From: an uncultured Bacteroidota bacterium
GTDB lineage: Bacteria; Bacteroidota; Bacteroidia; Flavobacteriales_F; PHOS-HE28
Assembly (NCBI GenBank): GCA_902826215.1
Contig: CADEDY010000002.1
Span: 186,001-250,000, forward strand
Length of the DNA stretch: 64,000 nt
Direction: 5' to 3'
Below are positions 1 through 64,000 of the stretch, piece by piece. A program made the translations under genes and the position numbers. The notes beneath the pieces were generated by a model that had not been told where the DNA came from, did not search any database, and worked only from the letters and a program-made list of their open reading frames with translations. How positions within the stretch are numbered: the stretch's first letter is position 1; the number at the start of each line of letters is the position of its first letter.

Positions 1-538
1 CCAGTGGAACGAGGTACTCACGCCATTGGAACGGGCGGATCACAGAGACGGAGGCCCAAACGACCACGACCAGAAAGGCATACGGCACGTAGAACATCGA
101 AGCCAGACCAAGTAGGATACCTGCGTCGAAAAGCCTCGCCAGTGCTGGTCCTCCGCTGTTCATGCTCCAGGTACGCCGCATTGCGAAGACCACGAAGGGC
201 ATGCCGAGCAGGGACGGACCAAGTGCGCCAGGGCTGGAAAGCACCGCCAAGCATACCGGAAAAAGCAGGACGGGCAAGTGGTTCCGGCGATCCACGAGCT
301 CGCACTCGTTCATCAACACCGTGATCTGGATCGCGAGGATCCCGATGGTAAGGATGTGGACCAAAGCGAAACCTCGGGGGGCATTGCTGAACCAAGCGTT
401 CAAGATGCTTTGGAACGGCATGGCATCCGATACGAGTACGGGCGCCGCACGGAAGTGGCCGAGGAAGAGCGCGGGAAGCAGTACCAGCAAAGCGATAAGT
501 ACGCCGGGTTGGTTGCTGCGGAAGAGGTGAGTGAGCAT
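1..538 (-). CDS. DUF6427-like membrane protein (3' end cut by window edge)
   Basis: The frame read leftward from the ATG at 538 stays open to the window edge, giving about 179 residues with no stop. It begins MLTHLFRSNQPG and has several hydrophobic segments (LIALLVLLPALFLG, FALVHILTIGILAIQITVLM, LLFPVCLAVLSSPGALG, FLVVVVWASVSVIRP), so it is a polytopic inner-membrane protein. Length, N-terminus and position next to DUF6341 and purD match the uncharacterised Bacteroidota family DUF6427. Function is unknown. It is divergent from the small gene at 593. The family assignment is from memory of this neighbourhood; the membrane nature is plain from the sequence. Confidence 0.72.
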   Translation of the reverse strand, partial: MLTHLFRSNQPGVLIALLVLLPALFLGHFRAAPVLVSDAMPFQSILNAWFSNAPRGFALVHILTIGILAIQITVLMNECELVDRRNHLPVLLFPVCLAVLSSPGALGPSLLGMPFVVFAMRRTWSMNSGGPALARLFDAGILLGLASMFYVPYAFLVVVVWASVSVIRPFQWREYLVPL

Positions 539-592
539 ACTGGACAATGGATCCGGTCAGCGATCTATCTTTGGCCGGTCAAGCCCGAAAAC

Positions 593-772
593 ATGCAGCA
601 GATCTCCTTTGCCATCGGTCATTTCCTTGAGGACACCTTCAAGATCCTTTCCGCCATGGGCTGGATGCCGGTGATCGGGATCTCCATTGTACTGGGTCTA
701 GGGTTCCTTTATTGGATGAACCTACAGGCCAAATACAGCCGCAAGGCCCAGAAGGACGGCACCCTTATTTAA
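593..772 (+). CDS. DUF6341-like small single-pass membrane protein
   Basis: A 59-residue protein beginning MQQISFAIGHFLEDTFKILS, with one membrane segment (WMPVIGISIVLGLGFLYWM) and a short basic tail. The frame is open further upstream to 278, but that part overlaps DUF6427 antisense and looks non-coding, so I start at the ATG at 593. Small proteins of this type sit between DUF6427 and purD in Flavobacteriia (DUF6341). Function is unknown. Its last 8 bp overlap the convergent end of purD. Confidence 0.65.
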   Translation: MQQISFAIGHFLEDTFKILSAMGWMPVIGISIVLGLGFLYWMNLQAKYSRKAQKDGTLI

Positions 773-2081
773 CGGCTTGCTGGGCGCCTTTGCCCGTTGG
801 TTGTTTGATCACGTCCAGGCCGATATCCGGTCTCAGGTATTTTCCTTCGTAAGCGATCAACGCTGCGCTCCTTTGCGCGGCGAGGATGGCTTGCTCTAGA
901 TCCTTTCCGAACGAGGTCACGGCCAGTACACGGCCACCTGCGGTCACCAATGTGTCGCCTTTCAGTGCGGTGCCGCTTTGGAATACGTAGGCATCACGCA
1001 CCAGCTCCAGCCCATTGATCGGTGCTCCGGTCTCGAAGTCGTTGGGGTAGCCTTCGTTGGCGAGCACCACGGTCACCGCCGTGCGATCATCCACATCCAC
1101 ATGCCGTTCGCTCAACGTGCCGGATGCGATCCCTTCAAAGAGATCCAGAAGATCGCTTCTTAAACGGGGGAGTATGGCCTGTGTTTCGGGGTCGCCCAAG
1201 CGCACATTGTATTCGATCACGTACGGCTCGCCATTCACGTTCATCAGCCCCATGAACAGGAACCCGCTGTATGCGATGCCTTCCTTGCGCAAGCCCCGTA
1301 TCGTGGGTGCTGCAACACGGTCATGCACTTTCTGCATGAAGTCCTTATCGGCGAACGGCACTGGAGAGACCGCACCCATGCCACCGGTGTTCGGGCCGGT
1401 ATCGCCAACGCCGATGCGCTTGTAGTCCTTGGCTGCGGGTAACATCTTGAACGCTTCCCCATCGGTGATGAGGAAAGCTGATAGTTCCACCCCCTTGAGG
1501 AATTGCTCGATCACCACGCGCGATCCAGCGGCGCCGAAGCGACCACCTTCCAGCATGTCCTTCAACACTTTCGCTGCTTCCTTGCGGTCGCTCGTGATCA
1601 CCACGCCCTTGCCGCTGGCCAAGCCATCCGCTTTGATCACGAATGGGGGTGTTACCCGTTCGATGTGCTCCACGGCTGCCTTCAATTCGCCTTGGCCGAA
1701 GACACGATGCGCCGCTGTCGGGATGTTGTGACGGAACATGAACTCCTTGGCGAATTCCTTGCTGCCCTCCAGTCGCGCGCCGGCCTGCTTCGGGCCGATG
1801 ACGGTGACGATGTCCTTGAGCTGCGGATCGGCCACGATGCGATCATGCAAGCCATCCACCAACGGCGCTTCGGGTCCTACGACCACGATGCGGATCCGCT
1901 TCTCGAGCAGGAAGGCACGGAGCTTCTTCTGGTCGTTGAGGTCCAGGTCCACATTGCGCCCATGGCGAACGGTGCCGGGGTTGCCGGGTGTAACGTAGAG
2001 CTCATCGAGCAAGGAGCTCTGCGCGATCTTCCACGCCATGGCGTGTTCCCTTCCCCCGCCGCCGATCAATAGAACGTTCAT
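765..2081 (-). CDS. purD: Phosphoribosylamine-glycine ligase
   Basis: This enzyme joins phosphoribosylamine and glycine using ATP in the second step of de novo purine synthesis, in the cytoplasm. The protein is 438 residues, normal for GARS. It starts MNVLLIGGGGREHAMAWKIA, the typical PurD N-domain with its glycine-rich loop. The ATP-grasp core follows (FVIKADGLASGKGVV) and then the GGMGAVSPVP and YNVRLGDPETQ motifs. The ATG at 2081 is preferred over an upstream in-frame extension because the family begins exactly at this residue. It stands alone rather than in a pur operon. Confidence 0.97.
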   Translation of the reverse strand: MNVLLIGGGGREHAMAWKIAQSSLLDELYVTPGNPGTVRHGRNVDLDLNDQKKLRAFLLEKRIRIVVVGPEAPLVDGLHDRIVADPQLKDIVTVIGPKQAGARLEGSKEFAKEFMFRHNIPTAAHRVFGQGELKAAVEHIERVTPPFVIKADGLASGKGVVITSDRKEAAKVLKDMLEGGRFGAAGSRVVIEQFLKGVELSAFLITDGEAFKMLPAAKDYKRIGVGDTGPNTGGMGAVSPVPFADKDFMQKVHDRVAAPTIRGLRKEGIAYSGFLFMGLMNVNGEPYVIEYNVRLGDPETQAILPRLRSDLLDLFEGIASGTLSERHVDVDDRTAVTVVLANEGYPNDFETGAPINGLELVRDAYVFQSGTALKGDTLVTAGGRVLAVTSFGKDLEQAILAAQRSAALIAYEGKYLRPDIGLDVIKQPTGKGAQQAVK

Positions 2082-2147
2082 CTCAAGTGCCTTTCGCACA
2101 AAGGAACAGTGCTCCACTGCGGGATCGAAATGTTGTTTTCAACAAAT

Positions 2148-2187
2148 GAACAACGCCGCGCACCCCAAGGGACACGCGGCGTTGTTC
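2148..2187 (-). terminator. Hairpin terminator of the thioredoxin-like gene
   Basis: A perfect 13-bp inverted repeat (GAACAACGCCGCG at 2148-2160, complement at 2175-2187) with a 14-nt loop begins 13 bp past the stop of the minus-strand thioredoxin-like gene. The U-tract on the minus strand is weak (ATTTGTTG), so termination strength is uncertain, but position and stem length fit. Confidence 0.7.
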
Positions 2188-2200
2188 GTGGTATCGGTGA

Positions 2201-2839
2201 TCAATGCTTGTGCTCTACAGCAACGCGCTTGATACTGCATCCAACGTTACGCGTGGTCGCCGGGTCGATCGCCTTTCCCTCGGCCAAGTTCGCAATGGCC
2301 TTTTGCACGTAGTGTTCCTTCACCTCGGAAGCACTTCCCACATTGTCATCGATCGCACCTTTGTAAGCGAGCTTCATGTCCTTGTCGAACAGGAATACGT
2401 GGGGTGTGGTTCGAGCACCGAATGCATCGGCTACCACGTTGCCCTCATCCAGTACATACGAGCCGCTGTACTTCTTCTCCTTGTAACGGGCCTGCATATC
2501 AGCGAAGCCATCACCACCATCGCGTTTGGCTTCGTTGCTGTTCACGAAGACCACACCCACGCCAAAGCGTTGGCTGTAAGCGGCCAATTCCGGGTAGCGA
2601 CCTTCCCAACCTTCACTGCCTTCACTGCCGATCACGAATGGACAGGTGTTGCAAGAGAAGACGACAAGCAGGCCGGTGCGGCCCATGGCGTCCTTCAGGG
2701 AGAGTTCCTTGCCGTTCACATCCTTCATCTTCACTTCCGCAGCGGGCATGGCGCTGCCGATCGCGAGATCGGGAAGGGGTTCATGGGGCATGACGGTGAA
2801 TGTGGTGAGAGCAATGAGCGCAGCTGCTTTGAGGATCAT
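2201..2839 (-). CDS. Thioredoxin-fold (AhpC/TSA-like) exported protein
   Basis: A 212-residue protein with an N-terminal signal-like segment (MILKAAALIALTTFTVMP) followed by a redoxin domain. The pattern LVVFSCNTCPFV carries a CNTC (CxxC) pair at the position of the thioredoxin active site, and TPHVFLFDKD is the usual cis-Pro region. It is probably a periplasmic thiol-disulfide protein of the TlpA/AhpC-TSA superfamily; the substrate is unknown. The start at 2839 is chosen because the upstream extension is low quality and because a TACCTTCG box lies just upstream. It has its own promoter and terminator. Confidence 0.82.
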   Translation of the reverse strand: MILKAAALIALTTFTVMPHEPLPDLAIGSAMPAAEVKMKDVNGKELSLKDAMGRTGLLVVFSCNTCPFVIGSEGSEGWEGRYPELAAYSQRFGVGVVFVNSNEAKRDGGDGFADMQARYKEKKYSGSYVLDEGNVVADAFGARTTPHVFLFDKDMKLAYKGAIDDNVGSASEVKEHYVQKAIANLAEGKAIDPATTRNVGCSIKRVAVEHKH

Positions 2840-2866
2840 GTTCGAGGCTATAATGTGTGATCGGTA

Positions 2867-2874
2867 CGAAGGTA
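2867..2874 (-). promoter_or_regulatory. Putative -7 box (TACCTTCG) for the thioredoxin-like gene
   Basis: Reads TACCTTCG on the minus strand, one base from the Bacteroidota -7 consensus TAnnTTTG, 27 nt before the ATG at 2839. Confidence 0.5.
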
Positions 2875-2945
2875 TCCCAAGCAGCAGGTTTCGTGCCGAA
2901 ATGAGCCGAACGGTCTGCGGCCTACCATTGGAGACCCTACATGGG

Positions 2946-3587
2946 CTACTTGACCAGACCCGACTTGATCGCCACACGGACCAAGCCCGCGAGGTTGTGG
3001 ATGTCCAGCTTCTTCATCAGGTTGGTCCGGTGGGTATCCACCGTGCGTGGGCTGATGAAGAGCCGTTCGCCGATCTCCTTGTTGCCCAGGCCTTCCGCCA
3101 AGGCAGCGAGCACTTCCACTTCCCGTTCGCTCAATCCAGCGAGCAACGTGCTGTTCTCCTGCACCTTGCCGCGCTCCTCCATGAGCGATGCCAGCAGGTC
3201 GCTACTGAAGTGTTTTCGACCTGCATGGACATTCCGGATCGCGAGCAATACTTCATCTTTTCCGGCACTTTTTACAAGGTAACCGTCCGCACCACTCTTC
3301 ATCAGCCGTTCCACCATGGCGGGTTCTTCGTGCATACTGAGTACGATCACCTTGGGGCGGTCTTCGCGAGCCTGGATCCGACCCACGAGTTCCGCGCCGT
3401 CCATCTCCGGCATGTCGAGGTCCGTGAGCAGCACATCGGTTTGAACATGATCCAGCAGGAACAGTGCCTCCACACCGTTCTGTGCGGTACCCACGCACTC
3501 AATATCCGGAACTTCGGCAAGGAGACGCTGTAGGCCGTCGATCACGATCCGATGGTCGTCACACAGCACGATACGGATGGGTTGCAT
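2946..3587 (-). CDS. NarL/LuxR-type response regulator
   Basis: 213 residues: an N-terminal receiver domain (IRIVLCDDHRIVIDGL, phospho-acceptor Asp in LLTDLDMPEMDG, switch Lys in GYLVKSAGKDE) and a C-terminal LuxR helix-turn-helix (LSEREVEVLAALAEGLGNKEIGERLFISPRTVDTH, about residues 150-184). It starts 26 bp after the TPR histidine kinase, which is surely its partner. It probably binds DNA as a dimer once phosphorylated; target genes are unknown. Confidence 0.95.
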   Translation of the reverse strand: MQPIRIVLCDDHRIVIDGLQRLLAEVPDIECVGTAQNGVEALFLLDHVQTDVLLTDLDMPEMDGAELVGRIQAREDRPKVIVLSMHEEPAMVERLMKSGADGYLVKSAGKDEVLLAIRNVHAGRKHFSSDLLASLMEERGKVQENSTLLAGLSEREVEVLAALAEGLGNKEIGERLFISPRTVDTHRTNLMKKLDIHNLAGLVRVAIKSGLVK

Positions 3588-3613
3588 GCCGCGAAGGAAC
3601 GGATCGTACCGGT

Positions 3614-5581
3614 CTAAGGCAACGGTATTCGCAAGGTGGCCGAGCTACCTCCATTCGCAACCCTCTCGAAACCGATCGTTCCGTGCATCACTCGGGCACG
3701 ATCCATCATGTTGCGCATCCCCAATCCATCCCTTTGCAGGTCGGGATCGAAACCCTGCCCATTGTCCACGACGATCATGATCAAATGGCCTTTGTTGCGC
3801 AAGAGCTGCACGTTCACTTCCGTGGCTTGCGCGTGTTTCAGAATGTTGTTCACCAGTTCCTGCGCAATACGGAATACGCCGATCTCGATCTCGGAGGGCA
3901 GCCGTTCTTCGAGTCCGAATTGTTCGAATTCGTAGCGCATTGTTGGTGCAGGTATCGCTTTACGCAACATGTCCTCGATCGCCGGAGCTAGGCCCAGTTC
4001 ACCCAAGGCACGCGGCATCATGCGGTGCGCGATCCCGCGCACATCCCGTCCGGCATCGTCGGCGATAGTGCGCACATCGGCGATGTGCTGCCGTTCCGCA
4101 GGCATCGCAATGGCCACGCGCTCCCCAAGATCTTCCAAGCGGTATTTCAATCCGGTCAATTGCTGGCCAACACCATCGTGCAACTCCGCAGCAATGTGTT
4201 TCCGTTCCGCTTCGGTGCTCGCGATCACGGCTTTCAACCCTTTTTCGCGTTCGGCGATCAGTTCTTGGTTGAGCCGAGCAGTATGGCGCGCGCGCTGGCG
4301 CGAAATGAAGAGTGCCGCCAGAGCGATCAGAAGCAACAATCCCGTGATCAAGGCGCCTTGTATGAGGCGACGTCGTTGGATCTCGGATCGTTGCGCTTCC
4401 TCCTTTTCCCGCGAAAGAGCCAATTCCTTTTCAGTCCGCTCGGTGTCGTATTTCACCTGCATGTCGCCGATCACGGTCAAGCGGTCCGCTTTGTACACAC
4501 TGTCCCTCAATGCGAGCAATTCACGTTGCCGCTCGATCGCACCGCGCAGATCGCCGGTCGCTTCAAGTGCTTTGATGTAACCGATGAGCGCACTCATGTG
4601 CTGATCCGCATAGCCCTGGTCCCGGCAGAGCATCAGGCTTTCTCGATAGTAAGGCAGAGAAGCATCGACCCGTCCGGTCTCGAGCAGCACGTTCGCGACA
4701 TTCAATCCGTAAGTGGCGCGGCCGGTATCATCACCGATCTCTGTGGCCAGTTCCAGTGCTTTCCGGTAGAAAAGGAGACCTGTTGCATCATCACCACGAG
4801 ACCGCGCGATCACACCCATTTCGTTGTTGAGGCCGGCGATCTCCTGCTTCATACCCAGTGATCCGAACATGATCAACGCTTCTTTGCCGACAACCTCTGC
4901 CTCCTCGAGCTTCTTGCTTTGCTCCAATACCTGGCAAAGCTGGCCCAGGTTAGTTGCGAGCGGATAGCTCACGCCTTGGTCACGCAACTGTTCCACGGTT
5001 GCACGAATGATCTTTTCTGCTTCGTGCAGATCACCCATTTGCTGGTACAAATGCCCGATGTTCCCTCGCACCTGTGCCGCATGTGGTAGATCTCCGACCT
5101 GTTCGTAGATCGCTGCCGCCGCGTAGTTGTGCACCAAGGCCGAGTCGAAGTTCATCTGGTCCGTGTATGCAACGGCGATCTTGCTATGCGAGGCAGCTGC
5201 GCCGATGGTATCCCCGAGTGAACGCCTGATCAGCAATGCCCGCATGTTGAGGTCGATGGCCCGCTTGAGGTGACCGAGACGGAATTCGGTGATCGAAAGA
5301 TCATTGGCCGCTTGGGCAACAGCAGCACTGTCCTTCAAAGTCTCAGCGATTTTCAAGGCTTCCAGACCGTAGGCCAAAGCTGCCGCAGCGTCATGCATGC
5401 CGAGCTCCCACTGGATGTCTCCCAACAGCGCCACCCGTTCCTTGCCCCGGTATTCCGGTAGGATCCGGATCAAACTGTCGACGATGCTCTGCGAAAAGGC
5501 CGTCCAACTGACCAACACGGTCAGGACCAGTGCGACATTGCGCTTGGGGTCGATAAATGACTTCGAGCCGAAGCGTTGCAT
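3614..5581 (-). CDS. TPR-containing sensor histidine kinase (HisKA_3 type)
   Basis: 655 residues. A signal-like hydrophobic segment (VALVLTVLVSWTAFSQS) is followed by a long TPR array (about residues 40-380, repeats with GDLHEAEKI- and ATGLLFYRKALELA-like helices). Then come a membrane helix (ALITGLLLLIALAALFIS, about 410-430), a HisKA_3 dimerisation helix with His about 468 (HIAAELHDGVGQQL) and a HATPase_c domain (VDNGQGFDP, DGLGMRNM). The TPR region would be periplasmic. The ATG at 5581 is chosen because it sits 10 bp after the glycosyltransferase stop and begins just before the signal segment. It feeds the LuxR-type regulator downstream. Confidence 0.92.
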   Translation of the reverse strand: MQRFGSKSFIDPKRNVALVLTVLVSWTAFSQSIVDSLIRILPEYRGKERVALLGDIQWELGMHDAAAALAYGLEALKIAETLKDSAAVAQAANDLSITEFRLGHLKRAIDLNMRALLIRRSLGDTIGAAASHSKIAVAYTDQMNFDSALVHNYAAAAIYEQVGDLPHAAQVRGNIGHLYQQMGDLHEAEKIIRATVEQLRDQGVSYPLATNLGQLCQVLEQSKKLEEAEVVGKEALIMFGSLGMKQEIAGLNNEMGVIARSRGDDATGLLFYRKALELATEIGDDTGRATYGLNVANVLLETGRVDASLPYYRESLMLCRDQGYADQHMSALIGYIKALEATGDLRGAIERQRELLALRDSVYKADRLTVIGDMQVKYDTERTEKELALSREKEEAQRSEIQRRRLIQGALITGLLLLIALAALFISRQRARHTARLNQELIAEREKGLKAVIASTEAERKHIAAELHDGVGQQLTGLKYRLEDLGERVAIAMPAERQHIADVRTIADDAGRDVRGIAHRMMPRALGELGLAPAIEDMLRKAIPAPTMRYEFEQFGLEERLPSEIEIGVFRIAQELVNNILKHAQATEVNVQLLRNKGHLIMIVVDNGQGFDPDLQRDGLGMRNMMDRARVMHGTIGFERVANGGSSATLRIPLP

Positions 5582-5591
5582 CCACCTTTGA

Positions 5592-6455
5592 TCAATGACT
5601 TCTGTTCTTCCAGTGCCATGTCGGCTTGGCCACATTGTGCAAGCGTCGTTGTGCAGAGACGCCGGTCGCCGGATCCGCGTCGTAGACCGCATAGTCGAAG
5701 GGTTCTTGTCTGTAGTATCCGTCCATGAACTTGCGCGCATAATCCGCTCCACGCACAAGATGCTCTGTAGCGCGATGCCAAGGGGACAAAGCACCATACA
5801 CCGAGCGGGTCTCCTTCACAGCTTGCGGGCTCATGCCCAGGTTGCCGCCATCATCCACGAAGGTGGAAAGGAAGCGTGGGATCCGCAGCATGCGCGCACC
5901 GCGGTCATTCAGTGTCTTCAACCAAGCCCAGTCGCCCATGGCCTTCCATTGAGGATCGAAAAGCACAGCGTCCGGACCGGTGACCAACTTGGCGCGGAAG
6001 AAAAGCGAACTGCTCTGTACCGGTGTTCGCCCTAATCGCAGGATGCCTTTGGTCGGCACCACTGCCTTGCGATGGCAACCATACTCGTTCTTCGCATCCA
6101 CTACGACGGTGTCGCCGGCGACCATGTCCGCTTCAGGATGTTCCTCGAAGAATGCAGCGACCGCAGCGAGCGTGCCCGGTAGGTATTGCTCATCGCAGTT
6201 CAGCCAGGAGAAAACATCCCCAGTTCCTTTCAGGATCCCTCGGTTGATGGCATCGTACATGCCTTGGTCGGCTTCGGCAATGCCTTTTATATTGGGCTGC
6301 GTCAAGAGCCATTCACGCGTGCCATCCTTCGAACCTCCGTCCTGCACGATGTGCTCTACTTCGATACCCGGCTCCCGCTGATCAGCGATCGAAGCCGCAT
6401 TCAATCGGAGGTACTTGAGCTGACCGAAGCTGGGTGTGACGATGGTGAACTTCAT
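5592..6455 (-). CDS. Family 2 glycosyltransferase
   Basis: 287 residues with a GT-A fold start (MKFTIVTPSFGQLKYLRLNAASI), the VEHIVQDGGSKDGTREWL nucleotide-binding motif and FSWLNCDEQYLPGTL, where the DxD-like metal site would be. It transfers a sugar from an activated donor to an unknown acceptor, at the cytoplasmic face. It lies between the acyl-CoA carboxylase subunit (42 bp upstream) and the sensor kinase (10 bp downstream), so it is probably co-transcribed with them; this context does not reveal the acceptor. A TTG two codons upstream is an alternative start. Confidence 0.88.
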   Translation of the reverse strand: MKFTIVTPSFGQLKYLRLNAASIADQREPGIEVEHIVQDGGSKDGTREWLLTQPNIKGIAEADQGMYDAINRGILKGTGDVFSWLNCDEQYLPGTLAAVAAFFEEHPEADMVAGDTVVVDAKNEYGCHRKAVVPTKGILRLGRTPVQSSSLFFRAKLVTGPDAVLFDPQWKAMGDWAWLKTLNDRGARMLRIPRFLSTFVDDGGNLGMSPQAVKETRSVYGALSPWHRATEHLVRGADYARKFMDGYYRQEPFDYAVYDADPATGVSAQRRLHNVAKPTWHWKNRSH

Positions 6456-6497
6456 CTGCAAGCGCCGTTGATCGCGGCGAAGCCGCTGTTACGCATG

Positions 6498-8039
6498 TCA
6501 GAGCGGAATGTTCCCATGCTTTTTGCGCGGCAACTTCGCCACTTTGTTCCGCAACATGTCCAAAGCCGCGATGATGCGTTGACGTGTTTCGCTCGGCCGT
6601 ATCACCGCGTCCACGTATCCGCGAGCCGCCGCCTCGTACGGGTTGGCGAACTGCAGTTTGTATTCGTTCTCTTTCTCATGCAGCTTGGCCTTCGGGTCCG
6701 TGGATCTGGCGATCTCGTTCTTGAAGATGATCTCGGCAGCGCCTTTCGCACCCATCACCGCGATCTCCGCACTGGGCCACGCGAAGTTCATGTCCGCGCC
6801 GATGTGCTTCGAGTTCATTACATCGTACGCCCCGCCATAGGCTTTGCGCGTGATCACCGTGATCCGTGGAACAGTTGCTTCACTGAAGGCATAGAGCAAC
6901 TTCGCTCCATGGTTGATGATGCCCCGCCACTCCTGATCCGTTCCCGGAAGGAAGCCCGGCACATCAACGAACACGAGCAATGGAATGTTGAATGCATCGC
7001 AGAAGCGAACGAAGCGCGCTGCTTTCACGCTCGCATCGATATCGAGAACGCCTGCGAGACTGGCGGGTTGGTTCGCCACGCAACCCACCGTGCGGCCCGC
7101 AACACGCGCGAATCCGACAACCATGTTGCGCGCGTATTCCGCATGCACTTCCATGCTGCTGTCCGGGTCGATCACCGCATTGAGCACCTCCCGGATATCA
7201 TATGGCTGGTTCGGATTGTCCGGGATGATCGAATCCAAAGAGGGACGAGTTTCATCCCCCGGCGTATAGGGGAGTGCCGGTGGTTCTTCTTCGCAATTGC
7301 TCGGGATGTAGGCCATCAATTGCCGCAACTGCCGAAGGGCATCAAGCTCGTTCGGCGCGGTCAAATGCGCGACACCGCTTTTGGAGGCGTGCGTGCTGGC
7401 ACCGCCGAGGTCCTCGCTGCTCACTTCTTCATGCGTCACGGTCTTCACCACGTTCGGGCCGGTCACGAACATGTAGCTGGTGCCCTCCGTCATCAATACG
7501 AAGTCGGTGAGCGCAGGGCTGTATACAGCACCTCCCGCACAGGGCCCAAGGATCGCGCTGATCTGGGGGATGACCCCGCTGGCGCGCACGTTCCGGTAGA
7601 AGATGTCCGCATACCCCGCGAGGCTCACCACACCCTCCTGGATACGCGCGCCGCCACTGTCGTTCAGCCCGATCAGCGGTGCACCGTTCTGCATGGCAAG
7701 ATCCATGATGCGGCAGATCTTCGCAGCATGTGCCTCTGCCAAGGAGCCGCCTAGCACCGTGAAGTCCTGTGAGAAGACATAGACCAAACGTCCATCGATG
7801 CGGCCGAATCCGGTGACAACGCCATCGCCAAGGAATACCTGATCCGCCAAACCGAAGTTGTCGCTGCGATGTGTGACAAGTTGGCCGATCTCCTCAAAGG
7901 AACCCTCATCCAACAAGAGGTCTACACGTTCACGTGCCGTGAGTTTGCCTTTCTTGTGTTGCGCTGCGATGCGCTCCACGCCACCACCGAGCATTGCTTG
8001 GGCGGTCTTGCTGTCGAGTGTGTCGAAGTGTTCCTTCAT
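6498..8039 (-). CDS. Acyl-CoA carboxylase beta (carboxyltransferase) subunit
   Basis: 513 residues, full length for the propionyl-/acetyl-CoA carboxylase beta family. It starts [20 protein letters not shown], then carries [37 protein letters not shown] and the oxyanion motifs GGARIQEGV and [13 protein letters not shown]. The C-terminal half has [15 protein letters not shown] and [11 protein letters not shown]. It moves the carboxyl group from carboxybiotin to an acyl-CoA. No biotin carboxylase or biotin carrier gene is next to it, so the substrate (propionyl- or other acyl-CoA) cannot be fixed. It is the first gene of a minus-strand operon with the glycosyltransferase, kinase and regulator. 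Confidence 0.95.
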
Positions 8040-8074
8040 GATCGGGGGGGGCGATGCCTTTGAAATGGGGTGGC

Positions 8075-8082
8075 CAAAGGTA
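8075..8082 (-). promoter_or_regulatory. Putative -7 box (TACCTTTG) for the carboxylase operon
   Basis: A perfect TAnnTTTG match on the minus strand, 35 nt before the ATG at 8039. It lies in the divergent region shared with the NIT kinase. Confidence 0.6.
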
Positions 8083-8123
8083 GAAGCCCAAGGAGCCTGA
8101 TCGTCGATAGGGGACGAGTACCT

Positions 8124-8131
8124 TACTTTCG
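8124..8131 (+). promoter_or_regulatory. Putative -7 box (TACTTTCG) for the NIT kinase
   Basis: One mismatch to TAnnTTTG, only 7 nt before the ATG at 8139, so the transcript would be leaderless or nearly so. Confidence 0.5.
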
Positions 8132-8138
8132 GGCGAAT

Positions 8139-10058
8139 ATGAAGTGGCGCTTCGCGGATCTTCCCGTCCGTACCAAGTTCATGATCACCTTGGGCATACC
8201 CGTTCTGGGTATGGTGCTGCTCATCGGCAAGCAGGTGGACTCGAGCATCAAACGGCGTTCGGTCATGATCTATGTGAATGAGCGCTCCAGTGTCATCGGA
8301 GCCATTTCCGAGGTGATCGATCAACTGCAGCGAGAGGGCGCTCTTTCGGTGGGTTATCTGACAGGCCAACCGGTCAGTTCCCAAAAGCTCGTGGTGCAGC
8401 AACAGCATGCCAACATGAGCATCGGCGCCTTGCGTGATCCGGCCCGTCCAGATGACCCAAGGCTGAACGATGGCCTTCCTTTCGATGGCTTGAACATCTT
8501 GCGTAAACGGGTATTGGATAAACGTATAGATGCTACGGCCACGAGCCGGGCATATGCCGAGATGGATCACGGGCTCCTGAACGAGGTGGAGCGGATCATG
8601 CGTACCGGCTTGGACCCGGAGACCAAGGACTGGATGTATGCGTACCAGCGCTTGCTCAATGCGAAACAGGCACTTTGCACGGTCCGTGACAGGCTCAGCA
8701 TCGGGGCGCAAGGCCCTATGAACGACAAGGATCAGGCTGAACTCAGCAACCTGATATCGCAGTACGAAACGAACCTGCTTCTGTTCGAGCGCGATGCTCA
8801 GCCAGAGGTGCTTGCCATGTACCGTGAGCTTTTCCAAGGACCGGATGTCAATTTCCTCCGCGCTTTGATCGGCACGGTGAAAGAGCGTCGAATGGCTGAA
8901 CCCGCCGGGATCGCTCCACGTCAATGGTGGGAATTGTCTCTGCAGGCCTTGGATAAACTGAAGCTCGTGGAAGATCGTTCATTGGGCCTGATCCAGGAAG
9001 TGACGGCAGCGAACGCCCGAAGTGCTGAATTCCGCTTGTTGATCGTACTCGCAGCGCTGTTCGGTGTGGTGGGGGCGGTAACGGTCATGGGCTTCGTGAT
9101 CCTGCGTGGAGTGCGGAATACGGTGAATGAGGTGGGGCAAGCTGCACGATCACTGGCCATGGGCGATATCCGAGCCGAAGTACCCGTGAACAGTGCGGAC
9201 GAGATCGGGCAGATGGCGCGCTCCTTCAACGGCATGATGGACAATATCCGATCCCAAGCCAGCAGTGCGGAAGCGATCGGAAAGGGCAACTACGATACTT
9301 CTGTGATGGTGCGCGGTCCACAGGATGTTCTGGGCAATGCGCTCTCGCGGATGAAGGAGAATCTGAAAGCCGCTCGTTTGCGCGACAACGAACAGACCTC
9401 GGCCTTGCAGAAGGAGAAGGTGAAGCTCGAAGAAGCGAACGAACGCATCTTGGTGTTGATCAAAGAGATGCACCATCGGGTGAAGAACAACCTGCAAGTG
9501 GTAGCCAGCCTATTGCGTTTGCAGGCAGGCACCATCGCCGATGAACGCCTCCAAAGCGCCTTTGATCAGAGCCAGAGCCGTGTGACCTCCATGGCCTTGA
9601 TCCACGAGAAATTGTACAAGGGCGATGAGTTGGCAACGCTGGATGTGGGCTTGTATATCGAAGAACTGTTCGCCGACCTGGTGCGGGTGAACGATGTGGG
9701 TGATCGGATCGAGTACAAGGCCTACATCGATCAGGAACTCGCCTTCGATATGCACACCATGGTTCCGCTAGGCCTGGTGCTGAACGAGTTGATCACCAAC
9801 AGTTTCAAGCATGCTTTCAAGGGACGTCCTTCAGGCCATATCAAGCTCACGATTGCGCGCGCTACGGATGGTTCGTTCGACCTGATCTATACCGATGACG
9901 GGGTTGGCATTCCGCTGGAAAAGATCCAATCGGATGGCGCCACGCTCGGCGTGAGTCTGATCGAGAGCCTGGTTGAACAGCTCAATGGACGAATGACCGT
10001 GGAAGGGGGCAGTAAGGGCACCTATTACCACATCCGATTCCGCACGCGCGGGGAGTGA
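8139..10058 (+). CDS. Sensor histidine kinase with NIT-like sensor, HAMP and HisKA_2 domains
   Basis: 639 residues. A first membrane helix ([16 protein letters not shown]) is followed by a mostly helical periplasmic domain of about 280 residues resembling the nitrate/nitrite-sensing NIT fold ([19 protein letters not shown]). A second helix ([23 protein letters not shown]), a HAMP linker ([18 protein letters not shown]...) and a coiled coil follow. The kinase core is HisKA_2 with His about 446 ([18 protein letters not shown]) and a HATPase with [16 protein letters not shown] and YTDDGVGIP. No receiver gene is adjacent, so it is an orphan kinase. NIT assignment is by general pattern and the ligand is not shown. 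Confidence 0.88.
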
Positions 10059-10069
10059 CCCAAGGTGGA

Positions 10070-10825
10070 TCAGCCTTCGGCGAGCGCGTTCTCCACTTCT
10101 TCGCTCAACTCCATGTTGTGGTAAACGTCGTTCACGTCCTCGTCCTCATCCAAAAGGTCGATCAGGCGCATCACGTTCTTCGCCACATCCACATCGGTCA
10201 CGGGAATGGTGGACAAGGGGAACCGTTTCAGTTCGGCACTCTTCGTTTCCACGCCCAGTTGTTCCAGCTTCTGGGCCATGCTTCCAAAGGCCGTATAGGG
10301 GGCGAGGATCACCATGCCTTCTTCATCACGATGGACATCGTCCGCTCCAGCATCGATGCATTCCATCTCGAATTCGTCCGCATCGCGGCCTTCCAACGTA
10401 GCAGCCTCGACAACGAATTCGGCCTTGCGGTCGAACACGTGCGCCAGTGATCCCGTGGTGCCCAAGGTTCCGTCGCATTTGCTGAAGAAGCTTCGCACAT
10501 TCGCCACGGTGCGTGTTGGGTTGTTGGTAGCCGTTTCCACGAAGATGGCCACGCCTCCTGGAGCATAGCCCTCATAGGTCATTTCCGAGAAGTCGGCCTC
10601 GCTTCCTCCCGCGGCCTTCTTGATCGCGCGATCCACGTTGTCCTTGGGCATGTTCATGCCACGTGCGTTTTGGATCGCCATCTTCAGCCGGGAGTTCGAA
10701 TCCGGATTGGGGCCCCCGGCCTTCACGGCCATGGCGATCTCTTTCCCGATGCGGGTGAAGAGTTTACTGAGTTTGGCGTTACGTGCGAAGATCTTGTGCT
10801 TGCGCTTCTCGAAAATGCGGCCCAT
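10070..10825 (-). CDS. yebC: YebC/PmpR family protein
   Basis: 251 residues, full length. It begins MGRIFEKRKHKIFARNAKLSKLFTRIGKEI; most relatives begin AGHSKWANIKHRK, so the N-terminus is the variant seen in Bacteroidota. The conserved stretches NARGMNMPKDNVDRAIKKA, YEGYAPGGVAIFVE and TDNxNRT-like ETATNNPTRTVANVR are present. Family members act as DNA-binding regulators or, as shown for some relatives, as ribosome-associated factors; which applies here is open. It is monocistronic with its own -7 box. Confidence 0.94.
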   Translation of the reverse strand: MGRIFEKRKHKIFARNAKLSKLFTRIGKEIAMAVKAGGPNPDSNSRLKMAIQNARGMNMPKDNVDRAIKKAAGGSEADFSEMTYEGYAPGGVAIFVETATNNPTRTVANVRSFFSKCDGTLGTTGSLAHVFDRKAEFVVEAATLEGRDADEFEMECIDAGADDVHRDEEGMVILAPYTAFGSMAQKLEQLGVETKSAELKRFPLSTIPVTDVDVAKNVMRLIDLLDEDEDVNDVYHNMELSEEVENALAEG

Positions 10826-10874
10826 GGCAATAGGTGATCGATCGTTGATGGTGCTACGTTGTGCAGCGAATGCC

Positions 10875-10882
10875 CAAAAGTA
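10875..10882 (-). promoter_or_regulatory. Putative -7 box (TACTTTTG) for yebC
   Basis: Perfect TAnnTTTG match on the minus strand, 49 nt before the ATG at 10825. Confidence 0.55.
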
Positions 10883-10915
10883 GCCGGTTCATCGGGATGA
10901 AGCCGGAGAAAGGGG

Positions 10916-10955
10916 GGAGCCGCAGACCATCATCTTCCGATGCGGCTGCGGCTCC
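10916..10955 (-). terminator. Hairpin after the PorT-like barrel gene
   Basis: A perfect 10-bp inverted repeat (GGAGCCGCAG at 10916-10925 with CTGCGGCTCC at 10946-10955), about 50 bp past the stop of the minus-strand barrel gene. On the minus strand it is followed by CCCCCTTTCT, a weak U-tract. Confidence 0.5.
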
Positions 10956-11006
10956 AAGGTCCAACCCCTCGTCGCATGGTGGATCCTGATCGGATCCAGG
11001 ACCGTG

Positions 11007-12014
11007 CTAGTTGAACCCGATGATGGTGAGGCCGACATTGAACGGTGTCAGCTCAGGTCCCTTGTTATCCGCGAACAGCGGTGTGAGTGCGTATTCGGCG
11101 AACAAGTTCAAACTTCCATAGCCGATCCTGACCGAAGCGGCAGCGCGGTACGGGAGCAGGTAGTGTTCTCCCTTATCGATATCCTTCTGCGTGGTGCCAT
11201 CCAAGCGATACTTCTGCTTGTACATGCTGTCGTAGTACCAGGTGCCCACGACGCCTACTGCTACATGGAAGTTCTTCTTGTTATTGAATTCATAGCTCGG
11301 CGGGCGCTTGCCACCGACCGTATCCCGGGAAGCGGTTTGCATTTCCTCGGCTGTGGGCATCTTCGCTTTCTTCGAATTGAACTCCAACATCAACGGGACG
11401 CGGATGCCGCTCTGGCGCAATTTGTTCTTGCGGAACTGTGGACTTTCGACCGGTATGGCGAAGATCGAGTCGTTGGTGAACTGAAGCAGGTTGTTCCCTT
11501 TCAAGCGATAGCTGGTGAACTCCCATCCAAGTCCGGTGAGCAGACCGAAATGGTGCGAACCGAACTCGATCTTCTGTTCCATGAAGTTGATCGATACGAA
11601 ACGGGAGTTCGCTTGATCCAACTCCATATATTCCGATCCCTTGGGCAAGTTCGTGCTGCCATCCGGACCGAGTAACATGTTCAATCCCACGTCGATACCG
11701 CTCCAATAGGTGAACTGGTTCCGTCGCTCTGTGCGCAAGTCCTTCAAGCGGTCGGCGATGCTATCCTCCTCCGATGCCCAATCGCGGGGTTCCGAGATGA
11801 TCGTGATCTTCTTGCGCTGGGTCGTGATGACCAGTGGATTCGACTTCTTGGTGGTGTCGATGGGTGTAACCCGGGCGAAAGCCCCGTCCTTCGAGTTCAC
11901 CCCCAAGGATAAGGCGTGACTTTCCGATTGCTCGGGTGTAGCCGTGCTGTCCTGTTGGGCTTGCGTGAGCGAGCCAAGGGATATCAGTAGGATGGAGGCG
12001 AGGATCTTCTTCAT
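11007..12014 (-). CDS. PorT-like outer-membrane beta-barrel protein
   Basis: 335 residues with a clear signal peptide (MKKILASILLISLGSLTQAQ). A polar N-terminal stretch (about 21-90, with RKKITIISEPRDWASEEDS) leads into alternating strands typical of a small outer-membrane barrel (YWSGIDVGLNMLL, HHFGLLTGLGWEFTSYRL, FHVAVGVVGTWYYDS, LNLFAEYALTPLF), ending in an aromatic-poor GLTIIGFN. The anti-sigma gene nearby also ends with a barrel-like tail region. Its upstream region carries the same CCTGTAAC/CCGTCCTA pair as the ECF sigma gene, so it probably belongs to that sigma factor's regulon. Exact role unknown. Confidence 0.8.
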   Translation of the reverse strand: MKKILASILLISLGSLTQAQQDSTATPEQSESHALSLGVNSKDGAFARVTPIDTTKKSNPLVITTQRKKITIISEPRDWASEEDSIADRLKDLRTERRNQFTYWSGIDVGLNMLLGPDGSTNLPKGSEYMELDQANSRFVSINFMEQKIEFGSHHFGLLTGLGWEFTSYRLKGNNLLQFTNDSIFAIPVESPQFRKNKLRQSGIRVPLMLEFNSKKAKMPTAEEMQTASRDTVGGKRPPSYEFNNKKNFHVAVGVVGTWYYDSMYKQKYRLDGTTQKDIDKGEHYLLPYRAAASVRIGYGSLNLFAEYALTPLFADNKGPELTPFNVGLTIIGFN

Positions 12015-12033
12015 GGTCGTGGTCTTCTGTATC

Positions 12034-12064
12034 TAGGACGGACTCGTGCAGGCGTTGTTACAGG
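12034..12064 (-). promoter_or_regulatory. ECF-type promoter of the PorT-like gene
   Basis: On the minus strand: CCTGTAAC (plus 12064-12057), 15 bp spacer, CCGTCCTA (plus 12041-12034), then 19 nt to the ATG. The same pair occurs before the TonB-like gene and, with a varied -10, before the ECF sigma gene. Confidence 0.65.
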
Positions 12065-12080
12065 CGTCTAAGAAAAAGCA

Positions 12081-12103
12081 GAAGCCCCGCTTAGCGGGGC
12101 TTC
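12081..12103 (-). terminator. Rho-independent terminator of the TonB-like gene
   Basis: Perfect 10-bp stem GAAGCCCCGC / GCGGGGCTTC with a 3-nt loop, followed on the minus strand by TGCTTTTTC. It lies 23 bp past the stop of the TonB-like gene and upstream of the barrel promoter. Confidence 0.9.
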
Positions 12104-12126
12104 ATAAGCTTTAGGGTGTTCAGCTA

Positions 12127-12498
12127 TCAAGCCTTCTCACGGTGGAAGTTGAACCGCATGTGCGTGGTCTTCCAGCTACCCTCCGGGTTATCGCCGATGT
12201 CGATGCGTGCCAGCTTGCGGAGTACATAGCTCTTGAGGCGCTCGTTCGCCGAGTTGCACTCCAGCACTTCGATCCGTCCTTCCGTGTTGATCACGAAACT
12301 GACGAAGACCTCTCCGGTCATATCCGCTCGATCCAGCAATGGATACGAGATGTTGTTCCGAAGTGCGCGATCCAAGCTCCGTTCCAGGTTGGAGCGCTTT
12401 GTATTCGCGGGAACACGGAGTGGTTCTGCGGCCCGTGTATAGCCGAAGGTGAATACCGTAGCGAACAGAAGCAGTGTGCGGGTGATGGTGGTTTTCAT
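12127..12498 (-). CDS. Small exported protein with TonB C-terminal-like domain
   Basis: 123 residues: a signal peptide (MKTTITRTLLLFATVFTFGYTRA) and then a single domain with LDRALRNNISYPLLDRADMTGEVFVSFVINTEGRIEVL. This is the pattern of the TonB C-terminal/energy-transducer fold (PxxxxGxVxVxFxVxxxGxI). There is no membrane anchor besides the signal and no proline-rich linker, so it is unlikely to be a working TonB. It has its own ECF-type promoter and a strong terminator, and is probably a target of the neighbouring sigma factor. Confidence 0.78.
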   Translation of the reverse strand: MKTTITRTLLLFATVFTFGYTRAAEPLRVPANTKRSNLERSLDRALRNNISYPLLDRADMTGEVFVSFVINTEGRIEVLECNSANERLKSYVLRKLARIDIGDNPEGSWKTTHMRFNFHREKA

Positions 12499-12527
12499 GG
12501 CCGTGTGGTGTTGGTCCTATTTGTTCA

Positions 12528-12559
12528 TAGGACGGTGATCCTCCAGGGTCAGTTACAGG
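12528..12559 (-). promoter_or_regulatory. ECF-type promoter of the TonB-like gene
   Basis: On the minus strand: CCTGTAAC (plus 12559-12552), 16 bp spacer, CCGTCCTA (plus 12535-12528), 29 nt before the ATG at 12498. Both boxes are identical to those of the PorT-like gene. Confidence 0.65.
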
Positions 12560-12651
12560 GTTCGGGAGGGATCGTGATGAACGGCGAGGAGGGTGGTATG
12601 AGCGGAGATGCCGCCACAGCTTGTACCGAAAACGCGTGATCGGATCAAGGA

Positions 12652-13986
12652 TCAACGACTCGCAGTGATGCCGAGCTTCCGCCCCAATCGCAACTGGAAA
12701 GCGTTCACACCACCGTCTTCGCCACGGCCCACAGTGAGTCCCGAGTGATGGCCACCAACGACCTTCAGGCCACGATCCACGGCGGCCACTGCATCATCAC
12801 CGTCCAAGGGGTCGGTGTTCCGGTCGGTTTCATCCAAAACCGTTCCACGGACCGTGGCAGCAAGTAATCCGCCCAGCGATGTCGGTTGCTCCATAGCACG
12901 AACAGTGGAAGGGGTGCGCTCCGGCACTTGGGCCAATTGCTCGACCGGCGGGGCAGTAGTATCCGGCACTTTCTTGGGTGCCTGTTGAGGCAATTCCTGG
13001 TGTTCGGGAACCGGCTGGCTAACGGGCGTGCCACCTTCAACGGGTGCTACTGGCATCTGCGATCCAGAGCCCTTGATCGGAAGTACGGATGGTTTTGGAG
13101 CTTGTTGGTTATTCACCTCCGGGTTTTCCGGGACGATAGCTCCTTCGGGTTCTTTTAGTGCTGTCTGTGCCAATGCATCAGGCGTTGCCTCGGTGGCCGG
13201 CGTGATTGTCGGTGAAGCATTCTTCGGCACCTGAACGATCTCAGGGGCTCGTGGGGAACGCATCAGTAGGAACCAAGCACCAAAGCCGAATAGAAGAGCA
13301 ATGGAGGCGGCAGCCGCAAAACGTAGCATCGAGCGCCCAGCCCCGATCGGAATGGCACGCCCACCCTTCTTCAGTTCCGCCTTCGACCGGTAGGGTAGGA
13401 GTTCCGGATCGATCCGTGCGGCTTGCACCAACCGTTGCTGTTGCCGCGCTTCTTGATGTTGGCTCAGGTATACTTCGAGCGCTTGTTCTTGCGAGGGTTC
13501 CAAGTCCCCTTCCAGTTGCGCAACAAGATGGTCGGTCAAGGTGAATGCATTCAGATGAGAAGTGGGTGGGAAATGGCGCTCCAGCTCCTGTTTCCCAGTG
13601 AATCGCTCCGAAATGGACTCCGACCGCGTTAATGTGTACAGCCGCTCCACACGTTGCAGTTCGGGGTGCTCTTTAAGGTAGGCGGCCAAGGCCACAAGCT
13701 CCTTGGCTCCAAGGTCACCTTCCAGTCGAGCGATGATATGGTCCTCCGCATTCACACGACTGATCGGCCCCGTTGGTGGAAGTGCACGTTTGAGCGCTTC
13801 CTTCTCCGCAGTGGATAACTGGTCGGCGATCGCCGTGACCGTGGGCAGATCATCCACGATAGGAACCAGTTCCGGATACAGCAACAGAAAAGCATCGAGT
13901 TCCCGTTCTTGGTCAGGGGCGAGCATCCCATCCAGACGGTCAAGCAGCCAGGCTTCGTAGTTGGTATGGTCGATGTGTCCGTTCAA
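12652..13986 (-). CDS. Anti-sigma-like membrane protein with three N-terminal repeats
   Basis: 444 residues. The cytoplasmic part holds three divergent copies of one helical module at about residues 10-44, 80-115 and 150-185. Each has the pattern DHxxxRLEGDLxxxQExxLxxYLxxHPEL, resembling anti-sigma zinc-finger modules but with no Cys or zinc-binding His. One membrane helix follows (LRFAAAASIALLFGFGAWFLLM, about 221-242), then a long Pro-rich periplasmic linker and a C-terminal region (GLKVVGGHHSGLTVGRGEDGG...). Its ATG overlaps the ECF sigma stop by 4 bp. The position strongly implies that it restrains that sigma factor; inhibition itself is inferred. Confidence 0.82.
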   Translation of the reverse strand: MNGHIDHTNYEAWLLDRLDGMLAPDQERELDAFLLLYPELVPIVDDLPTVTAIADQLSTAEKEALKRALPPTGPISRVNAEDHIIARLEGDLGAKELVALAAYLKEHPELQRVERLYTLTRSESISERFTGKQELERHFPPTSHLNAFTLTDHLVAQLEGDLEPSQEQALEVYLSQHQEARQQQRLVQAARIDPELLPYRSKAELKKGGRAIPIGAGRSMLRFAAAASIALLFGFGAWFLLMRSPRAPEIVQVPKNASPTITPATEATPDALAQTALKEPEGAIVPENPEVNNQQAPKPSVLPIKGSGSQMPVAPVEGGTPVSQPVPEHQELPQQAPKKVPDTTAPPVEQLAQVPERTPSTVRAMEQPTSLGGLLAATVRGTVLDETDRNTDPLDGDDAVAAVDRGLKVVGGHHSGLTVGRGEDGGVNAFQLRLGRKLGITASR

Positions 13987-14468
13987 AGCACGAGGTCCAA
14001 TTGTCCGATGTAATTCTTCAAAGCCGTGCGTCCACGGTAGATGTACACTTTCACCTGGGCCAAGCTCAAACGTGTCAGTTCGGCGATCTCATCATAGCTG
14101 TACCCCTCCAGATCGCGCAACAGCACTACACTCCGTTGAATATCGGGTAAGGTGGCGAGCGCGGAGTCGAGGATCGCCTTCAGGTCCGGTTGAGCGGTCG
14201 TTGTAGCCGAAAGATGGGTGTGGTGGTCTTCCATTCGCTGGCTCCGTTGTCCTTTGCGCACTTCATCCACCATGATGTGATGCGCCGTGGTGAAGAGGTA
14301 GCTTTTAGCCTTGGTCCCCTCCACGTCATCCACCCTGATCCACAGCCGGGCGAAGCTCTCCTGCACCACATCCTTGGCGAGGTCTTCGTCGCGGAGGTGT
14401 TTCACCGCGAAGCGATAGATGCCATCGGCATGCAGGTCCACGGCGGTATTGTAATCAGCGAGCGTCAT
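13983..14468 (-). CDS. ECF RNA polymerase sigma factor
   Basis: 161 residues, normal for ECF sigma factors. Region 2 is at about 10-75 (YRFAVKHLRDEDLAKDVVQESFARLW, KSYLFTTAHHIMVDEVRK) and region 4 at about 105-155 (LPDIQRSVVLLRDLEGYSYDEIAEL, LSLAQVKVYIYRGRTALKNYI). It overlaps the downstream anti-sigma-like gene by ATGA, so the two are translationally coupled. Its own upstream region carries CCTGTAAC plus a CGTC box, matching the promoters of two neighbours, so it likely drives itself. Confidence 0.95.
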   Translation of the reverse strand: MTLADYNTAVDLHADGIYRFAVKHLRDEDLAKDVVQESFARLWIRVDDVEGTKAKSYLFTTAHHIMVDEVRKGQRSQRMEDHHTHLSATTTAQPDLKAILDSALATLPDIQRSVVLLRDLEGYSYDEIAELTRLSLAQVKVYIYRGRTALKNYIGQLDLVL

Positions 14469-14498
14469 CAGCGGGTGAGGGAACCCGTTATTCTCCTG

Positions 14499-14529
14499 TG
14501 TGACGAGGGAGTTCTGCGAAAGTTACAGG
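14499..14529 (-). promoter_or_regulatory. Probable autoregulatory ECF promoter of the sigma gene
   Basis: On the minus strand: CCTGTAAC (plus 14529-14522), 15 bp spacer, TCGTCACA (plus 14506-14499), 30 nt before the sigma ATG. The -35 box is identical to those of the two neighbours; the -10 keeps the CGTC core. Confidence 0.55.
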
Positions 14530-14551
14530 ACGGACGAGTACACAAAAGCAC

Positions 14552-14579
14552 GGCGGCGTCAGGTCCCCCGAACGCCGCC
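14552..14579 (-). terminator. Hairpin after the coiled-coil lipoprotein gene
   Basis: An 8-bp stem (GGCGGCGT / ACGCCGCC) with a 12-nt loop, starting 21 bp past the minus-strand lipoprotein stop and followed by GTGCTTTTG on that strand. Confidence 0.5.
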
Positions 14580-14600
14580 ATGCACAATGGTCCGCCGCGG

Positions 14601-15491
14601 TCACTTCACCTCGACCACCATGTACTTGCTCATTTTCCAGAAGGCCGCAGGATCCTTGATCTCCAAGTAGGCCAGTTCGTCACCTTGTTCCACGATCGTG
14701 TAGCTGTTCTTCGGGTGCTCGGTCACGAGATGTGCTTTCTTGGCTCCCAATGGGACTCGGTTGGTCTGACGCATATCCACTTCCTTGAATTTGTCGGTGG
14801 CAACATCGCCGCTCATGGATGCCGTTTTGCCGAGGCCGATCAGTCCTCCGGAACGGGTCACAACGCCGCTCTCTTCCAATTCCTTGGTCGTGCCTACAAC
14901 ATAATAGACCGTGTTCATCACATTGGTCTGTTGTTCGATGATCGCTTCGCGCTTGGCGACCTCCAGTTCGATGCTGGTGAGTTGTTCATTCACCTGTTCG
15001 ATCTTGAAATCACGAGCGAGCAGTTCTTCCTTCATACCAGCGATGGACGAATCGCGTGAAGCCAACATGTTGTCCAGGTCCTTCAGTTTCTTGCGCAGTC
15101 CGCGTGCTTCGATCTTGCTCTTGTCCAACCGTTCAGTGAGTTCGGCGATCCGATCGCGGCTCTCCTGCATCAAGCCATTCATCAGCTGCAGGTCCTTTAC
15201 CATGCGGCCGCGTTTGTCCATGTTCAATTCGCCTTCTGCATTCTCGCCAAGGACCTTTTCGCGATCGTCCATCAACGCGATGTTCTGCTCGATCTCATCG
15301 AAGGAGAGTGTCATTTCGCCGATCAGGGAATCGCGCGTTTGTAGTTCATTCTGCAAGCGTTCTACCTCGTTCCGCGCTGCGACCTCTCCTTCGGATGGAC
15401 CGGAGGAACAGGAAGCGAAGCCAACGGCGATCACGATAGCAGCAATGCCTGCCTTTGAGACGCCGACCGATCTGATGACTGGAGTTTTCAT
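14601..15491 (-). CDS. Coiled-coil lipoprotein (Cbp1-like family)
   Basis: 296 residues. A signal peptide ends in a lipobox-like GFASCSS (Cys about 28). A long heptad-rich coiled coil runs over about residues 35-190 (ARNEVERLQNELQTRDSLIGE, RDRIAELTERLDKSKIEARGL). The C-terminal globular part (about 195-296) contains NTVYYVVGTTKELEESGVV and NSYTIVEQGDELAYLEI. Homologues in Bacteroidota are often labelled Cbp1-like collagen-binding adhesins, but nothing here proves binding. It is probably an envelope-anchored structural protein. Confident as a lipoprotein, unsure of role. Confidence 0.8.
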   Translation of the reverse strand: MKTPVIRSVGVSKAGIAAIVIAVGFASCSSGPSEGEVAARNEVERLQNELQTRDSLIGEMTLSFDEIEQNIALMDDREKVLGENAEGELNMDKRGRMVKDLQLMNGLMQESRDRIAELTERLDKSKIEARGLRKKLKDLDNMLASRDSSIAGMKEELLARDFKIEQVNEQLTSIELEVAKREAIIEQQTNVMNTVYYVVGTTKELEESGVVTRSGGLIGLGKTASMSGDVATDKFKEVDMRQTNRVPLGAKKAHLVTEHPKNSYTIVEQGDELAYLEIKDPAAFWKMSKYMVVEVK

Positions 15492-15665
15492 GGTTCTGGG
15501 GTTAGGTTCCTTTGATGATCGGTCATGACCGGAACCGTGCCAGTTGCCCTCCTGTGTTCGACCTACTGACGATCAGTCGTTTATGCGAACAAGGGGTGAC
15601 GCGGTCCGGGGCTTTGATTCCCCAAGAATGTGGCTCATAATCCCCCGGTTCTCGGTCGGGCCGGG

Positions 15666-17411
15666 TCAACTTTGGGGGGATGCGAAGTGCAGCGTGAAGG
15701 TGGTGCCTGTACCCAATGTGCTGCGAACGGTCAACAGAACGCCATGACCGTTCAGAATGCTCTGAGCGGTGGTCAATCCGAGGCCTAGGCCGCCGGGGCG
15801 GTCCGTGAAGAAAGGGTCGAAAAGGCGGGCAAGGACCTTCTCCGACATCCCTTTCCCGTTGTCACGGATCTCCAACCGAATGGTGCCACCTTCTTCGGTT
15901 GCGCTAATGGTGAGTACACCTTTGCCAGGTTCCATCGCCTCGATCGCGTTGACCATGAGGTTGGTCATGGCGAGTATGATCAGGTCGGGATCGACGGCCA
16001 CGAAAGCGCCTTCCAAGGGAATGACGTTCGCCTCCATGCTCTTCAATGCCAATCGGTCTGCCACTTTCCGCACGGCCCCCTCTACAAGGTCATCGACCGG
16101 GACCGAGGTGAGCCGAAGGTCCCTGGCTTGGGTGGACTCAAGCATCTGTTTCACTAGGTCGCCGATGCGCTGCAAATTCCGCGAAACGATCTGGAAGTAG
16201 GGTCCGAGTTCGTCCTTTTCCGGATCCGCTTCGCTCTGGATCTCTTCCATGGCGAGGTGGATGTTGGTCAACGGATTGCGGACTTCATGTGCGATGGTCC
16301 GCGTTACTTGACCTATAAGGTGGAATCGTTCGGCATCCATGCGCAACTGCTGCAATCGACGCTGCTCGGTGATGTCCTGGAAGATCACCAAGAAGCCATC
16401 GTCGAGCTTCACGGCATGGTTTGCGAATCGGCCCTCGAACCCGGTGCCTTCAAAATCGAACTCACTGATGTACGGTTTGCCGGTCTCTACCACATTGACA
16501 TATGCATCGAACAAGCCGATGGAGCGGTGAACTGGCATCTCCTTCATAAGATCACGACCTACGAGATCATCCCGTTTGACCAGTGTACAAGCCATCTTAT
16601 TGGTCGACAGCCATTCGAAATCAACGATGATCCCTTGTGCGTTCCGGATGCTCCGAAAGGACATGATCCCACTTGGAGAAGTGTCCAGGATCTTTTGAAG
16701 CATGGCTTGAACGCTGGCCCGCACACGAACCTCTTGATCAAGGTCCATGACCATGTTGCGTAGATCGCCACGAACGCGTTCTGTTCGATTGAGGGCACGA
16801 GACAATCTCCAGAAAAGCAAGGAGGAAACGGCGACCGCGAGGATCGAGAACGCTCCGATGAAGATCGGCGATGCCAAGCGGTCGGACTGCCATCCCTCAA
16901 GAGCGGTGCGACGCTTGCTGCGGAGTTCATTGGTGATGAGCGCGTAACGGGCGCGAACCTCATCCATGTCCACCTTGGCACGCTGCAGCCTGCGCAGGCT
17001 GACCGATCGTTGATCGCCTGTGCTGTCTTCCGCTTGAACCAACAATTGGGCGGTGAAGGAGGCGCGTTCGATGGCACTGAAGAACGGAAGGAGAGGTTGT
17101 TTCCATTCGGTTCCGCTTGTGATCCGGGCCACATCGTTCACTTCCGCATCTCGCCTTCGTAAGGCTTCGAGATAGGGGATCAAAAAGGTGGAGTCGCGAG
17201 CGAGCAAATAACCACGCGCGCCGGTCTCCTCATCGTGCATGGTGCCCATCACATCGTCAAGTTCGATCATGACGGAGTTCAGAAAGCTGACCTGTTGAAC
17301 GGAGGTTACATAGGCCTCCATGTTCGAGTACGTCACATAGGCGAGCATCAGCATCAACGCTGTTACGCCTACGAACAGCAGTCGTGTGAGTTGTCGTTCT
17401 TGACGCTCCAT
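15666..17411 (-). CDS. CHASE3-PAS sensor histidine kinase
   Basis: 581 residues. Two membrane helices (LLFVGVTALMLMLAYVTY; IFIGAFSILAVAVSSLLFW) enclose a CHASE3-type domain (SVMIELDDVMGTMHDEETGARGYLL pattern, about 40-185). A PAS domain follows (about 235-355), then HisKA with His about 375 (IAHEVRNPLTNIHLAMEEI) and a HATPase (LMVNAIEAMEPG, DNGKGMSEKVLARLFDPFFT, GGLGLGLTT). It lies 68 bp after the NtrC-type regulator in the same direction, so it is the likely cognate kinase of that activator. The stimulus is unknown. Confidence 0.93.
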   Translation of the reverse strand: MERQERQLTRLLFVGVTALMLMLAYVTYSNMEAYVTSVQQVSFLNSVMIELDDVMGTMHDEETGARGYLLARDSTFLIPYLEALRRRDAEVNDVARITSGTEWKQPLLPFFSAIERASFTAQLLVQAEDSTGDQRSVSLRRLQRAKVDMDEVRARYALITNELRSKRRTALEGWQSDRLASPIFIGAFSILAVAVSSLLFWRLSRALNRTERVRGDLRNMVMDLDQEVRVRASVQAMLQKILDTSPSGIMSFRSIRNAQGIIVDFEWLSTNKMACTLVKRDDLVGRDLMKEMPVHRSIGLFDAYVNVVETGKPYISEFDFEGTGFEGRFANHAVKLDDGFLVIFQDITEQRRLQQLRMDAERFHLIGQVTRTIAHEVRNPLTNIHLAMEEIQSEADPEKDELGPYFQIVSRNLQRIGDLVKQMLESTQARDLRLTSVPVDDLVEGAVRKVADRLALKSMEANVIPLEGAFVAVDPDLIILAMTNLMVNAIEAMEPGKGVLTISATEEGGTIRLEIRDNGKGMSEKVLARLFDPFFTDRPGGLGLGLTTAQSILNGHGVLLTVRSTLGTGTTFTLHFASPQS

Positions 17412-17479
17412 CAGCAGTGCTGCTGTATCATGATACTAGGCGCGCAAAAGGGCCGATCGCGTACATGTCGTTGCAGCCC

Positions 17480-18886
17480 TCATTGTTCAAGCCCAAGCGC
17501 CTTGATCTTGTTGTACAAGGTCTTTCGATCGATGTTGAGCTGCTCGGCGGTCTTGGATTTGTTGAACCCATTGCGTTCCAATGCGGTGAGGATGGCCTCG
17601 CGTTCGGCTTGATGGGCCACTCCCCGTAAGCCTGGGTCGGCATGCGAACGGGCATCAGTGTCGATCGGGGTGCCGGTTGGCGTATGTGCTCCCATCAGAA
17701 CGGTGGCCGGAAGGCAATCCGCAGAGATATGATCTCCTGAACTCAGGAGCACAGCACGCTTGATCACGTTGCCCAGTTCGCGCAGATTTCCTGACCAGCC
17801 GTGGTCCATGAGCTTGGTCATGGCGGCAGGTTCGAAACCCTTCACGGATCGGCCGAGACGTTGGTTCGCTTGTTCCACGAAGTGCGAGGCGAACCGAGGG
17901 ATGTCCTCTTTGCGTTGGCGCAAGGGCACCAATTGAATGGTGAATTCATTGATGCGATGAAAGAGGTCCTCGCGGAAACGACCTTCATTTACGGCCTTTC
18001 CGAGGTCCTCATTGGTGGCGGCAAGGATGCGTACATCCACATCCACGTCCTTCATGCCACCGAGTCGACGGATCTTCCTTTCTTGTAGTACTCGCAGCAG
18101 TTTCATCTGGTTGTCGTAGCTGAGGTTGCCTACTTCATCCAGGAAAAGTGTGCCGCCCTGCGCCTGTTCAAAGCTCCCTGCGCGATCAGCCACGGCACCA
18201 GTGAATGAGCCCTTGACATGTCCGAAGAGCTCGCTTCCTGCAAGGTCTTTTGGCAGTGCACCGCAATCCACTGCAACGAATGGAGCTTTCGCGCGGTCGC
18301 TTTTCGCGTGGATGCGCCGGGCCACGAATTCCTTGCCCGTTCCCGTCTCGCCCGTGATCAAGGTGGTCATGTCCGTTGGCGCGACCAGCGCGATGTGCTT
18401 CGCGATCACATGGGCTGTGGTTCCTTCTCCTTCAACGAATTCATCGCCATCCGGCACTTTCTGTTCCTTCTTGGAACCCGAACCAGCAACGGTACCCCCA
18501 ACTCGGGTGCTGTCGAGCGCGTCCTGCACACGCATCAGCAATTCATCCGGATAGAGCGGCTTGCCGATGTAATCGAAGGCGCCGTGGCGCATCAATTCCA
18601 CCGCAAGCCGAACTTCGGAGTAGCCCGTGATGATGATGACAACCGTGCCAGGTGCATTGGCTCGAATGAACTGCACCATTTGCAGGCCATCCGTATCGGG
18701 AAGACGATGGTCGCAGAGCACCAGATCGAACTTGGATCCGGTCAGTAGCTCTTTTGCACGAGACCCTTTTCCGGTGCTTTCCACCGTGTACCCTTGCTTG
18801 ACCAGTAGTCGGGTCAACAGCAGGCAAAGGTCTTGGTCGTCATCAACGATGAGGATGCGGGCCTTGGTCATGATGGTTCGGATCAT
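17480..18886 (-). CDS. NtrC-family sigma-54-dependent response regulator
   Basis: 468 residues: a receiver (ARILIVDDDQDL, acceptor Asp in LVLCDHRLPDTDG, Lys in DYIGKPLYPDEL), an AAA+ core (GETGTGKEFVARRIH Walker A, GTLFLDEVGNLSYD Walker B) and a Fis-type helix-turn-helix (ILTALERNGFNKSKTAEQLNIDRKTLYNKI). The sigma-54 contact loop reads GSFTGA instead of the commoner GAFTGA. Its ATG overlaps the stop of the upstream receiver gene (ATGA); an in-frame ATG five codons later is an alternative start. It activates RpoN promoters; two sigma-54-like sites in this window are candidates. Confidence 0.96.
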   Translation of the reverse strand: MIRTIMTKARILIVDDDQDLCLLLTRLLVKQGYTVESTGKGSRAKELLTGSKFDLVLCDHRLPDTDGLQMVQFIRANAPGTVVIIITGYSEVRLAVELMRHGAFDYIGKPLYPDELLMRVQDALDSTRVGGTVAGSGSKKEQKVPDGDEFVEGEGTTAHVIAKHIALVAPTDMTTLITGETGTGKEFVARRIHAKSDRAKAPFVAVDCGALPKDLAGSELFGHVKGSFTGAVADRAGSFEQAQGGTLFLDEVGNLSYDNQMKLLRVLQERKIRRLGGMKDVDVDVRILAATNEDLGKAVNEGRFREDLFHRINEFTIQLVPLRQRKEDIPRFASHFVEQANQRLGRSVKGFEPAAMTKLMDHGWSGNLRELGNVIKRAVLLSSGDHISADCLPATVLMGAHTPTGTPIDTDARSHADPGLRGVAHQAEREAILTALERNGFNKSKTAEQLNIDRKTLYNKIKALGLEQ

Positions 18887-19254
18887 TGGTCGGTATTGGG
18901 TGAATACGATATGGGGCTGAGCGCGCTCAGGATATCCGCTTGCGAAAAAGGCTTGGAGATGAATCGGTCCGCGCCAGCACGCTCCGCATTCACGCGCTCC
19001 GCGTCGACCGCGCTGATGGCAATACAGAGCACGGGGTTCGGAGACTTTCGCAGATCGCCGATCAATTCATAGCCGAGTCCATCGGACAGGTGTACATCGA
19101 GGAACACGGCATCGTACCGGTCCTGAGACACTGCTGTGCGGGCTTCCTTCAGACTGTTGGCGATACGGCAATCCATACCTTGCCTGTTCAACAGGTTGCG
19201 GAGCAGGAAGCAGATCTCCGGCTCATCATCAACAAGGAGTACACGTTTCTTCAT
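18883..19254 (-). CDS. Single-domain response regulator
   Basis: 123 residues, a receiver only: KRVLLVDDEPEICFLLRNLL, acceptor Asp in DAVFLDVHLSDGLG, Thr/Ser switch near IAISAVDAE and Lys in RFISKPFSQADIL. It has no output domain. Overlapping the NtrC-type gene by 4 bp, it probably works in the same phosphorelay, as phosphate shuttle or sink for the CHASE3 kinase; that role is inferred from position only. Confidence 0.93.
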   Translation of the reverse strand: MKKRVLLVDDEPEICFLLRNLLNRQGMDCRIANSLKEARTAVSQDRYDAVFLDVHLSDGLGYELIGDLRKSPNPVLCIAISAVDAERVNAERAGADRFISKPFSQADILSALSPISYSPNTDQ

Positions 19255-19791
19255 TTCGCCTCCACAAGATAGTTCCCCTGGCCTTCGGCAAGCGCCGGGC
19301 CGTTCCTTCGTGTGCCATCTCGCAATAGCAGGCAGGACGCAACCTCAGGCCGCGAAGAACGGTTTGGACATGTCCTATTGAACGATGCGGTTGGGGTGGG
19401 AATTCCCCGATCTGAGGGTGTAAGTTCCCACTTTCACAGGACTTCTCTGCACACGATTCGGTTACCGCTCCAACAGCAATAGTGGCTTTGAATGCTCTTG
19501 CCGGATATGACGCGAGGCATTGCGGTCATGGATGGATACGGCCCGGTCTTTGGCCTGCACAAGTATCATGGGCAGCTTTCCATATCGATCACCCGACTTG
19601 GGGTACAGGCCGATACCATCGAGCAATTTCTCTCCTGTTAGTTCGGAAGGAGTCTCGCTGCTCGTGCGGAAGATCCAGATGGATCAGAGGTTGAACCATG
19701 TGTAGAATATACAGAGCATGATACTTGATCCTTGCTGGATCCTCATACCATACGCAAGCAGCTGAACTTAATTAAACGTAGAACCACGAAC
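19255..19791. other. 537-bp divergent intergenic region without a convincing gene
   Basis: It separates the receiver/NtrC/kinase operon from the small membrane protein gene. It holds two 10-bp perfect palindromes, GGACATGTCC (19366-19375) and GGGAATTCCC (19398-19407), which could be operators. On the minus strand, 19462-19683 is open for 73 codons (about IWIFRTSSETPSELTG at its start) but lacks a good start codon and resembles nothing I know; it could be a gene remnant. Confidence 0.5.
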
Positions 19792-20142
19792 ATGAAGAAC
19801 CTAGTCCGAACAACCATGACCATGGCGGCAGCAATGATGCTGACCTCCCAAAGCGTGAAAGCGATCCCCGAGCACACTGGACGCGAAGTCCGGATCGAGA
19901 CCGCGAACTTCAACAAGCTTTCCGCAGATGACCAGACGCGTGTGTTGGAGATCAAGGAACGGCTGGAGTCGATCATCGCCACGGATCGCGCCACACTGAG
20001 TTCTTCTGATCGCTCTGCCATGCGTGAAGAATGGAAGGACTTGAAAAAGGAAATGAAGCACTACAACGCCGGAGGTTCGGTGATCTACATCTCTACGGCG
20101 GGCATCATCATCATCCTGCTCATCCTCATCATCTTGCTCTGA
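19792..20142 (+). CDS. Small exported, tail-anchored membrane protein
   Basis: 116 residues: a signal-like start (MKNLVRTTMTMAAAMMLTSQSVKA), a charged helical middle (DDQTRVLEIKERLESIIATDR, REEWKDLKKEMKHYN) and a very hydrophobic C-terminal helix (VIYISTAGIIIILLILIILL). It is unrecognised by name, but this layout is common in Bacteroidota envelope-stress neighbourhoods. The ATG at 19792 is chosen because it begins the signal segment. A large hairpin follows the stop. Confidence 0.75.
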   Translation: MKNLVRTTMTMAAAMMLTSQSVKAIPEHTGREVRIETANFNKLSADDQTRVLEIKERLESIIATDRATLSSSDRSAMREEWKDLKKEMKHYNAGGSVIYISTAGIIIILLILIILL

Positions 20143-20157
20143 CGAATACCCTAAGCA

Positions 20158-20203
20158 AAGAACGCCCGTGCGTGGATCTTCGGATCTCCGCACCGGCGTT
20201 CTT
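20158..20203. terminator. Bidirectional hairpin terminator
   Basis: AAGAACGCC (20158-20166) pairs with GGCGTTCTT (20195-20203), with inner pairing GTGCG/CGCAC and GATC/GATC. It lies between two convergent genes (stops at 20142 and 20208) and is followed by CGTTTC on the plus strand. Confidence 0.75.
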
Positions 20204-20207
20204 CGTT

Positions 20208-21314
20208 TCAGTGGGTCTGATCATTGATCCAGCGCACACCCTTGTCGACAGCCCGTGGGGGTCGCTTCAGTAAGTGCTTGGCAGCGATCATTTTCAGGTT
20301 CCCCACGTCCCATCGGTAGCCCTGTGCGCGTTCACCGACATAGCCGATGAATTCCTGACTATAGATAGCGCCAAAGAACCACGATCGACTGTTGGAGGCG
20401 GCTCCGGCACGGGCTTGGAAATGCCACGCTACGTTCGCTCGCCATTGGCCGCCATCATCCAAGCCGCCGCTGAAGCGACGCGCGCCTGGTCCCACGCCTG
20501 CCGCACCGCTCGCTGTGAAGAACCAACTTCTCTTGTGAACGATGGTGACTGCTCGCCCCACCATTGGACCTAGATCCATCGACAGCGCTTTGGTTGTTCC
20601 AAGGGCGTCACCGGTACCATTCGCCAAGCGCGTTGGCACTATCGCCGAATCGCCTCGCACTGAGTAACTGGTGAAGTAACCACCTACTAGCCAACTTCCT
20701 TGCGTGCGGTATTGTATCGCATCTTGGTTGAAGGTTGCTCGATAGCTGAACCGTTCGGGTTGAAGGATGCGCAGTGTGCTGATACCGATGTTGTACTGCA
20801 CGAGTTCCGATCGATAAGGAAAGTCCGTTTCCTGCACCCACCCCAATTGTGCTTTGGTGTGTGAGGTGATGTGATAACCCTTGTACACCTGCAGGAACAG
20901 GTTGGTCGCTTGCCTATCACCGTAGACATTGGCTTGTGCGTCGAAATACCGCGTTCGACCCTTGCTATCCACGTCGGTGTTTGCGAAAGGGGTGGGCACC
21001 CCGATGTTCAAGGTCAATCTCCGGTAACTTGCACCTACCCCGATATTGTAGTGACTGTTCGGGCGATATCGGAGATCCTCTTCGGGGCCAATGGATCGCA
21101 CGAGCAAGCTGTTGAACTTGTTGGACAGGTAGAAACGCACCGTGGGTCTGCGCGAAAGGTCCACCACATAGCTGGAATCCAAAGTGACCTTGCGACGGGG
21201 TTCAGTTGACTGCGCTCTCGCTGGAATGCAGGACCAGAGAGCCAACCATACCAGAATAGTGGTGCAAATAGTTCGGAAGGGCGATCCGAAATAGACGTAT
21301 CGAATGATGTTCAA
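20208..21314 (-). CDS. DUF4421 family outer-membrane protein
   Basis: 368 residues with a signal segment (TILVWLALWSCIPARAQS). The body shows family features: RRPTVRFYLSNKFNSLLV, YRPNSHYNIGVGASYRRLTLNIGVPTPF, FLQVYKGYH, many alternating strands, consistent with an outer-membrane barrel. It overlaps the end of the AsmA-like gene by 4 bp and is the last gene of the lmo0937/AsmA-like/DUF4421 operon. Function is unknown. Confidence 0.82.
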   Translation of the reverse strand: MNIIRYVYFGSPFRTICTTILVWLALWSCIPARAQSTEPRRKVTLDSSYVVDLSRRPTVRFYLSNKFNSLLVRSIGPEEDLRYRPNSHYNIGVGASYRRLTLNIGVPTPFANTDVDSKGRTRYFDAQANVYGDRQATNLFLQVYKGYHITSHTKAQLGWVQETDFPYRSELVQYNIGISTLRILQPERFSYRATFNQDAIQYRTQGSWLVGGYFTSYSVRGDSAIVPTRLANGTGDALGTTKALSMDLGPMVGRAVTIVHKRSWFFTASGAAGVGPGARRFSGGLDDGGQWRANVAWHFQARAGAASNSRSWFFGAIYSQEFIGYVGERAQGYRWDVGNLKMIAAKHLLKRPPRAVDKGVRWINDQTH

Positions 21315-22897
21315 TTCTTTTCGGTTGTGTTCAGCAGACCCGGCATCACCGTGTTCTTCACTCCTTCACGCATGCCGGACCAGAGGTAGTTGAAGATCGC
21401 TCGGTCCCGGCGACGGGTCACATCAAAGGAAACGGTTTCAACACGACCATCCACTTCGCGGTGGGATCTACGGAGCAGACCCAGTGCTGCGGTTACCGCA
21501 GATCCCTTCATGTCCTTATCGATGCTTCGCACGCGCAGATCATCGTATGCCATGGCGATGGATCCGTGACCATTGCGTGAATCTGCCGACATGCGGATGA
21601 TTAAGGTATCCATATGACCTTCATTCGAGGAGAGCCCCGTGAGTGGTCGTAGCGCTGGATCCAATGACCGGAACGCGAGTCGGCCGATATGCGCGATCAT
21701 GGTGAACTGTTCAACCGAGTCTGTCGCTGGGGCTTCGATGGATAGCGTGACCGGCGTGCTGCCGAACAGTGTTGCCTGTGCTTCTACCTGAACGACAGCA
21801 TCCGGCAAGGAGCGCATTCCGATGACAAGCGCTTGAAGCGAGCTTATCGGCACATGTGCGAATCCATGTCCTTTCTCCGCGTGCTCTAGGTAGGTGATAT
21901 CCACGTTCGAGATCCGGATGGTATCAAGCCCTTGTCCCTCCTCGAATTCACGGATCAGCCCGGCGATCAATGGCTTCACCGCGAAAGGTGGATCGGGGCG
22001 TCGTTTGTCACGGAGCACAGTGACCGCACCAGACGAAATGCGCAACGATCCACCAAGTGCCACGTGATCCAGGTCGACATCAGTTAGGTTGAAACCCGAG
22101 AAATGAAGCGTATCCACATGGCCCGCGAAGACATCCTTTTCACGTTCGACCTTGGCGCCATATGTCGCGAGTTCTTCATGCGGTCCGAAACGGATCCCGT
22201 GCAGGTCCATGGTGCTATTTTGGCCAGAAAAATTCATTTCGTCCAGTTCGATCAGGTACCCGTCCGGGGCTTCCTGATGGAAACCAAGAACGGTTGCCGA
22301 TAGTTGGGACCATCCTGCGTGATCTCCGCTTTCTTTCTTCATCGGAACGTGAAGTCCCGTTGTGGCTATCACGATGTGCTTCGCGGCCCGTTCCACTCGG
22401 GTATTCGATGTGTCGATGTATGCTGAATTGTCCAGTTTGACGTTGAGTTGTTCGACAATCAAACTCTTGAGGTCGATGAGGGCTTTGGACTTCTTGCGAG
22501 TGCTAGAGGAGTGGTCAGTGGTGTCATGCTTCATCAGCCGAAGGTCATGTCCGCGTACGTCCACACTGCCTATCAAGCATAGACCCGAAGTCAAGGTGCG
22601 GAACCAATGGATGTCATGTACCACAATGGTATCCACAGTTCCGACGATGGTGAAGCGGTCTTGATGTCCTCTTGTTATGGTGTCGAAGCGCAGATCCGTG
22701 ATCACAACTGATCCATCCCACAAGCTCGTGGTCAAAGCGTAGCCTGTAGCCCTTGCGCCGAGGTGCAAGGCCTGCTCCTCAAGCCGATCCCGGACCTTAT
22801 TGTGCACAAGCCGCTCCAAGCCGAACCAAGCCGCTACGATCACTGCAACTGCAAGGACGATCCCGACGGACCAGTTTCTCACACGGGAGGTCACCAT
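21311..22897 (-). CDS. AsmA-like periplasmic protein
   Basis: 528 residues with one N-terminal membrane helix (VGIVLAVAVIVAAWFGLERLV). A long beta-rich region follows with repeated short strands such as SLWDGSVVITDLRFDTI, LDLHG-type turns and IRISNVDITYLEHAEKGHG. This is the general pattern of AsmA/DUF748-like proteins that bridge the periplasm and may move lipids. The identification is by architecture only. The start at 22897 (ATG) is 2 codons inside a TTG alternative. It lies 16 bp after the lmo0937-type gene, hence the same transcript. Confidence 0.72.
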   Translation of the reverse strand: MVTSRVRNWSVGIVLAVAVIVAAWFGLERLVHNKVRDRLEEQALHLGARATGYALTTSLWDGSVVITDLRFDTITRGHQDRFTIVGTVDTIVVHDIHWFRTLTSGLCLIGSVDVRGHDLRLMKHDTTDHSSSTRKKSKALIDLKSLIVEQLNVKLDNSAYIDTSNTRVERAAKHIVIATTGLHVPMKKESGDHAGWSQLSATVLGFHQEAPDGYLIELDEMNFSGQNSTMDLHGIRFGPHEELATYGAKVEREKDVFAGHVDTLHFSGFNLTDVDLDHVALGGSLRISSGAVTVLRDKRRPDPPFAVKPLIAGLIREFEEGQGLDTIRISNVDITYLEHAEKGHGFAHVPISSLQALVIGMRSLPDAVVQVEAQATLFGSTPVTLSIEAPATDSVEQFTMIAHIGRLAFRSLDPALRPLTGLSSNEGHMDTLIIRMSADSRNGHGSIAMAYDDLRVRSIDKDMKGSAVTAALGLLRRSHREVDGRVETVSFDVTRRRDRAIFNYLWSGMREGVKNTVMPGLLNTTEKN

Positions 22898-22913
22898 CCG
22901 CAAAGAGCTGTGG

Positions 22914-23075
22914 TCATGCTCGTTTTCGACCTTCCAACAAACGGAAGATGATACCGACCACGGCGACGATCAAGAGCAAGTGGATCAAACTGCCAACCAC
23001 TGCTCCGAAGCCGATGAAGCCGACCAACCAGCCGATTATAAGCAAGACGATGATGATGTTGATGAGGCTGTTCAT
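22914..23075 (-). CDS. lmo0937-type small membrane protein
   Basis: 53 residues, two membrane helices (IIIVLLIIGWLVGFIGFGAVV; IHLLLIVAVVGIIFRLLEG) and a basic tail GRKRA. Layout and GWLVGFIGFGAVVGSLIHLLL agree with the lmo0937/DUF5670 family of small stress-linked membrane proteins. The start at 23075 is fixed by family length; the frame upstream is out of family. It heads a three-gene operon and has a sigma-54-like promoter 27 nt upstream. Confidence 0.85.
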   Translation of the reverse strand: MNSLINIIIVLLIIGWLVGFIGFGAVVGSLIHLLLIVAVVGIIFRLLEGRKRA

Positions 23076-23101
23076 GTTCGTGTGGTTTTGATCGGAAGGA
23101 G

Positions 23102-23117
23102 GCAGCCATCGTGCCAA
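23102..23117 (-). promoter_or_regulatory. Sigma-54-like -24/-12 promoter of the lmo0937/AsmA/DUF4421 operon
   Basis: On the minus strand it reads TTGGCACGATGGCTGC. GG and GC are separated by exactly 10 nt and only one base of the TTGGCACGnnnnTTGC consensus differs. A start site about 12 nt on gives a leader of roughly 15 nt before the ATG at 23075. Confidence 0.65.
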
Positions 23118-23377
23118 GCTAAGCCGAAGACGTTCGAACTGAAGTTGTACTACTTCGGTGTATCTCTGTTGAGGTGTTTCTTCCCCATTCGACGGTTCCT
23201 TGGGTTGTTGAGTGCTCAACTAGGCTATACGCCCTGTTGAGAGAGAACACCGTACACGGCGAAACCAGAATTGCAATGGTGTGATTGAAATAGGCCCACT
23301 TCGGGACTCTCGGCGATCGACGTAGACGCCGCATGTATCCACGGATCCCACTACTTTTCCGACGTGCACTCGAGGTC

Positions 23378-25582
23378 ATGCGTAATTCCCTCCTCATTCT
23401 GATCGGCTTTTCGCTCTGTTGCTCTGCTGTCGTTCGAGCCCAGAGTGCACCTATCCTAATGGATGGTTCGTCCGATGACTGGACGAACGGCCTGTTCACA
23501 TTCATCGATCCGGATGCACCAATTGGTGGCGTGGACCTGCTCAGTGTTCAGGTGTCCAATGACGACCAGTACCTGTACATCAAGTTGGCACTTGGGTCCG
23601 AGACCGACCTGCTCGATGATCTGACCCCACAGACGATCCGTTTGTACATCGATGGAGACAACAATGCCTCCACAGGTACGGCGGTGCAGTCCGGTTACGG
23701 AGCAGAGCTGCAGATCCGATTCGACACGCGCACCGTGACCGAGTACTTCGGCGCGAATTCCAACGTTTCTTGGAGCACGATCGATCTGGTGCCGCTGCCT
23801 ACCGTCACGAGCGATACGTTCGAGGTCGCCATTGCTCGGAACGCGATGCCCGATGGTGTCAATGCGCTGTTCTCCTCACCCACGATCAAACTGCTTTTCA
23901 AAGAGACGGACGGAGGAGATGCTCTGCCCAATGTGGGTAGCACGTTGAGCTACACGTTCGACGAGACACCCGTTCCTGCTGCTGCCTCGATCGAGGTTGG
24001 ACGTTCGGACCCATCGTTGGTTCGGATCATGTCCTGGAACGTGCTCTCCGATGGGATCACGAATGCTTCGTTGCAAGGAAATTTCCAGCGCATGCTCGCG
24101 GCTACGTCGCCTGACATTCTCGGATTGAGCGAGTGCGTTTCCAGTACTGCTGCGCAGGTGAAGACCAGACTGGATGCGTGGTTGCCTATCGGTGGTGCGG
24201 GTTGGAACGTTGTGAAGGACGACTTCGACATGATCGTCGCTTCGCGCTGGCCGATCCTGCAATCATGGCCCGCCCTTTCCCGGCAATTCCCAACGCTGAT
24301 CGATCTGCCCGACACCTATGCAACGGATCTGCTCTTCACAGCGGCCCACTTGAATTGTTGCACGGCTGATGCAACTCGGCAGAATCAAGCCGATGCGTAC
24401 GTTCAGTTCGTGCTGGATGCGAAGACCCCGGGTGGTGTGATCGACCTTCCAGCAGGCACACCCATGGTCTATTCCGGCGACCTGAACCTGGTGGGATATG
24501 CGCAGCAACTGAGGACCTTGGTCACCGGTGACATCCAGAACAACGCTACTTATGGTCCCGATGGTGCGATGGACTGGGACGGTACTTCTCTGGTGGATGT
24601 GGTCTGCCGACAGACGGAAGGGCGGATGGCCTACACTTGGCGGAGCAATACGAGTGCTTATCCGAGTGGTCGATTGGATCTGCTCCTATACAGCGATGCT
24701 GTTGCTACGGTCGAAAAGTCCTTTGCGTTGCGCACAGGGATCATGTCGCCAACATCGCTGAGCGCACTCGGCCTGTTGAGCAACGATGCAACTTCTGCCA
24801 GTGATCACTTTCCGATCGTGGTGGATATGGCGATCCCTTTGAGTTCGGTCAGTTTGAATGTTCGAGCCATGCTCGAAGGTCCGTTCGATGCAGGCCTCGG
24901 ATTGATGCATGACAGCCTACGTGTGATGGGCTTGATACCGCTCAACGAACCGTACACCTTCTTAGGCTTCGGACAAGTCGGTGGAGGTGGAGAAGCAGTT
25001 GATCCGGGCGTTTTGGATCTTGCGGGTACGAATGCCGTGGTCGATTGGGTCCTTGTTGAACTGCGGGACCATAATGACCCTACCGTCATTCAGGCCACGC
25101 GATGTGGTCTGATCCAACGAGATGGCGACATCGTGGATGCGTCCGGCTTCGGCCCTTTGAAATTCGATGTTGGACCTGGTGTCTATTTCGTTGCTGTTCG
25201 CCATCGGAACCACTTAGGTGTGTTGACCGCGGACCCGATCACGATCGGAACCAATGCGGCATCGATCGACCTGACCGAACCGAACACGATGACATACGGT
25301 ACGCAAGCGCAAAAAGCGTTGAGCGGAAGCACGGTCCTGTGGGCAGGGAACGCACGGCTAGACAACAAGTTGATCTACACTGGACAGGACAACGATCGTG
25401 ATCCCTTACTTTCCCGGATCGGTGGCGTGGTGCCAACGAATGTGGCGCTGGGCTATTTCGGCGAAGATATGAACCTGGATGGACGGGTGCTCTACACGGG
25501 AGCGAACAACGACCGCGACAGGATCCTATCGAACATCGGAGGGGTGGTTCCTACGGCAACGCGCACCGAGCAACTTCCATGA
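23378..25582 (+). CDS. Secreted endonuclease/exonuclease/phosphatase-family protein
   Basis: 734 residues from the ATG that begins the signal peptide (MRNSLLILIGFSLCCSAVVRA); an ATG 45 bp upstream is an alternative. The N-terminal domain (about 25-200, ILMDGSSDDWTNG) resembles a CBM9/DOMON-like binding module. An endonuclease/exonuclease/phosphatase domain follows (VRIMSWNVLSDG, DILGLSECVS, MVYSGDLNLVG, SASDHFPIVVDM), with the usual metal and catalytic residues in place. The C-terminus has two copies of YTGxxNDRDxxLxxIGGVVPT, a tail known from Bacteroidota surface proteins. It is probably extracellular and could act on nucleic acids or phosphoesters. Confidence 0.85.
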   Translation: MRNSLLILIGFSLCCSAVVRAQSAPILMDGSSDDWTNGLFTFIDPDAPIGGVDLLSVQVSNDDQYLYIKLALGSETDLLDDLTPQTIRLYIDGDNNASTGTAVQSGYGAELQIRFDTRTVTEYFGANSNVSWSTIDLVPLPTVTSDTFEVAIARNAMPDGVNALFSSPTIKLLFKETDGGDALPNVGSTLSYTFDETPVPAAASIEVGRSDPSLVRIMSWNVLSDGITNASLQGNFQRMLAATSPDILGLSECVSSTAAQVKTRLDAWLPIGGAGWNVVKDDFDMIVASRWPILQSWPALSRQFPTLIDLPDTYATDLLFTAAHLNCCTADATRQNQADAYVQFVLDAKTPGGVIDLPAGTPMVYSGDLNLVGYAQQLRTLVTGDIQNNATYGPDGAMDWDGTSLVDVVCRQTEGRMAYTWRSNTSAYPSGRLDLLLYSDAVATVEKSFALRTGIMSPTSLSALGLLSNDATSASDHFPIVVDMAIPLSSVSLNVRAMLEGPFDAGLGLMHDSLRVMGLIPLNEPYTFLGFGQVGGGGEAVDPGVLDLAGTNAVVDWVLVELRDHNDPTVIQATRCGLIQRDGDIVDASGFGPLKFDVGPGVYFVAVRHRNHLGVLTADPITIGTNAASIDLTEPNTMTYGTQAQKALSGSTVLWAGNARLDNKLIYTGQDNDRDPLLSRIGGVVPTNVALGYFGEDMNLDGRVLYTGANNDRDRILSNIGGVVPTATRTEQLP

Positions 25583-25634
25583 AGCCGATTCCCGCAAGGG
25601 GTGTAGGAGATGCTATCGGTTGAATGCCTTGGTA

Positions 25635-27965
25635 TCACCAGCGGTCAAGGAATGCCCGGATCTTGCGGTTCACCAATGCCTCATCGTAAGGCAGCGTGTA
25701 TTCATCCTTAGGGAACAGGTCCGTATTGATCTCTTTCTTCGTTGAAGCTGAAAGCTCCAGAAGCACGAGCTTTGATTCCAGTGGGCCCACTAAACTGTCC
25801 ACAGAGATGCCTGCTCGAGCGAAGTGGTCCAACGTGTACGGGTCATGCATGCGCTGCCTGATGGCGGCCCAGTCCAGAGAGATCGGTGAATCGCTGCCGA
25901 TGAGCAGGAAGCCTTCCACTGAAGCAATGTGCGGGAACACTTCCCGGAAGGTGTTGAATACCCGTGGCGTAGGGCACCAAGTAACGGCCAGGCCGCTGGG
26001 CTTCAAACGGGAGCGGAGCAATTGAAAGTACTCCTTTGAGTAGATGTTCCCCGAGAAAGCAGAACTGGGGCGCAAGGCATCGGCCTCGATCACGTCGTAG
26101 AGGTCGGTCATCGTGGTGAGTTGGTAGCGTCCGTCGTGCGTGATCAGTCGAAGGCGCGGATCGTCCAGTGCTTCCAGGACGGCCCTGTCCTCGAAGCGTG
26201 TGGCATAGGTCCGAAGCACATCGGGCTGGTTGCTCATGATCTCGAAGCACACGATCTCCTTGGTCTCCGCTCGGCAGGCCATGCCGTGCAAGGTGCCAGC
26301 TGAGCCAAGCCCGATCACCGCGATGGAGCGCGGAGCCGGATGTAACAGCACGCCCATCGCCCCTAACTGCGAATGAATGGGGTCCTTCCTGTATGGCATA
26401 CTGCTTTGTCCAAGCCCATTCGCGAAAACGATACCGGCCATGGAACCGTGGTGTTCCAACCGTTTGATGATCGAAAGGCCCGATTCGTTCTCTTGATGGA
26501 TGAAACGGTCTTCTTCGGCCATGCCATTCAGCGTGCGCCAGAAGTCGAAGTCGCCGGGCAATGCAACAACCACCGTGAGCACGACCAAGGTCAGGATAGC
26601 AGCCCGCCCAAGGCGCGCATGGCCGCGGATCAGCAAGACGACCACATAGATCAGCCCAATGGCGGTCAGCACCTTCAAAAGCACTGCAGTGCCCAGTATG
26701 TTGAATCCGACCCAGGTGACCAACCAGGCCCCTGCTGCGGAACCCACGATATTGACGAATTGCAGCCAACCCAATCTGCGGCCTACCTCTTCCCAACGGT
26801 CCTGGATCAACGATTGTGAAACCGCAAAGCTCACACCCATTAGGAAAGTGGGGACGGCCATGAGGAAGAGCGGAATGAGAACGTAGACCGGCACCGCGAT
26901 GCGCATGGTGAAGTTCGGTTCGTAGCTCTGGAAATAGTCCCAGAGGAAACGCAGCACATCCCATTCATGGATGAGGCCTAAGAAGAGCAGGAAGGAGGCA
27001 CCGGTGTAGACATATAGGGTCAATTGGGCACGAAGGAATAGCCGCTCGCGCGCTTGGGTACCTGCGAACCTGGTCCAACGCGTTCCTGCTATGGTGCCGA
27101 AGGCCATGCATCCCAAGTAAATGGCCAATAGAATGGAGAACGTCAGGGAGACCGATTTGATCAAGGCCTCCAACACTCGGAACCAGATCAATTCCAAGGA
27201 GAGGGCTGCAAAACCGGACAACGCATATTGCATGGACCAGGTGACCAATGTCCGCGATCCTCGCTTTGCATGCTTTCCCGTGGGTCTATCAGCAGTGGTC
27301 TGCACTTTTTGAGCAGGTATGCGTTTGCCCAGCCACCAAGCTCCAAAAGCGCATACGCCATTGCAGAACACGCCAACCCATAGTGCATCGTGGTAGCCCA
27401 ACGTGCGAACGAGCAGTACGCCGGTCACCAAAGCACCTACTGCGGCACCCAAGGTGTTCACGAAGTAGAGCTTACCGATGTAGCGCGCTTGGTCGTCCAG
27501 GGAGCCCAAGTGATACGCTCGCGCCAGCAGCGGCAGGGAAATACCCATCAGAAAGGTGGGCACGACGAGCACGCCCACCACCACCAAGTACAGCAGCACC
27601 GTGTTATTGCCAGTGCGGGGTCCGTTCAAGTACAACCAGTCGTAAAGGATCGCTTTGCTTCCAACCGCGAAGAGCAATATGCCAACCTCAGCGAGAACGA
27701 AGAGCAATAGGTTGCGCTTGGGGGACCTGTGGTCGGCCAACTTGCCACCCATCAGATAACCCAAGCCCAAGCCGGACATGAATGCTGTCACGATAAGGCT
27801 GATGCTGACCGTATCGGAGCCCGTGTAGAACACCAACATGCGCTGCCAGATCACCTGATACAGCAAGGCGGCGAAACCAGAGAGGAAGAACAGGACCAGC
27901 AGCATTCGCATGGACCACTTGGATGTAGCAGCTTGCTCGCCGAGGCGATCGAAGGAGGTTGCCAT
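25635..27965 (-). CDS. Fused MFS-like membrane protein / spermidine synthase-like protein
   Basis: 776 residues. The first about 460 have some 12 membrane helices (FFLSGFAALLYQVIWQRML, GLGLGYLMGGKLADH, SGFAALSLELIWFRVLEAL). The soluble C-terminal domain has a SAM-binding motif (SIAVIGLGSAGTLHGMA) and YDVIEADALRP, the fold of polyamine synthases. Such fusions are widespread, but activity is rarely shown. The acidic catalytic residue at VIEADAL is present. The start is at the ATG at 27965; upstream residues are not family-like. Confidence 0.86.
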   Translation of the reverse strand: MATSFDRLGEQAATSKWSMRMLLVLFFLSGFAALLYQVIWQRMLVFYTGSDTVSISLIVTAFMSGLGLGYLMGGKLADHRSPKRNLLLFVLAEVGILLFAVGSKAILYDWLYLNGPRTGNNTVLLYLVVVGVLVVPTFLMGISLPLLARAYHLGSLDDQARYIGKLYFVNTLGAAVGALVTGVLLVRTLGYHDALWVGVFCNGVCAFGAWWLGKRIPAQKVQTTADRPTGKHAKRGSRTLVTWSMQYALSGFAALSLELIWFRVLEALIKSVSLTFSILLAIYLGCMAFGTIAGTRWTRFAGTQARERLFLRAQLTLYVYTGASFLLFLGLIHEWDVLRFLWDYFQSYEPNFTMRIAVPVYVLIPLFLMAVPTFLMGVSFAVSQSLIQDRWEEVGRRLGWLQFVNIVGSAAGAWLVTWVGFNILGTAVLLKVLTAIGLIYVVVLLIRGHARLGRAAILTLVVLTVVVALPGDFDFWRTLNGMAEEDRFIHQENESGLSIIKRLEHHGSMAGIVFANGLGQSSMPYRKDPIHSQLGAMGVLLHPAPRSIAVIGLGSAGTLHGMACRAETKEIVCFEIMSNQPDVLRTYATRFEDRAVLEALDDPRLRLITHDGRYQLTTMTDLYDVIEADALRPSSAFSGNIYSKEYFQLLRSRLKPSGLAVTWCPTPRVFNTFREVFPHIASVEGFLLIGSDSPISLDWAAIRQRMHDPYTLDHFARAGISVDSLVGPLESKLVLLELSASTKKEINTDLFPKDEYTLPYDEALVNRKIRAFLDRW

Positions 27966-27977
27966 GCCTGCGTGGGC

Positions 27978-27985
27978 GAAAGATA
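27978..27985 (-). promoter_or_regulatory. Weak -7 box (TATCTTTC) for the MFS/spermidine synthase-like gene
   Basis: One mismatch to TAnnTTTG on the minus strand, 12 nt before the ATG at 27965. Confidence 0.35.
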
Positions 27986-28083
27986 TCCGCAGAGCGGCTC
28001 TCGACCAAAGGTCCACGACGATCGTTCTGGCGGATCGGCCTCGGAGTTCCAGAAAGTTGGAACTCCGAAACATCTTGTTCCGC

Positions 28084-29871
28084 TCAATCCAACTTCAGCA
28101 CCGCGAGGAACGCATCCTGAGGAACCTCCACGGAGCCCACTTGGCGCATCCGCTTCTTTCCCTCTTTCTGTTTCTCCAGCAACTTGCGCTTCCGGCTGAT
28201 GTCACCGCCGTAGCACTTCGCGGTCACGTCCTTCCGAAGCGCCTTCACGGTTTCCCGGGCTACGATCTTGGCACCGATGGCCGCTTGGATCGGGATGTCG
28301 AATTGCTGACGCGGCAGGAGTTCCTTCAGCTTGCTGCACATTTTCTTGCCCAACTCGTGCGCGTGGTCGCGGTGGATCAACGCACTTAGCGCATCGACCT
28401 TCTCGCTGTTCAGCAGGATATCCAACTTGATCAGATCGCTTTCCTTGAAGCCGATCGGGTGGTAGTCGAAACTGGCGTAGCCGCGGCTGATCGATTTCAA
28501 CTTGTCGTAGAAGTCGAACACGACTTCACCCAATGGCAGTTCGAAGGTGAGTTCCACCCGGTCCGTGGTGAGGTAGTTCTGCCCGACGAGCATGCCACGC
28601 TTCTCGATGCACAACGTCATGATCGAACCCGTGTACTCACTTTTCGTGATGACCTGCGCCTTGATGTAAGGCTCTTGGATAGTGTCGATGTGCATCACCT
28701 CAGGCAACTCGCTCGGGTTGTGCACATTGATCACATCGCCATTGGTCTTCGTCACGATATAGCCCACGTTCGGAACCGTGGTGATCACGGTCATGTTGAA
28801 CTCACGCTCCAATCGCTCCTGGATGATCTCCATGTGCAACAGACCGAGGAATCCACAGCGGAAACCGAAGCCCAATGCCGCGCTGCTTTCCGGTGTCCAT
28901 GTGAGGCTGGCATCGTTGAGCTGCAGCTTTTCCATGGCATCCCGCAACTCCTCGTACTCGTCGGTATCCACCGGGAAAATGCCCGCCCACACCATCGGTT
29001 TCACGTCCTCGAAACCCTTGATGCCTTCGGCGCACGGGCGGTCCTTGTGCGTGATCGTATCGCCCACCTTCACTTCGCTGGCGGTCTTGATCCCGCTGAT
29101 GATGTAGCCTACGTCGCCGGCCCGCACTTCGGGTTTCGGCTTGATCTCCATCTTCAGGCAGCCCACCTCATCGGCATCGTAGACCACGCCGGTGTTGAAG
29201 AACTTCACCTTGTCGCCTTTCTTCAGCACCCCGTTCATCACCCGGAAATAGGCGATGATCCCACGGAATGGATTGAAGACACTGTCGAAGATCAACGCTT
29301 GCAGAGGCGCTTCCGGATCACCTTTTGGCGCTGGCACACGCTCCACGATGGCCTCCAGCACCTTGTCCACGCCGAGGCCTGTCTTGCCGCTTGCACTGAG
29401 GATGTCCTCCAGCTTGCAGCCGATCAGGTCCACTATCTGGTCCTTCACCTCTTCCGGATTGGCGCTGGGCAGATCCATTTTGTTGAGCACTGGAATGATC
29501 TCCAGATCGTGCTCCAGTGCCAGATATAGGTTGCTGATGGTCTGCGCCTGGATCCCCTGGGTGGCGTCCACGATCAGGAGTGCTCCTTCGCATGCCGCGA
29601 TGGAGCGGCTCACCTCGTAGCTGAAGTCCACGTGGCCCGGGGTGTCGATCAGGTTCAGGATGTACTTCTGCCCGTTCAGGGTGTAGTCCATCTGGATCGC
29701 CTTGCTCTTGATCGTGATGCCGCGCTCGCGCTCCAGGTCCATGTCGTCCAGGTTCTGCGCCTGCATGTCGCGGTCGGCGATGGTGCCGGTCATGTGCAGA
29801 AGTCGATCGGCCAAGGTGCTCTTACCGTGGTCGATGTGGGCGATGATGCAGAAATTGCGAATGTGCTCCAT
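28084..29871 (-). CDS. lepA: Elongation factor 4 (LepA GTPase)
   Basis: 595 residues, normal for EF4. It starts [20 protein letters not shown], with the Walker A/G1 motif at the start of the G domain. G2-G4 follow ([26 protein letters not shown]), and the C-terminal LepA-specific domain is intact ([33 protein letters not shown]). It back-translocates stalled ribosomes. The ATG at 29871 fits the family start; a longer in-frame extension upstream is not conserved. Confidence 0.98.
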
Positions 29872-29913
29872 GGGGTCCTCGTGGCCGATCCGGCGGATGG
29901 CCGAAAAAGTTCG

Positions 29914-29921
29914 CGAAGGTA
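29914..29921 (-). promoter_or_regulatory. Putative -7 box (TACCTTCG) for lepA
   Basis: One mismatch to TAnnTTTG on the minus strand, 42 nt before the ATG at 29871. Confidence 0.45.
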
Positions 29922-30020
29922 GCCGATCGCCGGGCGCTTGCAGGTGCTGCGTAACTTGCACTGGATGGACGGTTATGGCTTTGGGCAACTTTTCCCTTGC
30001 GGATCGCATCATTCACGTGG

Positions 30021-30584
30021 ATGGCCCTAACGGATGAACAACTCGTTCTAGGTTGCGTCAAGGGTGATCCTGTGGCACAAAAGGCTCTGTATCAGGAGTT
30101 TTCGCGGAAAATGATGAGCATCTGCATGCGGTATGCCAACAGCAGGGATCAGGCCCAGGATATTCTCCAGGACGGGTTCGTGAAGGTGTTCCAAAAGATG
30201 GATCACTACCGGGGCGAAGGCCCTTTGGGTGGCTGGATCGCTCGCACCATGGTCAATACGGCCTTGGATCATATCCGCCGGAACAAGCCATACGATCACA
30301 GTTTGGACCTCACGGAAGCGGAGCACCTGCACAGTGAGGACGAGCACGTGCTTTCCGACATGAGCACGAGCGAGCTGATGGACCTGATCCAGGCTCTCCC
30401 GATGGGTTATCGGACGGTATTCAATCTGTTCGCCATCGAGGGTTATCCGCACAAGGAGATCGCCGATATGCTCGGGATCTCGGAGAACACCTCGAAATCG
30501 CAATTCATGAAAGCGCGGGCCTACCTGCGCAAGTTGCTGCCCAAACATTTGGCAGCGCAATACGGGCAAGTGCATGAAGGATAG
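30021..30584 (+). CDS. ECF RNA polymerase sigma factor
   Basis: 187 residues. Region 2 (YQEFSRKMMSICMRYANSRDQAQDILQDGFVKVF, GWIARTMVNTALDHIRRN) and region 4 (LPMGYRTVFNLFAIEGYPHKEIADMLGISENTSKSQFMKAR) are intact. The next gene begins 11 bp before its stop, so the two are coupled. That gene encodes a membrane protein, suggesting a sigma/anti-sigma-type pair unlike the one at 14 kb. The ATG at 30021 is preferred to an in-frame TTG eight codons upstream. Confidence 0.95.
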   Translation: MALTDEQLVLGCVKGDPVAQKALYQEFSRKMMSICMRYANSRDQAQDILQDGFVKVFQKMDHYRGEGPLGGWIARTMVNTALDHIRRNKPYDHSLDLTEAEHLHSEDEHVLSDMSTSELMDLIQALPMGYRTVFNLFAIEGYPHKEIADMLGISENTSKSQFMKARAYLRKLLPKHLAAQYGQVHEG

Positions 30585-31602
30585 CGTCAATAGCCTTTTC
30601 CAACAGCGGTTCCAAGGGCATGAGATGCCCGTGGATCCAAGCGTTTGGGCCGGAATCGAAAGCCAGGTCGGTGTGCCTGTTGCTGACGGCGTGAATGACC
30701 TCTTCCGGGACCGGTTCCAAGGACATGAGATGGCGGTGGACCCAGCCGTATGGAGCGGCATCAGCAGTCAGCTGGGGCACACGGCTGTTGTAGGGACCAC
30801 AGTGGGAACGATGCTCGGCTGGGCAGCTGCGAGTTCAGCTATTGTGTTGACGGGAGTTGCTGGTTTTTACTGGTTGAACGAACCTCCAGGTTCCAGTCAG
30901 ATCGCTGTATCAGCTCCGGCGATCGAACATGTTGAAGTAGCTGAAGCTCCGGACTTGAAGGAGACAAACCCAGCTTCATTTGAAGTTGAGGCTGCCCTCA
31001 AAGACTTCAAAACATCGCCGGCAAACGTGGATGGGCTTGCCGGGTCCTTGGACCCTAAGAACGGTGGTGAACGTGTTGATAGGCCCCTACCACCGGTGCG
31101 AATGCAACCCCTGCCTAGCATTGGTGAAAATGATCTTAGCCCTGCTATCGATCCCATCGACGAGCGGACTCGCGAGGGCACTGCCCGTGTGGAGAGCATA
31201 ATCCAAGAGTTGACGACTAAAGCCCAGATGGAAGCGAAAGCGCGGAAAGAGGAGGACAGGGAAGATGAAAACGGTGATGAGTTCAGATCCGGTCCGAACT
31301 CACTATCATTGAGCCAAACCACTCTGCCTGAGTTATACATACCCAATACGTTCACGCCCAACGGAGACCAGCTCAACGATACCTACTATGTCGTAAAGGT
31401 CCCTGAGTACGAGACGATGATCCTTCGTGTCTATTCTGTCCAGAACGGGCGCCTTGTGTTCAGTACGAATAGTGGGGAACCATGGACCGGAGTGGGCTGT
31501 GAAGATGGGATGTACATGGTGGCTGTGGAAGTGGTGACCAGAGATGGGCGAACCGTCAGCGAAGGCAAGGTCGTTTGGCTTAACAGGAGTCCGATGAATT
31601 GA
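30574..31602 (+). CDS. Membrane protein with two N-terminal repeats and a T9SS-type C-terminal domain
   Basis: 342 residues. Two near-identical 30-residue modules lie at about 4-33 and 39-68 (each with LFxxRFQGHEMxVDPxVWxGI), visible also in the DNA. One membrane helix (about 80-101) follows, then a low-complexity charged linker. The C-terminus is a gliding-motility-type domain beginning about residue 255 (LYIPNTFTPNGDQLNDTYYV). Overlapping the ECF sigma gene, it may act as its anti-sigma. A T9SS-type tail on a membrane protein with a cytoplasmic N-terminus is unusual; the first methionine is in frame and starts the first repeat. Confidence 0.78.
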   Translation: MKDSVNSLFQQRFQGHEMPVDPSVWAGIESQVGVPVADGVNDLFRDRFQGHEMAVDPAVWSGISSQLGHTAVVGTTVGTMLGWAAASSAIVLTGVAGFYWLNEPPGSSQIAVSAPAIEHVEVAEAPDLKETNPASFEVEAALKDFKTSPANVDGLAGSLDPKNGGERVDRPLPPVRMQPLPSIGENDLSPAIDPIDERTREGTARVESIIQELTTKAQMEAKARKEEDREDENGDEFRSGPNSLSLSQTTLPELYIPNTFTPNGDQLNDTYYVVKVPEYETMILRVYSVQNGRLVFSTNSGEPWTGVGCEDGMYMVAVEVVTRDGRTVSEGKVVWLNRSPMN

Positions 31603-31626
31603 CCATCGCCGATCTCGGAAAGAAGT

Positions 31627-31634
31627 TAAGTTTG
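31627..31634 (+). promoter_or_regulatory. Putative -7 box (TAAGTTTG) for the T9SS cargo gene
   Basis: Perfect TAnnTTTG match 55 nt before the ATG at 31690. The cargo gene may thus be transcribed both from here and from the sigma-factor operon upstream. Confidence 0.4.
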
Positions 31635-31689
31635 GCAGCCGATACGAACAGGTGTTCATAACATTGTTCCAAGAGGTAGGATAAGCGCA

Positions 31690-34236
31690 ATGACACGAAT
31701 GAATATGCGAACCACTAGGAAGACGTTCCTGAGCGCGGTACTGACCCTTTGCACGATGGGTGCAATGGCTCAAACCTTCACCATCATCGACGGCAACGTC
31801 ATCACCTGCACCGGTGCGATCCTGGATTCGGGCGGCGAAGGCGCATCCGGTTACACGAACGGTGAGGATTTCGTTCTGCAACTGTGCCCGGACCAGCCCG
31901 GTAATGCGATCAACTTGGACTTCGTGACGTTCACCTTATCCCAGGCAGGTTCAGCCCCTACCGACCGCTTGATGATCTATGACGGTGACGATACCAACGC
32001 ACCGCTGCTGGGCACATGGAATGGATCGGATTCCCCCGGTGTGGTCTCTGCAAGCTTCGACAACCCAACGGGTTGCTTGACCCTTCACTTCATCAGCAAC
32101 GAAGTGGGTACGGGTGTGTTCGCTGCTTACATCACATGTTATACGCCTTGTCAGCCACCGATCGCGAATGCGGTCATGCAGGGTCTCACGGTTCCCGCCT
32201 TGGTGTGCCAGAACCAACCGATCACATTCGACGGTTCGGCCTCAACGGCTGCCCCTGGGTTTGAGATCGCAGAGTACCGCTGGTTCTTTGACGATGGTTC
32301 TGTGGATAGCACGAGTGGCGCGGTCGTTACACACTCGTTCAGCGATCCGGGCGAATACATCGTGCAGCTGCAGTTGACGGATAATTCAGCAGCGGGCTGC
32401 ATCAACACGAATCTGGTGGACCTGCAACTTTTGGTGAGCACCACTCCTGATTTCACCGCCGCCTTGTTGTTGGATACGACCATATGCCAGGGCGCTACCT
32501 ATTTGTTGAACGCCACAGGCGTTGCACCGACGGAATGGAGCGCTATCCCGATCATCGATTTCGGGGAGGGCATCTACCTGCCGGATGATCAGTCCATGCC
32601 CTTCATTTCACCGATCACGTTCCAGGGATTCACCCCCGGCGCCATTTTGGCCAATGTGGATGATCTGGTCTCCATCTGCGTGGACATGGAACATTCCTAC
32701 ATGGGTGATCTGGTGATCTCCATCATTTGCCCCAATGGCCAACAGACCATCTTGCACCAGCAAGGAGGAGGAGGTACATTCATCGGTGACGCTCTGGATA
32801 CTGAAGAAGTGCCACCGGTCCCGGGTACGTGCTTGACCTACTGTTGGACCAACGACGCCACCAATGGCACATTCGGCGAGAGTTCCGCAGGTGGGGCAAC
32901 CCCGAACGTCCAGCCTTCGACCGTTACTCCAGGCAGCAGTGTTCTGGTCCCTGGCGATTATTCCAGTGTCGAGCCATTGAACCAATTGGTGGGCTGCCCT
33001 TTGAATGGCACGTGGACCTTCCGTGTGGCGGATCTCTTCGGGATCGATGATGGCTTCATCTGCTCGTGGCAGCTTCAGTTCGATCCGTCTCTGTATCCAG
33101 AGTTGACCACCTATACCCCGGAGCTCGGTTTGGATTCGCCTGATTCCGCGTATTGGAGTGGCCCCGGCGTAGTTGTCGACCCACAGAACCCATTGATCGC
33201 AACGGGAACTGCCACCCAAGCGGGTGATTTCGAATACGTTTTCACTGTCACGGACAACTTCGGTTGTTCCTACGACACCACGATCACCGTAACGGTCGAT
33301 CCCGCTCCACAAGGCCCGATCTTCATCACCGGGAACAGTGTGGTCTGCAATGGTGGCATCACACAGCTTTCTGCTCCTGCTGGATATACGACCTACGCAT
33401 GGAGCAACGGTGCTGTGGGCCCGAATATCAGTGCCGTTCCGGGTACGTACACGGTATCGGTGAGCCTTGGCGGCTGTCCATTGCAATCCGAGCCGTTCAC
33501 CGTTACTGCGGCAGCAAGCCCTGAGCCGGTCATCACGGGTCCTCCTTCCAGTTGCGGGGGTCAGCCTGCTACGTTGACCACGACCGAATCCTATGTGAGC
33601 TATGTGTGGTCCACATCGAGCAATGCGCCATCGATCACGGTCGGTTCGGGCAACTACTCCGTTACCGTGACCAACGATGCCGGTTGCTCGGCAACATCGG
33701 CACCTTATGAAGTAGTTGTTGGTAGTAACCCACAAGCCAACTTCACGGTTACGCCGCCTTCTCCCCAAGGGATCGGCGCAACTGCGGTATTCACGGATGC
33801 CTCTCAGGGTAGCGGTTCGCCTTTGACGCAATGGGATTGGACATTCGGCATCGAAGGCGAAGGCTCTACTTCGCAGAATACCAGCTTCACCTACAATGCG
33901 CCAGGTACCTACACGGTTACACTTACCGTTACGGCGGCCGATGGTTGCGACGCGACCTCGTCTGCGATCTATGTGATCCTCCCGGAGCAGATCATCATTC
34001 CCAATGTGTTCACACCCAATGGCGATTCGAACAACGAGTACTTCGTCATCGAGAATGGCCAGTATTACCGGAACAGTCTTGCGGTGTACAACCGTTGGGG
34101 GCAAGCCGTTTACGAAGTGAGCAATTACCGGAACACGTGGAAAGCGACCGGTGTTCCGGATGGCACCTATTACTATGTCTTCAAGACAGCGGATGACGGC
34201 AAGGAATACACCGGCCATGTGACCATTCTGCGCTGA
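31690..34236 (+). CDS. Large secreted T9SS cargo with CUB-like, PKD and P-domain-like modules
   Basis: 848 residues. A signal peptide (AVLTLCTMGAMAQ) is followed by a CUB-like domain (about 30-150), a PKD module (about 165-255, IAEYRWFFDDGSVDST) and a proprotein-convertase-P-like domain (about 265-460, MEHSYMGDLVISIICPNG; CPLNGTWTFRVADLFG). Ig-like repeats come next (about 540-680), then a second PKD (WDWTFGIEGEGST) and the gliding-motility C-terminal domain (IPNVFTPNGDSNNEYFVI). It has no catalytic motif I can see and is probably a surface or matrix adhesion-type protein. It is the third gene after the ECF sigma factor. Confidence 0.87.
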   Translation: MTRMNMRTTRKTFLSAVLTLCTMGAMAQTFTIIDGNVITCTGAILDSGGEGASGYTNGEDFVLQLCPDQPGNAINLDFVTFTLSQAGSAPTDRLMIYDGDDTNAPLLGTWNGSDSPGVVSASFDNPTGCLTLHFISNEVGTGVFAAYITCYTPCQPPIANAVMQGLTVPALVCQNQPITFDGSASTAAPGFEIAEYRWFFDDGSVDSTSGAVVTHSFSDPGEYIVQLQLTDNSAAGCINTNLVDLQLLVSTTPDFTAALLLDTTICQGATYLLNATGVAPTEWSAIPIIDFGEGIYLPDDQSMPFISPITFQGFTPGAILANVDDLVSICVDMEHSYMGDLVISIICPNGQQTILHQQGGGGTFIGDALDTEEVPPVPGTCLTYCWTNDATNGTFGESSAGGATPNVQPSTVTPGSSVLVPGDYSSVEPLNQLVGCPLNGTWTFRVADLFGIDDGFICSWQLQFDPSLYPELTTYTPELGLDSPDSAYWSGPGVVVDPQNPLIATGTATQAGDFEYVFTVTDNFGCSYDTTITVTVDPAPQGPIFITGNSVVCNGGITQLSAPAGYTTYAWSNGAVGPNISAVPGTYTVSVSLGGCPLQSEPFTVTAAASPEPVITGPPSSCGGQPATLTTTESYVSYVWSTSSNAPSITVGSGNYSVTVTNDAGCSATSAPYEVVVGSNPQANFTVTPPSPQGIGATAVFTDASQGSGSPLTQWDWTFGIEGEGSTSQNTSFTYNAPGTYTVTLTVTAADGCDATSSAIYVILPEQIIIPNVFTPNGDSNNEYFVIENGQYYRNSLAVYNRWGQAVYEVSNYRNTWKATGVPDGTYYYVFKTADDGKEYTGHVTILR

Positions 34237-34257
34237 TCAGCCCACCGTATTCTCCTT

Positions 34258-34285
34258 GAAAGGCTTCGCCACGGCGAAGCCTTTC
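34258..34285 (+). terminator. Hairpin terminator of the T9SS cargo gene
   Basis: A perfect 13-bp inverted repeat (GAAAGGCTTCGCC / GGCGAAGCCTTTC) starts 22 bp past the stop and is followed by a T-rich stretch that runs into the metF promoter. Confidence 0.75.
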
Positions 34286-34293
34286 TACTTTCG
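34286..34293 (+). promoter_or_regulatory. Putative -7 box (TACTTTCG) for metF
   Basis: One mismatch to TAnnTTTG, directly after the terminator and 24 nt before the metF ATG. Confidence 0.45.
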
Positions 34294-34317
34294 CACCCCG
34301 CAGACCACCGCGCATCC

Positions 34318-35271
34318 ATGAAGGTCATCGAACATCTCCGCAAGGCGGACCGGACATTGCTCTCCTTCGAGATCCTCCCTCCGTTGAAGGGCAAGGACAT
34401 CAACTCCATCTATCAGGGGATCGATCCATTGCTGGAGTTCAAGCCCAGTTTCATCAATGTGACCTACCACAGGGAGGAGGTCCTGTACAAGGAGCGCGGA
34501 CAGGGGCTGCTTCAAAAAGTACGCGTGCGGAAACGGCCTGGAACCGTCGGTATCTGCGCCATGATCAAAGCGAAGTACAACATCGACTCGGTACCGCACC
34601 TGATCTGTGGGGGCTTCACCAAGGAGGATACAGAGGACGCATTGATCGAATTGAATTTCCTGGGTATCGACAATGTGCTTGCCCTTCGTGGCGATGCCAT
34701 CAAGAGCGAGCCTTCCTTCATTCCTGAGCGCGACGGCCACGCACATGCCAAGGACCTGATCCACCAGATCGCGGGGTTGAACAAGGGCAAGTACCTGCAC
34801 GACGAAGAGCTTGAGGCCGCTCCTACGGATCTGTGCATCGGTGCGGCGTGTTATCCGGAGAAGCATGCCGAGGCCTTGAACCTCGATACCGATATCGCCT
34901 ACCTGAAACAGAAGGTGGACGCGGGTGCGGAATACCTCGTGACCCAGATGTTCTTCGACAATGCGCGGTACTTCCGATTCGTGGAATTGTGCCGTGCTGC
35001 GGGTATCACAGTGCCGATCATTCCAGGACTGAAGCCGCTGACGACCTTGAAGCACATCGCGTTCATTCCGAAGACCTTCGGGATCGACCTGCCTCAACCG
35101 CTTGCTTCGGAGCTCGTGAAATGCAAGACCGACTCGGATGTGAAGCGACTAGGTGTCGAATGGAGCATTGCGCAGACCAAGGATCTTATGGAGAAGAAGG
35201 CGCCTTGCGTGCACTATTACACGATGGGCAAGAGCGAGGCCGTGCGCGCTATCGTGAGTGCTGCATTCTGA
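34318..35271 (+). CDS. metF: Methylenetetrahydrofolate reductase
   Basis: 317 residues, a normal bacterial MetF. It reduces 5,10-methylene-THF to 5-methyl-THF for methionine synthesis with FAD and NADH. Motifs: LLSFEILPPLKG, FINVTYHREEV, LALRGDAIKS, CIGAACYPEKHAEA, QKVDAGAEYLVTQMFFDN and PIIPGLKPLT, all present in order. The ATG at 34318 is just before the conserved start. It is convergent to ribE. Confidence 0.97.
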   Translation: MKVIEHLRKADRTLLSFEILPPLKGKDINSIYQGIDPLLEFKPSFINVTYHREEVLYKERGQGLLQKVRVRKRPGTVGICAMIKAKYNIDSVPHLICGGFTKEDTEDALIELNFLGIDNVLALRGDAIKSEPSFIPERDGHAHAKDLIHQIAGLNKGKYLHDEELEAAPTDLCIGAACYPEKHAEALNLDTDIAYLKQKVDAGAEYLVTQMFFDNARYFRFVELCRAAGITVPIIPGLKPLTTLKHIAFIPKTFGIDLPQPLASELVKCKTDSDVKRLGVEWSIAQTKDLMEKKAPCVHYYTMGKSEAVRAIVSAAF

Positions 35272-35279
35272 TCCCCGGA

Positions 35280-35870
35280 TCAAGCCACAGGGCGCGCGAC
35301 GATGCGCTCCACGTATTTACCGAGCACATCGAACTCGATATTGACCCGATCACCGGCCTCCAGATCGCGGAACGTGGTGTGCTCATAAGTGTAGGGGATC
35401 ACGGCAACACCGAAGGACCATTCGTCCAATACGGCGATCGTAAGGCTTACCCCGTTGATGCAAACGCTGCCCTTGTGGACCAGCAAGTGCTTCTGTTCGG
35501 GTAGCTCGAATACGAAGGACCAACTGCCGTCGAGGTCCGTAACAGAAAGGCATTGTGTGGTCGTATCCACATGGCCCTGTACCATATGGCCATCCAGCCG
35601 ATCACCGATACGGAGGCTCCGTTCCAAGTTCACATGCGTACCGGGCTCCAATGTGCCTAGGTTGCTCCGCTGCAAGGTCTCGTCCACCACCGTGACATCA
35701 TATTGATCATGTTCAACGTTCACGACGGTGAGACAGACCCCGTTGTGCGAAACGCTCTGATCGACCTTCAACTCCGAAGCCATGGCAGCTTGGATACGGA
35801 TGGTCCGGCTCGTGCCCTCTTCGAGAACGCTCACTACTACGCCCTCTTGTTCAATGATCCCCGTGAACAT
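35280..35870 (-). CDS. ribE: Riboflavin synthase alpha subunit
   Basis: 196 residues with the two tandem lumazine-binding half-domains (MFTGIIEQEGVVVSV at 1-90; GDRLDGHMVQGHVD and LVHKGSVCINGVSLTIA at 95-190). The first GxGVCLTV-type loop is SHNGVCLTV. It converts two lumazine molecules to riboflavin. Its ATG shares a base with the stop of the T9SS cargo gene upstream, so the two are one transcript. Confidence 0.97.
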   Translation of the reverse strand: MFTGIIEQEGVVVSVLEEGTSRTIRIQAAMASELKVDQSVSHNGVCLTVVNVEHDQYDVTVVDETLQRSNLGTLEPGTHVNLERSLRIGDRLDGHMVQGHVDTTTQCLSVTDLDGSWSFVFELPEQKHLLVHKGSVCINGVSLTIAVLDEWSFGVAVIPYTYEHTTFRDLEAGDRVNIEFDVLGKYVERIVARPVA

Positions 35871-38497
35871 CAGTTGACCTTGCCTTGCGCGCCGCTACCG
35901 AGTATGTGCACATAGCCGTTGAGCTGCTTCACCTCGGAACCAGCAAGGCGCGCGAAGGTGACCGTGCAGAGGTAGTAATAGACGCCATCGGGCATGCGCT
36001 CTTGGGTCTCTTTGTAGGTTCCTTGCCAGTTGATGTCCGGATCCTGCGTTTCGAAGACCACGTTGCCCCAGCGGTTGAAGATCTGCAGGTCGATGCGCTC
36101 GACACCCCGGTACGGGAAGGGGCCGAAGAGGTCGTTGGAGCCATCGCCGTTCGGCGTGAAGATGTTCGGCAAGCTGTACTCCGGGCAGTTGTCGCCACAG
36201 ACGGCTTCGCTGAATTCGCTCTCGTTGCCCAACGTGTCGAGTGCCGTGATCCGGTAGCAACCGGCGACGGAGCTTCCGTTCGTGTGGGTGAACAAGGTGT
36301 TCTCCGCACCGGAGATCTCCGCGATCAAACGATAACCACCGCCCAGACTATCCGTGAAGTAGACCCGATAGCCGTACGTGTCGTCCGCGCAGCTTTCGTT
36401 CGGGTTGTTCCAGGTCAGCGTGTTCAAGGGAAGTTCACAGTCGTTCTCGATCATCGCGGACGGCGCACAGGGTGGCGTTCGGTCCTCGGGAATGCCACAC
36501 ACCTCTTGGCTCCAATTCAACAAGGGAGAAACGATCGAGGCGTCGCTATAAGCCCCGGTACTCACGATGTAGTAGCAATATTCCTGCCCGTTGACCAAGT
36601 TGGTATCGGTATAGCTCCCCGTGGTGCTGTTCCCGATCAGCATCCAAGCACCTCCATCGAAGCGATACACATCGTAATTGCTGTTGATCCAAGGGGTGTT
36701 CAACGTCCAGAAGATGGTGAGTTGCTCATCGTTCGGTTCTGTACTGATGAGAACGGAAGAGGCAGCGCTCGTCGATCCGATGATATCCGGTGTTCCCTGA
36801 TCCGCTCGACCGAGCAACTCGACACGATAGACATAGGCTTGCGCTCGGGTGTTCAGCTGATCAACGATCCTCAACGTATCCGGATGGGCAAGGAATGGAT
36901 GCACCGGACTCGTCCAGATCAGTTCATTCGCCGTGGTAAAGCCCACCCCACGATATAGCCTGAACTGATAAGGGCCTGGGCGGGCCATGGTATCCAGATC
37001 GTAAGCGTTGCTCCACTGGACCGTATCCACACCTGCGCTGAAATCGGTAACACCCACGCTCACTTTGGTGATCACCGGAACCTGTCGGTCGAGGATCGCG
37101 CAGAACTCTTCGCTCGCATAGCTCTGCGCTCCATCGGGGAAGACCGCCACCACCATGTAGCAATACTGGTTGCCGATCACCAAGCCATCGCTATCGAAGT
37201 AGCTCGTGCTGTTCAATCCATCGACCGATGCGAGGAGGCTGTAACCGGTGTAATCTGGCACGCCCGTTTCGCAATGGCCTGGATCGAAACCGAACAACCC
37301 GCTTCGGCGGTAGATCAGGTAACCAGTCGCATTGCTGCAAATGCTGGCATCCCAGTTCAATTGGATCGCATCTCCGCTCGGCATCGCCGTGGGGTTCTCC
37401 GGCGCAGGGGCCACCACGGTGATGTTCACGACCCGATAATCCTGCAGTGAAACCGGTTGACCGTTGTCAACGGCATTGAATATCACTTGATACGGTTGCA
37501 GACGAACGTGGCTGCATACCGTATTCCAGTTGAATGCACCGCTAACCGGATTTCCTGCTGAAGGCTCGATGAAACTGGCTGGCGAATTGGCCAAGGTGAG
37601 GGGTTGTCCCAATGCTGTAAGTGTGACCAACTGCGCACTGTTCGGGTCGGAAGCCTGTACACTGAACGTGAGGAAGGTGCCGGCCTCCACACAGGTATCC
37701 GCCTCTTGCCTTATGATGGGCGCCACATTGCTGCAAGGAACCACCGTGATCTGCATGTCGCGGGTGACATATCCTACTTCCACCATGGTGCCGTTCGGGC
37801 GTCGACGCCACTCCCTCACAATGAAGGCGATGTTGTACTCTCCAGCAATGCTTGGCGCATTCCACGTGATCGTGCCGTTCGAGGAGTCGATGTTGTAGTT
37901 GGGGCCAGGGAACGTGTAGCCTTGGATCGGCTGGCTGTTCAGCCCAAGGCAGATCGCCGGTTCGTAGGAGAGGCTGTCCCCATCGGGGTCAACGGCAGCC
38001 GGGTTGTGGATCCACGGTTGATTCAAACAGGCATCCTGGATAGGTGAATTCAAGAATCGAACGGAGCAGTTACCACCTGTGATCGGGGAGATCACCAACC
38101 GCGTTTGAACACTGAATGATTGGGCGATCGAATTCGGAACATTGATGACGCCGCCATTGCGATTCTGATCATCCATCTGCAAGATGAAAACTCCTGGCCC
38201 TGCATAAGTGTGTGTTGTAACGTATTCGCTTCGCCGCAGGTCGCGCGTGACGTCGTCCTGGATATTCGTCCGCGGGATGGTATCCCAGATCGGAGAGTCG
38301 CCGTAGTTGATGGCCAGTTCCGGGCGATCAGCCGGTGCGCTCAACTTGGTGTGCGTGATGATGGTGATCTCGTAGAGCAAGCTGCTCGGTCCTCCCACTT
38401 GGCAAACGATGATCTCCCCGGCGCGGTTGTGCGTGGCCCATGCTCCCATGGAACAGCCGATCGCAAGAAGCAAAAAGAGGGGGCGGAATAGCTTCAT
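35870..38497 (-). CDS. Large secreted protein with T9SS C-terminal domain
   Basis: 875 residues. Signal peptide (LFLLLAIGCSMGAWA), then an N-terminal region with cadherin-like features (DPDGDSLSYEPAIC, AIDNGQP-like NAVDNGQPVSLQDYRV). Several fibronectin-III-like modules occupy about 365-780 (repeated NSNYDVYRFDGGAW, GQEYCYYIVSTGAYS). The C-terminus is the gliding-motility type domain (LPNIFTPNGDGSNDLFGPF, YYLCTVTFARL). It is likely exported by T9SS and anchored to the cell surface. The pairing with ribE occurs in other Bacteroidota as I recall; function unknown. Confidence 0.88.
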   Translation of the reverse strand: MKLFRPLFLLLAIGCSMGAWATHNRAGEIIVCQVGGPSSLLYEITIITHTKLSAPADRPELAINYGDSPIWDTIPRTNIQDDVTRDLRRSEYVTTHTYAGPGVFILQMDDQNRNGGVINVPNSIAQSFSVQTRLVISPITGGNCSVRFLNSPIQDACLNQPWIHNPAAVDPDGDSLSYEPAICLGLNSQPIQGYTFPGPNYNIDSSNGTITWNAPSIAGEYNIAFIVREWRRRPNGTMVEVGYVTRDMQITVVPCSNVAPIIRQEADTCVEAGTFLTFSVQASDPNSAQLVTLTALGQPLTLANSPASFIEPSAGNPVSGAFNWNTVCSHVRLQPYQVIFNAVDNGQPVSLQDYRVVNITVVAPAPENPTAMPSGDAIQLNWDASICSNATGYLIYRRSGLFGFDPGHCETGVPDYTGYSLLASVDGLNSTSYFDSDGLVIGNQYCYMVVAVFPDGAQSYASEEFCAILDRQVPVITKVSVGVTDFSAGVDTVQWSNAYDLDTMARPGPYQFRLYRGVGFTTANELIWTSPVHPFLAHPDTLRIVDQLNTRAQAYVYRVELLGRADQGTPDIIGSTSAASSVLISTEPNDEQLTIFWTLNTPWINSNYDVYRFDGGAWMLIGNSTTGSYTDTNLVNGQEYCYYIVSTGAYSDASIVSPLLNWSQEVCGIPEDRTPPCAPSAMIENDCELPLNTLTWNNPNESCADDTYGYRVYFTDSLGGGYRLIAEISGAENTLFTHTNGSSVAGCYRITALDTLGNESEFSEAVCGDNCPEYSLPNIFTPNGDGSNDLFGPFPYRGVERIDLQIFNRWGNVVFETQDPDINWQGTYKETQERMPDGVYYYLCTVTFARLAGSEVKQLNGYVHILGSGAQGKVN

Positions 38498-38504
38498 CTA
38501 AGGA

Positions 38505-38519
38505 CCGTACAAAGTACGG
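38505..38519. promoter_or_regulatory. Palindrome CCGTAC-AAA-GTACGG upstream of the T9SS cargo gene
   Basis: A perfect 6-bp inverted repeat with a 3-nt spacer, 8-22 nt before the ATG at 38497. On the minus strand it includes GTACTTTG, close to but not a proper -7 box. It could be an operator. Confidence 0.35.
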
Positions 38520-38621
38520 CATTCCCTTCGGGGCTAACGCATGGGCGACGTAACGAATTGCCGTGCGAACCGAACAGTTCTGGCCATGTCGGCACCTTCC
38601 GAACAGCTACTCGTGGACGGC

Positions 38622-38629
38622 TATCTTTA
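38622..38629 (+). promoter_or_regulatory. Putative -7 box (TATCTTTA) for the aminopeptidase gene
   Basis: One mismatch to TAnnTTTG, 46 nt before the ATG at 38676. Confidence 0.35.
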
Positions 38630-38675
38630 GCCCCCGCGCAGCGCCTACTTCGACCACCACGCTGCGGAACCGCCT

Positions 38676-40118
38676 ATGATCACGCTCTCGAAGAGTTCAC
38701 GCCCCACCGCTTCACGGGACACTTTGGTCATTCTGGACAACGTGACGCAATTGCGCAACCTTGATCTGGAGCGCAACGATCGACAGTACCTCACCGAGCA
38801 GTTGCAAAGCGACCCCCAGTTCGCGATCTGCGATGTCAGTGGCCGTTTGTTCATGGCGCATCTGGTGAGCAAAGCCGAACGATCGGTGCAGTTGGAAAAG
38901 GCCCGCAGAGCAGGCGATGCGATGGCTGTTCGGCTCAATGCGGCAAAGCGGTTGGATGCTCAAGTGATCAGTTTGCAGGATGGTGCTTCGCTCACCCTGG
39001 CGTTGGCCGAAGGGGTTACTTTGGGGAGCTACGCGTTCCGCAAGTACAAGAGCGACGAGAAAGGGGCGCCCACCTTGGAGAAGTTGTCTATCATCGCCAA
39101 GGAGGTCACCGCTGCGGACGTTGAAGAGCTGACCGACATCTGCGAAGCCACATGGACCGCCCGCGACTTGGTGAATGAGCCCGTCAGCTTCCTCAATGCT
39201 GTCCAGTTAGGTGCCGAGATCCGAACTTTGGCCAAGAGTTCCGGCTTCAAGGTGGAGGTAATGGAACGGGCACGCATCCAAGCTCTCGGCATGGGTGGAT
39301 TATTGGCCGTGAACAAGGGCAGTATCGACCCACCGACCTTCAGTGTGCTGGAGTGGAAACCGAAGAACCCGGTTAACAAGAAACCCATCGTACTGGTCGG
39401 GAAGGGTGTGGTCTACGATACGGGTGGTCTGAGCCTGAAGCCCACACCGAACAGCATGGATCAGATGAAGTGCGACATGGCCGGTGCTGCCGCCGTGGCG
39501 TGTGCCATCTCCGCCATCGCGAAGCAAGAGTTGCCCGTGCATGTGGTGGGCTTGATCCCGGCCACGGACAATCGCCCCGGCGGGAATGCCTACGCGCCTG
39601 GTGACGTGGTGCGCATGCACAGCGGCCTCACCGTGGAAGTGCTCAACACCGACGCTGAGGGACGCATGATCCTGGCTGATGCGCTCAGCTTCGGCGAGCG
39701 TTACAAGCCGGAACTGATCATGACCATAGCCACCCTCACCGGTGCTGCCGCTCGTGCCATCGGTACATATGGAACCGTGGTCATGGGAACTGCTCCCGAT
39801 GGCGAGTTCCAGAAGTTGGACGTGGCCGCGAATGCCGTGTTCGAACGCGTTGCACGACTGCCCTTTTGGGACGAGTACGGCGATGAGATCCTCAGTGATG
39901 TGGCTGACATCAAGAACTTGGGAAGTGATCTCGCCGGTGCGCAAACGGCAGGCAAGTTCCTCGCACGTTTCACCACCCACCCATACATCCACTTGGACAT
40001 CGCAGGGCCGGCCTTCCTCGGTAAGCGCGATAGCTACCGTACCAAAGGTGGCACCGGCGTGGGCGTTCGGTTGTTCTACGAATTCATCAAGCAACGCAGT
40101 AAGTCGCCACGCGCTTGA
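38676..40118 (+). CDS. Leucyl aminopeptidase (M17 family)
   Basis: 480 residues. The C-terminal catalytic domain (about 160-470) has VLVGKGVVYDTGGLSLKP (metal-binding Lys and Asp) and VEVLNTDAEGRMILADAL (NTDAEGR signature). The carbonate-binding Arg in this motif and the conserved YDTGGL and KCDMAGAAAV stretches are present. It removes N-terminal residues from peptides in the cytoplasm, with two metal ions. The N-terminal domain is shorter and more divergent than in E. coli PepA. Confidence 0.95.
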   Translation: MITLSKSSRPTASRDTLVILDNVTQLRNLDLERNDRQYLTEQLQSDPQFAICDVSGRLFMAHLVSKAERSVQLEKARRAGDAMAVRLNAAKRLDAQVISLQDGASLTLALAEGVTLGSYAFRKYKSDEKGAPTLEKLSIIAKEVTAADVEELTDICEATWTARDLVNEPVSFLNAVQLGAEIRTLAKSSGFKVEVMERARIQALGMGGLLAVNKGSIDPPTFSVLEWKPKNPVNKKPIVLVGKGVVYDTGGLSLKPTPNSMDQMKCDMAGAAAVACAISAIAKQELPVHVVGLIPATDNRPGGNAYAPGDVVRMHSGLTVEVLNTDAEGRMILADALSFGERYKPELIMTIATLTGAAARAIGTYGTVVMGTAPDGEFQKLDVAANAVFERVARLPFWDEYGDEILSDVADIKNLGSDLAGAQTAGKFLARFTTHPYIHLDIAGPAFLGKRDSYRTKGGTGVGVRLFYEFIKQRSKSPRA

Positions 40119-40139
40119 TCAAAGACCTTCACGGTTCAA

Positions 40140-41258
40140 GTGCGCTCGTTCTTGGATCGATTCAACTCCTTCAACCCGATCATCAGTTTGGAACCTCGTC
40201 CTCCCCTCCGTGTCGGCATCAGTTGCGGCGACCTCAATGGCATCGGCATCGAAGTGGTGCTGAAGTGCTTCGAGGATGCACGCATGCTTGCCGATGTGAC
40301 CCCGGTGCTCTATGCCAGCGCACATGCCGTAAGTCACCATCGCAAAACACTGAAGTTGGACGAAGTGCAGTTCCACCGCGTGAACGATGCGCGAGAAGCG
40401 TTGCCCAAGAAGCTGAACCTCGTGAACGTCTGGGAAGAAGAAGTGGCCATCGAACTGGGAAAACCGTCCGGGGCGTTGGCGGCCTATGCGATCAAAAGTC
40501 TCGAAGCGGCTGCACAGGATCTCGCAAGCGGCAAAGTGGACGTGCTCGTTACCGCTCCGATCGATAAGCACGCCATGCAACAAGCGGGCTTTGCCTATCC
40601 CGGTCACACCGAATTCTTGCAGCACATGGCTGGCTCCGAAAGCGATGTGCTCATGCTGCTCATGGCCGAAGGGTTGCGCGTAGGCACCGTTACCGGTCAT
40701 ATCCCGATCAGCGACGTTGCACAGGCCATCACGACCGACCGGATCATGGCCAAGGCGCGATTGCTTCATCAAAGTCTGTTGCGCGATCTGGCGATCGTGG
40801 AACCACGCATCGCGATACTAGGCCTCAACCCGCATGCTGGCGACGGCGGGGCCTTAGGTAGTGAGGACAAAGAGCGTATAGCACCCGCCGTGCGGAAATT
40901 GAACGAGGAGGGCATCGGCGCCATGGGCCCATACGCGGCCGATGGTTTCTTCGGGAACGGGAGCTACCAGCATTTCGATGGCGTGTTGGCCATGTACCAC
41001 GATCAAGGCCTAGCGCCTTTCAAAGCACTCAGTTTCGGCAACGGGGTCAACTTTACTGCAGGCCTGCCCATTGTTCGCACCAGTCCCGACCACGGAACAG
41101 GATTGGACATTGCTGGGCAAGGCATTGCGAATGAAGCCAGTTTCCGTGCTGCGGTATGGATGGCCGCGGACATCTACCGGAACAGGGAGCACTATAAGAC
41201 CATCGGCACCAACCCCCTTCAACCCCAGAAAAGGGAGAAGGAGCGGAGGGAAGGGTAG
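40140..41258 (+). CDS. pdxA: 4-hydroxythreonine-4-phosphate dehydrogenase
   Basis: 372 residues from a GTG; TTG codons at 40155 and 40188 are other possible starts, and no ATG fits. Family motifs: VGISCGDLNGIGIEVVLKCF (NAD-binding start), TAPIDKHAMQQAGFAYPGHTEFL, LNPHAGDGGALGSED and VRTSPDHGTGLDIAG. These supply the metal-binding histidines. The enzyme oxidises 4-phosphohydroxy-L-threonine in vitamin B6 synthesis. It is followed by DUF177, rpmF and plsX in the same direction. Confidence 0.95.
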   Translation: MRSFLDRFNSFNPIISLEPRPPLRVGISCGDLNGIGIEVVLKCFEDARMLADVTPVLYASAHAVSHHRKTLKLDEVQFHRVNDAREALPKKLNLVNVWEEEVAIELGKPSGALAAYAIKSLEAAAQDLASGKVDVLVTAPIDKHAMQQAGFAYPGHTEFLQHMAGSESDVLMLLMAEGLRVGTVTGHIPISDVAQAITTDRIMAKARLLHQSLLRDLAIVEPRIAILGLNPHAGDGGALGSEDKERIAPAVRKLNEEGIGAMGPYAADGFFGNGSYQHFDGVLAMYHDQGLAPFKALSFGNGVNFTAGLPIVRTSPDHGTGLDIAGQGIANEASFRAAVWMAADIYRNREHYKTIGTNPLQPQKREKERREG

Positions 41259-41383
41259 CACAACGTTCTGAACGTCAGGGAAATGGGACGATATTTGCCG
41301 TGGACAGCCTTGGTCTTTGGGGATCTCGGGATGGAGGAGCGAGAGGCGCTGATCCACCGGCTCTCCGGATCCCTCTAAACCGC

Positions 41384-41391
41384 TACATTTG
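41384..41391 (+). promoter_or_regulatory. Putative -7 box (TACATTTG) for the DUF177-rpmF-plsX operon
   Basis: Perfect TAnnTTTG match, 29 nt before the ATG at 41421. Confidence 0.6.
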
Positions 41392-41420
41392 CGGTCCATT
41401 TGTCGGAAAGTTCCGATCCC

Positions 41421-41942
41421 ATGGACGCGCTACAGGAACATACCATTGCTTTTTCCAGCCTCAAGGACGGTGAGCACGCGTTCCAATTCCGATTGGAGCA
41501 GCCTTTCTTCGACGCCTCGGGCGAGGAGGAATGGGAAGGCGGTAACGTGACCGTGGAGGTGACCATGGATAAGAGCAGTTCGCTGCTCGTGACCAAGATC
41601 CATACGCATGGCCCGGTGAACCTGCACTGCGACCGTTGCAATGGTCCTTTGGAGTTCATGGTCGAAGGCGAGCAACGGCAGATCTTCAGCTTGCACGCGC
41701 AGGAGGACATCGACGATGATGAACTGGTGAGCTTGGACGACAGAGCCCACAGCATCAATCTGACACATTACATCTACGAGTGCCTTCGTTTGGCACTCCC
41801 CATCCGACACGTTCACGCTCCCGGCCAATGCGATCCCGAAGTGGAGAAGGTCCTGAGCAAGTTGGTCGTGGAGCATGAACCCATTCCCGACCCCCGTTGG
41901 GAAGTATTGAAGGAATTGAAGAACCAGGAGCGCAAGCCCTAA
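41421..41942 (+). CDS. DUF177 (YceD-like) protein
   Basis: 173 residues. The pattern LLVTKIHTHGPVNLHCDRCNGPLEFMVEG carries the CxxC of DUF177/YceD proteins, followed by HxxxxxDL-type NLTHYIYECLRLALPIRH and the PDPRWEVLKEL tail. DUF177 sits directly upstream of rpmF in many bacteria and is linked to 23S rRNA accumulation or ribosome assembly. The ATG at 41421 is preferred over a TTG at 41400, since the family starts here. Confidence 0.9.
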   Translation: MDALQEHTIAFSSLKDGEHAFQFRLEQPFFDASGEEEWEGGNVTVEVTMDKSSSLLVTKIHTHGPVNLHCDRCNGPLEFMVEGEQRQIFSLHAQEDIDDDELVSLDDRAHSINLTHYIYECLRLALPIRHVHAPGQCDPEVEKVLSKLVVEHEPIPDPRWEVLKELKNQERKP

Positions 41943-41953
41943 CGCAAGCAGCC

Positions 41954-42148
41954 ATGCCAAATCCAAAACGCCGATTCTCGAAGACCCGTACCGCCAAACG
42001 TCGTAGCACCAAAGTTGCCGGTGTGCCAACGTTGAGCAAGGACCCAGGAACGGGGGAGATCCACATGCGCCACCGTGCGTTCAAAGTAGGGGAGGATCTC
42101 TACTACAACGGTAAGCTCATGGTCTCCGGCTCCGAAGCTGCTGAGTAA
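41954..42148 (+). CDS. rpmF: 50S ribosomal protein L32
   Basis: 64 residues starting MPNPKRRFSKTRTAKRRSTKVA, the universal L32 start. It lacks the usual zinc Cys residues of the C-terminus, as in many Bacteroidota: the tail is HMRHRAFKVGEDLYYNGKLMV. It lies 11 bp after DUF177 and 39 bp before plsX. Confidence 0.97.
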   Translation: MPNPKRRFSKTRTAKRRSTKVAGVPTLSKDPGTGEIHMRHRAFKVGEDLYYNGKLMVSGSEAAE

Positions 42149-42187
42149 GCTCACCATCCTGAACGTGCCTAACCGCGCCCTCACTGC

Positions 42188-43126
42188 ATGAGGATCGGAC
42201 TGGACATCATGGGTAGCGACCACGGACCGGTCGTACCCGTTCGTGGTGCCGTTATGGCGGCGCGTGAGTTGCCTCCTGATGTGCGTTTGGTGCTGATCGG
42301 CGACCAAGCTCGGATCATGGAGCTGTTGCAGGCTGAAGGCGCCGACGCCAGCCTGTTCGATGTCGTTCCCAGTCAGGACGATATCACCATGAGCGACAAC
42401 CCTACGAAGGCTTTCCAAGCGAAACCACAGAGCAGTATCAGCATCGGCTTCCACCTGATGAAGGAAGGAAAGATCGATGCCTTTGCCAGCACCGGGAATA
42501 CCGGTGCCATGCTAGTTGGAAGCATTTTCATCGTGAAGCCGATACCCGGCGTCATCCGGCCATGCATCCCAACACTGGTGCCTAAGGAAGGTGGTGGATT
42601 GGGTGTTCTTCTCGATGTTGGTGCCAATGCAGATTGCAAGCCCGATGTATTGGCTCAATTCGGATTGCTCGGTTCACTCTTGGCGGAGCACGTCTATCAC
42701 GTTCCTTCTCCGAAAGTGGCGCTGCTCAATATCGGTGAAGAAGACAAGAAAGGTGATCTGTTGCGCCAAGCCACTTTCGAAGTGATGAAGGAGCAGAAGC
42801 AGTACAACTTCGTGGGCAACGTAGAAGGTCGCGATCTCTTCAATGACAAGGCTGCCGTTATGGTCTGCGATGGCTTCACCGGCAACGTGGTGTTGAAGGT
42901 GATCGAAGGCTTCCACGATCTGTTGGAGGACCATGGTGTGGACGATCCGTTCCTTCACCGATTCAACTACGAGAACTACGGCGGGCTGCCCGTGCTCGGC
43001 GTGAACGGCAATGTGATCATCGGTCACGGCATCAGCAACGAGATCGCCATCAAGAGCATGGTGCTGGCCACCCGTGAAGTGGTCCTCAGCAAGCTGAACG
43101 ATCGGATCCGGGAGGCGCTGGTCTGA
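42188..43126 (+). CDS. plsX: Phosphate acyltransferase
   Basis: 312 residues, starting MRIGLDIMGSDHGP. Conserved: GDQARIMELLQAEGADAS, STGNTGAMLVGSIFIV, DVGANADCKPDVLAQF, LLNIGEEDKKGD and VMVCDGFTGNVVLKVIEG. It makes acyl-phosphate from acyl-ACP as the first step of phospholipid synthesis. It belongs to the DUF177-rpmF-plsX unit. Confidence 0.97.
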   Translation: MRIGLDIMGSDHGPVVPVRGAVMAARELPPDVRLVLIGDQARIMELLQAEGADASLFDVVPSQDDITMSDNPTKAFQAKPQSSISIGFHLMKEGKIDAFASTGNTGAMLVGSIFIVKPIPGVIRPCIPTLVPKEGGGLGVLLDVGANADCKPDVLAQFGLLGSLLAEHVYHVPSPKVALLNIGEEDKKGDLLRQATFEVMKEQKQYNFVGNVEGRDLFNDKAAVMVCDGFTGNVVLKVIEGFHDLLEDHGVDDPFLHRFNYENYGGLPVLGVNGNVIIGHGISNEIAIKSMVLATREVVLSKLNDRIREALV

Positions 43127-43146
43127 CAGTGTTCATACTGGTCACT

Positions 43147-43296
43147 TCAAAGCGCGCGGTAGGTCACCCAGATCCGCCAGCCGACCAACAGCTTCTCCAA
43201 TTTGCTGAGCCGAGCGAGGTCCTTGTGCCATTGCTTTGGCAATAGGGCCTTGTTCAACTTCGCCAAGGCGCGGTAGAGGGTTTTCGGTAGCGTCAT
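43147..43296 (-). CDS. Small basic protein of 49 residues
   Basis: A short open frame, MTLPKTLYRALAKLNKALLP at its start, ending WRIWVTYRAL. It is very basic (many Lys/Arg) with the pattern LAKLNKALLPKxxxxDLxxLSKxxKLLVGWRxWVT, which I recall as a conserved small protein in Bacteroidota. It starts 3 bp past the stop of the CDF transporter gene, hence the same transcript. Function unknown; low length makes a chance frame possible. Confidence 0.6.
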   Translation of the reverse strand: MTLPKTLYRALAKLNKALLPKQWHKDLARLSKLEKLLVGWRIWVTYRAL

Positions 43297-43299
43297 CGT

Positions 43300-44205
43300 T
43301 CAGTGATCTTCAAGGCTGCAATGGTCGTTTGCCCATTCCAATTCGATGGTCGCGTGATCGATGCCATGGGCTTTCAACAGGTCCCGCGCTCGGCCTTTCA
43401 CGATCAAGGCTTGCGCCAAGTCCACATCACCCACCACCACATGTACCGTATGTACCACGAGTGTGCCGTCGAGTGACCACGTGTGTTGATCGTGCACATC
43501 GGTCACGTGCTGCAGTTCCAGCAGCTCCATACGGATGGTCGAGAGGTCCAGACCATGCGGGATCTCCTGCATCAGGATCCCTGTGCCTTTGCGGAACGCG
43601 CCCACCGCATTCCATAGGATGAACAGGCTGATCGCTATGCTCATCAACGGGTCCACGAATGCCCAGCCGGTATAGCGAATGATGATCGCGCCCACCACAA
43701 CGGCTGCCCAACCGAGCACATCCTCAAGCAGATGCAGGTAGGCGCCGCGCTCGTTCAAGCTGCTTCCCCCGTGCAGCTTCCAGGCAGCGAACCCATTCAT
43801 GATCAAGCCGAAGATCGCAATGCCGATCATGCCCGTGGCATCGGGTAGCTCGGGAGTCCACAGTCGCGGCGCCGAAACGCCGAGCATGAAAAGCGCTCCA
43901 ACGATCAGCACCACGCTGGTGAGCCAACCGCCCAGCATGCTGTACCGACCGTAACCGTAGCTGTAGTGCGCATCCCGTCCTTTCAGTGCCACACCTTGCA
44001 ACCACCATGCAGCGCCAAGCACCAGCACGTCGCCGGCATCGTGCATGGCATCGGTGAGCACGGCGATGCTTCCCGTCCACCAACCACCGATCGCCTCAAC
44101 AACCGTGAAGGCCAAGTTGACGAAGAAGGCGATACGCAAAGCGGAGACACTTGCCGCATGCCCGTGGCCATGGGAGTGCCCGGAATGATCGTGTGCGTGG
44201 CCCAT
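43300..44205 (-). CDS. Cation diffusion facilitator (Zn/Co/Cd efflux)
   Basis: 301 residues. The His-rich N-terminus (MGHAHDHSGHSHGHGHA) is a metal-binding tail. Six membrane helices follow with the family signatures LAFTVVEAIGGWWTGSIAVLTDAMHD and GAYLHLLEDVLGWAAVVVGA (HxxxD sites). The cytoplasmic C-terminal domain has DVHDQHTWSLDGTLVVHTVHV. It exports divalent cations in exchange for protons. The ATG at 44205 lies 6 nt past a TACCTTCG box. Confidence 0.93.
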   Translation of the reverse strand: MGHAHDHSGHSHGHGHAASVSALRIAFFVNLAFTVVEAIGGWWTGSIAVLTDAMHDAGDVLVLGAAWWLQGVALKGRDAHYSYGYGRYSMLGGWLTSVVLIVGALFMLGVSAPRLWTPELPDATGMIGIAIFGLIMNGFAAWKLHGGSSLNERGAYLHLLEDVLGWAAVVVGAIIIRYTGWAFVDPLMSIAISLFILWNAVGAFRKGTGILMQEIPHGLDLSTIRMELLELQHVTDVHDQHTWSLDGTLVVHTVHVVVGDVDLAQALIVKGRARDLLKAHGIDHATIELEWANDHCSLEDH

Positions 44206-44211
44206 GGTCGG

Positions 44212-44219
44212 CGAAGGTA
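44212..44219 (-). promoter_or_regulatory. Putative -7 box (TACCTTCG) for the CDF gene
   Basis: One mismatch to TAnnTTTG on the minus strand, 6 nt before the ATG; it would give a leaderless mRNA. Confidence 0.5.
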
Positions 44220-44225
44220 GAGGGC

Positions 44226-46175
44226 TCACCCCACCACCACCCTTCCCGTCTTCTTGGCCAAGCGTTTCTTCGCTTCGGAGAACTGGATGATCTCCTGCAA
44301 CAAGGCCATCACACCCAACTCGTCGGCGGTCTTCAATTGCTCCTGCCGCTCGCGGATCATCCGGTCCACGCGACGTTCCTTCAGGATATCCACGGCTTCT
44401 TCCAACGCGTCGTAGAGGGTTTCACTTTCTCGCTTCACGTGGATCTTGTGGCGGTCCTTCCAATTGGCACTGAGCACGTGCTTTTCGGTGAGCAGGTCGA
44501 TCGCGGTGGTGCGCCATCCTTCCTGTTCGTGGCCGACGTAGCGTTGTGCATCCACGGGATTCCCGAGGTTACTGCTGTGTCGGTAGTCGAGGTAGATCTC
44601 GCGGAAGATGGCGTCGTCGAAGAGGATGTCGTCCAAGGCAAGCAACTCGAACATGAGCTCCGCAACGCTGGTCTCCTCGTCAAAGGTACTGCCGTCGTCA
44701 TGTTGCACCGGAACGGTGATGCGTTCGTGACCGTAGCTCAACAACATGCGCAGGAGGTCGCGCTCCTGCGGAGTGGTGCCGACATCCTCGATGGTCGGCT
44801 GCGGCGCGGCGATGTCCGGCGCGAGGTGCTCTTCCGGGAGTGGTCCATCACCTCCCAACTTCTTGCGGTACTGCTTGCGCAGCACCTTGTTCATCTCGCT
44901 TATCAGCGCTTGCTCGTTCACCTGCAAGAGGCGACTGCATTGTTGGATGTACAACGAGCGCAACACGAGGTCCGGCACCAACGACACGCTCTCGACGATC
45001 TCGTGGATGGCGGCGGCTTTCTTCACCGGATCATCGCCGCTGTCGGCCATGAGCAGTTCCGCCTTGAAGACGAGGAAGTCCTTGGCATTGCCCGTGAGGT
45101 GCGCGGTGACCTCGCTGCTGCTGTGGCTCTTGGCAAAGCTGTCGGGATCTTCTCCTTCGGGGAAGGTCACCACTTTCACGTTGAGGCCTTCCTTCAGCAC
45201 CAGGTCGATGCCGCGCAAGCTGGCCTTCATGCCGGCCGCATCACCATCGTACAGGATGCTCACAGTAGGGGCGTACCGCTTGATCAACCGCACTTGGTCC
45301 TCGGTGAGGCTGGTGCCGCTGCTTGCGACCACGTTGGTGATGCCCGCTTGGTGCAAGCTGATCACATCCGTATAGCCTTCCACCAGGTAGCAGAGACTTT
45401 GCTCCACGATCGACTTCTTCGCGTGGTGGATACCGTAGAGCGAGCGGCTCTTGTTGTATAGAACGCTCTCTGGACTGTTGAAATACTTCGGAAGCTTCTT
45501 GTCACTCTTGAGCGTGCGTGCCCCGAAGCCGATGGGCTGTCCACTGAGGCCGAGGATCGGGAAAGTGACGCGCCCTGAGAAGAAATCCCAAGGGGTTCCA
45601 TCCTCGCGCCGCTTGATCCAACCGGCTTTTTCGAGGACATCCGGGTTGAAGCCGTTCGCAATGGCCGCGGTCGCGAAGGCATTGCCCTGCTCCGGAACGT
45701 AGCCCAGCTGGAAGGTCTTGATGGTCGCGTCGGAGAAACCGCGCTCATGAAAGTAGGAAAGGCCGATACGCTTGCCTTCGTCCGTTGTCCAGAGATGCTC
45801 TACGCTCCAATTGAGCGCCCATTGTTGCACCACGGCGACGCTCTCCCGCTCGCTCTGCTCTAGCTGCTGCTCGGGGCTTTGCTCTTCTTCCGGGAGGTCG
45901 ATGTTGTACCGCTTCGCCAGCCACTTGATCGCCTCCACGTAGCTGAGGTGCTCGTGCTTGGTGAGGAAGGTGATGGAGTCGCCAGCTTCTCCGCAACCGA
46001 AGCACTTGTATATGCCGAGGTTCGGGCTGACGTTGAAGCTCGGTGTCTTCTCGTTGTGGAAAGGGCAAAGTCCAAGGAAGCGTGGCCCTTTGCGTTTGAG
46101 CGCCACGAATTCGCCCACCACCTCTTCCACGCGGGCGGCTTCCTTGACTTGCTGTATGGCGTGCGGGGCGATCAC
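44226..46175 (-). CDS. dnaG: DNA primase
   Basis: 649 residues from a GTG at 46175; a GTG at 46211 would add 12 residues. I prefer the shorter form because the family begins MIPxxxIxxV, here VIAPHAIQQV. The CHC2 zinc finger (CPFHNEKTPSFNV, YKCFGCGEAGD), the RNA polymerase basic region (GLSGQPIGFGARTL) and the Toprim residues (LVEGYTDVISLHQAGI, SILYDGDAAGMKAS) are intact, followed by a C-terminal helicase-binding region. It makes primers at the replication fork. Confidence 0.96.
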   Translation of the reverse strand: MIAPHAIQQVKEAARVEEVVGEFVALKRKGPRFLGLCPFHNEKTPSFNVSPNLGIYKCFGCGEAGDSITFLTKHEHLSYVEAIKWLAKRYNIDLPEEEQSPEQQLEQSERESVAVVQQWALNWSVEHLWTTDEGKRIGLSYFHERGFSDATIKTFQLGYVPEQGNAFATAAIANGFNPDVLEKAGWIKRREDGTPWDFFSGRVTFPILGLSGQPIGFGARTLKSDKKLPKYFNSPESVLYNKSRSLYGIHHAKKSIVEQSLCYLVEGYTDVISLHQAGITNVVASSGTSLTEDQVRLIKRYAPTVSILYDGDAAGMKASLRGIDLVLKEGLNVKVVTFPEGEDPDSFAKSHSSSEVTAHLTGNAKDFLVFKAELLMADSGDDPVKKAAAIHEIVESVSLVPDLVLRSLYIQQCSRLLQVNEQALISEMNKVLRKQYRKKLGGDGPLPEEHLAPDIAAPQPTIEDVGTTPQERDLLRMLLSYGHERITVPVQHDDGSTFDEETSVAELMFELLALDDILFDDAIFREIYLDYRHSSNLGNPVDAQRYVGHEQEGWRTTAIDLLTEKHVLSANWKDRHKIHVKRESETLYDALEEAVDILKERRVDRMIRERQEQLKTADELGVMALLQEIIQFSEAKKRLAKKTGRVVVG

Positions 46176-46372
46176 CGGAACTTTCCTTTTGCGGGGCCGT
46201 GAATTTACCACCTAAGGGTGCGCCGTCTTCGACTTGTGGAGATCGATCCGGATCCGTGGTCCATTGTGGATCAGTAGTGCCACGTCACAGAAGGGTCGGT
46301 GACTGAGCCTCAGACTCCTGTGCGTTCTGATCGGCCAAAGTGCCGAAGCACTTCTGAACACGTGTTCAACGA

Positions 46373-46801
46373 TCAACGAACAAGTGCGCCAGTGCTATCG
46401 TGCTCCACCCGCTTCAATTCGTTGCCGTTCGGACCGAAGTATACCCACTCACCGTAGGGTTGGCCATGGAGGTAAGCGCCGGTGTACATGGTCATTCCAT
46501 TCGGGTGGTAGACGATGGTGGCCCCTTCCTCAAATCCATCCACGTATTCCGAACGGCTGCGGATCCCTCCTGCCGGGTGGTAGGACGTCCATGTACCTGT
46601 TCGCTTCCCATCCACCATCTGGCCTTCCATGCGACCTCCATCGGCGAGATGGATCACGTGCTGGCCCTCTTGGCTCGTTGTCGAGGTCGCCGAGCTATCT
46701 GCAGTCGGCAGCACAGCCGATCCGCTCGTACGTTCTCCGCAAGCAACGATCAGCCCTGTCAACACGACCATGCGGATCGTGATCATCCAATGCCTCATCA
46801 T
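46373..46801 (-). CDS. MORN-repeat lipoprotein
   Basis: 142 residues. The lipobox is LTGLIVACGE (Cys about 21). The rest contains MORN/YwqK-type repeats: GRMEGQMVDGKRTGTWTSYH, SEYVDGFEEGATIVYHPNG, GAYLHGQPYGEWVYFGPNG. Such repeats form beta-hairpin chains; the role here is unknown. Its ATG overlaps the end of the polyprenyl synthetase by 4 bp. Confidence 0.82.
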   Translation of the reverse strand: MMRHWMITIRMVVLTGLIVACGERTSGSAVLPTADSSATSTTSQEGQHVIHLADGGRMEGQMVDGKRTGTWTSYHPAGGIRSRSEYVDGFEEGATIVYHPNGMTMYTGAYLHGQPYGEWVYFGPNGNELKRVEHDSTGALVR

Positions 46802-47772
46802 TTCTTTCGTTCAACGGTCAATTGCACCAAGCCCTCCAAGGAGTCCCGTGCTTCGGTAGGCGGGAATTCGTGCAGAATGGCGATGGCCTTGTCGCGATAG
46901 GCATACATCTGCGTGATCGCGTGGTTGATGCCGCCTGCCTTCACGACCGCCTCGACCAAGCGGGCAACGGCTTTGGTGTCTTCGTTCTTGTTCTTCACCA
47001 CATCCACCATCCAACGGCGATCCTTGCGGTCCACCTGCTGCAAGGCATGGATCAGGGGCAGGGTCAACTTCTTCTCCTTGATGTCCAATCCGGTCGGTTT
47101 TCCGATGTCCTGGCCGCTGCCATAGTCGAAGAGGTCATCCTTGATCTGAAAGGCGATGCCCGTGTACTCCCCGAAGAGCCGCATGCGTTCCACCTCTTCT
47201 GGTGGGCGCCCTGCAGCACTGGTCCCGCTCGCACAGCAAGCCGCGATCAAACTGGCGGTCTTCTTCCGGATGATGTCGAAGTACACGTCTTCACTGAAAT
47301 TCAATCCTCGTGTCTTTTCCAGCTGAAGCAACTCACCCTCGCTCATTTCACGAACGGCGGAACTCACGAGGCGCAACAGTTCGAACTCACCCTTGTCGAT
47401 GGCCATGAGCAAGCCGCGGCTCAGCAGGTAGTCGCCGACCAACACCGCGATCTTGTTCTTCCAAAGGGCGTTGATGCTGAAGAAGCCGCGACGCATGTTG
47501 GCGTCGTCCACCACGTCGTCGTGCACCAAGGTGGCCGTGTGCAGCAGCTCGATAAGGCTGGCTGCTACGAAGGCGCTTTCCTGCACCGGGCCGAACTGGC
47601 GAGCGCTCAGCAAGGTGAACATCGGCCGCATCTGCTTGCCCTTACGCTTCACGATGTAGTGCATGATCCGGTCCAAAAGGGCCGCTTTGCTACGCATCGC
47701 TTCACGGAAGTGCGGCTCGAAAGCCTTCATTTCGGCAGCGATGGGACGCTGGATCTCTTCGAGCGTGAGCAT
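46798..47772 (-). CDS. Trans-polyprenyl diphosphate synthase
   Basis: 324 residues. The two Asp-rich motifs are present (LVHDDVVDDANMRRG and FQIKDDLFDYG), along with KQMRPMFTLLSA and GKPTGLDIKEKKLTLPLIHAL. It builds long polyprenyl diphosphates, probably for menaquinone (heptaprenyl or octaprenyl chain). The ATG at 47772 is the family start (MLTLEEIQRPI). It is divergent from the outer-membrane barrel gene. Confidence 0.95.
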   Translation of the reverse strand: MLTLEEIQRPIAAEMKAFEPHFREAMRSKAALLDRIMHYIVKRKGKQMRPMFTLLSARQFGPVQESAFVAASLIELLHTATLVHDDVVDDANMRRGFFSINALWKNKIAVLVGDYLLSRGLLMAIDKGEFELLRLVSSAVREMSEGELLQLEKTRGLNFSEDVYFDIIRKKTASLIAACCASGTSAAGRPPEEVERMRLFGEYTGIAFQIKDDLFDYGSGQDIGKPTGLDIKEKKLTLPLIHALQQVDRKDRRWMVDVVKNKNEDTKAVARLVEAVVKAGGINHAITQMYAYRDKAIAILHEFPPTEARDSLEGLVQLTVERKK

Positions 47773-47863
47773 GGACAGTTGGCAAAGATGCACAGGATGT
47801 CCTTGCCCGACGGACAACCAAGGGCACCTTTGTTCGTCCATGGAGAAGTGGCTGGTTGCCACC

Positions 47864-47871
47864 TACCTTCG
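47864..47871 (+). promoter_or_regulatory. Putative -7 box (TACCTTCG) for the barrel gene
   Basis: One mismatch to TAnnTTTG, 6 nt before the ATG at 47878, implying a leaderless mRNA. Confidence 0.5.
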
Positions 47872-47877
47872 CTCCGC

Positions 47878-48600
47878 ATGACCCTGAGAAGTACCCCACT
47901 CCGCACTTTCCTCATCGCCCTCCTGTTGCTGGTGGGTGTGGGTGCGACCGCCCAGCCGGGCAAGACCAAGGTGGTGCTGTACAAGGACCGGCTCGCTGCT
48001 GCTTTTGATACGGTGAACTGCGTGAAGAACGTGATCAAGTTCAATCCGCTGGTCTTCTTCCGCGGAGAGATACCGTTGTACTACGAACGCGCATTGACGC
48101 CTCGTCTGAGCTTGGAGGCGGGCATCGGTGTCACGCTCAGGAACTACTTGGCCTTGTCCTTTGCGGGTGATGATGCGGATGAATTCGGTGCGGGTACCGA
48201 GATCATTCCAAGACCCAGCTTCCAGGTCGGCTTCAGGTACTACCTGTCAGATGACATCGAGCCGAATGGTGCGTACCTGCAGACTTCGTTCGCGCACCTG
48301 AACTACACGAAGGACATTCGGACCAAGGGACCGACCGGAGAATTCACGGATGAGAAGTTGCGGGACGACCGGACGTACAATGATGTGCGGTTCTTGCTCG
48401 GCTACCAGATGCTCAGTTCGAACAGCAATTGGCTCTTCGACGTCTATGGTGGCCTGGGTTACCGCGATCGTTTCAACCAGAAAGTGATCGAGCGATTGGA
48501 TCTGACCCAGGATCCCATTCAGCGGGTGTACACCACCGAGGAGTCGAAGGATCAAACGATCGCCTTCTTCCTTGGCGTGAAGTTCGGTCTGGGCTTCTAG
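47878..48600 (+). CDS. Outer-membrane beta-barrel protein
   Basis: 240 residues with a signal peptide (TFLIALLLLVGVGATAQ). The strands alternate polar and hydrophobic residues (LSLEAGIGVTLRNYLAL, FQVGFRYYLSD, WLFDVYGGLGYRDRF) and it ends in FFLGVKFGLGF, an outer-membrane barrel signature. Family and role are unrecognised. The frame is open far upstream, but the ATG here begins the signal peptide and follows the -7 box. Convergent with rlmN. Confidence 0.82.
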   Translation: MTLRSTPLRTFLIALLLLVGVGATAQPGKTKVVLYKDRLAAAFDTVNCVKNVIKFNPLVFFRGEIPLYYERALTPRLSLEAGIGVTLRNYLALSFAGDDADEFGAGTEIIPRPSFQVGFRYYLSDDIEPNGAYLQTSFAHLNYTKDIRTKGPTGEFTDEKLRDDRTYNDVRFLLGYQMLSSNSNWLFDVYGGLGYRDRFNQKVIERLDLTQDPIQRVYTTEESKDQTIAFFLGVKFGLGF

Positions 48601-48605
48601 CCGAA

Positions 48606-49682
48606 CTACTTCATCGGCCGCTCGCCCTCTTTCAACGCGGGTTCATTCTTGTTGGCCAACTGCCCACATGCCGCATCGATATCACGTCCGCGGCTGCGTC
48701 GGATGCGCGCCACGATACCCTTGTTCTCGAGGTAGTGCATGAATGCGATCGCGTCCGCTGTATCGGTTCGCCCGTAGTCTCCGCCATCGATCGCGTTGTA
48801 TTCGATCAGATTCACCTTGGCGTGCACATCGCTGGCATAGCGCACCAATTCCTGAGCGTCGGCCAGTGAATCATTGAAGCCTTTGAGCAGGATGTACTCG
48901 AAGGTGACCTCGCGCCGGGCCACGCGGGTGTAGTATCGCAGCGCATCCTTCAACTCGCCCAAGGTGTTCTGTTCGTTGATCGGCATGATCCGATCGCGCT
49001 TTGCATCGTTCGCCGCGTGCAAGCTCAACGCCAAGTTGAACTTGGCACCGTCATCCGCCAGCTTCCGGATCATCTTGGCAATGCCGGCGGTGCTAACGGT
49101 CACCCGCCGTGCACCCATCGCAAGGCCATCCTGTGCGGTTATGCGCTCGGCACTACGCATGGTGTTGGCGTAATTGAGAAGGGGTTCACCCATGCCCATG
49201 TACACGATGTTCGTCAACCCTTTCTCGAAGTACTTCAATGCGAGGTCGTCGATCATGGTCACCTGGTCCACGATCTCAGCCGTGTCCAGGTTACGGATGC
49301 GTTTCAGTTTTCCCGTGGCGCAGAAACTGCACGTCAGACTGCACCCGATCTGGCTGCTGATACAGGCGGTGAGCCGTTTCTCCGTGGGGATGAGCACGCC
49401 TTCCACCACGTGGCCGTCCCAGGTGCGGAAGGCGCATTTCACGGTGCCGTCCTCGCTGCGCTGTTCCTCGGCCAAGACCAATGGGCGTAACAACGTGCGC
49501 TCGGCGAGCTGGCTCCGGAACGCCTTCGGCAGATCGCTCATATCGTCCCATGCACGGGCCTTCTTCTTCCACAACCACTCCCACAATTGCTTGGCGCGAT
49601 AGGGTTTCTCACCGAGCTCAGCCACCAAGGCCTTGATCTCGTCGTGCGAGAGGTTGCGGATATCGGTGCTCGTTTCGGACAT
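48606..49682 (-). CDS. rlmN: Dual-specificity 23S rRNA/tRNA adenine-C2 methyltransferase
   Basis: 358 residues, a radical-SAM enzyme. The iron-sulfur cysteines are in GCSLTCSFCATG. Other markers: GEPLLNYANTMRSAERI, RRVTVSTAGIAKMIR, LSLHAANDAKRDRIMP and the C-terminal catalytic Cys region (RRSRGRDIDAACGQL). It methylates A2503 of 23S rRNA and A37 of some tRNAs. It lies 16 bp after ispD in the same direction. Confidence 0.97.
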   Translation of the reverse strand: MSETSTDIRNLSHDEIKALVAELGEKPYRAKQLWEWLWKKKARAWDDMSDLPKAFRSQLAERTLLRPLVLAEEQRSEDGTVKCAFRTWDGHVVEGVLIPTEKRLTACISSQIGCSLTCSFCATGKLKRIRNLDTAEIVDQVTMIDDLALKYFEKGLTNIVYMGMGEPLLNYANTMRSAERITAQDGLAMGARRVTVSTAGIAKMIRKLADDGAKFNLALSLHAANDAKRDRIMPINEQNTLGELKDALRYYTRVARREVTFEYILLKGFNDSLADAQELVRYASDVHAKVNLIEYNAIDGGDYGRTDTADAIAFMHYLENKGIVARIRRSRGRDIDAACGQLANKNEPALKEGERPMK

Positions 49683-49698
49683 GGCGCAAAGGTCGGCA

Positions 49699-50376
49699 CT
49701 AAGCACTGGCCAAGCTCGATAGAAAGACCTCGGCTACACGCAGGTCCATTGGCGTGGTCACCTTGATGTTGTGTTCTTCGCCATCGACGAGATGTACGGT
49801 GTACCCTGTTCGCTCGACAAGCGTGGCTTCATCGGTGAACGCGGGATCGTAAGGTAGTTCGAAGGCTTTTCGCAAAATGTCCGTGCTGAAACACTGCGGT
49901 GTTTGAACAGCCCGAAGGTGCGAGCGGTGAACGGCGCGACTTGTTCCTCCTTCCAACTCGCGCACCGAAGAGGGGATGGCGACGACCGGAATGCCCGAAC
50001 CATGCTCCGCCGCAGACATGAAACAACGGGCGATGAGATCCGTGCTCACCAACGGACGAACGCCATCATGTACCGCGACAAGGCCATCGCCTTCCACGGC
50101 CAGCAGCCCGTTGCGGACACTGTGAAAACGCTCTTGGCCCCCAGCAACGACGGAATGTTCTGTAAGGAAGCCGTGACCGATGCACAAGCTCTTCCAGATC
50201 GGGATCTGTGCCTCGGGCAACACCACGACGATGGGCATCTCCGCATCAAAAGCGTGGAAGGCGTCAATGGTCCAACAGAGCAACGGTTTGCCCTTCAACA
50301 AGAGGAACTGCTTCGGCACCGACGTGCCCATGCGCTTGCCACTGCCGCCTGCTACAATGATGGTGGATCGATCCAT
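49699..50376 (-). CDS. ispD: 2-C-methyl-D-erythritol 4-phosphate cytidylyltransferase
   Basis: 225 residues, normal length. MDRSTIIVAGGSGKRMGTSVPKQF is the nucleotide-binding start, followed by HDGVRPLVS and FTDEATLVERTGYTVHLV. It makes CDP-methylerythritol in the non-mevalonate isoprenoid pathway. It is part of the queA-ispD-rlmN run and its start is 11 bp downstream of the repeat element at 50388. The ATG at 50376 is preferred over one 48 bp upstream. Confidence 0.95.
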   Translation of the reverse strand: MDRSTIIVAGGSGKRMGTSVPKQFLLLKGKPLLCWTIDAFHAFDAEMPIVVVLPEAQIPIWKSLCIGHGFLTEHSVVAGGQERFHSVRNGLLAVEGDGLVAVHDGVRPLVSTDLIARCFMSAAEHGSGIPVVAIPSSVRELEGGTSRAVHRSHLRAVQTPQCFSTDILRKAFELPYDPAFTDEATLVERTGYTVHLVDGEEHNIKVTTPMDLRVAEVFLSSLASA

Positions 50377-50387
50377 GGAGTTGTCGT

Positions 50388-50516
50388 TTGCCGCAGAGGG
50401 TCTGAGGAATTGCTTTCTGTCCAACGCGAGCCCAAAGTTCGTTCAAGGCCGAAGAGAAGGGTCTTGAACGACGAAGGCGCAGAGTTACTCTCTGCGCCTC
50501 TGCGTCTCTGCGGCAA
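50388..50516. repeat. REP-like element with nested inverted repeats (ispD-queA spacer)
   Basis: Outer arms: TTGCCGCAGAG (50388-50398) and CTCTGCGGCAA (50506-50516). Inside are CGTTCAAG/CTTGAACG (50440-50447, 50463-50470) and GGCGCAGAG/CTCTGCGCC (50476-50484, 50490-50498). The right end has three tandem CTCTGCG units. CTCTGCG-based repeats are widespread intergenic elements in environmental bacteria. Lies in the transcript between queA and ispD. Confidence 0.75.
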
Positions 50517-50523
50517 GTGTTAC

Positions 50524-51573
50524 TCAGATGATCAACATCGCGTCGCCGTAACTGAAGAAGCGATACTTCTCCTTGATGGCCACTTTGTACGCGTTCCACA
50601 CGTGGTCGTAACCACCGAAGGCGGCCACTTGCATCAGCAAGGTGCTTTCGGGCATGTGGAAGTTGGTGATCATGCTGTCGGCGATGCTGAAGTCGTAAGG
50701 CGGGAAGATGAACTTGTTCGTCCACCCGTTGTACGGCTTCATGTGGTTCTCCGTGCTCACGCTGCTTTCGATGGCGCGCATGGTGGTGGTGCCCACGGCG
50801 CACACACGCTTCTTCTTGTCCTTCGCAGCGTTCACGATGTTGCAGGCTTCGCGATCGATGATCACTTGCTCGCTGTCGGTCTTGTGTTTCGTGAGGTCCT
50901 CCACTTCCACCGGACGGAAGGTGCCAAGGCCTACGTGCAGGGTCACTTCAGCGAAGTTGATGCCCTTCAGCTCCATGCGTTTCATCAGCTCACGGCTGAA
51001 ATGCAGGCCTGCCGTTGGTGCCGCAACCGCACCTTCGTGCTTCGCGAAGATGGTCTGGTAGCGTTCAGCGTCGCTGGCTTCGGTCTCGCGCTTGATGTAA
51101 CGTGGCAACGGCGTTTCACCCATTTCGGTGATGGCCGTCTTGAACTCTTCGTAAGTGCCGTCGAACAAGAACCGCAAGGTGCGTCCCCGGCTGGTGGTGT
51201 TGTCGATCACCTCAGCGACCAACTCATCGTCCTTGCCGAAGTACAATTTGTTGCCGATCCGGATCTTGCGCGCGGGGTCCACGATCACATCCCATAACAG
51301 GCTGTCGCGGTTCAATTCGCGTAGCATGAAGACCTCGATCTTGGCGCCGGTCTTCTCCTTGTTGCCCCACATGCGGGCCGGGAACACCTTGGTGTTGTTC
51401 AGGATGAAAGTGTCGCCCTCATCGAAGTAGTCCAGGATGTTCTTGAATTTCTTGTGCTCGATCTTCCCATCCTTGCGGTGCAAGACCATCAGTTTGCTGC
51501 CGTCGCGGTCCTTGGTGGGGTAAAGGGCGATCTGCTCCTTGGGGAGCTCGAATTTGAACGAAGTAAGTTTCAT
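50524..51573 (-). CDS. queA: S-adenosylmethionine:tRNA ribosyltransferase-isomerase
   Basis: 349 residues. Typical: [26 protein letters not shown] at the start, [53 protein letters not shown] and [10 protein letters not shown]. It forms epoxyqueuosine on tRNA. A TATCTTCG box lies 46 nt upstream, so it probably has its own promoter although it also follows truB. Confidence 0.97.
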
Positions 51574-51619
51574 GTGAGCGAGGTGGGCTTACGGGCCCTA
51601 GCCGTGGAGTTTGGGGGGC

Positions 51620-51627
51620 CGAAGATA
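51620..51627 (-). promoter_or_regulatory. Putative -7 box (TATCTTCG) for queA
   Basis: One mismatch to TAnnTTTG on the minus strand, 46 nt before the ATG at 51573. Confidence 0.45.
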
Positions 51628-51729
51628 GTGTGATCGTGACCCGAACGTTAAGTCCACTGATCAATAGGTGATTAGCCTTCTTTTTAAGGGTGGCTAGAGA
51701 GCCCCTGAAAGCCGAACTTCCAACGAGGC

Positions 51730-52449
51730 TCAACCACCGACCGGTGGAACGATGCGTTCCGACCATTGGGCAGGGGACAGCGAGTCGTCCACATGATGGA
51801 TGCCGATGCGCGTCCGACGCAAGGCGGAAAGGTGCGCACCGCAGCCCAAGGCCTGCCCGATATCGTGCGCCAGCGAACGGATGTAGGTGCCTTTGCTCAC
51901 ATCCACCACGAAGTCGACCTCCGGGCCACGGATGGCCGTGACCGCCAACCGATCCACGCGCACGCTCCGTGGCGGTAGCTCGACCAGGTGCGCCCGCTCT
52001 TCATCCCGCGCAAGCCAATAGGCCCGCTCGCCCTCGAAGCGCTTGGCCGAGAAGTTCGGTGGACGTTGCATCAACTCACCATGGAATTGAGCGAAGGCGG
52101 CATTGATGTCCGCTTCGTTCAAATGCTCCCAAGGTTGAAGCTGCTCGGGCGTGGTCTCCAGGTCGTAGCTGGGAGTGACGCTGCCTAGGGTGAGCGTTCC
52201 CGTATAGGTCTTGTCGTGCCCGGTGATGTGCGGCAATTGCTTGGTGAAAGGACCATAGGCAAGGATCAGAAGCCCGGTTGCCAACGGATCGAGCGTACCG
52301 GCATGCCCCACTTTCAATTTACGGCCGGCGGCGATCCGCATGGCAATACGCAGCTTGCCGACCACGTCGAAGCTGGTCCAGGTCAGTGGTTTGTCAACCA
52401 ATACAAGGCCGCCTTTTTCTGGATCGAATCGGAAATCCTTCACGCTCAA
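51730..52449 (-). CDS. truB: tRNA pseudouridine-55 synthase
   Basis: 239 residues. [18 protein letters not shown] and the catalytic-Asp motif [16 protein letters not shown] are clear, along with YTGTLTLG and [19 protein letters not shown] [15 protein letters not shown]. It modifies U55 of the T loop. Its ATG overlaps the uppP stop by 4 bp. Confidence 0.97.
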
Positions 52450-53240
52450 TACATCTGCATGGATACACCGGCGAAGTGCAGTGCGATGATGATACCACCG
52501 ATAGCGATGCGGTACCAGCCGAAAGCGCCAAAACCATGTTTGGTGAGAAAGGTGATGAAGGAACGAATGGCGATGATGGCCACCACGAAGGCCACCACAT
52601 TGCCGATCGCGAACAGGGTGTAGTGCTCACCGGTGATCGCTCCGCCATCCTTCACGTAGTCGTAGATGGATTTCACTGTTGCCCCGAACATGGTGGGGAC
52701 GGCCAGGAAGAAGCTGAACTCGGCAGCGTGCTTGCGGGTGAGGCCTTGAGTCATGCCCCCGATGATGGTGGCGGCGCTGCGCGACACACCGGGCACCATG
52801 GCGAAGCACTGCCACACCCCGATGGTGAAGGCTTGGCGGTAGCTCAACGGCTGCCCATCCGAGTCCTCGATCGTAGTGGCCAAGCGGTCGATGAAGAGGA
52901 AGACGATGCCGCCCAGGAAGAGCATGACGCCCACCACGAGCACGTTCTCCAACAACATATCGATATAGTCCTTGAACAGGAGGCCGGCGATCACGGCGGG
53001 AATGAAGCCTGCGAGCAACTTCAGGTAGAAATCGAGGCTCTGGAAAAAGCGTTTCCAATACAGCACGACAACGCTGAGGATGGTGCCGAACTGGATGGCG
53101 ACGGTAAAGAGTTTGACGAATTCGTCCTGTTGGATCCCCATGATGGTGGACCCGATGATCATGTGTCCCGTGCTTGATACCGGGAGGAATTCGGTGATCC
53201 CCTCGATGATGGCGAGGATGATCGCTTGAAGGATCGTCAT
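52446..53240 (-). CDS. uppP: Undecaprenyl-diphosphatase (UppP/BacA)
   Basis: 264 residues, polytopic. The two family signatures are present: [15 protein letters not shown] near the N-terminus and [14 protein letters not shown] in the second half. It dephosphorylates undecaprenyl diphosphate to recycle the lipid carrier for peptidoglycan. It overlaps DUF3098 and truB by 4 bp at each end, so all three are coupled. Confidence 0.97.
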
Positions 53241-53491
53241 GCCTTCTCTTTCGCTCCGGACTTCTTCAGGATCGCGTAGACCACGAAGAGGTATCCGGCC
53301 AGCACTACGATCGGTGCCACGGTGATGCGACGCGCACTGAAGATCTCGGCCTCATCGAAGGCATTCGGATCACCATTGCCTCCACCGGTCATGAGCAGGA
53401 AGCCAAGAACCACCACGGCCAATCCGATCAGTAGCAACCGGTAGTTGGTGGTGGTGAAGGCGAGGTCGTTGTTCAGGTCTGGTTTGGCCAT
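53237..53491 (-). CDS. DUF3098 small membrane protein
   Basis: 84 residues with two membrane helices ([41 protein letters not shown]) separated by a loop with [11 protein letters not shown]. This is DUF3098, always found between ftsX and uppP in Bacteroidota. Function unknown; the location suggests cell-wall or division work. The ATG at 53491 begins the family-type start. Confidence 0.9.
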
Positions 53492-53537
53492 GCGGTGCAC
53501 GCCTGTGGTCGGCGCAGGTGTTGATCGATGTCTGTGG

Positions 53538-54413
53538 TCAGCTCCAGTGCAGGTCCTCGGAGTTCATGCGAAGGTAGCGCCCCACGGCGAACCATGTCGA
53601 TAGCAAGGAAATGACCAGGCCGAGGGCGAGCACGCCGCCGAAGAGGATCGCCAAGGTGGGCATATCGGTGAAGGCAAGCAGGTCCGGCATGTACCGCTGG
53701 GTCAATTGCAAGAGCCCCACGAGCAGGCCGACCGCCAGCACACCGCCCAGTATTCCTTGCCACAAGCTCTGGCCCAGGAACGGTTTCTTGATGAACCATT
53801 GCGTGGCACCCACCAAGTGCATGGTGCGGATCAGGAAGCGCTTGCTGTAGATCGCCAACCGGATGGTGTTGTTGATGAGCGCGATGGCGATGATCAGCAA
53901 CAGGGCGGTGAAGAACATGATCCATAGTCCGGCTTGGCGCATCAAACCATCTACGCTGTCAACCATCATCGCGCTATACGCTACTTCCTGCACCCGGCTG
54001 TCTCGTTCGAGCTGTGCCACTATCCATTTCAGACTATCAGTAGATGCGTACATAGCGTTCAACCGCAATTCCACGGAAGGCAACAAGGGATTGCTTCCCA
54101 ACACGCCGAGGAAGTCCTCACCGAGTTCTTGCTTCAACTGTTCTGCGGCTTCGTCGGCGGTCACATAGCGCGTCTCGTGCGTATACGGTTCGGTGTCGAG
54201 CTCCTTGCGGAATCGCATGACATCCACCTCTTTCAGGTCGCGCTTCAAGAAGAGTTCCACCCGGACATTTTCTTTGAAGTACCGCTCCAACGCTTGGGCA
54301 TTCAGGACCAAGAAGCCCAGAACACCGAGCATACACAGCACCAGCGCGATACCGATCACCGTGCTTACACCAGCAGTGCGCGTGCGGCCCTTGTAATGAC
54401 GATCCACTCCCAT
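53538..54413 (-). CDS. ftsX: Cell division protein FtsX
   Basis: 291 residues: an N-terminal helix (VIGIALVLCMLGVLGFLVLNA), a large extracytoplasmic domain (about 45-170), then three membrane helices (WIMFFTALLLIIAIALINNTI; FLGQSLWQGILGGVLAVGLL; PTLAILFGGVLALGLVISLL), with VGATQWFIKKPFLGQS between them. With FtsE it activates peptidoglycan hydrolases at division. No ftsE is in this window. The start at 54413 is 6 nt past a TACATTTG box. Confidence 0.95.
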   Translation of the reverse strand: MGVDRHYKGRTRTAGVSTVIGIALVLCMLGVLGFLVLNAQALERYFKENVRVELFLKRDLKEVDVMRFRKELDTEPYTHETRYVTADEAAEQLKQELGEDFLGVLGSNPLLPSVELRLNAMYASTDSLKWIVAQLERDSRVQEVAYSAMMVDSVDGLMRQAGLWIMFFTALLLIIAIALINNTIRLAIYSKRFLIRTMHLVGATQWFIKKPFLGQSLWQGILGGVLAVGLLVGLLQLTQRYMPDLLAFTDMPTLAILFGGVLALGLVISLLSTWFAVGRYLRMNSEDLHWS

Positions 54414-54419
54414 GGGTCG

Positions 54420-54427
54420 CAAATGTA
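54420..54427 (-). promoter_or_regulatory. Putative -7 box (TACATTTG) for ftsX
   Basis: Perfect TAnnTTTG match on the minus strand, 6 nt before the ftsX ATG; implies a leaderless mRNA. Confidence 0.55.
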
Positions 54428-54450
54428 GCTGCCGGGCCTTCAGCGCCTTC

Positions 54451-54458
54451 TACCTTTG
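54451..54458 (+). promoter_or_regulatory. Putative -7 box (TACCTTTG) for leuS
   Basis: Perfect TAnnTTTG match, 16 nt before the leuS ATG, back to back with the ftsX box. Confidence 0.6.
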
Positions 54459-54474
54459 GCCTCAGTAGATCAAC

Positions 54475-57400
54475 ATGCAATACGACCACTCTGATATCGA
54501 GACGAGGTGGCGCGAGGAATGGCGGAAACGCAGCACCTATCGCGTGGAGAACGATACCACGAAGCCCAAGTACTACGTCCTCGACATGTTCCCGTACCCC
54601 AGCGGCGCCGGGCTGCACGTGGGGCACCCGCTCGGCTACATCGCGAGCGATATCGTGGCGCGCTTCAAACGGCACCAGGGCTTCAACGTGCTGCATCCCA
54701 TGGGCTACGACAGCTTCGGGCTACCTGCGGAGCAGTACGCCATCCAAACGGGCCAGCATCCCGCCAAGACCACCGAGGAGAACGCTGCGCGCTATCGCCA
54801 GCAACTCGACGCCATCGGATTCAGTTTCGACTGGGACCGCGAGGTGCGTACCAGTGATCCGTCCTTCTACAAGTGGACCCAATGGATATTCATCCAACTC
54901 TTCGAGAGCTGGTATGATCATGAAGCACAACGCGCCCGACCCATCACCGAGTTGATCGCCCGGTTCGGCGAACAAGGCTGGCACCCGACCGATGCCTGCG
55001 CCCTCACCGGTGATGTGGAGGAGGAGCTCGGCGCCTTCACGGCCTCCGAGTGGAACACCTTCGACGAACGCACCAATCAGCGCATCCTGCAGCACTTCCG
55101 CCTGGCCTACCTCAGTGAGGCATGGGTGAACTGGTGCCCCGCATTGGGCACCGTGCTGGCCAACGACGAGGTGAAGGACGGCGTTAGCGAACGCGGCGGC
55201 CACCCCGTGGAACGCAAGCGCATGCCGCAGTGGAGCATGCGCATCACCGCCTACGCGCAACGCTTGATCGATGGACTGGACACACTGGATTGGAGCGACA
55301 GCATCAAGGAAGCACAACGGAACTGGATCGGTAGGAGCGAGGGTGCCCTTGTCAAGTTCAAGTTGAAAGCGGGAGAGGGGAACATCGAAGTCTTCACTAC
55401 CCGCCCCGACACGCTCTTCGGTGTCACTTTCGTAACACTCGCACCAGAGCACGAGCTTGTAGAGAGCGTCACACCGACCGAGCGCCGCGAAGAAGTGATG
55501 GCCTACGTGACCACTGCGAAGAACCGTAGTGAGCGCGATCGCATGGCCGACGTGAAGAAGGTGAGCGGGGTCTTCACCGGCGCGTATTGCATCCATCCCT
55601 TCACCGGAAAGGAGGTGCCCGTGTGGGTGGGCGATTATGTGCTCGGCGGTTACGGCACCGGCGCTGTCATGGCCGTGCCCGGTGGCGATCAGCGCGACTG
55701 GAATTTCGCCACGCACTTCGGACTGCCCATCATCGCGGTGACGGAAGGGGCGGACATCAGTAAGGAGGCCGATGAGCGCAAGGATGCCATCATCTGCAGC
55801 GAAGGTTTCCTCCAGGGTCTTGCGGTGCCCGAGGCGATCACGCGCGCCATCGATGAACTGGTGAAGCTTGGTGCCGGGGAGCGCCGCATCAACTACCGCC
55901 TCCGCGATGCCGCCTTCGGACGCCAGCGCTACTGGGGCGAACCGATCCCCATCTACTACAAGGATGGTGTGCCCTATGCGTTGCCCGAGAGCGAGCTGCC
56001 TTTGAAGCTACCCGAAGTGGACAAGTTCCTGCCCACGGAAGATGGCGAGCCACCACTCGCGCGCGCAGCGAACTGGAGCTACCAAGGCCATCCGCTGGAA
56101 ACCACTACCATGCCCGGTTGGGCCGGCAGCAGCTGGTATTTCTTGCGCTACATGGATCCGCAGAACGAGGGCCGCTTCGCCTCGCCGGAAGCCATCGACT
56201 ATTGGCAGCAGATCGACCTCTACGTGGGCGGCAGCGAACATGCCACCGGCCACCTGCTCTACTTCCGCTTCTGGACCAAGTTCCTCCACGACCGCGGCTA
56301 CATCAACTTCGATGAACCGGCGAAGAAGCTGGTGAACCAGGGGATGATCCAGGGTCGGTCGGCCCACATTCAGAGATTGAACCTCTCGGCGACAATCAAT
56401 GCTGGGTCTACCGTTCTGGACAACACTGAATCATTCGTTGGGTTCCAAAAGGGCGATGCAGTCGCATTATACAACCACGCCCCAGGTCCTAAGCTGTTCA
56501 TCTCAACAGAACTCCTGAACGAATGGAAAAGAGTTCATTCGGACCCTTCTCATCCGGTTGAGCGTTTCATGAACGGTAAGCTCGTGTCGCACGGGAAGCT
56601 AGTGAGTCAAGCAATGGGTGAAGAAATCACCATCCATGTTGGAGGCGATGTCGAACATTGGACTACTTCGACAATCATCCCAACTGACTGCATAGAAGGG
56701 GAGACACTGGTGAATTTGGATATGCTCCGCCAATGGAGAGACGACTTTGCAGACTCTCAGTTCATACATAAGGATTCAGGCTTTCATGCCTCACGTGAAG
56801 TGGACAAGATGTCCAAGTCAAAATGGAACGTCGTCAACCCCGACGACATCATCTCGAAATACGGCGCCGACACGCTCCGTCTCTACGAGATGTTCCTCGG
56901 CCCCATCGAGCAGAGCAAGCCGTGGGACACCAACGGCATCGAGGGCACCTTCCGCTTCCTGCGCAAATTCTGGAACCTGTTCTACGAGAGCGATGTGTTC
57001 AGCGTGAGCGACGAGGCCCCGACCAAGGCCGAGTTCAAGGTGCTGCACGCCACCCTGAAGAAGGTGACGGAGGACATCGAGAAGATGAGCTTCAACACCA
57101 GCGTCAGCCAGTTCATGATCGCCGTGAACGAATTGGGTGCGTTGAAGTGCCACAAACGCGATGTGCTGGAGCCGCTCACCATCGCCTTGGCACCCTTCGC
57201 GCCGCACATCGCCGAAGAGTTGTGGCAGAAGCTGGGACACACCACCAGCGTCACCACCGCCATTTGGCCGAAGTGGGACGCACAACACCTGGTGGAGGAC
57301 AACTTCAGCTACCCGATCAGCTTCAACGGGAAAACACGTCTACAGCTGGAGTTCCCCATCGCGCTGGATGCCAAGAGCGTGGAAGCCGCCGTGCTCGCCA

Positions 57401-57486
57401 ACCCCGAAGTGCAGCAGCGCCTCGAAGGCAAAGCGCCCAAGAAGGTGATCGTGGTGCCCAAACGCATCGTGAACATCGTGGTTTGA
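54475..57486 (+). CDS. leuS: Leucyl-tRNA synthetase
   Basis: 1003 residues. HIGH motif as GAGLHVGHPLGY (about 46-57), editing domain (about 230-430), KMSKS at 778-782, anticodon-binding and C-terminal domains (to 1003). It charges tRNA-Leu. Bacteroidota LeuRS is about 920-945 residues as I recall, so about 60 extra residues sit between the QGMIQG stretch and the KMSKS loop. That part (about 56352-56820) has a different base composition; see findings. The KMSKS and flanking sequence are normal (NVVNPDDIISKYGADTLRLY). Confidence 0.97.
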   Translation: MQYDHSDIETRWREEWRKRSTYRVENDTTKPKYYVLDMFPYPSGAGLHVGHPLGYIASDIVARFKRHQGFNVLHPMGYDSFGLPAEQYAIQTGQHPAKTTEENAARYRQQLDAIGFSFDWDREVRTSDPSFYKWTQWIFIQLFESWYDHEAQRARPITELIARFGEQGWHPTDACALTGDVEEELGAFTASEWNTFDERTNQRILQHFRLAYLSEAWVNWCPALGTVLANDEVKDGVSERGGHPVERKRMPQWSMRITAYAQRLIDGLDTLDWSDSIKEAQRNWIGRSEGALVKFKLKAGEGNIEVFTTRPDTLFGVTFVTLAPEHELVESVTPTERREEVMAYVTTAKNRSERDRMADVKKVSGVFTGAYCIHPFTGKEVPVWVGDYVLGGYGTGAVMAVPGGDQRDWNFATHFGLPIIAVTEGADISKEADERKDAIICSEGFLQGLAVPEAITRAIDELVKLGAGERRINYRLRDAAFGRQRYWGEPIPIYYKDGVPYALPESELPLKLPEVDKFLPTEDGEPPLARAANWSYQGHPLETTTMPGWAGSSWYFLRYMDPQNEGRFASPEAIDYWQQIDLYVGGSEHATGHLLYFRFWTKFLHDRGYINFDEPAKKLVNQGMIQGRSAHIQRLNLSATINAGSTVLDNTESFVGFQKGDAVALYNHAPGPKLFISTELLNEWKRVHSDPSHPVERFMNGKLVSHGKLVSQAMGEEITIHVGGDVEHWTTSTIIPTDCIEGETLVNLDMLRQWRDDFADSQFIHKDSGFHASREVDKMSKSKWNVVNPDDIISKYGADTLRLYEMFLGPIEQSKPWDTNGIEGTFRFLRKFWNLFYESDVFSVSDEAPTKAEFKVLHATLKKVTEDIEKMSFNTSVSQFMIAVNELGALKCHKRDVLEPLTIALAPFAPHIAEELWQKLGHTTSVTTAIWPKWDAQHLVEDNFSYPISFNGKTRLQLEFPIALDAKSVEAAVLANPEVQQRLEGKAPKKVIVVPKRIVNIVV
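56352..56820 (+). other. Compositionally atypical segment inside leuS
   Basis: Counting lines 56401-56820 by hand gives about 49% G+C, against about 62% in lines sampled on both sides (56221-56280 and 56881-56940). The segment also uses codons rare in the flanks (AGA, TCA, GCA, GGT). It covers residues about 627-782, including most of the extra length and the KMSKS loop. The reading frame is unbroken. Confidence 0.75.
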
Positions 57487-57500
57487 TGAAAGCGCTGCTG

Positions 57501-57618
57501 GCTGTTGGCCGCTGGCCCCTAGCTCCTTATCGCCGGTCTAGTTGGCTGATACCAAGCAAGGGGACCGTCTCTATGGCGCCGGACCGCGCCGACCAGCCGA
57601 AGTCCGGAAGCCAACAGC
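57501..57618. repeat. Inverted repeat GCTGTTGGC/GCCAACAGC in the leuS-DUF3108 spacer
   Basis: GCTGTTGGC (57501-57509) and GCCAACAGC (57610-57618) are perfect complements 100 bp apart; neighbouring GCTGGC/GTTGGC units resemble the widespread GCTGTTGGC-type intergenic repeats. The element lies between the leuS stop (57486) and a sigma-54-like promoter. Confidence 0.5.
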
Positions 57619-57628
57619 GAGAGGCGAA

Positions 57629-57644
57629 TTGGCACCCCTTTTGC
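57629..57644 (+). promoter_or_regulatory. Sigma-54-like -24/-12 promoter of the DUF3108 gene
   Basis: TTGGCACCCCTTTTGC: GG and GC are exactly 10 nt apart and only one fixed base differs from TTGGCACGnnnnTTGC. The expected start site, about 12 nt on, falls at the ATG at 57657, so the message would be leaderless. Confidence 0.7.
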
Positions 57645-57656
57645 GTTATCTCTGGC

Positions 57657-58478
57657 ATGGCACGTTCAACCACCGTCGTGATCGCTGGCATGGCCCTGCT
57701 CACCATGGGCTTCAGCCAGTCGAATCGTCCGCAGATCGCCGAAGGCACCGCTAAGGATGCGCTTCCATTGCGCAGCATCGAGCACAACGCCTTCAAACCC
57801 GGCGAAAAGCTCACCTACGTCGTTCATTACGGCTGGGTGAATGCGGGCGAAGCCGTTGTTGAATTGAAGGAGAGCGACCGCAGTGTATTGGGCCGCAAGG
57901 TGTGGGTGGCTACCGGCAAGGGCCGCAGCCTGGGTGCCTTCAATACCTTCTACAAGGTGGACGACCTGTACGAGACCCACTTCGATGCAAAGGGCGTGTT
58001 CCCGTATGCCTTCATCCGCCGGGTGAGCGAAGGCGGCTACAGCTTCAGCCAGGACTACGTGTACAACCAAGCGCGCGGCGAAGTGACCACCCAGAAGAAG
58101 GTGACGCACAAGGTGCCCGCCAACGTGCAGGACATGTTGAGTGCCTTCTACTACGCCCGCACACTCGACCTATCGAACGCCAAGCCTGGCGACATCTTCA
58201 CCATCGAGACCTTCTTGGACGATGAGCTTTGGCCCCTGCGCATGAAGTTCGTCGGCAAGGAGACGGTCAAGTTGCGCAACGGCAAGTACAATTGCTTGAA
58301 GTTCCAACCCGTGGTGCAGGAAGGTCGCATCTTCAAAGGCAACGACGACCTGAACGTGTGGATCACCGACGACGGTAACCGCATTCCGGTGCTCGCCCAA
58401 GCCAAGGTGCTCGTGGGTTCCATCAAGATGGAGTTGAGCGACTACGAGGGGCTCGCGCATCCGATCGCGAAACAGTGA
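57657..58478 (+). CDS. DUF3108 family envelope protein
   Basis: 273 residues with a signal-like start (MARSTTVVIAGMALLTMGFSQS). The body has FKPGEKLTYVVHYGWVNAGEAVVELK, GRSLGAFNTFYKVDDLYETHFD and VLVGSIKMELSDYEGL, the DUF3108 pattern. It is probably periplasmic or attached to the outer membrane; the role is unknown. The ATG at 57657 is the family-type start and sits exactly after a sigma-54-like promoter. Confidence 0.88.
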   Translation: MARSTTVVIAGMALLTMGFSQSNRPQIAEGTAKDALPLRSIEHNAFKPGEKLTYVVHYGWVNAGEAVVELKESDRSVLGRKVWVATGKGRSLGAFNTFYKVDDLYETHFDAKGVFPYAFIRRVSEGGYSFSQDYVYNQARGEVTTQKKVTHKVPANVQDMLSAFYYARTLDLSNAKPGDIFTIETFLDDELWPLRMKFVGKETVKLRNGKYNCLKFQPVVQEGRIFKGNDDLNVWITDDGNRIPVLAQAKVLVGSIKMELSDYEGLAHPIAKQ

Positions 58479-58585
58479 TCAGGTGATCGCAATACGTCTT
58501 TGCGGCAGGTGAACACACCGGCGTGGATAAGGAACACCGACCAGCGTGATGAAGATCGCCTTGGTTGCTGTTCCTTGCACCTCCG

Positions 58586-59860
58586 ATGAAGGTGTGGCAG
58601 AAAGGACTCGCGGCAACGGCCGCAACGGGTGCGGTGGTTTTCTTCTTTCTCTCGGTGGACGTGCGTCCGCGGGAGGAGTATGTGCCTGAGCCAATTGCTG
58701 TCGTCGAGGAGGACACAGAACCCTTGCCACCTGATGCGTATGGGATCCCGATGTCGGGCTATTCCATGGAGCAAGGCCATGTGAAGTCTGGGGACACCTT
58801 CGGCGGTCTGCTGAGGTCCCGCGGTGTGGACATGAGCAGTATCCATGGTATGGTGGAACTGGCGTTGCCGCATTTCGATGTCCGGAAGATGCGCGCTGGT
58901 CATCCGTATGCCTTCATCTTCAAAGAGGACGATACGCTGAACCCGGACTACTTCATCTACGAGGTCGACCCTGTTGAGTATGTCGTGTTCCACCTCCGCG
59001 ATGACATCAGTGTGCATGCGGGCGAGCGCCCGGTGAAGACCACCGAACACAGTGTGGCGTGCTTGGTCACCGGTGCCTTGTACAACGACCTTGCTCGCGT
59101 CGGAGCCGATCCGCAACTTGCCATGCAGCTTGCCGATGTCTTCGCGTGGACCGTGGATTTCTACCGGATCCAGAAGGACGATGTGTTCTCCATTGTGTAC
59201 AAGGAGAAGTCGGTGGATGGAGTTCCATACGGACGGCCGGAGATCGTTGGCGCGCGTTACCTCAGCGGAGGAACGGTGCGGGAGGCCTACCACTTCGCCC
59301 AGACGGATGGTGCCGAACAGTATTTCGATGAGGAAGGGCGCAGCATGCGGAAGGCCTTCTTACAGGCACCGCTGAAGTTCAGCCGGATCTCGTCGGGCTA
59401 TAGCAGCAGGCGCTTACATCCGGTGCAGCGGGTGATGAAGGCGCATCTTGGCACCGATTACGCTGCACCCTATGGCACACCGATCCTGGCCGTGGGCGAT
59501 GGGATCGTGGAGAAGGCCGGTCGTACTGGAGGCAATGGCAATTATGTGAAGATCCGCCACAACGGCACCTACAGCACCCAATACCTGCACATGCGGAAGA
59601 TCCTTGTGAAGCAAGGGGAAGCGGTGCAACAAGGGCAGGTGATCGGCGAAGTAGGAAGCACTGGCCTCGCCACGGGTCCGCACGTTTGTTTCCGCTTCTG
59701 GAAGAACGGTGTGCAAGTGGATCATCGCAAGGAAGAGTTCCCCAATACCGACCCGTTGGCCGAGGAACTGATGCCTGCCTTCAACGCCTTCCGCGAACCG
59801 ATCCGCGAAGAGCTCTTCGCTGCGGAGAAGGTCGCGCGAGGCCGCGTGGTCAATTTCTAG
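58586..59860 (+). CDS. M23 peptidase (LytM-like) with one N-terminal membrane anchor
   Basis: 424 residues. An N-terminal helix (LAATAATGAVVFFFLSV) anchors it; a degenerate coiled/OapA-like region follows (about 40-240). The M23 core (about 260-400) has the first zinc motif HLGTDYAAPYG and H in TQYLHMRK, but the second HxH motif reads GPHVCFRFWKNG, with Cys in place of the second His. It would cut peptidoglycan peptides, or regulate a true amidase. A TTG at 58565 is an alternative start. It overlaps the convergent next gene by 4 bp. Confidence 0.9.
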   Translation: MKVWQKGLAATAATGAVVFFFLSVDVRPREEYVPEPIAVVEEDTEPLPPDAYGIPMSGYSMEQGHVKSGDTFGGLLRSRGVDMSSIHGMVELALPHFDVRKMRAGHPYAFIFKEDDTLNPDYFIYEVDPVEYVVFHLRDDISVHAGERPVKTTEHSVACLVTGALYNDLARVGADPQLAMQLADVFAWTVDFYRIQKDDVFSIVYKEKSVDGVPYGRPEIVGARYLSGGTVREAYHFAQTDGAEQYFDEEGRSMRKAFLQAPLKFSRISSGYSSRRLHPVQRVMKAHLGTDYAAPYGTPILAVGDGIVEKAGRTGGNGNYVKIRHNGTYSTQYLHMRKILVKQGEAVQQGQVIGEVGSTGLATGPHVCFRFWKNGVQVDHRKEEFPNTDPLAEELMPAFNAFREPIREELFAAEKVARGRVVNF

Positions 59861-60507
59861 TTCGCGAGTTCCAAAATGGAGCGGTACGTGTGCAGATGCG
59901 TGCCCGTATCCGACTTCAGCTCGGCGTTGATCAAGGCCTTGGCGAGCGTATCGTGTGGCATCGGTCGGTAATCGGCGGGGAGCAACGGACCTAGCGCTTT
60001 CATCACGGCAAGTCCGATCCGTTCTCCCGTTCTGTTCTCTTTCCGAGGCCCATCGAGGATCGAAGGCCGGAAGATGTGCAGGGCGGCGAAGTCCATCTCC
60101 TTCAGTTCCTGTTCCACGGTTCCTTTCACTCGGTTGTAGAAGATGCGGCTGTTCGGATCGGCGGCCATGGCACTCACGACACAGAAGTGCAAGCCTTTTC
60201 CGCTGGCCCATCGACCCAGTCCGAGCACAAGCTCTTGGTCCACATGGATGAACGCGGCCTTGTCCCCGCCAACGTTCTTGATCGTCGTCCCCAGGCAGCA
60301 GATCACGGTGTTCACCGGCTCCGATCGCAGACCGGCCAGGAGGTCGCTCCCATCCGGCCCCCAGTGGGTCACCTTGGTTGGTGCATTCGGGACCGGACGT
60401 CTACCCCAGGTGATGATCCGATCGATGCGGGGGTCCATCGCCGCTTGATCGACCACCGATGAACCGACCAGGCCCGTAGCGCCTGTTATGAGGAGAGTTC
60501 GTGCCAT
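59857..60507 (-). CDS. NAD(P)-binding Rossmann-fold protein (HTATIP2-like)
   Basis: 216 residues: TLLITGATGLVGSSVVDQ (Gly-rich nucleotide loop), VNTVICCLGTTIKN, FCVVSAMAADPNSRIFYNRVKGTVEQEL (YxxxK-like site) and a HIFRPSILDGPR stretch. It belongs to the NAD(P)H-binding/epimerase superfamily, closest in pattern to HTATIP2/NmrA-like oxidoreductases. Substrate unknown. Confidence 0.88.
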   Translation of the reverse strand: MARTLLITGATGLVGSSVVDQAAMDPRIDRIITWGRRPVPNAPTKVTHWGPDGSDLLAGLRSEPVNTVICCLGTTIKNVGGDKAAFIHVDQELVLGLGRWASGKGLHFCVVSAMAADPNSRIFYNRVKGTVEQELKEMDFAALHIFRPSILDGPRKENRTGERIGLAVMKALGPLLPADYRPMPHDTLAKALINAELKSDTGTHLHTYRSILELAN

Positions 60508-60550
60508 GCCACAAAATACGGGGGACTTGCGCGGATCGATCGAAATGCAT

Positions 60551-60570
60551 TATGTTTGTTCTATAAACAA
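60551..60570 (+). promoter_or_regulatory. -7 box (TATGTTTG) overlapped by the inverted repeat TTGTT-N5-AACAA
   Basis: TATGTTTG (60551-60558) is a perfect TAnnTTTG match. TTGTT at 60556-60560 and AACAA at 60566-60570 form an inverted repeat over its end, a plausible operator for the winged-helix protein downstream. The ATG at 60578 is 19 nt after the box. Confidence 0.55.
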
Positions 60571-60577
60571 GTTTAGA

Positions 60578-61165
60578 ATGGAACAATCCCTCACCCCTCA
60601 AGAAAGCCTCAAGCTGATCGAGAGCATGATCGGACAGGCAAGGCGCAACTTCAACCGCATGAGCTTCTACTTCCTGCTTTGGGGCTTCCTGCTGATCAGT
60701 GCCATGGTGGTGACCTACCTGCTCCGCGACAGCGTATCGGGCTGGCAGCACGGTGCAGCGTGGGGCATGGCCGGCATCTTGGGCGGCCTCATCAGTGCAG
60801 TGCGCGGTGCACGCGACGGCCGAAAGGAATTGGTGAACAACCCAATGGACACCACCATCGGCTGGTTGTGGAGCGCCTTCGTGATCACCATGATCCTGCT
60901 CATCGCTTTTTCTGTTCGCTCCGGGGTCGACCCCACCATCGTCATCACCATTCTAACAGGACTGCCCACCTTCATCACCGGCCAAGCCATGCGATTCCGT
61001 CCGCTTATGTTGGGCGGTGTGCTGTTCTGGATCGCAGGCGTTGCCATGTTGTTCGTTCCGGATGCACTGGGCGTGCTGGTGATCTACTGCGCCTCCATGG
61101 TGTTCGGGTACATCCTGCCGGGGATCCTGCTTAAGCGCCACGAGGATGGGCTTCGCACCGCTTGA
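60578..61165 (+). CDS. Multi-pass membrane protein paired with a regulator
   Basis: 195 residues. A cytoplasmic start (MEQSLTPQESLKLIESMIGQ) is followed by about six membrane helices (FYFLLWGFLLISAMVVTYLL; IGWLWSAFVITMILLIAFSV; VIYCASMVFGYILPGILL). The stop overlaps the regulator gene by 20 bp, so it is translationally coupled with it. The family is known in Bacteroidota as an uncharacterised partner of winged-helix regulators. It may sense or signal at the membrane. Confidence 0.85.
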   Translation: MEQSLTPQESLKLIESMIGQARRNFNRMSFYFLLWGFLLISAMVVTYLLRDSVSGWQHGAAWGMAGILGGLISAVRGARDGRKELVNNPMDTTIGWLWSAFVITMILLIAFSVRSGVDPTIVITILTGLPTFITGQAMRFRPLMLGGVLFWIAGVAMLFVPDALGVLVIYCASMVFGYILPGILLKRHEDGLRTA

Positions 61166-61442
61166 CCCCATCCTGCACAATCAGCTACGGCTCGCGATCA
61201 TGAGCCTACTGGTTTCGGTGGAAGAAGGGGATTTCAACTTTCTGCTCGAGAGCACGGGTGCCACGCGCGGAAATGTGAGCGTGCAGATCACCAAGTTGAA
61301 GGAGGCCGGCTATATTCTGGTCAAGAAGCGGTTCCGGAACAATTATCCGAACACGGTATGTAGCGTGACCGCCAAGGGTCTGAAGGCTTTTGAGGCCTAT
61401 GTACTAGCCCTGAAGGGGTACTTGGGCCAACAAGCAGGTTGA
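61146..61442 (+). CDS. Winged-helix transcriptional regulator (PF13601-like)
   Basis: 98 residues. FAPLDPILHNQLRLAIMSLL at the start, then EEGDFNFLLESTGATRGNVSVQITKLKEAGYILVKK, the DNA-reading helix and wing of the HTH_34/PF13601 type. It is followed by a short C-terminal helix. It overlaps the membrane protein gene and probably represses the shared promoter. Confidence 0.9.
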   Translation: MGFAPLDPILHNQLRLAIMSLLVSVEEGDFNFLLESTGATRGNVSVQITKLKEAGYILVKKRFRNNYPNTVCSVTAKGLKAFEAYVLALKGYLGQQAG

Positions 61443-61447
61443 TCACC

Positions 61448-61479
61448 TCGGTCGGTGGAACATTAGGACCGCCGACCGA
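61448..61479 (+). terminator. Hairpin after the regulator gene
   Basis: TCGGTCGG (61448-61455) pairs with CCGACCGA (61472-61479), starting 5 bp past the regulator stop. The following T-tract is weak (TCTCATCC). Confidence 0.5.
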
Positions 61480-61597
61480 TCTCATCCTAGGCCATTCGTC
61501 GGATCAAGGAGCAGGCCTGTCGGACCCCGTTCCCTCTGTGTCGAGGTTCTGCACACCTATCGGAACCTGTCCCGTACACAGCCACGAATCTCTCCAC

Positions 61598-62545
61598 GTG
61601 GCTACCCTTTCCACATATTCCATTCGCCCATTCCACTGCCTGCTTGTGGCGTTGCTCCTGCTCGCGGCCTGCAAGAAGGAAGAAGTGGTGGTGCGACCGA
61701 ACAACCAAGCACCGGACTACGCGGGTGTGCCTACGGTGGTGGTGCAGAACTATGTGAATCGCCTATTCATCGATCTGCTCGGCCGCGAACCTGTGGATGC
61801 GGAGATGAACACGGAGGTGGGTGCGCTGGAAAGTGCGGGACTCTCCGTTGCAGCGCGAGTGGCCTTGGTGAACAAGCTCATGACCAGTACCGCATTCGTG
61901 GAAGGCGACTCCTCATACAAGCAAGCCTACTACCAGCGTCAGTACGAGGCCTTCAAAGCGCGTTTTCTCGAAGGGGTCAGTGACGAGGTCATCGATGGTT
62001 ACATCGACAATGCTGCACAGGCCGCGCTGGCTGATTCCCTCGGCGGGAACGGACAAGGTGCCAGTGAGAACAAAAGTGCGCTGCAGAAGTTGTTGCGTTT
62101 GAAGAACAGCCGCACCGACTTCCGCGACGGCCTGATCTCCGTGAACGAAGTGGTGAAGCGAATGCTCTTCAACGCTGTGTATGACGAGATCAACATGAAC
62201 AGCTTCAACTTCGTCAACGCCTCGTTCGATAACCTGCTGTTCCGTTTCCCGACCAATGCTGAGTTCGCCGCCAGTTACAGCATGGTCGATGGTAATTCCT
62301 CAGCGATCCTCTTCGGCCAAAGTGCCCAGAACAAGGGCGGATATCTGGACATTCTCGTGAACAGCGCAGAGGGCCACGAAGGGTTGGTGCGCCTGAACTA
62401 CCGCGCATTCCTCGGCCGTGAACCCAGCACCTACGAAGCCTATCAGATGACCAGCGCGTTCCAGGTCGATCACGATCTGCAACGCATGCAACGCACCATT
62501 CTCACCGGTGATGAATACGCCGGTCTTTCGAACACCAACAACTAA
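61598..62545 (+). CDS. Lipoprotein with LGREP repeats
   Basis: 315 residues from a GTG at 61598, chosen because it begins the signal peptide (ATLSTYSIRPFHCLLVALLLLAACKK, lipobox LLAACKK). The open frame reaches upstream to 61439 but that part is not signal-like. Two stretches, VNRLFIDLLGREPVDAE (about 45-61) and LNYRAFLGREPSTYE, resemble units in planctomycete-type DUF1549 proteins. It heads an operon with a small membrane protein, another lipoprotein and DUF1501. Function unknown. Confidence 0.75.
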   Translation: MATLSTYSIRPFHCLLVALLLLAACKKEEVVVRPNNQAPDYAGVPTVVVQNYVNRLFIDLLGREPVDAEMNTEVGALESAGLSVAARVALVNKLMTSTAFVEGDSSYKQAYYQRQYEAFKARFLEGVSDEVIDGYIDNAAQAALADSLGGNGQGASENKSALQKLLRLKNSRTDFRDGLISVNEVVKRMLFNAVYDEINMNSFNFVNASFDNLLFRFPTNAEFAASYSMVDGNSSAILFGQSAQNKGGYLDILVNSAEGHEGLVRLNYRAFLGREPSTYEAYQMTSAFQVDHDLQRMQRTILTGDEYAGLSNTNN

Positions 62546-62557
62546 ACCACCAATACA

Positions 62558-62686
62558 ATGGAACCCAAGTACCGCACCCTCGTACAAGCCGCTTTGATGG
62601 TCCTCGTTCTTGCCGTGATGATCGGCCTGCACGACAGCTCGGATCAGGAACAAGCATTCGCCCAGCAGACGGAGGACCTCCGTTGA
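62558..62686 (+). CDS. 42-residue single-pass membrane protein
   Basis: MEPKYRTLVQAALMVLVLAV continues with MIGLHDSSDQEQAFAQQTEDLR: one hydrophobic helix and an acidic tail. It is 12 bp after the first lipoprotein gene and 24 bp before the second, in the same direction. No family recognised. The tight packing and a clean ATG argue for a real gene, but at 42 residues a chance frame cannot be excluded. Confidence 0.55.
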   Translation: MEPKYRTLVQAALMVLVLAVMIGLHDSSDQEQAFAQQTEDLR

Positions 62687-62710
62687 ACGCACAATTGATC
62701 CACAACAAGG

Positions 62711-63214
62711 ATGAGAACCTTCACCACGCGACACCGGCTTGCAACAGGATGCTTCCTGTTCGCCATGCTGTTCATGTCAGCGTGCAAGAAGGATCTGTTC
62801 ATCTACGAGGTGGACCCCGTGGATCTGGGGCAGTTCGACGGTGCCAAGGACCGCGAGAAATCGAACCAGGAGTTCGCTGCGATCCTTCATGCCAACCTGT
62901 TCCAGACCGCGCTTTCACCGAACGATCTGTACAAGATCGATCAGTGCATCCAGAGCATCGGTGACAAGCAACTGGCGCGTGAAGTGATCATCAGCAACTT
63001 CATGAACAAGCCTGGAGTGATGATACCGACATCGGAGGAGATGCAGGCCGATGTCGATGCCTTCATCATAGCCACGTACAACCGTTTCCTGGTGCGCAAC
63101 CCCACGGAGGCGGAGAAGACCTGGTTCCGCAACATGATCGCTTCAGACCCGAACGTGACACCCGAGCTCATCTACTTCTCCTTCGCACTGAGCGAAGAGT
63201 ACCTGTTCTACTGA
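62711..63214 (+). CDS. Second lipoprotein of the DUF1501 operon
   Basis: 167 residues with a lipobox (LFAMLFMSACKK). Its core is helical (DLYKIDQCIQSIGDKQLAREV) and near the end has IATYNRFLVRNPTEAEKTWF, which is reminiscent of the YRAFLGREPSTYE unit of the first lipoprotein. The two are perhaps distant relatives, though overall identity is low. Function unknown; likely in the outer or inner membrane next to the exported DUF1501 protein. Confidence 0.75.
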   Translation: MRTFTTRHRLATGCFLFAMLFMSACKKDLFIYEVDPVDLGQFDGAKDREKSNQEFAAILHANLFQTALSPNDLYKIDQCIQSIGDKQLAREVIISNFMNKPGVMIPTSEEMQADVDAFIIATYNRFLVRNPTEAEKTWFRNMIASDPNVTPELIYFSFALSEEYLFY

Positions 63215-63224
63215 ACCTCGCACG

Positions 63225-64000
63225 ATGGACCGCAGAAAATTCATCCAACGCACTGGTGCCGCTGCAGCGGGTCTGTTCGCAGCGCCGTACATCCTGCCGA
63301 GCGGTCGCTTGTTCGCCGCTTCCGGTGCGCAGTTGGCGGAGCACGTCGTGCTGGTGATGTTCGCCGGTGGTGTGCGACAGCAGGAAAGCGTCCTGCAACG
63401 GTACATTGCCGACGCGCAGAACGACACGGTGGAAGGGAATATCCTGTACAACATGCTCGATGGTGCACCTCCATCCGAGAAGATCGTCTACGGAACCGGA
63501 CTCGGTGGTATCGATCCCATCCAATCGATCCTCGGTCAAACGCTCCAACAGCAGGGCACCTTGTTCCGCGAGATGCGTGCGGTGAGCGCCGGGCACTACA
63601 GTGGATTGAATTCGTTGTTGCAAGGCAATACGGCGGCCACACAAGGGCTTCAACAGAAGCCTTTGAACCCGACGATCTTCGAGTACCTGCGTAGGCACGG
63701 TGGCTTTCCCGCCACCAAGACCTGGTTCGTGGGCAACACGATCGGGAACAGTGTGCCCCTGCTGAACCACAGTATCCATCCGAACTACGGATCGCAGTAC
63801 GGCGCGAATTTCTTCGCGCCCAACGTCACCTTCGGTCCAGCCGGTGACCAGTACCTCTCAGATGCCAAGGTCTATCACCCCGAGGATCAGTTGACACCGA
63901 TCTACGAGATGAAGGCCTTCCTCGACAACAGCTTCGAACACGTCGGCCATGTGCCGTCGGGTCTCGGCAATACGCCGGAGGAGAAGCAGGACATCAAGGC
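63225..64000 (+). CDS. DUF1501 family protein with Tat signal (cut by the right edge)
   Basis: At least 258 residues with no stop before the window edge. The start MDRRKFIQRTGAAAAGLFAA carries twin arginines followed by a hydrophobic stretch (Tat-type signal), then VVLVMFAGGVRQQESVLQRY and a long metal-hydrolase-like domain (GHYSGLNSLLQGNTAATQG). DUF1501 proteins are alkaline phosphatase/sulfatase-superfamily members of unknown activity, usually found beside lipoprotein or cytochrome-like partners. The ATG follows the second lipoprotein by 10 bp. Confidence 0.83.
   Translation, partial: MDRRKFIQRTGAAAAGLFAAPYILPSGRLFAASGAQLAEHVVLVMFAGGVRQQESVLQRYIADAQNDTVEGNILYNMLDGAPPSEKIVYGTGLGGIDPIQSILGQTLQQQGTLFREMRAVSAGHYSGLNSLLQGNTAATQGLQQKPLNPTIFEYLRRHGGFPATKTWFVGNTIGNSVPLLNHSIHPNYGSQYGANFFAPNVTFGPAGDQYLSDAKVYHPEDQLTPIYEMKAFLDNSFEHVGHVPSGLGNTPEEKQDIK

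Follow-up and report, generated by a model that had tools for sequence, protein, structure and literature searches.

A predicted GTAAC/CGTC promoter shared by an ECF sigma factor operon and a handful of envelope genes in Bacteroidota

Bacteroidota carry many ECF sigma factors, but a promoter or regulon is known for few of them, and how the phylum responds to outer-membrane stress is poorly mapped. The 64,000-nucleotide stretch of DNA analysed here (the window) encodes on its minus strand an ECF sigma factor, an anti-sigma-like protein, a small TonB-like protein and an outer-membrane barrel, and it raises the question from which promoter this sigma factor initiates and which genes it serves.

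The sigma gene (13983..14468, minus strand) encodes 161 aa with sigma-70 regions 2 and 4 only, as is characteristic of ECF (group 4) sigma factors, and passes the cut-offs of both Pfam Sigma70_r2 (47.6 bits against 24) and Sigma70_r4_2 (61.3 bits against 25.7). Its best NCBIfam model is the PG0214/GFO_1088 family (NF058625), followed by the SigM subfamily. The NF058625 score of 107.1 bits is nevertheless below the cut-off of 130 bits; this model is also the best one for three outgroup sigma factors scanned, all of which likewise score below the cut-off. The anti-sigma-like gene (12652..13986, minus strand, 444 aa, described from the ORF list and an alignment of 24 sequences) starts with a TTG that overlaps the sigma stop by 4 bases, and its product is laid out as three tandem N-terminal repeats, one hydrophobic segment, a proline-rich tether and a conserved C-terminal tail. 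An overlapping ORF with a hydrophobic segment is what is expected of an adjacent cognate anti-sigma gene, and we regard the product as a putative inhibitor; a relative is present in all 42 other same-genus loci fetched. It does not qualify as a class I (zinc-type) anti-sigma factor, with zf-HC2 scoring 11.3 bits against a cut-off of 22.2, and three outgroup anti-sigma proteins scanned gave no Pfam match at E<=0.1.

The octamer CCTGTAAC occurs three times on the minus (coding) strand, upstream of the sigma, TonB-like and barrel genes, and was re-found at the positions and on the strand given in the original prediction (14522-14529, 12552-12559 and 12057-12064, respectively). Together with a downstream box it forms the consensus pair GTAAC-N16/17-CGTCnnA, which we read as a predicted promoter: GTAAC-N16-CGTCACA for the sigma gene (14499..14526, minus strand, with the -10 box starting 37 bp ahead of the start codon), GTAAC-N17-CGTCCTA for the TonB-like gene (12528..12556, minus strand, spacer of 17 in 37/37 loci) and GTAAC-N16-CGTCCTA for the barrel gene (12034..12061, minus strand, exact in 35/37 loci and with TGTC in the other 2). 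The previously given spacers of 15, 16 and 15 bp agree with the 16, 17 and 16 counted from GTAAC once the base preceding CGTC is subtracted. The remaining two copies of CTGTAAC in the window (37239 and 62274) lie within long ORFs, so the claim that no other upstream region of the window holds one stands.

Raw frequency gives no support to these sites. The window holds 5 copies of CTGTAAC where shuffled versions average 2.75 and 12/100 of them reach 5 or more, which is no excess over chance, and in the organism's own genome GTAAC-N16/17-CGTCNYA has 7 matches against 14 for the reversed pattern. The case was therefore built on position and conservation. A genome-wide search had been proposed as a check of the original prediction, and its outcome is divided: frequency does not rise above the reversed control, while placement and conservation do rise above chance.

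Comparison of homologous sigma loci, another check proposed, shows the pair kept at the sigma, TonB-like and barrel genes across the genus and, as described below, in other Bacteroidota. Among same-genus genes, in counts that include the near-duplicate genomes L052/L053, L062/L063 and L057/L059, an exact pair lies within 150 bp upstream of 40/42 sigma, 27/36 TonB-like and 33/36 barrel genes, against 0/42 anti-sigma genes in the same scan and 0-1 exact pairs on the opposite strand. Letter-permuted motifs (300 of them) gave a mean of at most 0.10 matches in these upstream regions. When all 719 permutations were run, only GTAAC+CCGT and GTAAC+GTCC scored high (up to 30/36), and these are the same sites with the frame shifted by one base, the next-best permutation reaching 5/36. 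A second scan, which includes the window and tolerates mismatches, placed a site with at most one mismatch at 42/42 sigma loci with upstream sequence (41 exact; the sigma reading frame of L078 is broken), at 37/37 TonB-like genes (28 exact, 9 with TGTC or GGTC) and at 37/37 barrel genes (35 exact), the barrel regions being 400 bp long with gene starts estimated from BLAST; upstream of the anti-sigma gene it found no pair (0/43). The site also stays with targets that have moved: it is retained where the target lies 120 kb off (G038), on a separate contig (G010) or on the opposite side of the sigma gene (L076 and L077). The site of L006/L081, antisense within an ORF, was dismissed as a target.

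The same predicted promoter is found well outside the genus. A site with at most one mismatch precedes the sigma gene in 63/63 outgroup Bacteroidota loci, drawn from the best 80 of 340, and exact pairs lie within 150 bp of 53/63 sigma, 35/41 barrel and 0/53 anti-sigma genes. A phylum sample chosen independently of the motif, with up to 18 candidates scored per genome and hence a possible undercount, has the site at 5/5 sigma genes (2 CGTC, 3 CGTA). Among the 22 outgroup loci that have no local barrel, the barrel was searched in 10 genomes, and all 8 readable remote barrels carry the site (6 exact, 2 AGTC), whereas nine further barrel genes in these genomes have 0 exact sites. Because this predicted promoter precedes sigma and barrel genes in Bacteroidota that lie far apart in the phylum, the sigma factor is likely self-activating; with the site kept ahead of the sigma gene across genus and outgroup, transcription of its own operon is predicted. 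A chance coincidence of the three window sites would fit the genome-wide counts, which do not exceed the reversed control, but it is refuted by the genus and outgroup counts, with the same three places conserved in dozens of genomes, and we give it practically no credence.

Two conserved boxes at fixed spacing ahead of several genes could also be the operator of a dimeric or two-site DNA-binding regulator. The details of the sites argue for a promoter instead and make an operator highly improbable. The boxes are not symmetric, and their spacing shifts by one base, as sigma promoters allow. The start codon of the sigma, TonB-like and barrel genes lies mostly 20-40 bp away, and an A stands at a fixed place after the -10 box in 94-100% of sites, though it was absent from the query. 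Only the anti-sigma gene has no pair of its own, which fits a position inside the operon.

When mismatches were tolerated in either box, the 116 best sites at the three genes all had an exact -35 GTAAC, and all 12 mismatches fell on the first -10 base. In the Lishizhenia family GTAAC-N16/17-NGTC is found at 69/72 sigma loci and 46/50 barrels, with no sigma site within 110 bp in the other 3 loci and none at the other 4 barrels. In 40/44 readable genomes there the -10 box is (A/G/T)GTC, its first base not C, at both the sigma and the barrel gene, which mostly do not adjoin. At three outgroup loci (L163, L166, L204) the -10 box of the sigma gene deviates, yet the barrel keeps CGTC. The joint -10 change at sigma and barrel amounts to few evolutionary events. 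Sigma residue 71 was considered as a specificity determinant, being R in 108/112 C-type cases and non-R in 47/54 others, a strong association by count. On the tree the residue changes 4 times and the promoter base 5 times, and the association comes from about one clade, with independent pairs too few for significance, so no determinant is claimed.

A further alternative is that a different ECF sigma factor in the cell reads or shares these promoters, the sigma gene being merely one target. The own genome offers some grounds for it: the sigma query finds 25 candidate places there, and a strict site, GTAAC-N17-CGTCCCA, stands at the 5' end of a second ECF gene (L093), which is of RpoE/SigW type and of an unrelated group (28.6% identical). 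In G045, a distant genome, an ECF gene 39% identical to it carries CTGTAAC-N16-CGTCATA at the same place; a small membrane-protein gene follows both alike. A strict site at the second ECF gene makes another reader or a cascade possible. CGT-box ECF promoters are also often shared, as the authors of a Flavobacterium psychrophilum study suggest for their motif SM6 (PMC9723704). We nevertheless consider a different reader unlikely: the site and this sigma group co-occur in 63/63 outgroup loci, none of 5 ECF paralogs tested, which lack a recognisable anti-sigma gene, has a site, and the Lishizhenia-family -10 box differs jointly at sigma and mostly distant barrel. In our judgement it is thus highly probable, as far as comparative sequence evidence goes, that the ECF sigma factor switches on its own operon and a handful of envelope genes from GTAAC-N16/17-CGTCnnA.

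How far this regulon extends was addressed with the strict pattern. In 45 genomes it has 81 matches, 71 at the three genes and 10 elsewhere; the reversed control also gives 10, and a broad regulon was dismissed on this equality. One of the 10 off-target sites lies at an ABC ATPase gene (L137) and four (L128, L131, L135, L139) directly precede ORFs with a signal-peptide-like start, so some of them are possibly real. Twenty outgroup genomes hold 37 strict matches against 13 in the control; 30 of the 37 were inspected, 23 lying at sigma or barrel genes, 3 at ABC ATPases and 4 elsewhere (one at a further ECF gene, one at a toast-rack lipoprotein gene and two more). ABC-exporter orthologs carry an exact site in 9/30 and 11/27 cases, the ABC ATPase scan covering 30 of the 33 genomes with such a gene. 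Site conservation suggests, as originally proposed, a self-activating regulon with the barrel and the TonB-like protein as targets; judged by its sites, it is probably larger than three genes, with ABC-exporter operons often carrying the site and strict own-genome sites also lying ahead of, or right at, the starts of the second ECF gene and of two secreted-protein genes.

The products of the two neighbouring targets were assigned by structure prediction. The TonB-like gene (12127..12498, minus strand) encodes 123 aa whose AlphaFold2 model (pLDDT 74) runs helix-strand-strand-helix-strand, and its 15 best PDB matches are all C-terminal domains of the TonB type (best E 3.6e-3, none <=0.001). The protein is thus a predicted secreted single TonB-CTD fold and not TonB itself, TonB_C scoring 14.7 bits against a cut-off of 24.6. 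The barrel gene (11007..12014, minus strand, 335 aa) yields an AlphaFold2 model of pLDDT 84.8 that matches Ail, OmpA and NspA type structures (best E 1.8e-3, none <=0.001), and a small barrel of OmpA/Ail-like type is predicted. OMP_b-brl_2 (PF13568) reaches 18.2 bits on it, below the cut-off of 27, and 35-50 bits in 4/5 single-barrel relatives and 1/2 head-GIN fusions of the outgroup. The earlier label "PorT-like" had to be given up, as the window barrel has no NCBIfam match at E<=1. A link to T9SS by way of PorT was dismissed as well: the PorT/SprT model NF052311 (cut-off 125 bits) has no match in the window barrel and gives 22.3 bits in one relative.

Several described systems resemble parts of this locus. 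The Bacillus subtilis sigma-X, sigma-M and sigma-W promoters, with AAC at -35, CGTC or CGAC at -10 and 16-17 bp between them, have similar boxes and spacing but belong to another phylum and regulon, and the -35 box here is GTAAC. The original prediction held that the promoter seemed not to have been described. This is only partly right. Our literature search (most subscription journals lying outside its coverage) did not find the GTAAC/CGTC promoter itself in print for a Bacteroidota ECF factor, but a related motif has been published: SM6 of F. psychrophilum is an ECF-type promoter motif whose -10 region holds a CGT box, and the genes under it include a sigma/anti-sigma pair of the ECF class and the ATPase of an ABC transporter (PMC9723704). 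A classification paper reportedly contains promoter predictions for ECF groups. The likeness rests on the published description, whose available text gives the CGT box only and no -35 box. SM6 also drives the T9SS genes PorU and GldN (PMC9723704), whereas none of the four strict own-genome sites outside the window is at a gene named T9SS by NCBIfam. In P. gingivalis, the sigma gene, the putative anti-sigma gene and the next three genes of PG_0214-PG_0218 were jointly raised 5- to 11-fold when one mutant was exposed to peroxide, as expected of a self-activating operon (PMC10101095); in the part of that cluster described, no promoter is given and a DUF4252 gene follows the anti-sigma gene where the window has the TonB-fold gene. 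SigP of Porphyromonas gingivalis is likewise a Bacteroidota ECF sigma factor with outer-membrane targets, but its proposed motif is A-rich and unrelated, and it is described as acting on T9SS genes jointly with PorXY, a two-component system (PMC4800418, PMC8265659).

A close parallel in architecture is Dma/Das of Bacteroides thetaiotaomicron, an ECF21 sigma factor with a dual-membrane-spanning anti-sigma factor (PMC13088901). In both systems, as far as the Dma account describes, the sigma gene adjoins that of an anti-sigma factor that combines an anti-sigma domain at the N terminus with a single membrane helix and a long disordered tether, and the circuit includes a barrel of the outer membrane. 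They differ in that the Dma anti-sigma chain itself carries the barrel as its C-terminal domain, whereas the window barrel is encoded separately, under a predicted promoter of its own, and the 444-aa anti-sigma protein ends in a short conserved tail. A search for a sigma/anti-sigma/barrel fusion in the best 120 of 198 homologs turned up no annotation of a fused barrel domain, a weak search in that nearly all of these are close relatives.

Taken as a mechanism, the anti-sigma factor encoded with the sigma factor likely holds it at the inner membrane, and an envelope signal reaching the conserved periplasmic tail may release it. The freed sigma factor would then initiate at GTAAC-N16/17-CGTCnnA ahead of the sigma/anti-sigma operon, the TonB-fold gene and the barrel gene, and, as the common operon suggests, would raise the levels of both itself and its inhibitor. 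It would also make the barrel, which of the targets found is the one most constantly present across the phylum; the TonB-fold protein in the genus and the ABC exporters, both here and in other groups, look like targets that were added or swapped. The role is likely outer-membrane or envelope-stress homeostasis.

Whether the barrel only responds or also senses is a separate matter. It is somewhat more likely than not that it is an output only, the sigma factor sensing envelope damage through the anti-sigma factor alone: most ECF targets are outputs, and in most Lishizhenia-family genomes the barrel gene lies away from sigma, which argues against an obligate complex. Set against this, a barrel relative is present in all 63 sigma-bearing genomes searched (13/13, and 50/50 in the Lishizhenia family), and Dma anti-sigma factors have the barrel in the same chain (PMC13088901); such constancy suits a partner, although neither point is proof. 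We offer only as a speculative and rather doubtful idea that across Bacteroidota the sigma factor, anti-sigma factor and barrel are the parts of a single trans-envelope sensor divided among three genes. In it the tethered anti-sigma factor would span the periplasm and its tail would dock to the barrel made under its own sigma factor, and the promoters of genes lying far apart would be kept, and in one family re-tuned jointly, to balance sensor and regulator. If true, this split sensor would be the dissociated counterpart of Dma.

The predicted promoter holds from the genus to Bacteroidales, Prolixibacteraceae and the Lishizhenia family, with one nearly constant barrel target. Its sites would suggest the regulon in any genome that bears this sigma factor, and the differing -10 box of the Lishizhenia family, at the sigma gene and the mostly remote barrel gene, may serve as a natural experiment on the co-change of an ECF sigma factor and its promoter. 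The same sites make the sigma/anti-sigma/barrel circuit testable in laboratory strains.

The ECF sigma gene (13983-14468), the anti-sigma-like gene (12652-13986), the TonB-like gene (12127-12498) and the gene for an outer-membrane barrel (11007-12014; "PorT-like" in the original prediction) form one run on the minus strand of the 64-kb window, which is part of contig C2 of a genome of 4.16 Mb in 51 contigs. The octamer CCTGTAAC is indeed located upstream of three of them, at 14522-14529 (sigma), 12552-12559 (TonB-like) and 12057-12064 (barrel), and it was also correct that CTGTAAC has no further upstream copy in the window, the remaining two falling within ORFs. In a common register, the predicted promoters read GTAAC-N16-CGTCACA for sigma, GTAAC-N17-CGTCCTA for the TonB-like gene and GTAAC-N16-CGTCCTA for the barrel, that is, a GTAAC (-35) and CGTC (-10) pair separated by 16 or 17 bases. 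Site counts in the single window or the single genome are not above those of controls, so the argument required outside evidence. The next gene upstream on the same strand as sigma (14601-15491) matches Cbp1, an NCBIfam family of collagen-binding glycoprotein adhesins, at 203.9 bits (cut-off 90); a trace of this gene near sigma is present in only one of the 42 other genus loci.

Of the 45 genomes of the genus, 43 (own included) contain a match to the sigma gene, and 42 further loci were fetched. Allowing one mismatch and counting the window, the pair precedes sigma in all 42 loci having upstream sequence (41 exact), the TonB-like gene in 37/37 (28 exact, the remaining nine with TGTC or GGTC), the barrel gene in 37/37 (35 exact) and the anti-sigma gene in 0/43. 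GTAAC is exact in all 116 best sites of the three genes with mismatches permitted in either box, and the spacer is 17 in 37/37 predicted TonB-like promoters and 16 in 35/37 predicted barrel promoters. The exact pair within 150 bp upstream is found at 40/42 sigma, 27/36 TonB-like, 33/36 barrel and 0/42 anti-sigma genes, compared with 0-1 on the opposite strand and a mean of at most 0.10 for 300 letter-permuted motifs; in the full set of 719 permutations the only high scorers are GTAAC+CCGT and GTAAC+GTCC, both of which represent the same sites with the reading shifted by one base. When sites are gathered with GTAAC and xGTC as the pattern, they also share a T preceding GTAAC (88-100%) and an A three bases after GTC (94-100%). 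Some genus genomes carry further ECF genes 49-54% identical to sigma, and the five examined (L082-L086) have neither a recognizable anti-sigma gene nor the site.

The pair persists where the target genes have moved. Both the TonB-like and barrel genes are on the other side of sigma in L076 and L077, with the pair retained and the first -10 base altered in three of the four sites; they are 120 kb from sigma on the same contig in G038 and on a different contig in G010, with the pair kept exactly in both genomes. In G043, which has no sigma match, the genes for the anti-sigma, the TonB-like protein and the barrel sit at the end of a contig. Outside the genus, a barrel relative was found in all 13 outgroup genomes searched, ten of them without a barrel at the sigma locus; eight of these ten are readable, six with the exact pair and two with GTAAC-N16-AGTC, the same AGTC that stands at the predicted sigma promoter of the respective genome. 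Among nine more distant barrel genes in those outgroup genomes, none has the exact pair and one has a site with a single mismatch.

A named-genome scan, of which the best 80 of 340 loci were kept, comprises 17 loci of the genus and 63 others with record titles from Bacteroidales, Prolixibacteraceae, Flavobacteriales and more. In these 63 among the best 80, the sigmas are 49-57% identical to that of the window, and all are preceded within 200 bp by a site that has one mismatch or none; the exact pair within 150 bp occurs at 53/63 sigma, 35/41 barrel and 0/53 anti-sigma genes. No TonB-like gene was detected in them by tblastn; the barrel is thus widespread, and the TonB-fold target seems to be a feature of this genus. 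In a phylum sample chosen independently of the motif (197 other genomes, sigma threshold E≤1e-38), five genomes have the sigma and all five have the pair (two CGTC, three CGTA). The gene downstream of the barrel in the window (10070-10825) is, by resemblance, what we take to be a YebC/PmpR-type gene; one also follows the barrel in distant Bacteroidota (L158 8473-9219, L160 8479-9225, L171 5819-6562), and the gene order from sigma through anti-sigma and barrel to YebC may therefore be old.

An altered -10 box appears in the family of Lishizhenia tianjinensis, where sigma is present in 71/120 genomes. GTAAC-N16/17-NGTC lies within 110 bp before sigma in 69 of 72 loci read, the first -10 base being C (21 loci), A (28), G (11) or T (9). 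All 50 sigma-bearing genomes searched have the barrel, which in three of them adjoins sigma in divergent orientation and in most is far off; the pair precedes it in 46/50, with G as first base in 21, A in 16, T in 8 and C in 1. Both bases are non-C in 40 of the 44 genomes with both sites readable but agree exactly in only 19, so at the two places the box seems to have loosened jointly from CGTC to (A/G/T)GTC. Sigma residue 71 tracks the shift, with R in 108/112 C-type cases and another residue in 47/54 of the shifted ones, as do other residues; on the tree, only four changes of this residue and five of the promoter base occur, and the independent pairs are too few for significance. We take the joint shift as pointing to a shared reader, not to a named contact residue.

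The sigma is a short ECF protein whose closest model, PG0214/GFO_1088, scores below cut-off. The N-terminal part of the anti-sigma has three tandem repeats of the NYExxLLDyLEGxL type (mostly two in outgroups), and the protein also has a single hydrophobic segment, a stretch rich in proline and a tail that is conserved; in the window protein (12652-13986) the sigma-binding-like segment is thus in triplicate. The barrel model (pLDDT 84.8) resembles small barrels of the Ail/OmpA type (best E 1.8e-3) and the TonB-like model (pLDDT 74) best matches TonB-type C-terminal domains (E 3.6e-3), neither having a structural match at E≤0.001. A fusion of the barrel with a head-GIN domain occurs in some relatives. 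Among published mechanisms, Dma/Das of B. thetaiotaomicron, in which tether and barrel are one chain (PMC13088901), comes closest; here, in contrast, the barrel is a separate gene. It was found in every one of the 63 sigma-bearing genomes searched, mostly with a site, which suggests that the system may be a split version of such an arrangement. It does not qualify as a member of any of the named families within the ECF systems, and for this reason we treat it as a variant, not as a new kind of mechanism.

The sites, their positions and conservation, their persistence on relocation and the joint -10 difference in one family are most simply explained by an ECF circuit that activates itself and controls a small envelope regulon, in which the window sigma would read the sites, transcription would start from them, and a signal and feedback would govern the system.

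The strict (exact) site has 81 matches in the 45 genus genomes; 71 of them lie at the three genes and 10 lie elsewhere, and the strict pattern read backwards also gives 10. Some of the sites outside the three genes are nevertheless probably real. For an ABC-exporter ATPase, 9 of 30 genus orthologs (own and eight further) carry the exact pair within 330 bp, against about 0.08 expected if all bases are equally frequent, and the site of the own genome (C13:27104-27131, outside the window, -10 box 96 bp before the gene) is a probable fourth target. For a different, MacB-like ATPase, whose sites first appeared in L286, L289 and L290, 11 of 27 outgroup relatives carry the exact pair within 300 bp (L314-L323 and L327, 99-208 bp before the gene). 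Besides the three sites in the window and the ABC site, the own genome has three other strict sites, which can be read as promoters too. One (L090) lies 28 bp upstream of the gene of a secreted metal-binding-like protein, one (L091) precedes the gene of a secreted protein that has an OmpA-like domain, and the third (L093; C23:57550-57578) is at the 5' end of a second ECF gene, whose start codon is uncertain. A distant genome (L283) has an ECF gene 39% identical to this second one with a site at its start, and a small membrane-protein gene follows each. A sigma cascade is thus possible, and this second ECF gene carrying the site leaves room for a second sigma as reader of the sites. An outgroup gene for a toast-rack/LiaF-like lipoprotein (L308 1555-2394) has an exact site 24 bp upstream; such a gene is reminiscent of cell-envelope stress systems of Gram-positive bacteria. 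The published SM6 motif set of F. psychrophilum also includes an ABC ATPase (PMC9723704). Taken together, this mix of genes suggests that the regulon may serve in envelope stress or export.
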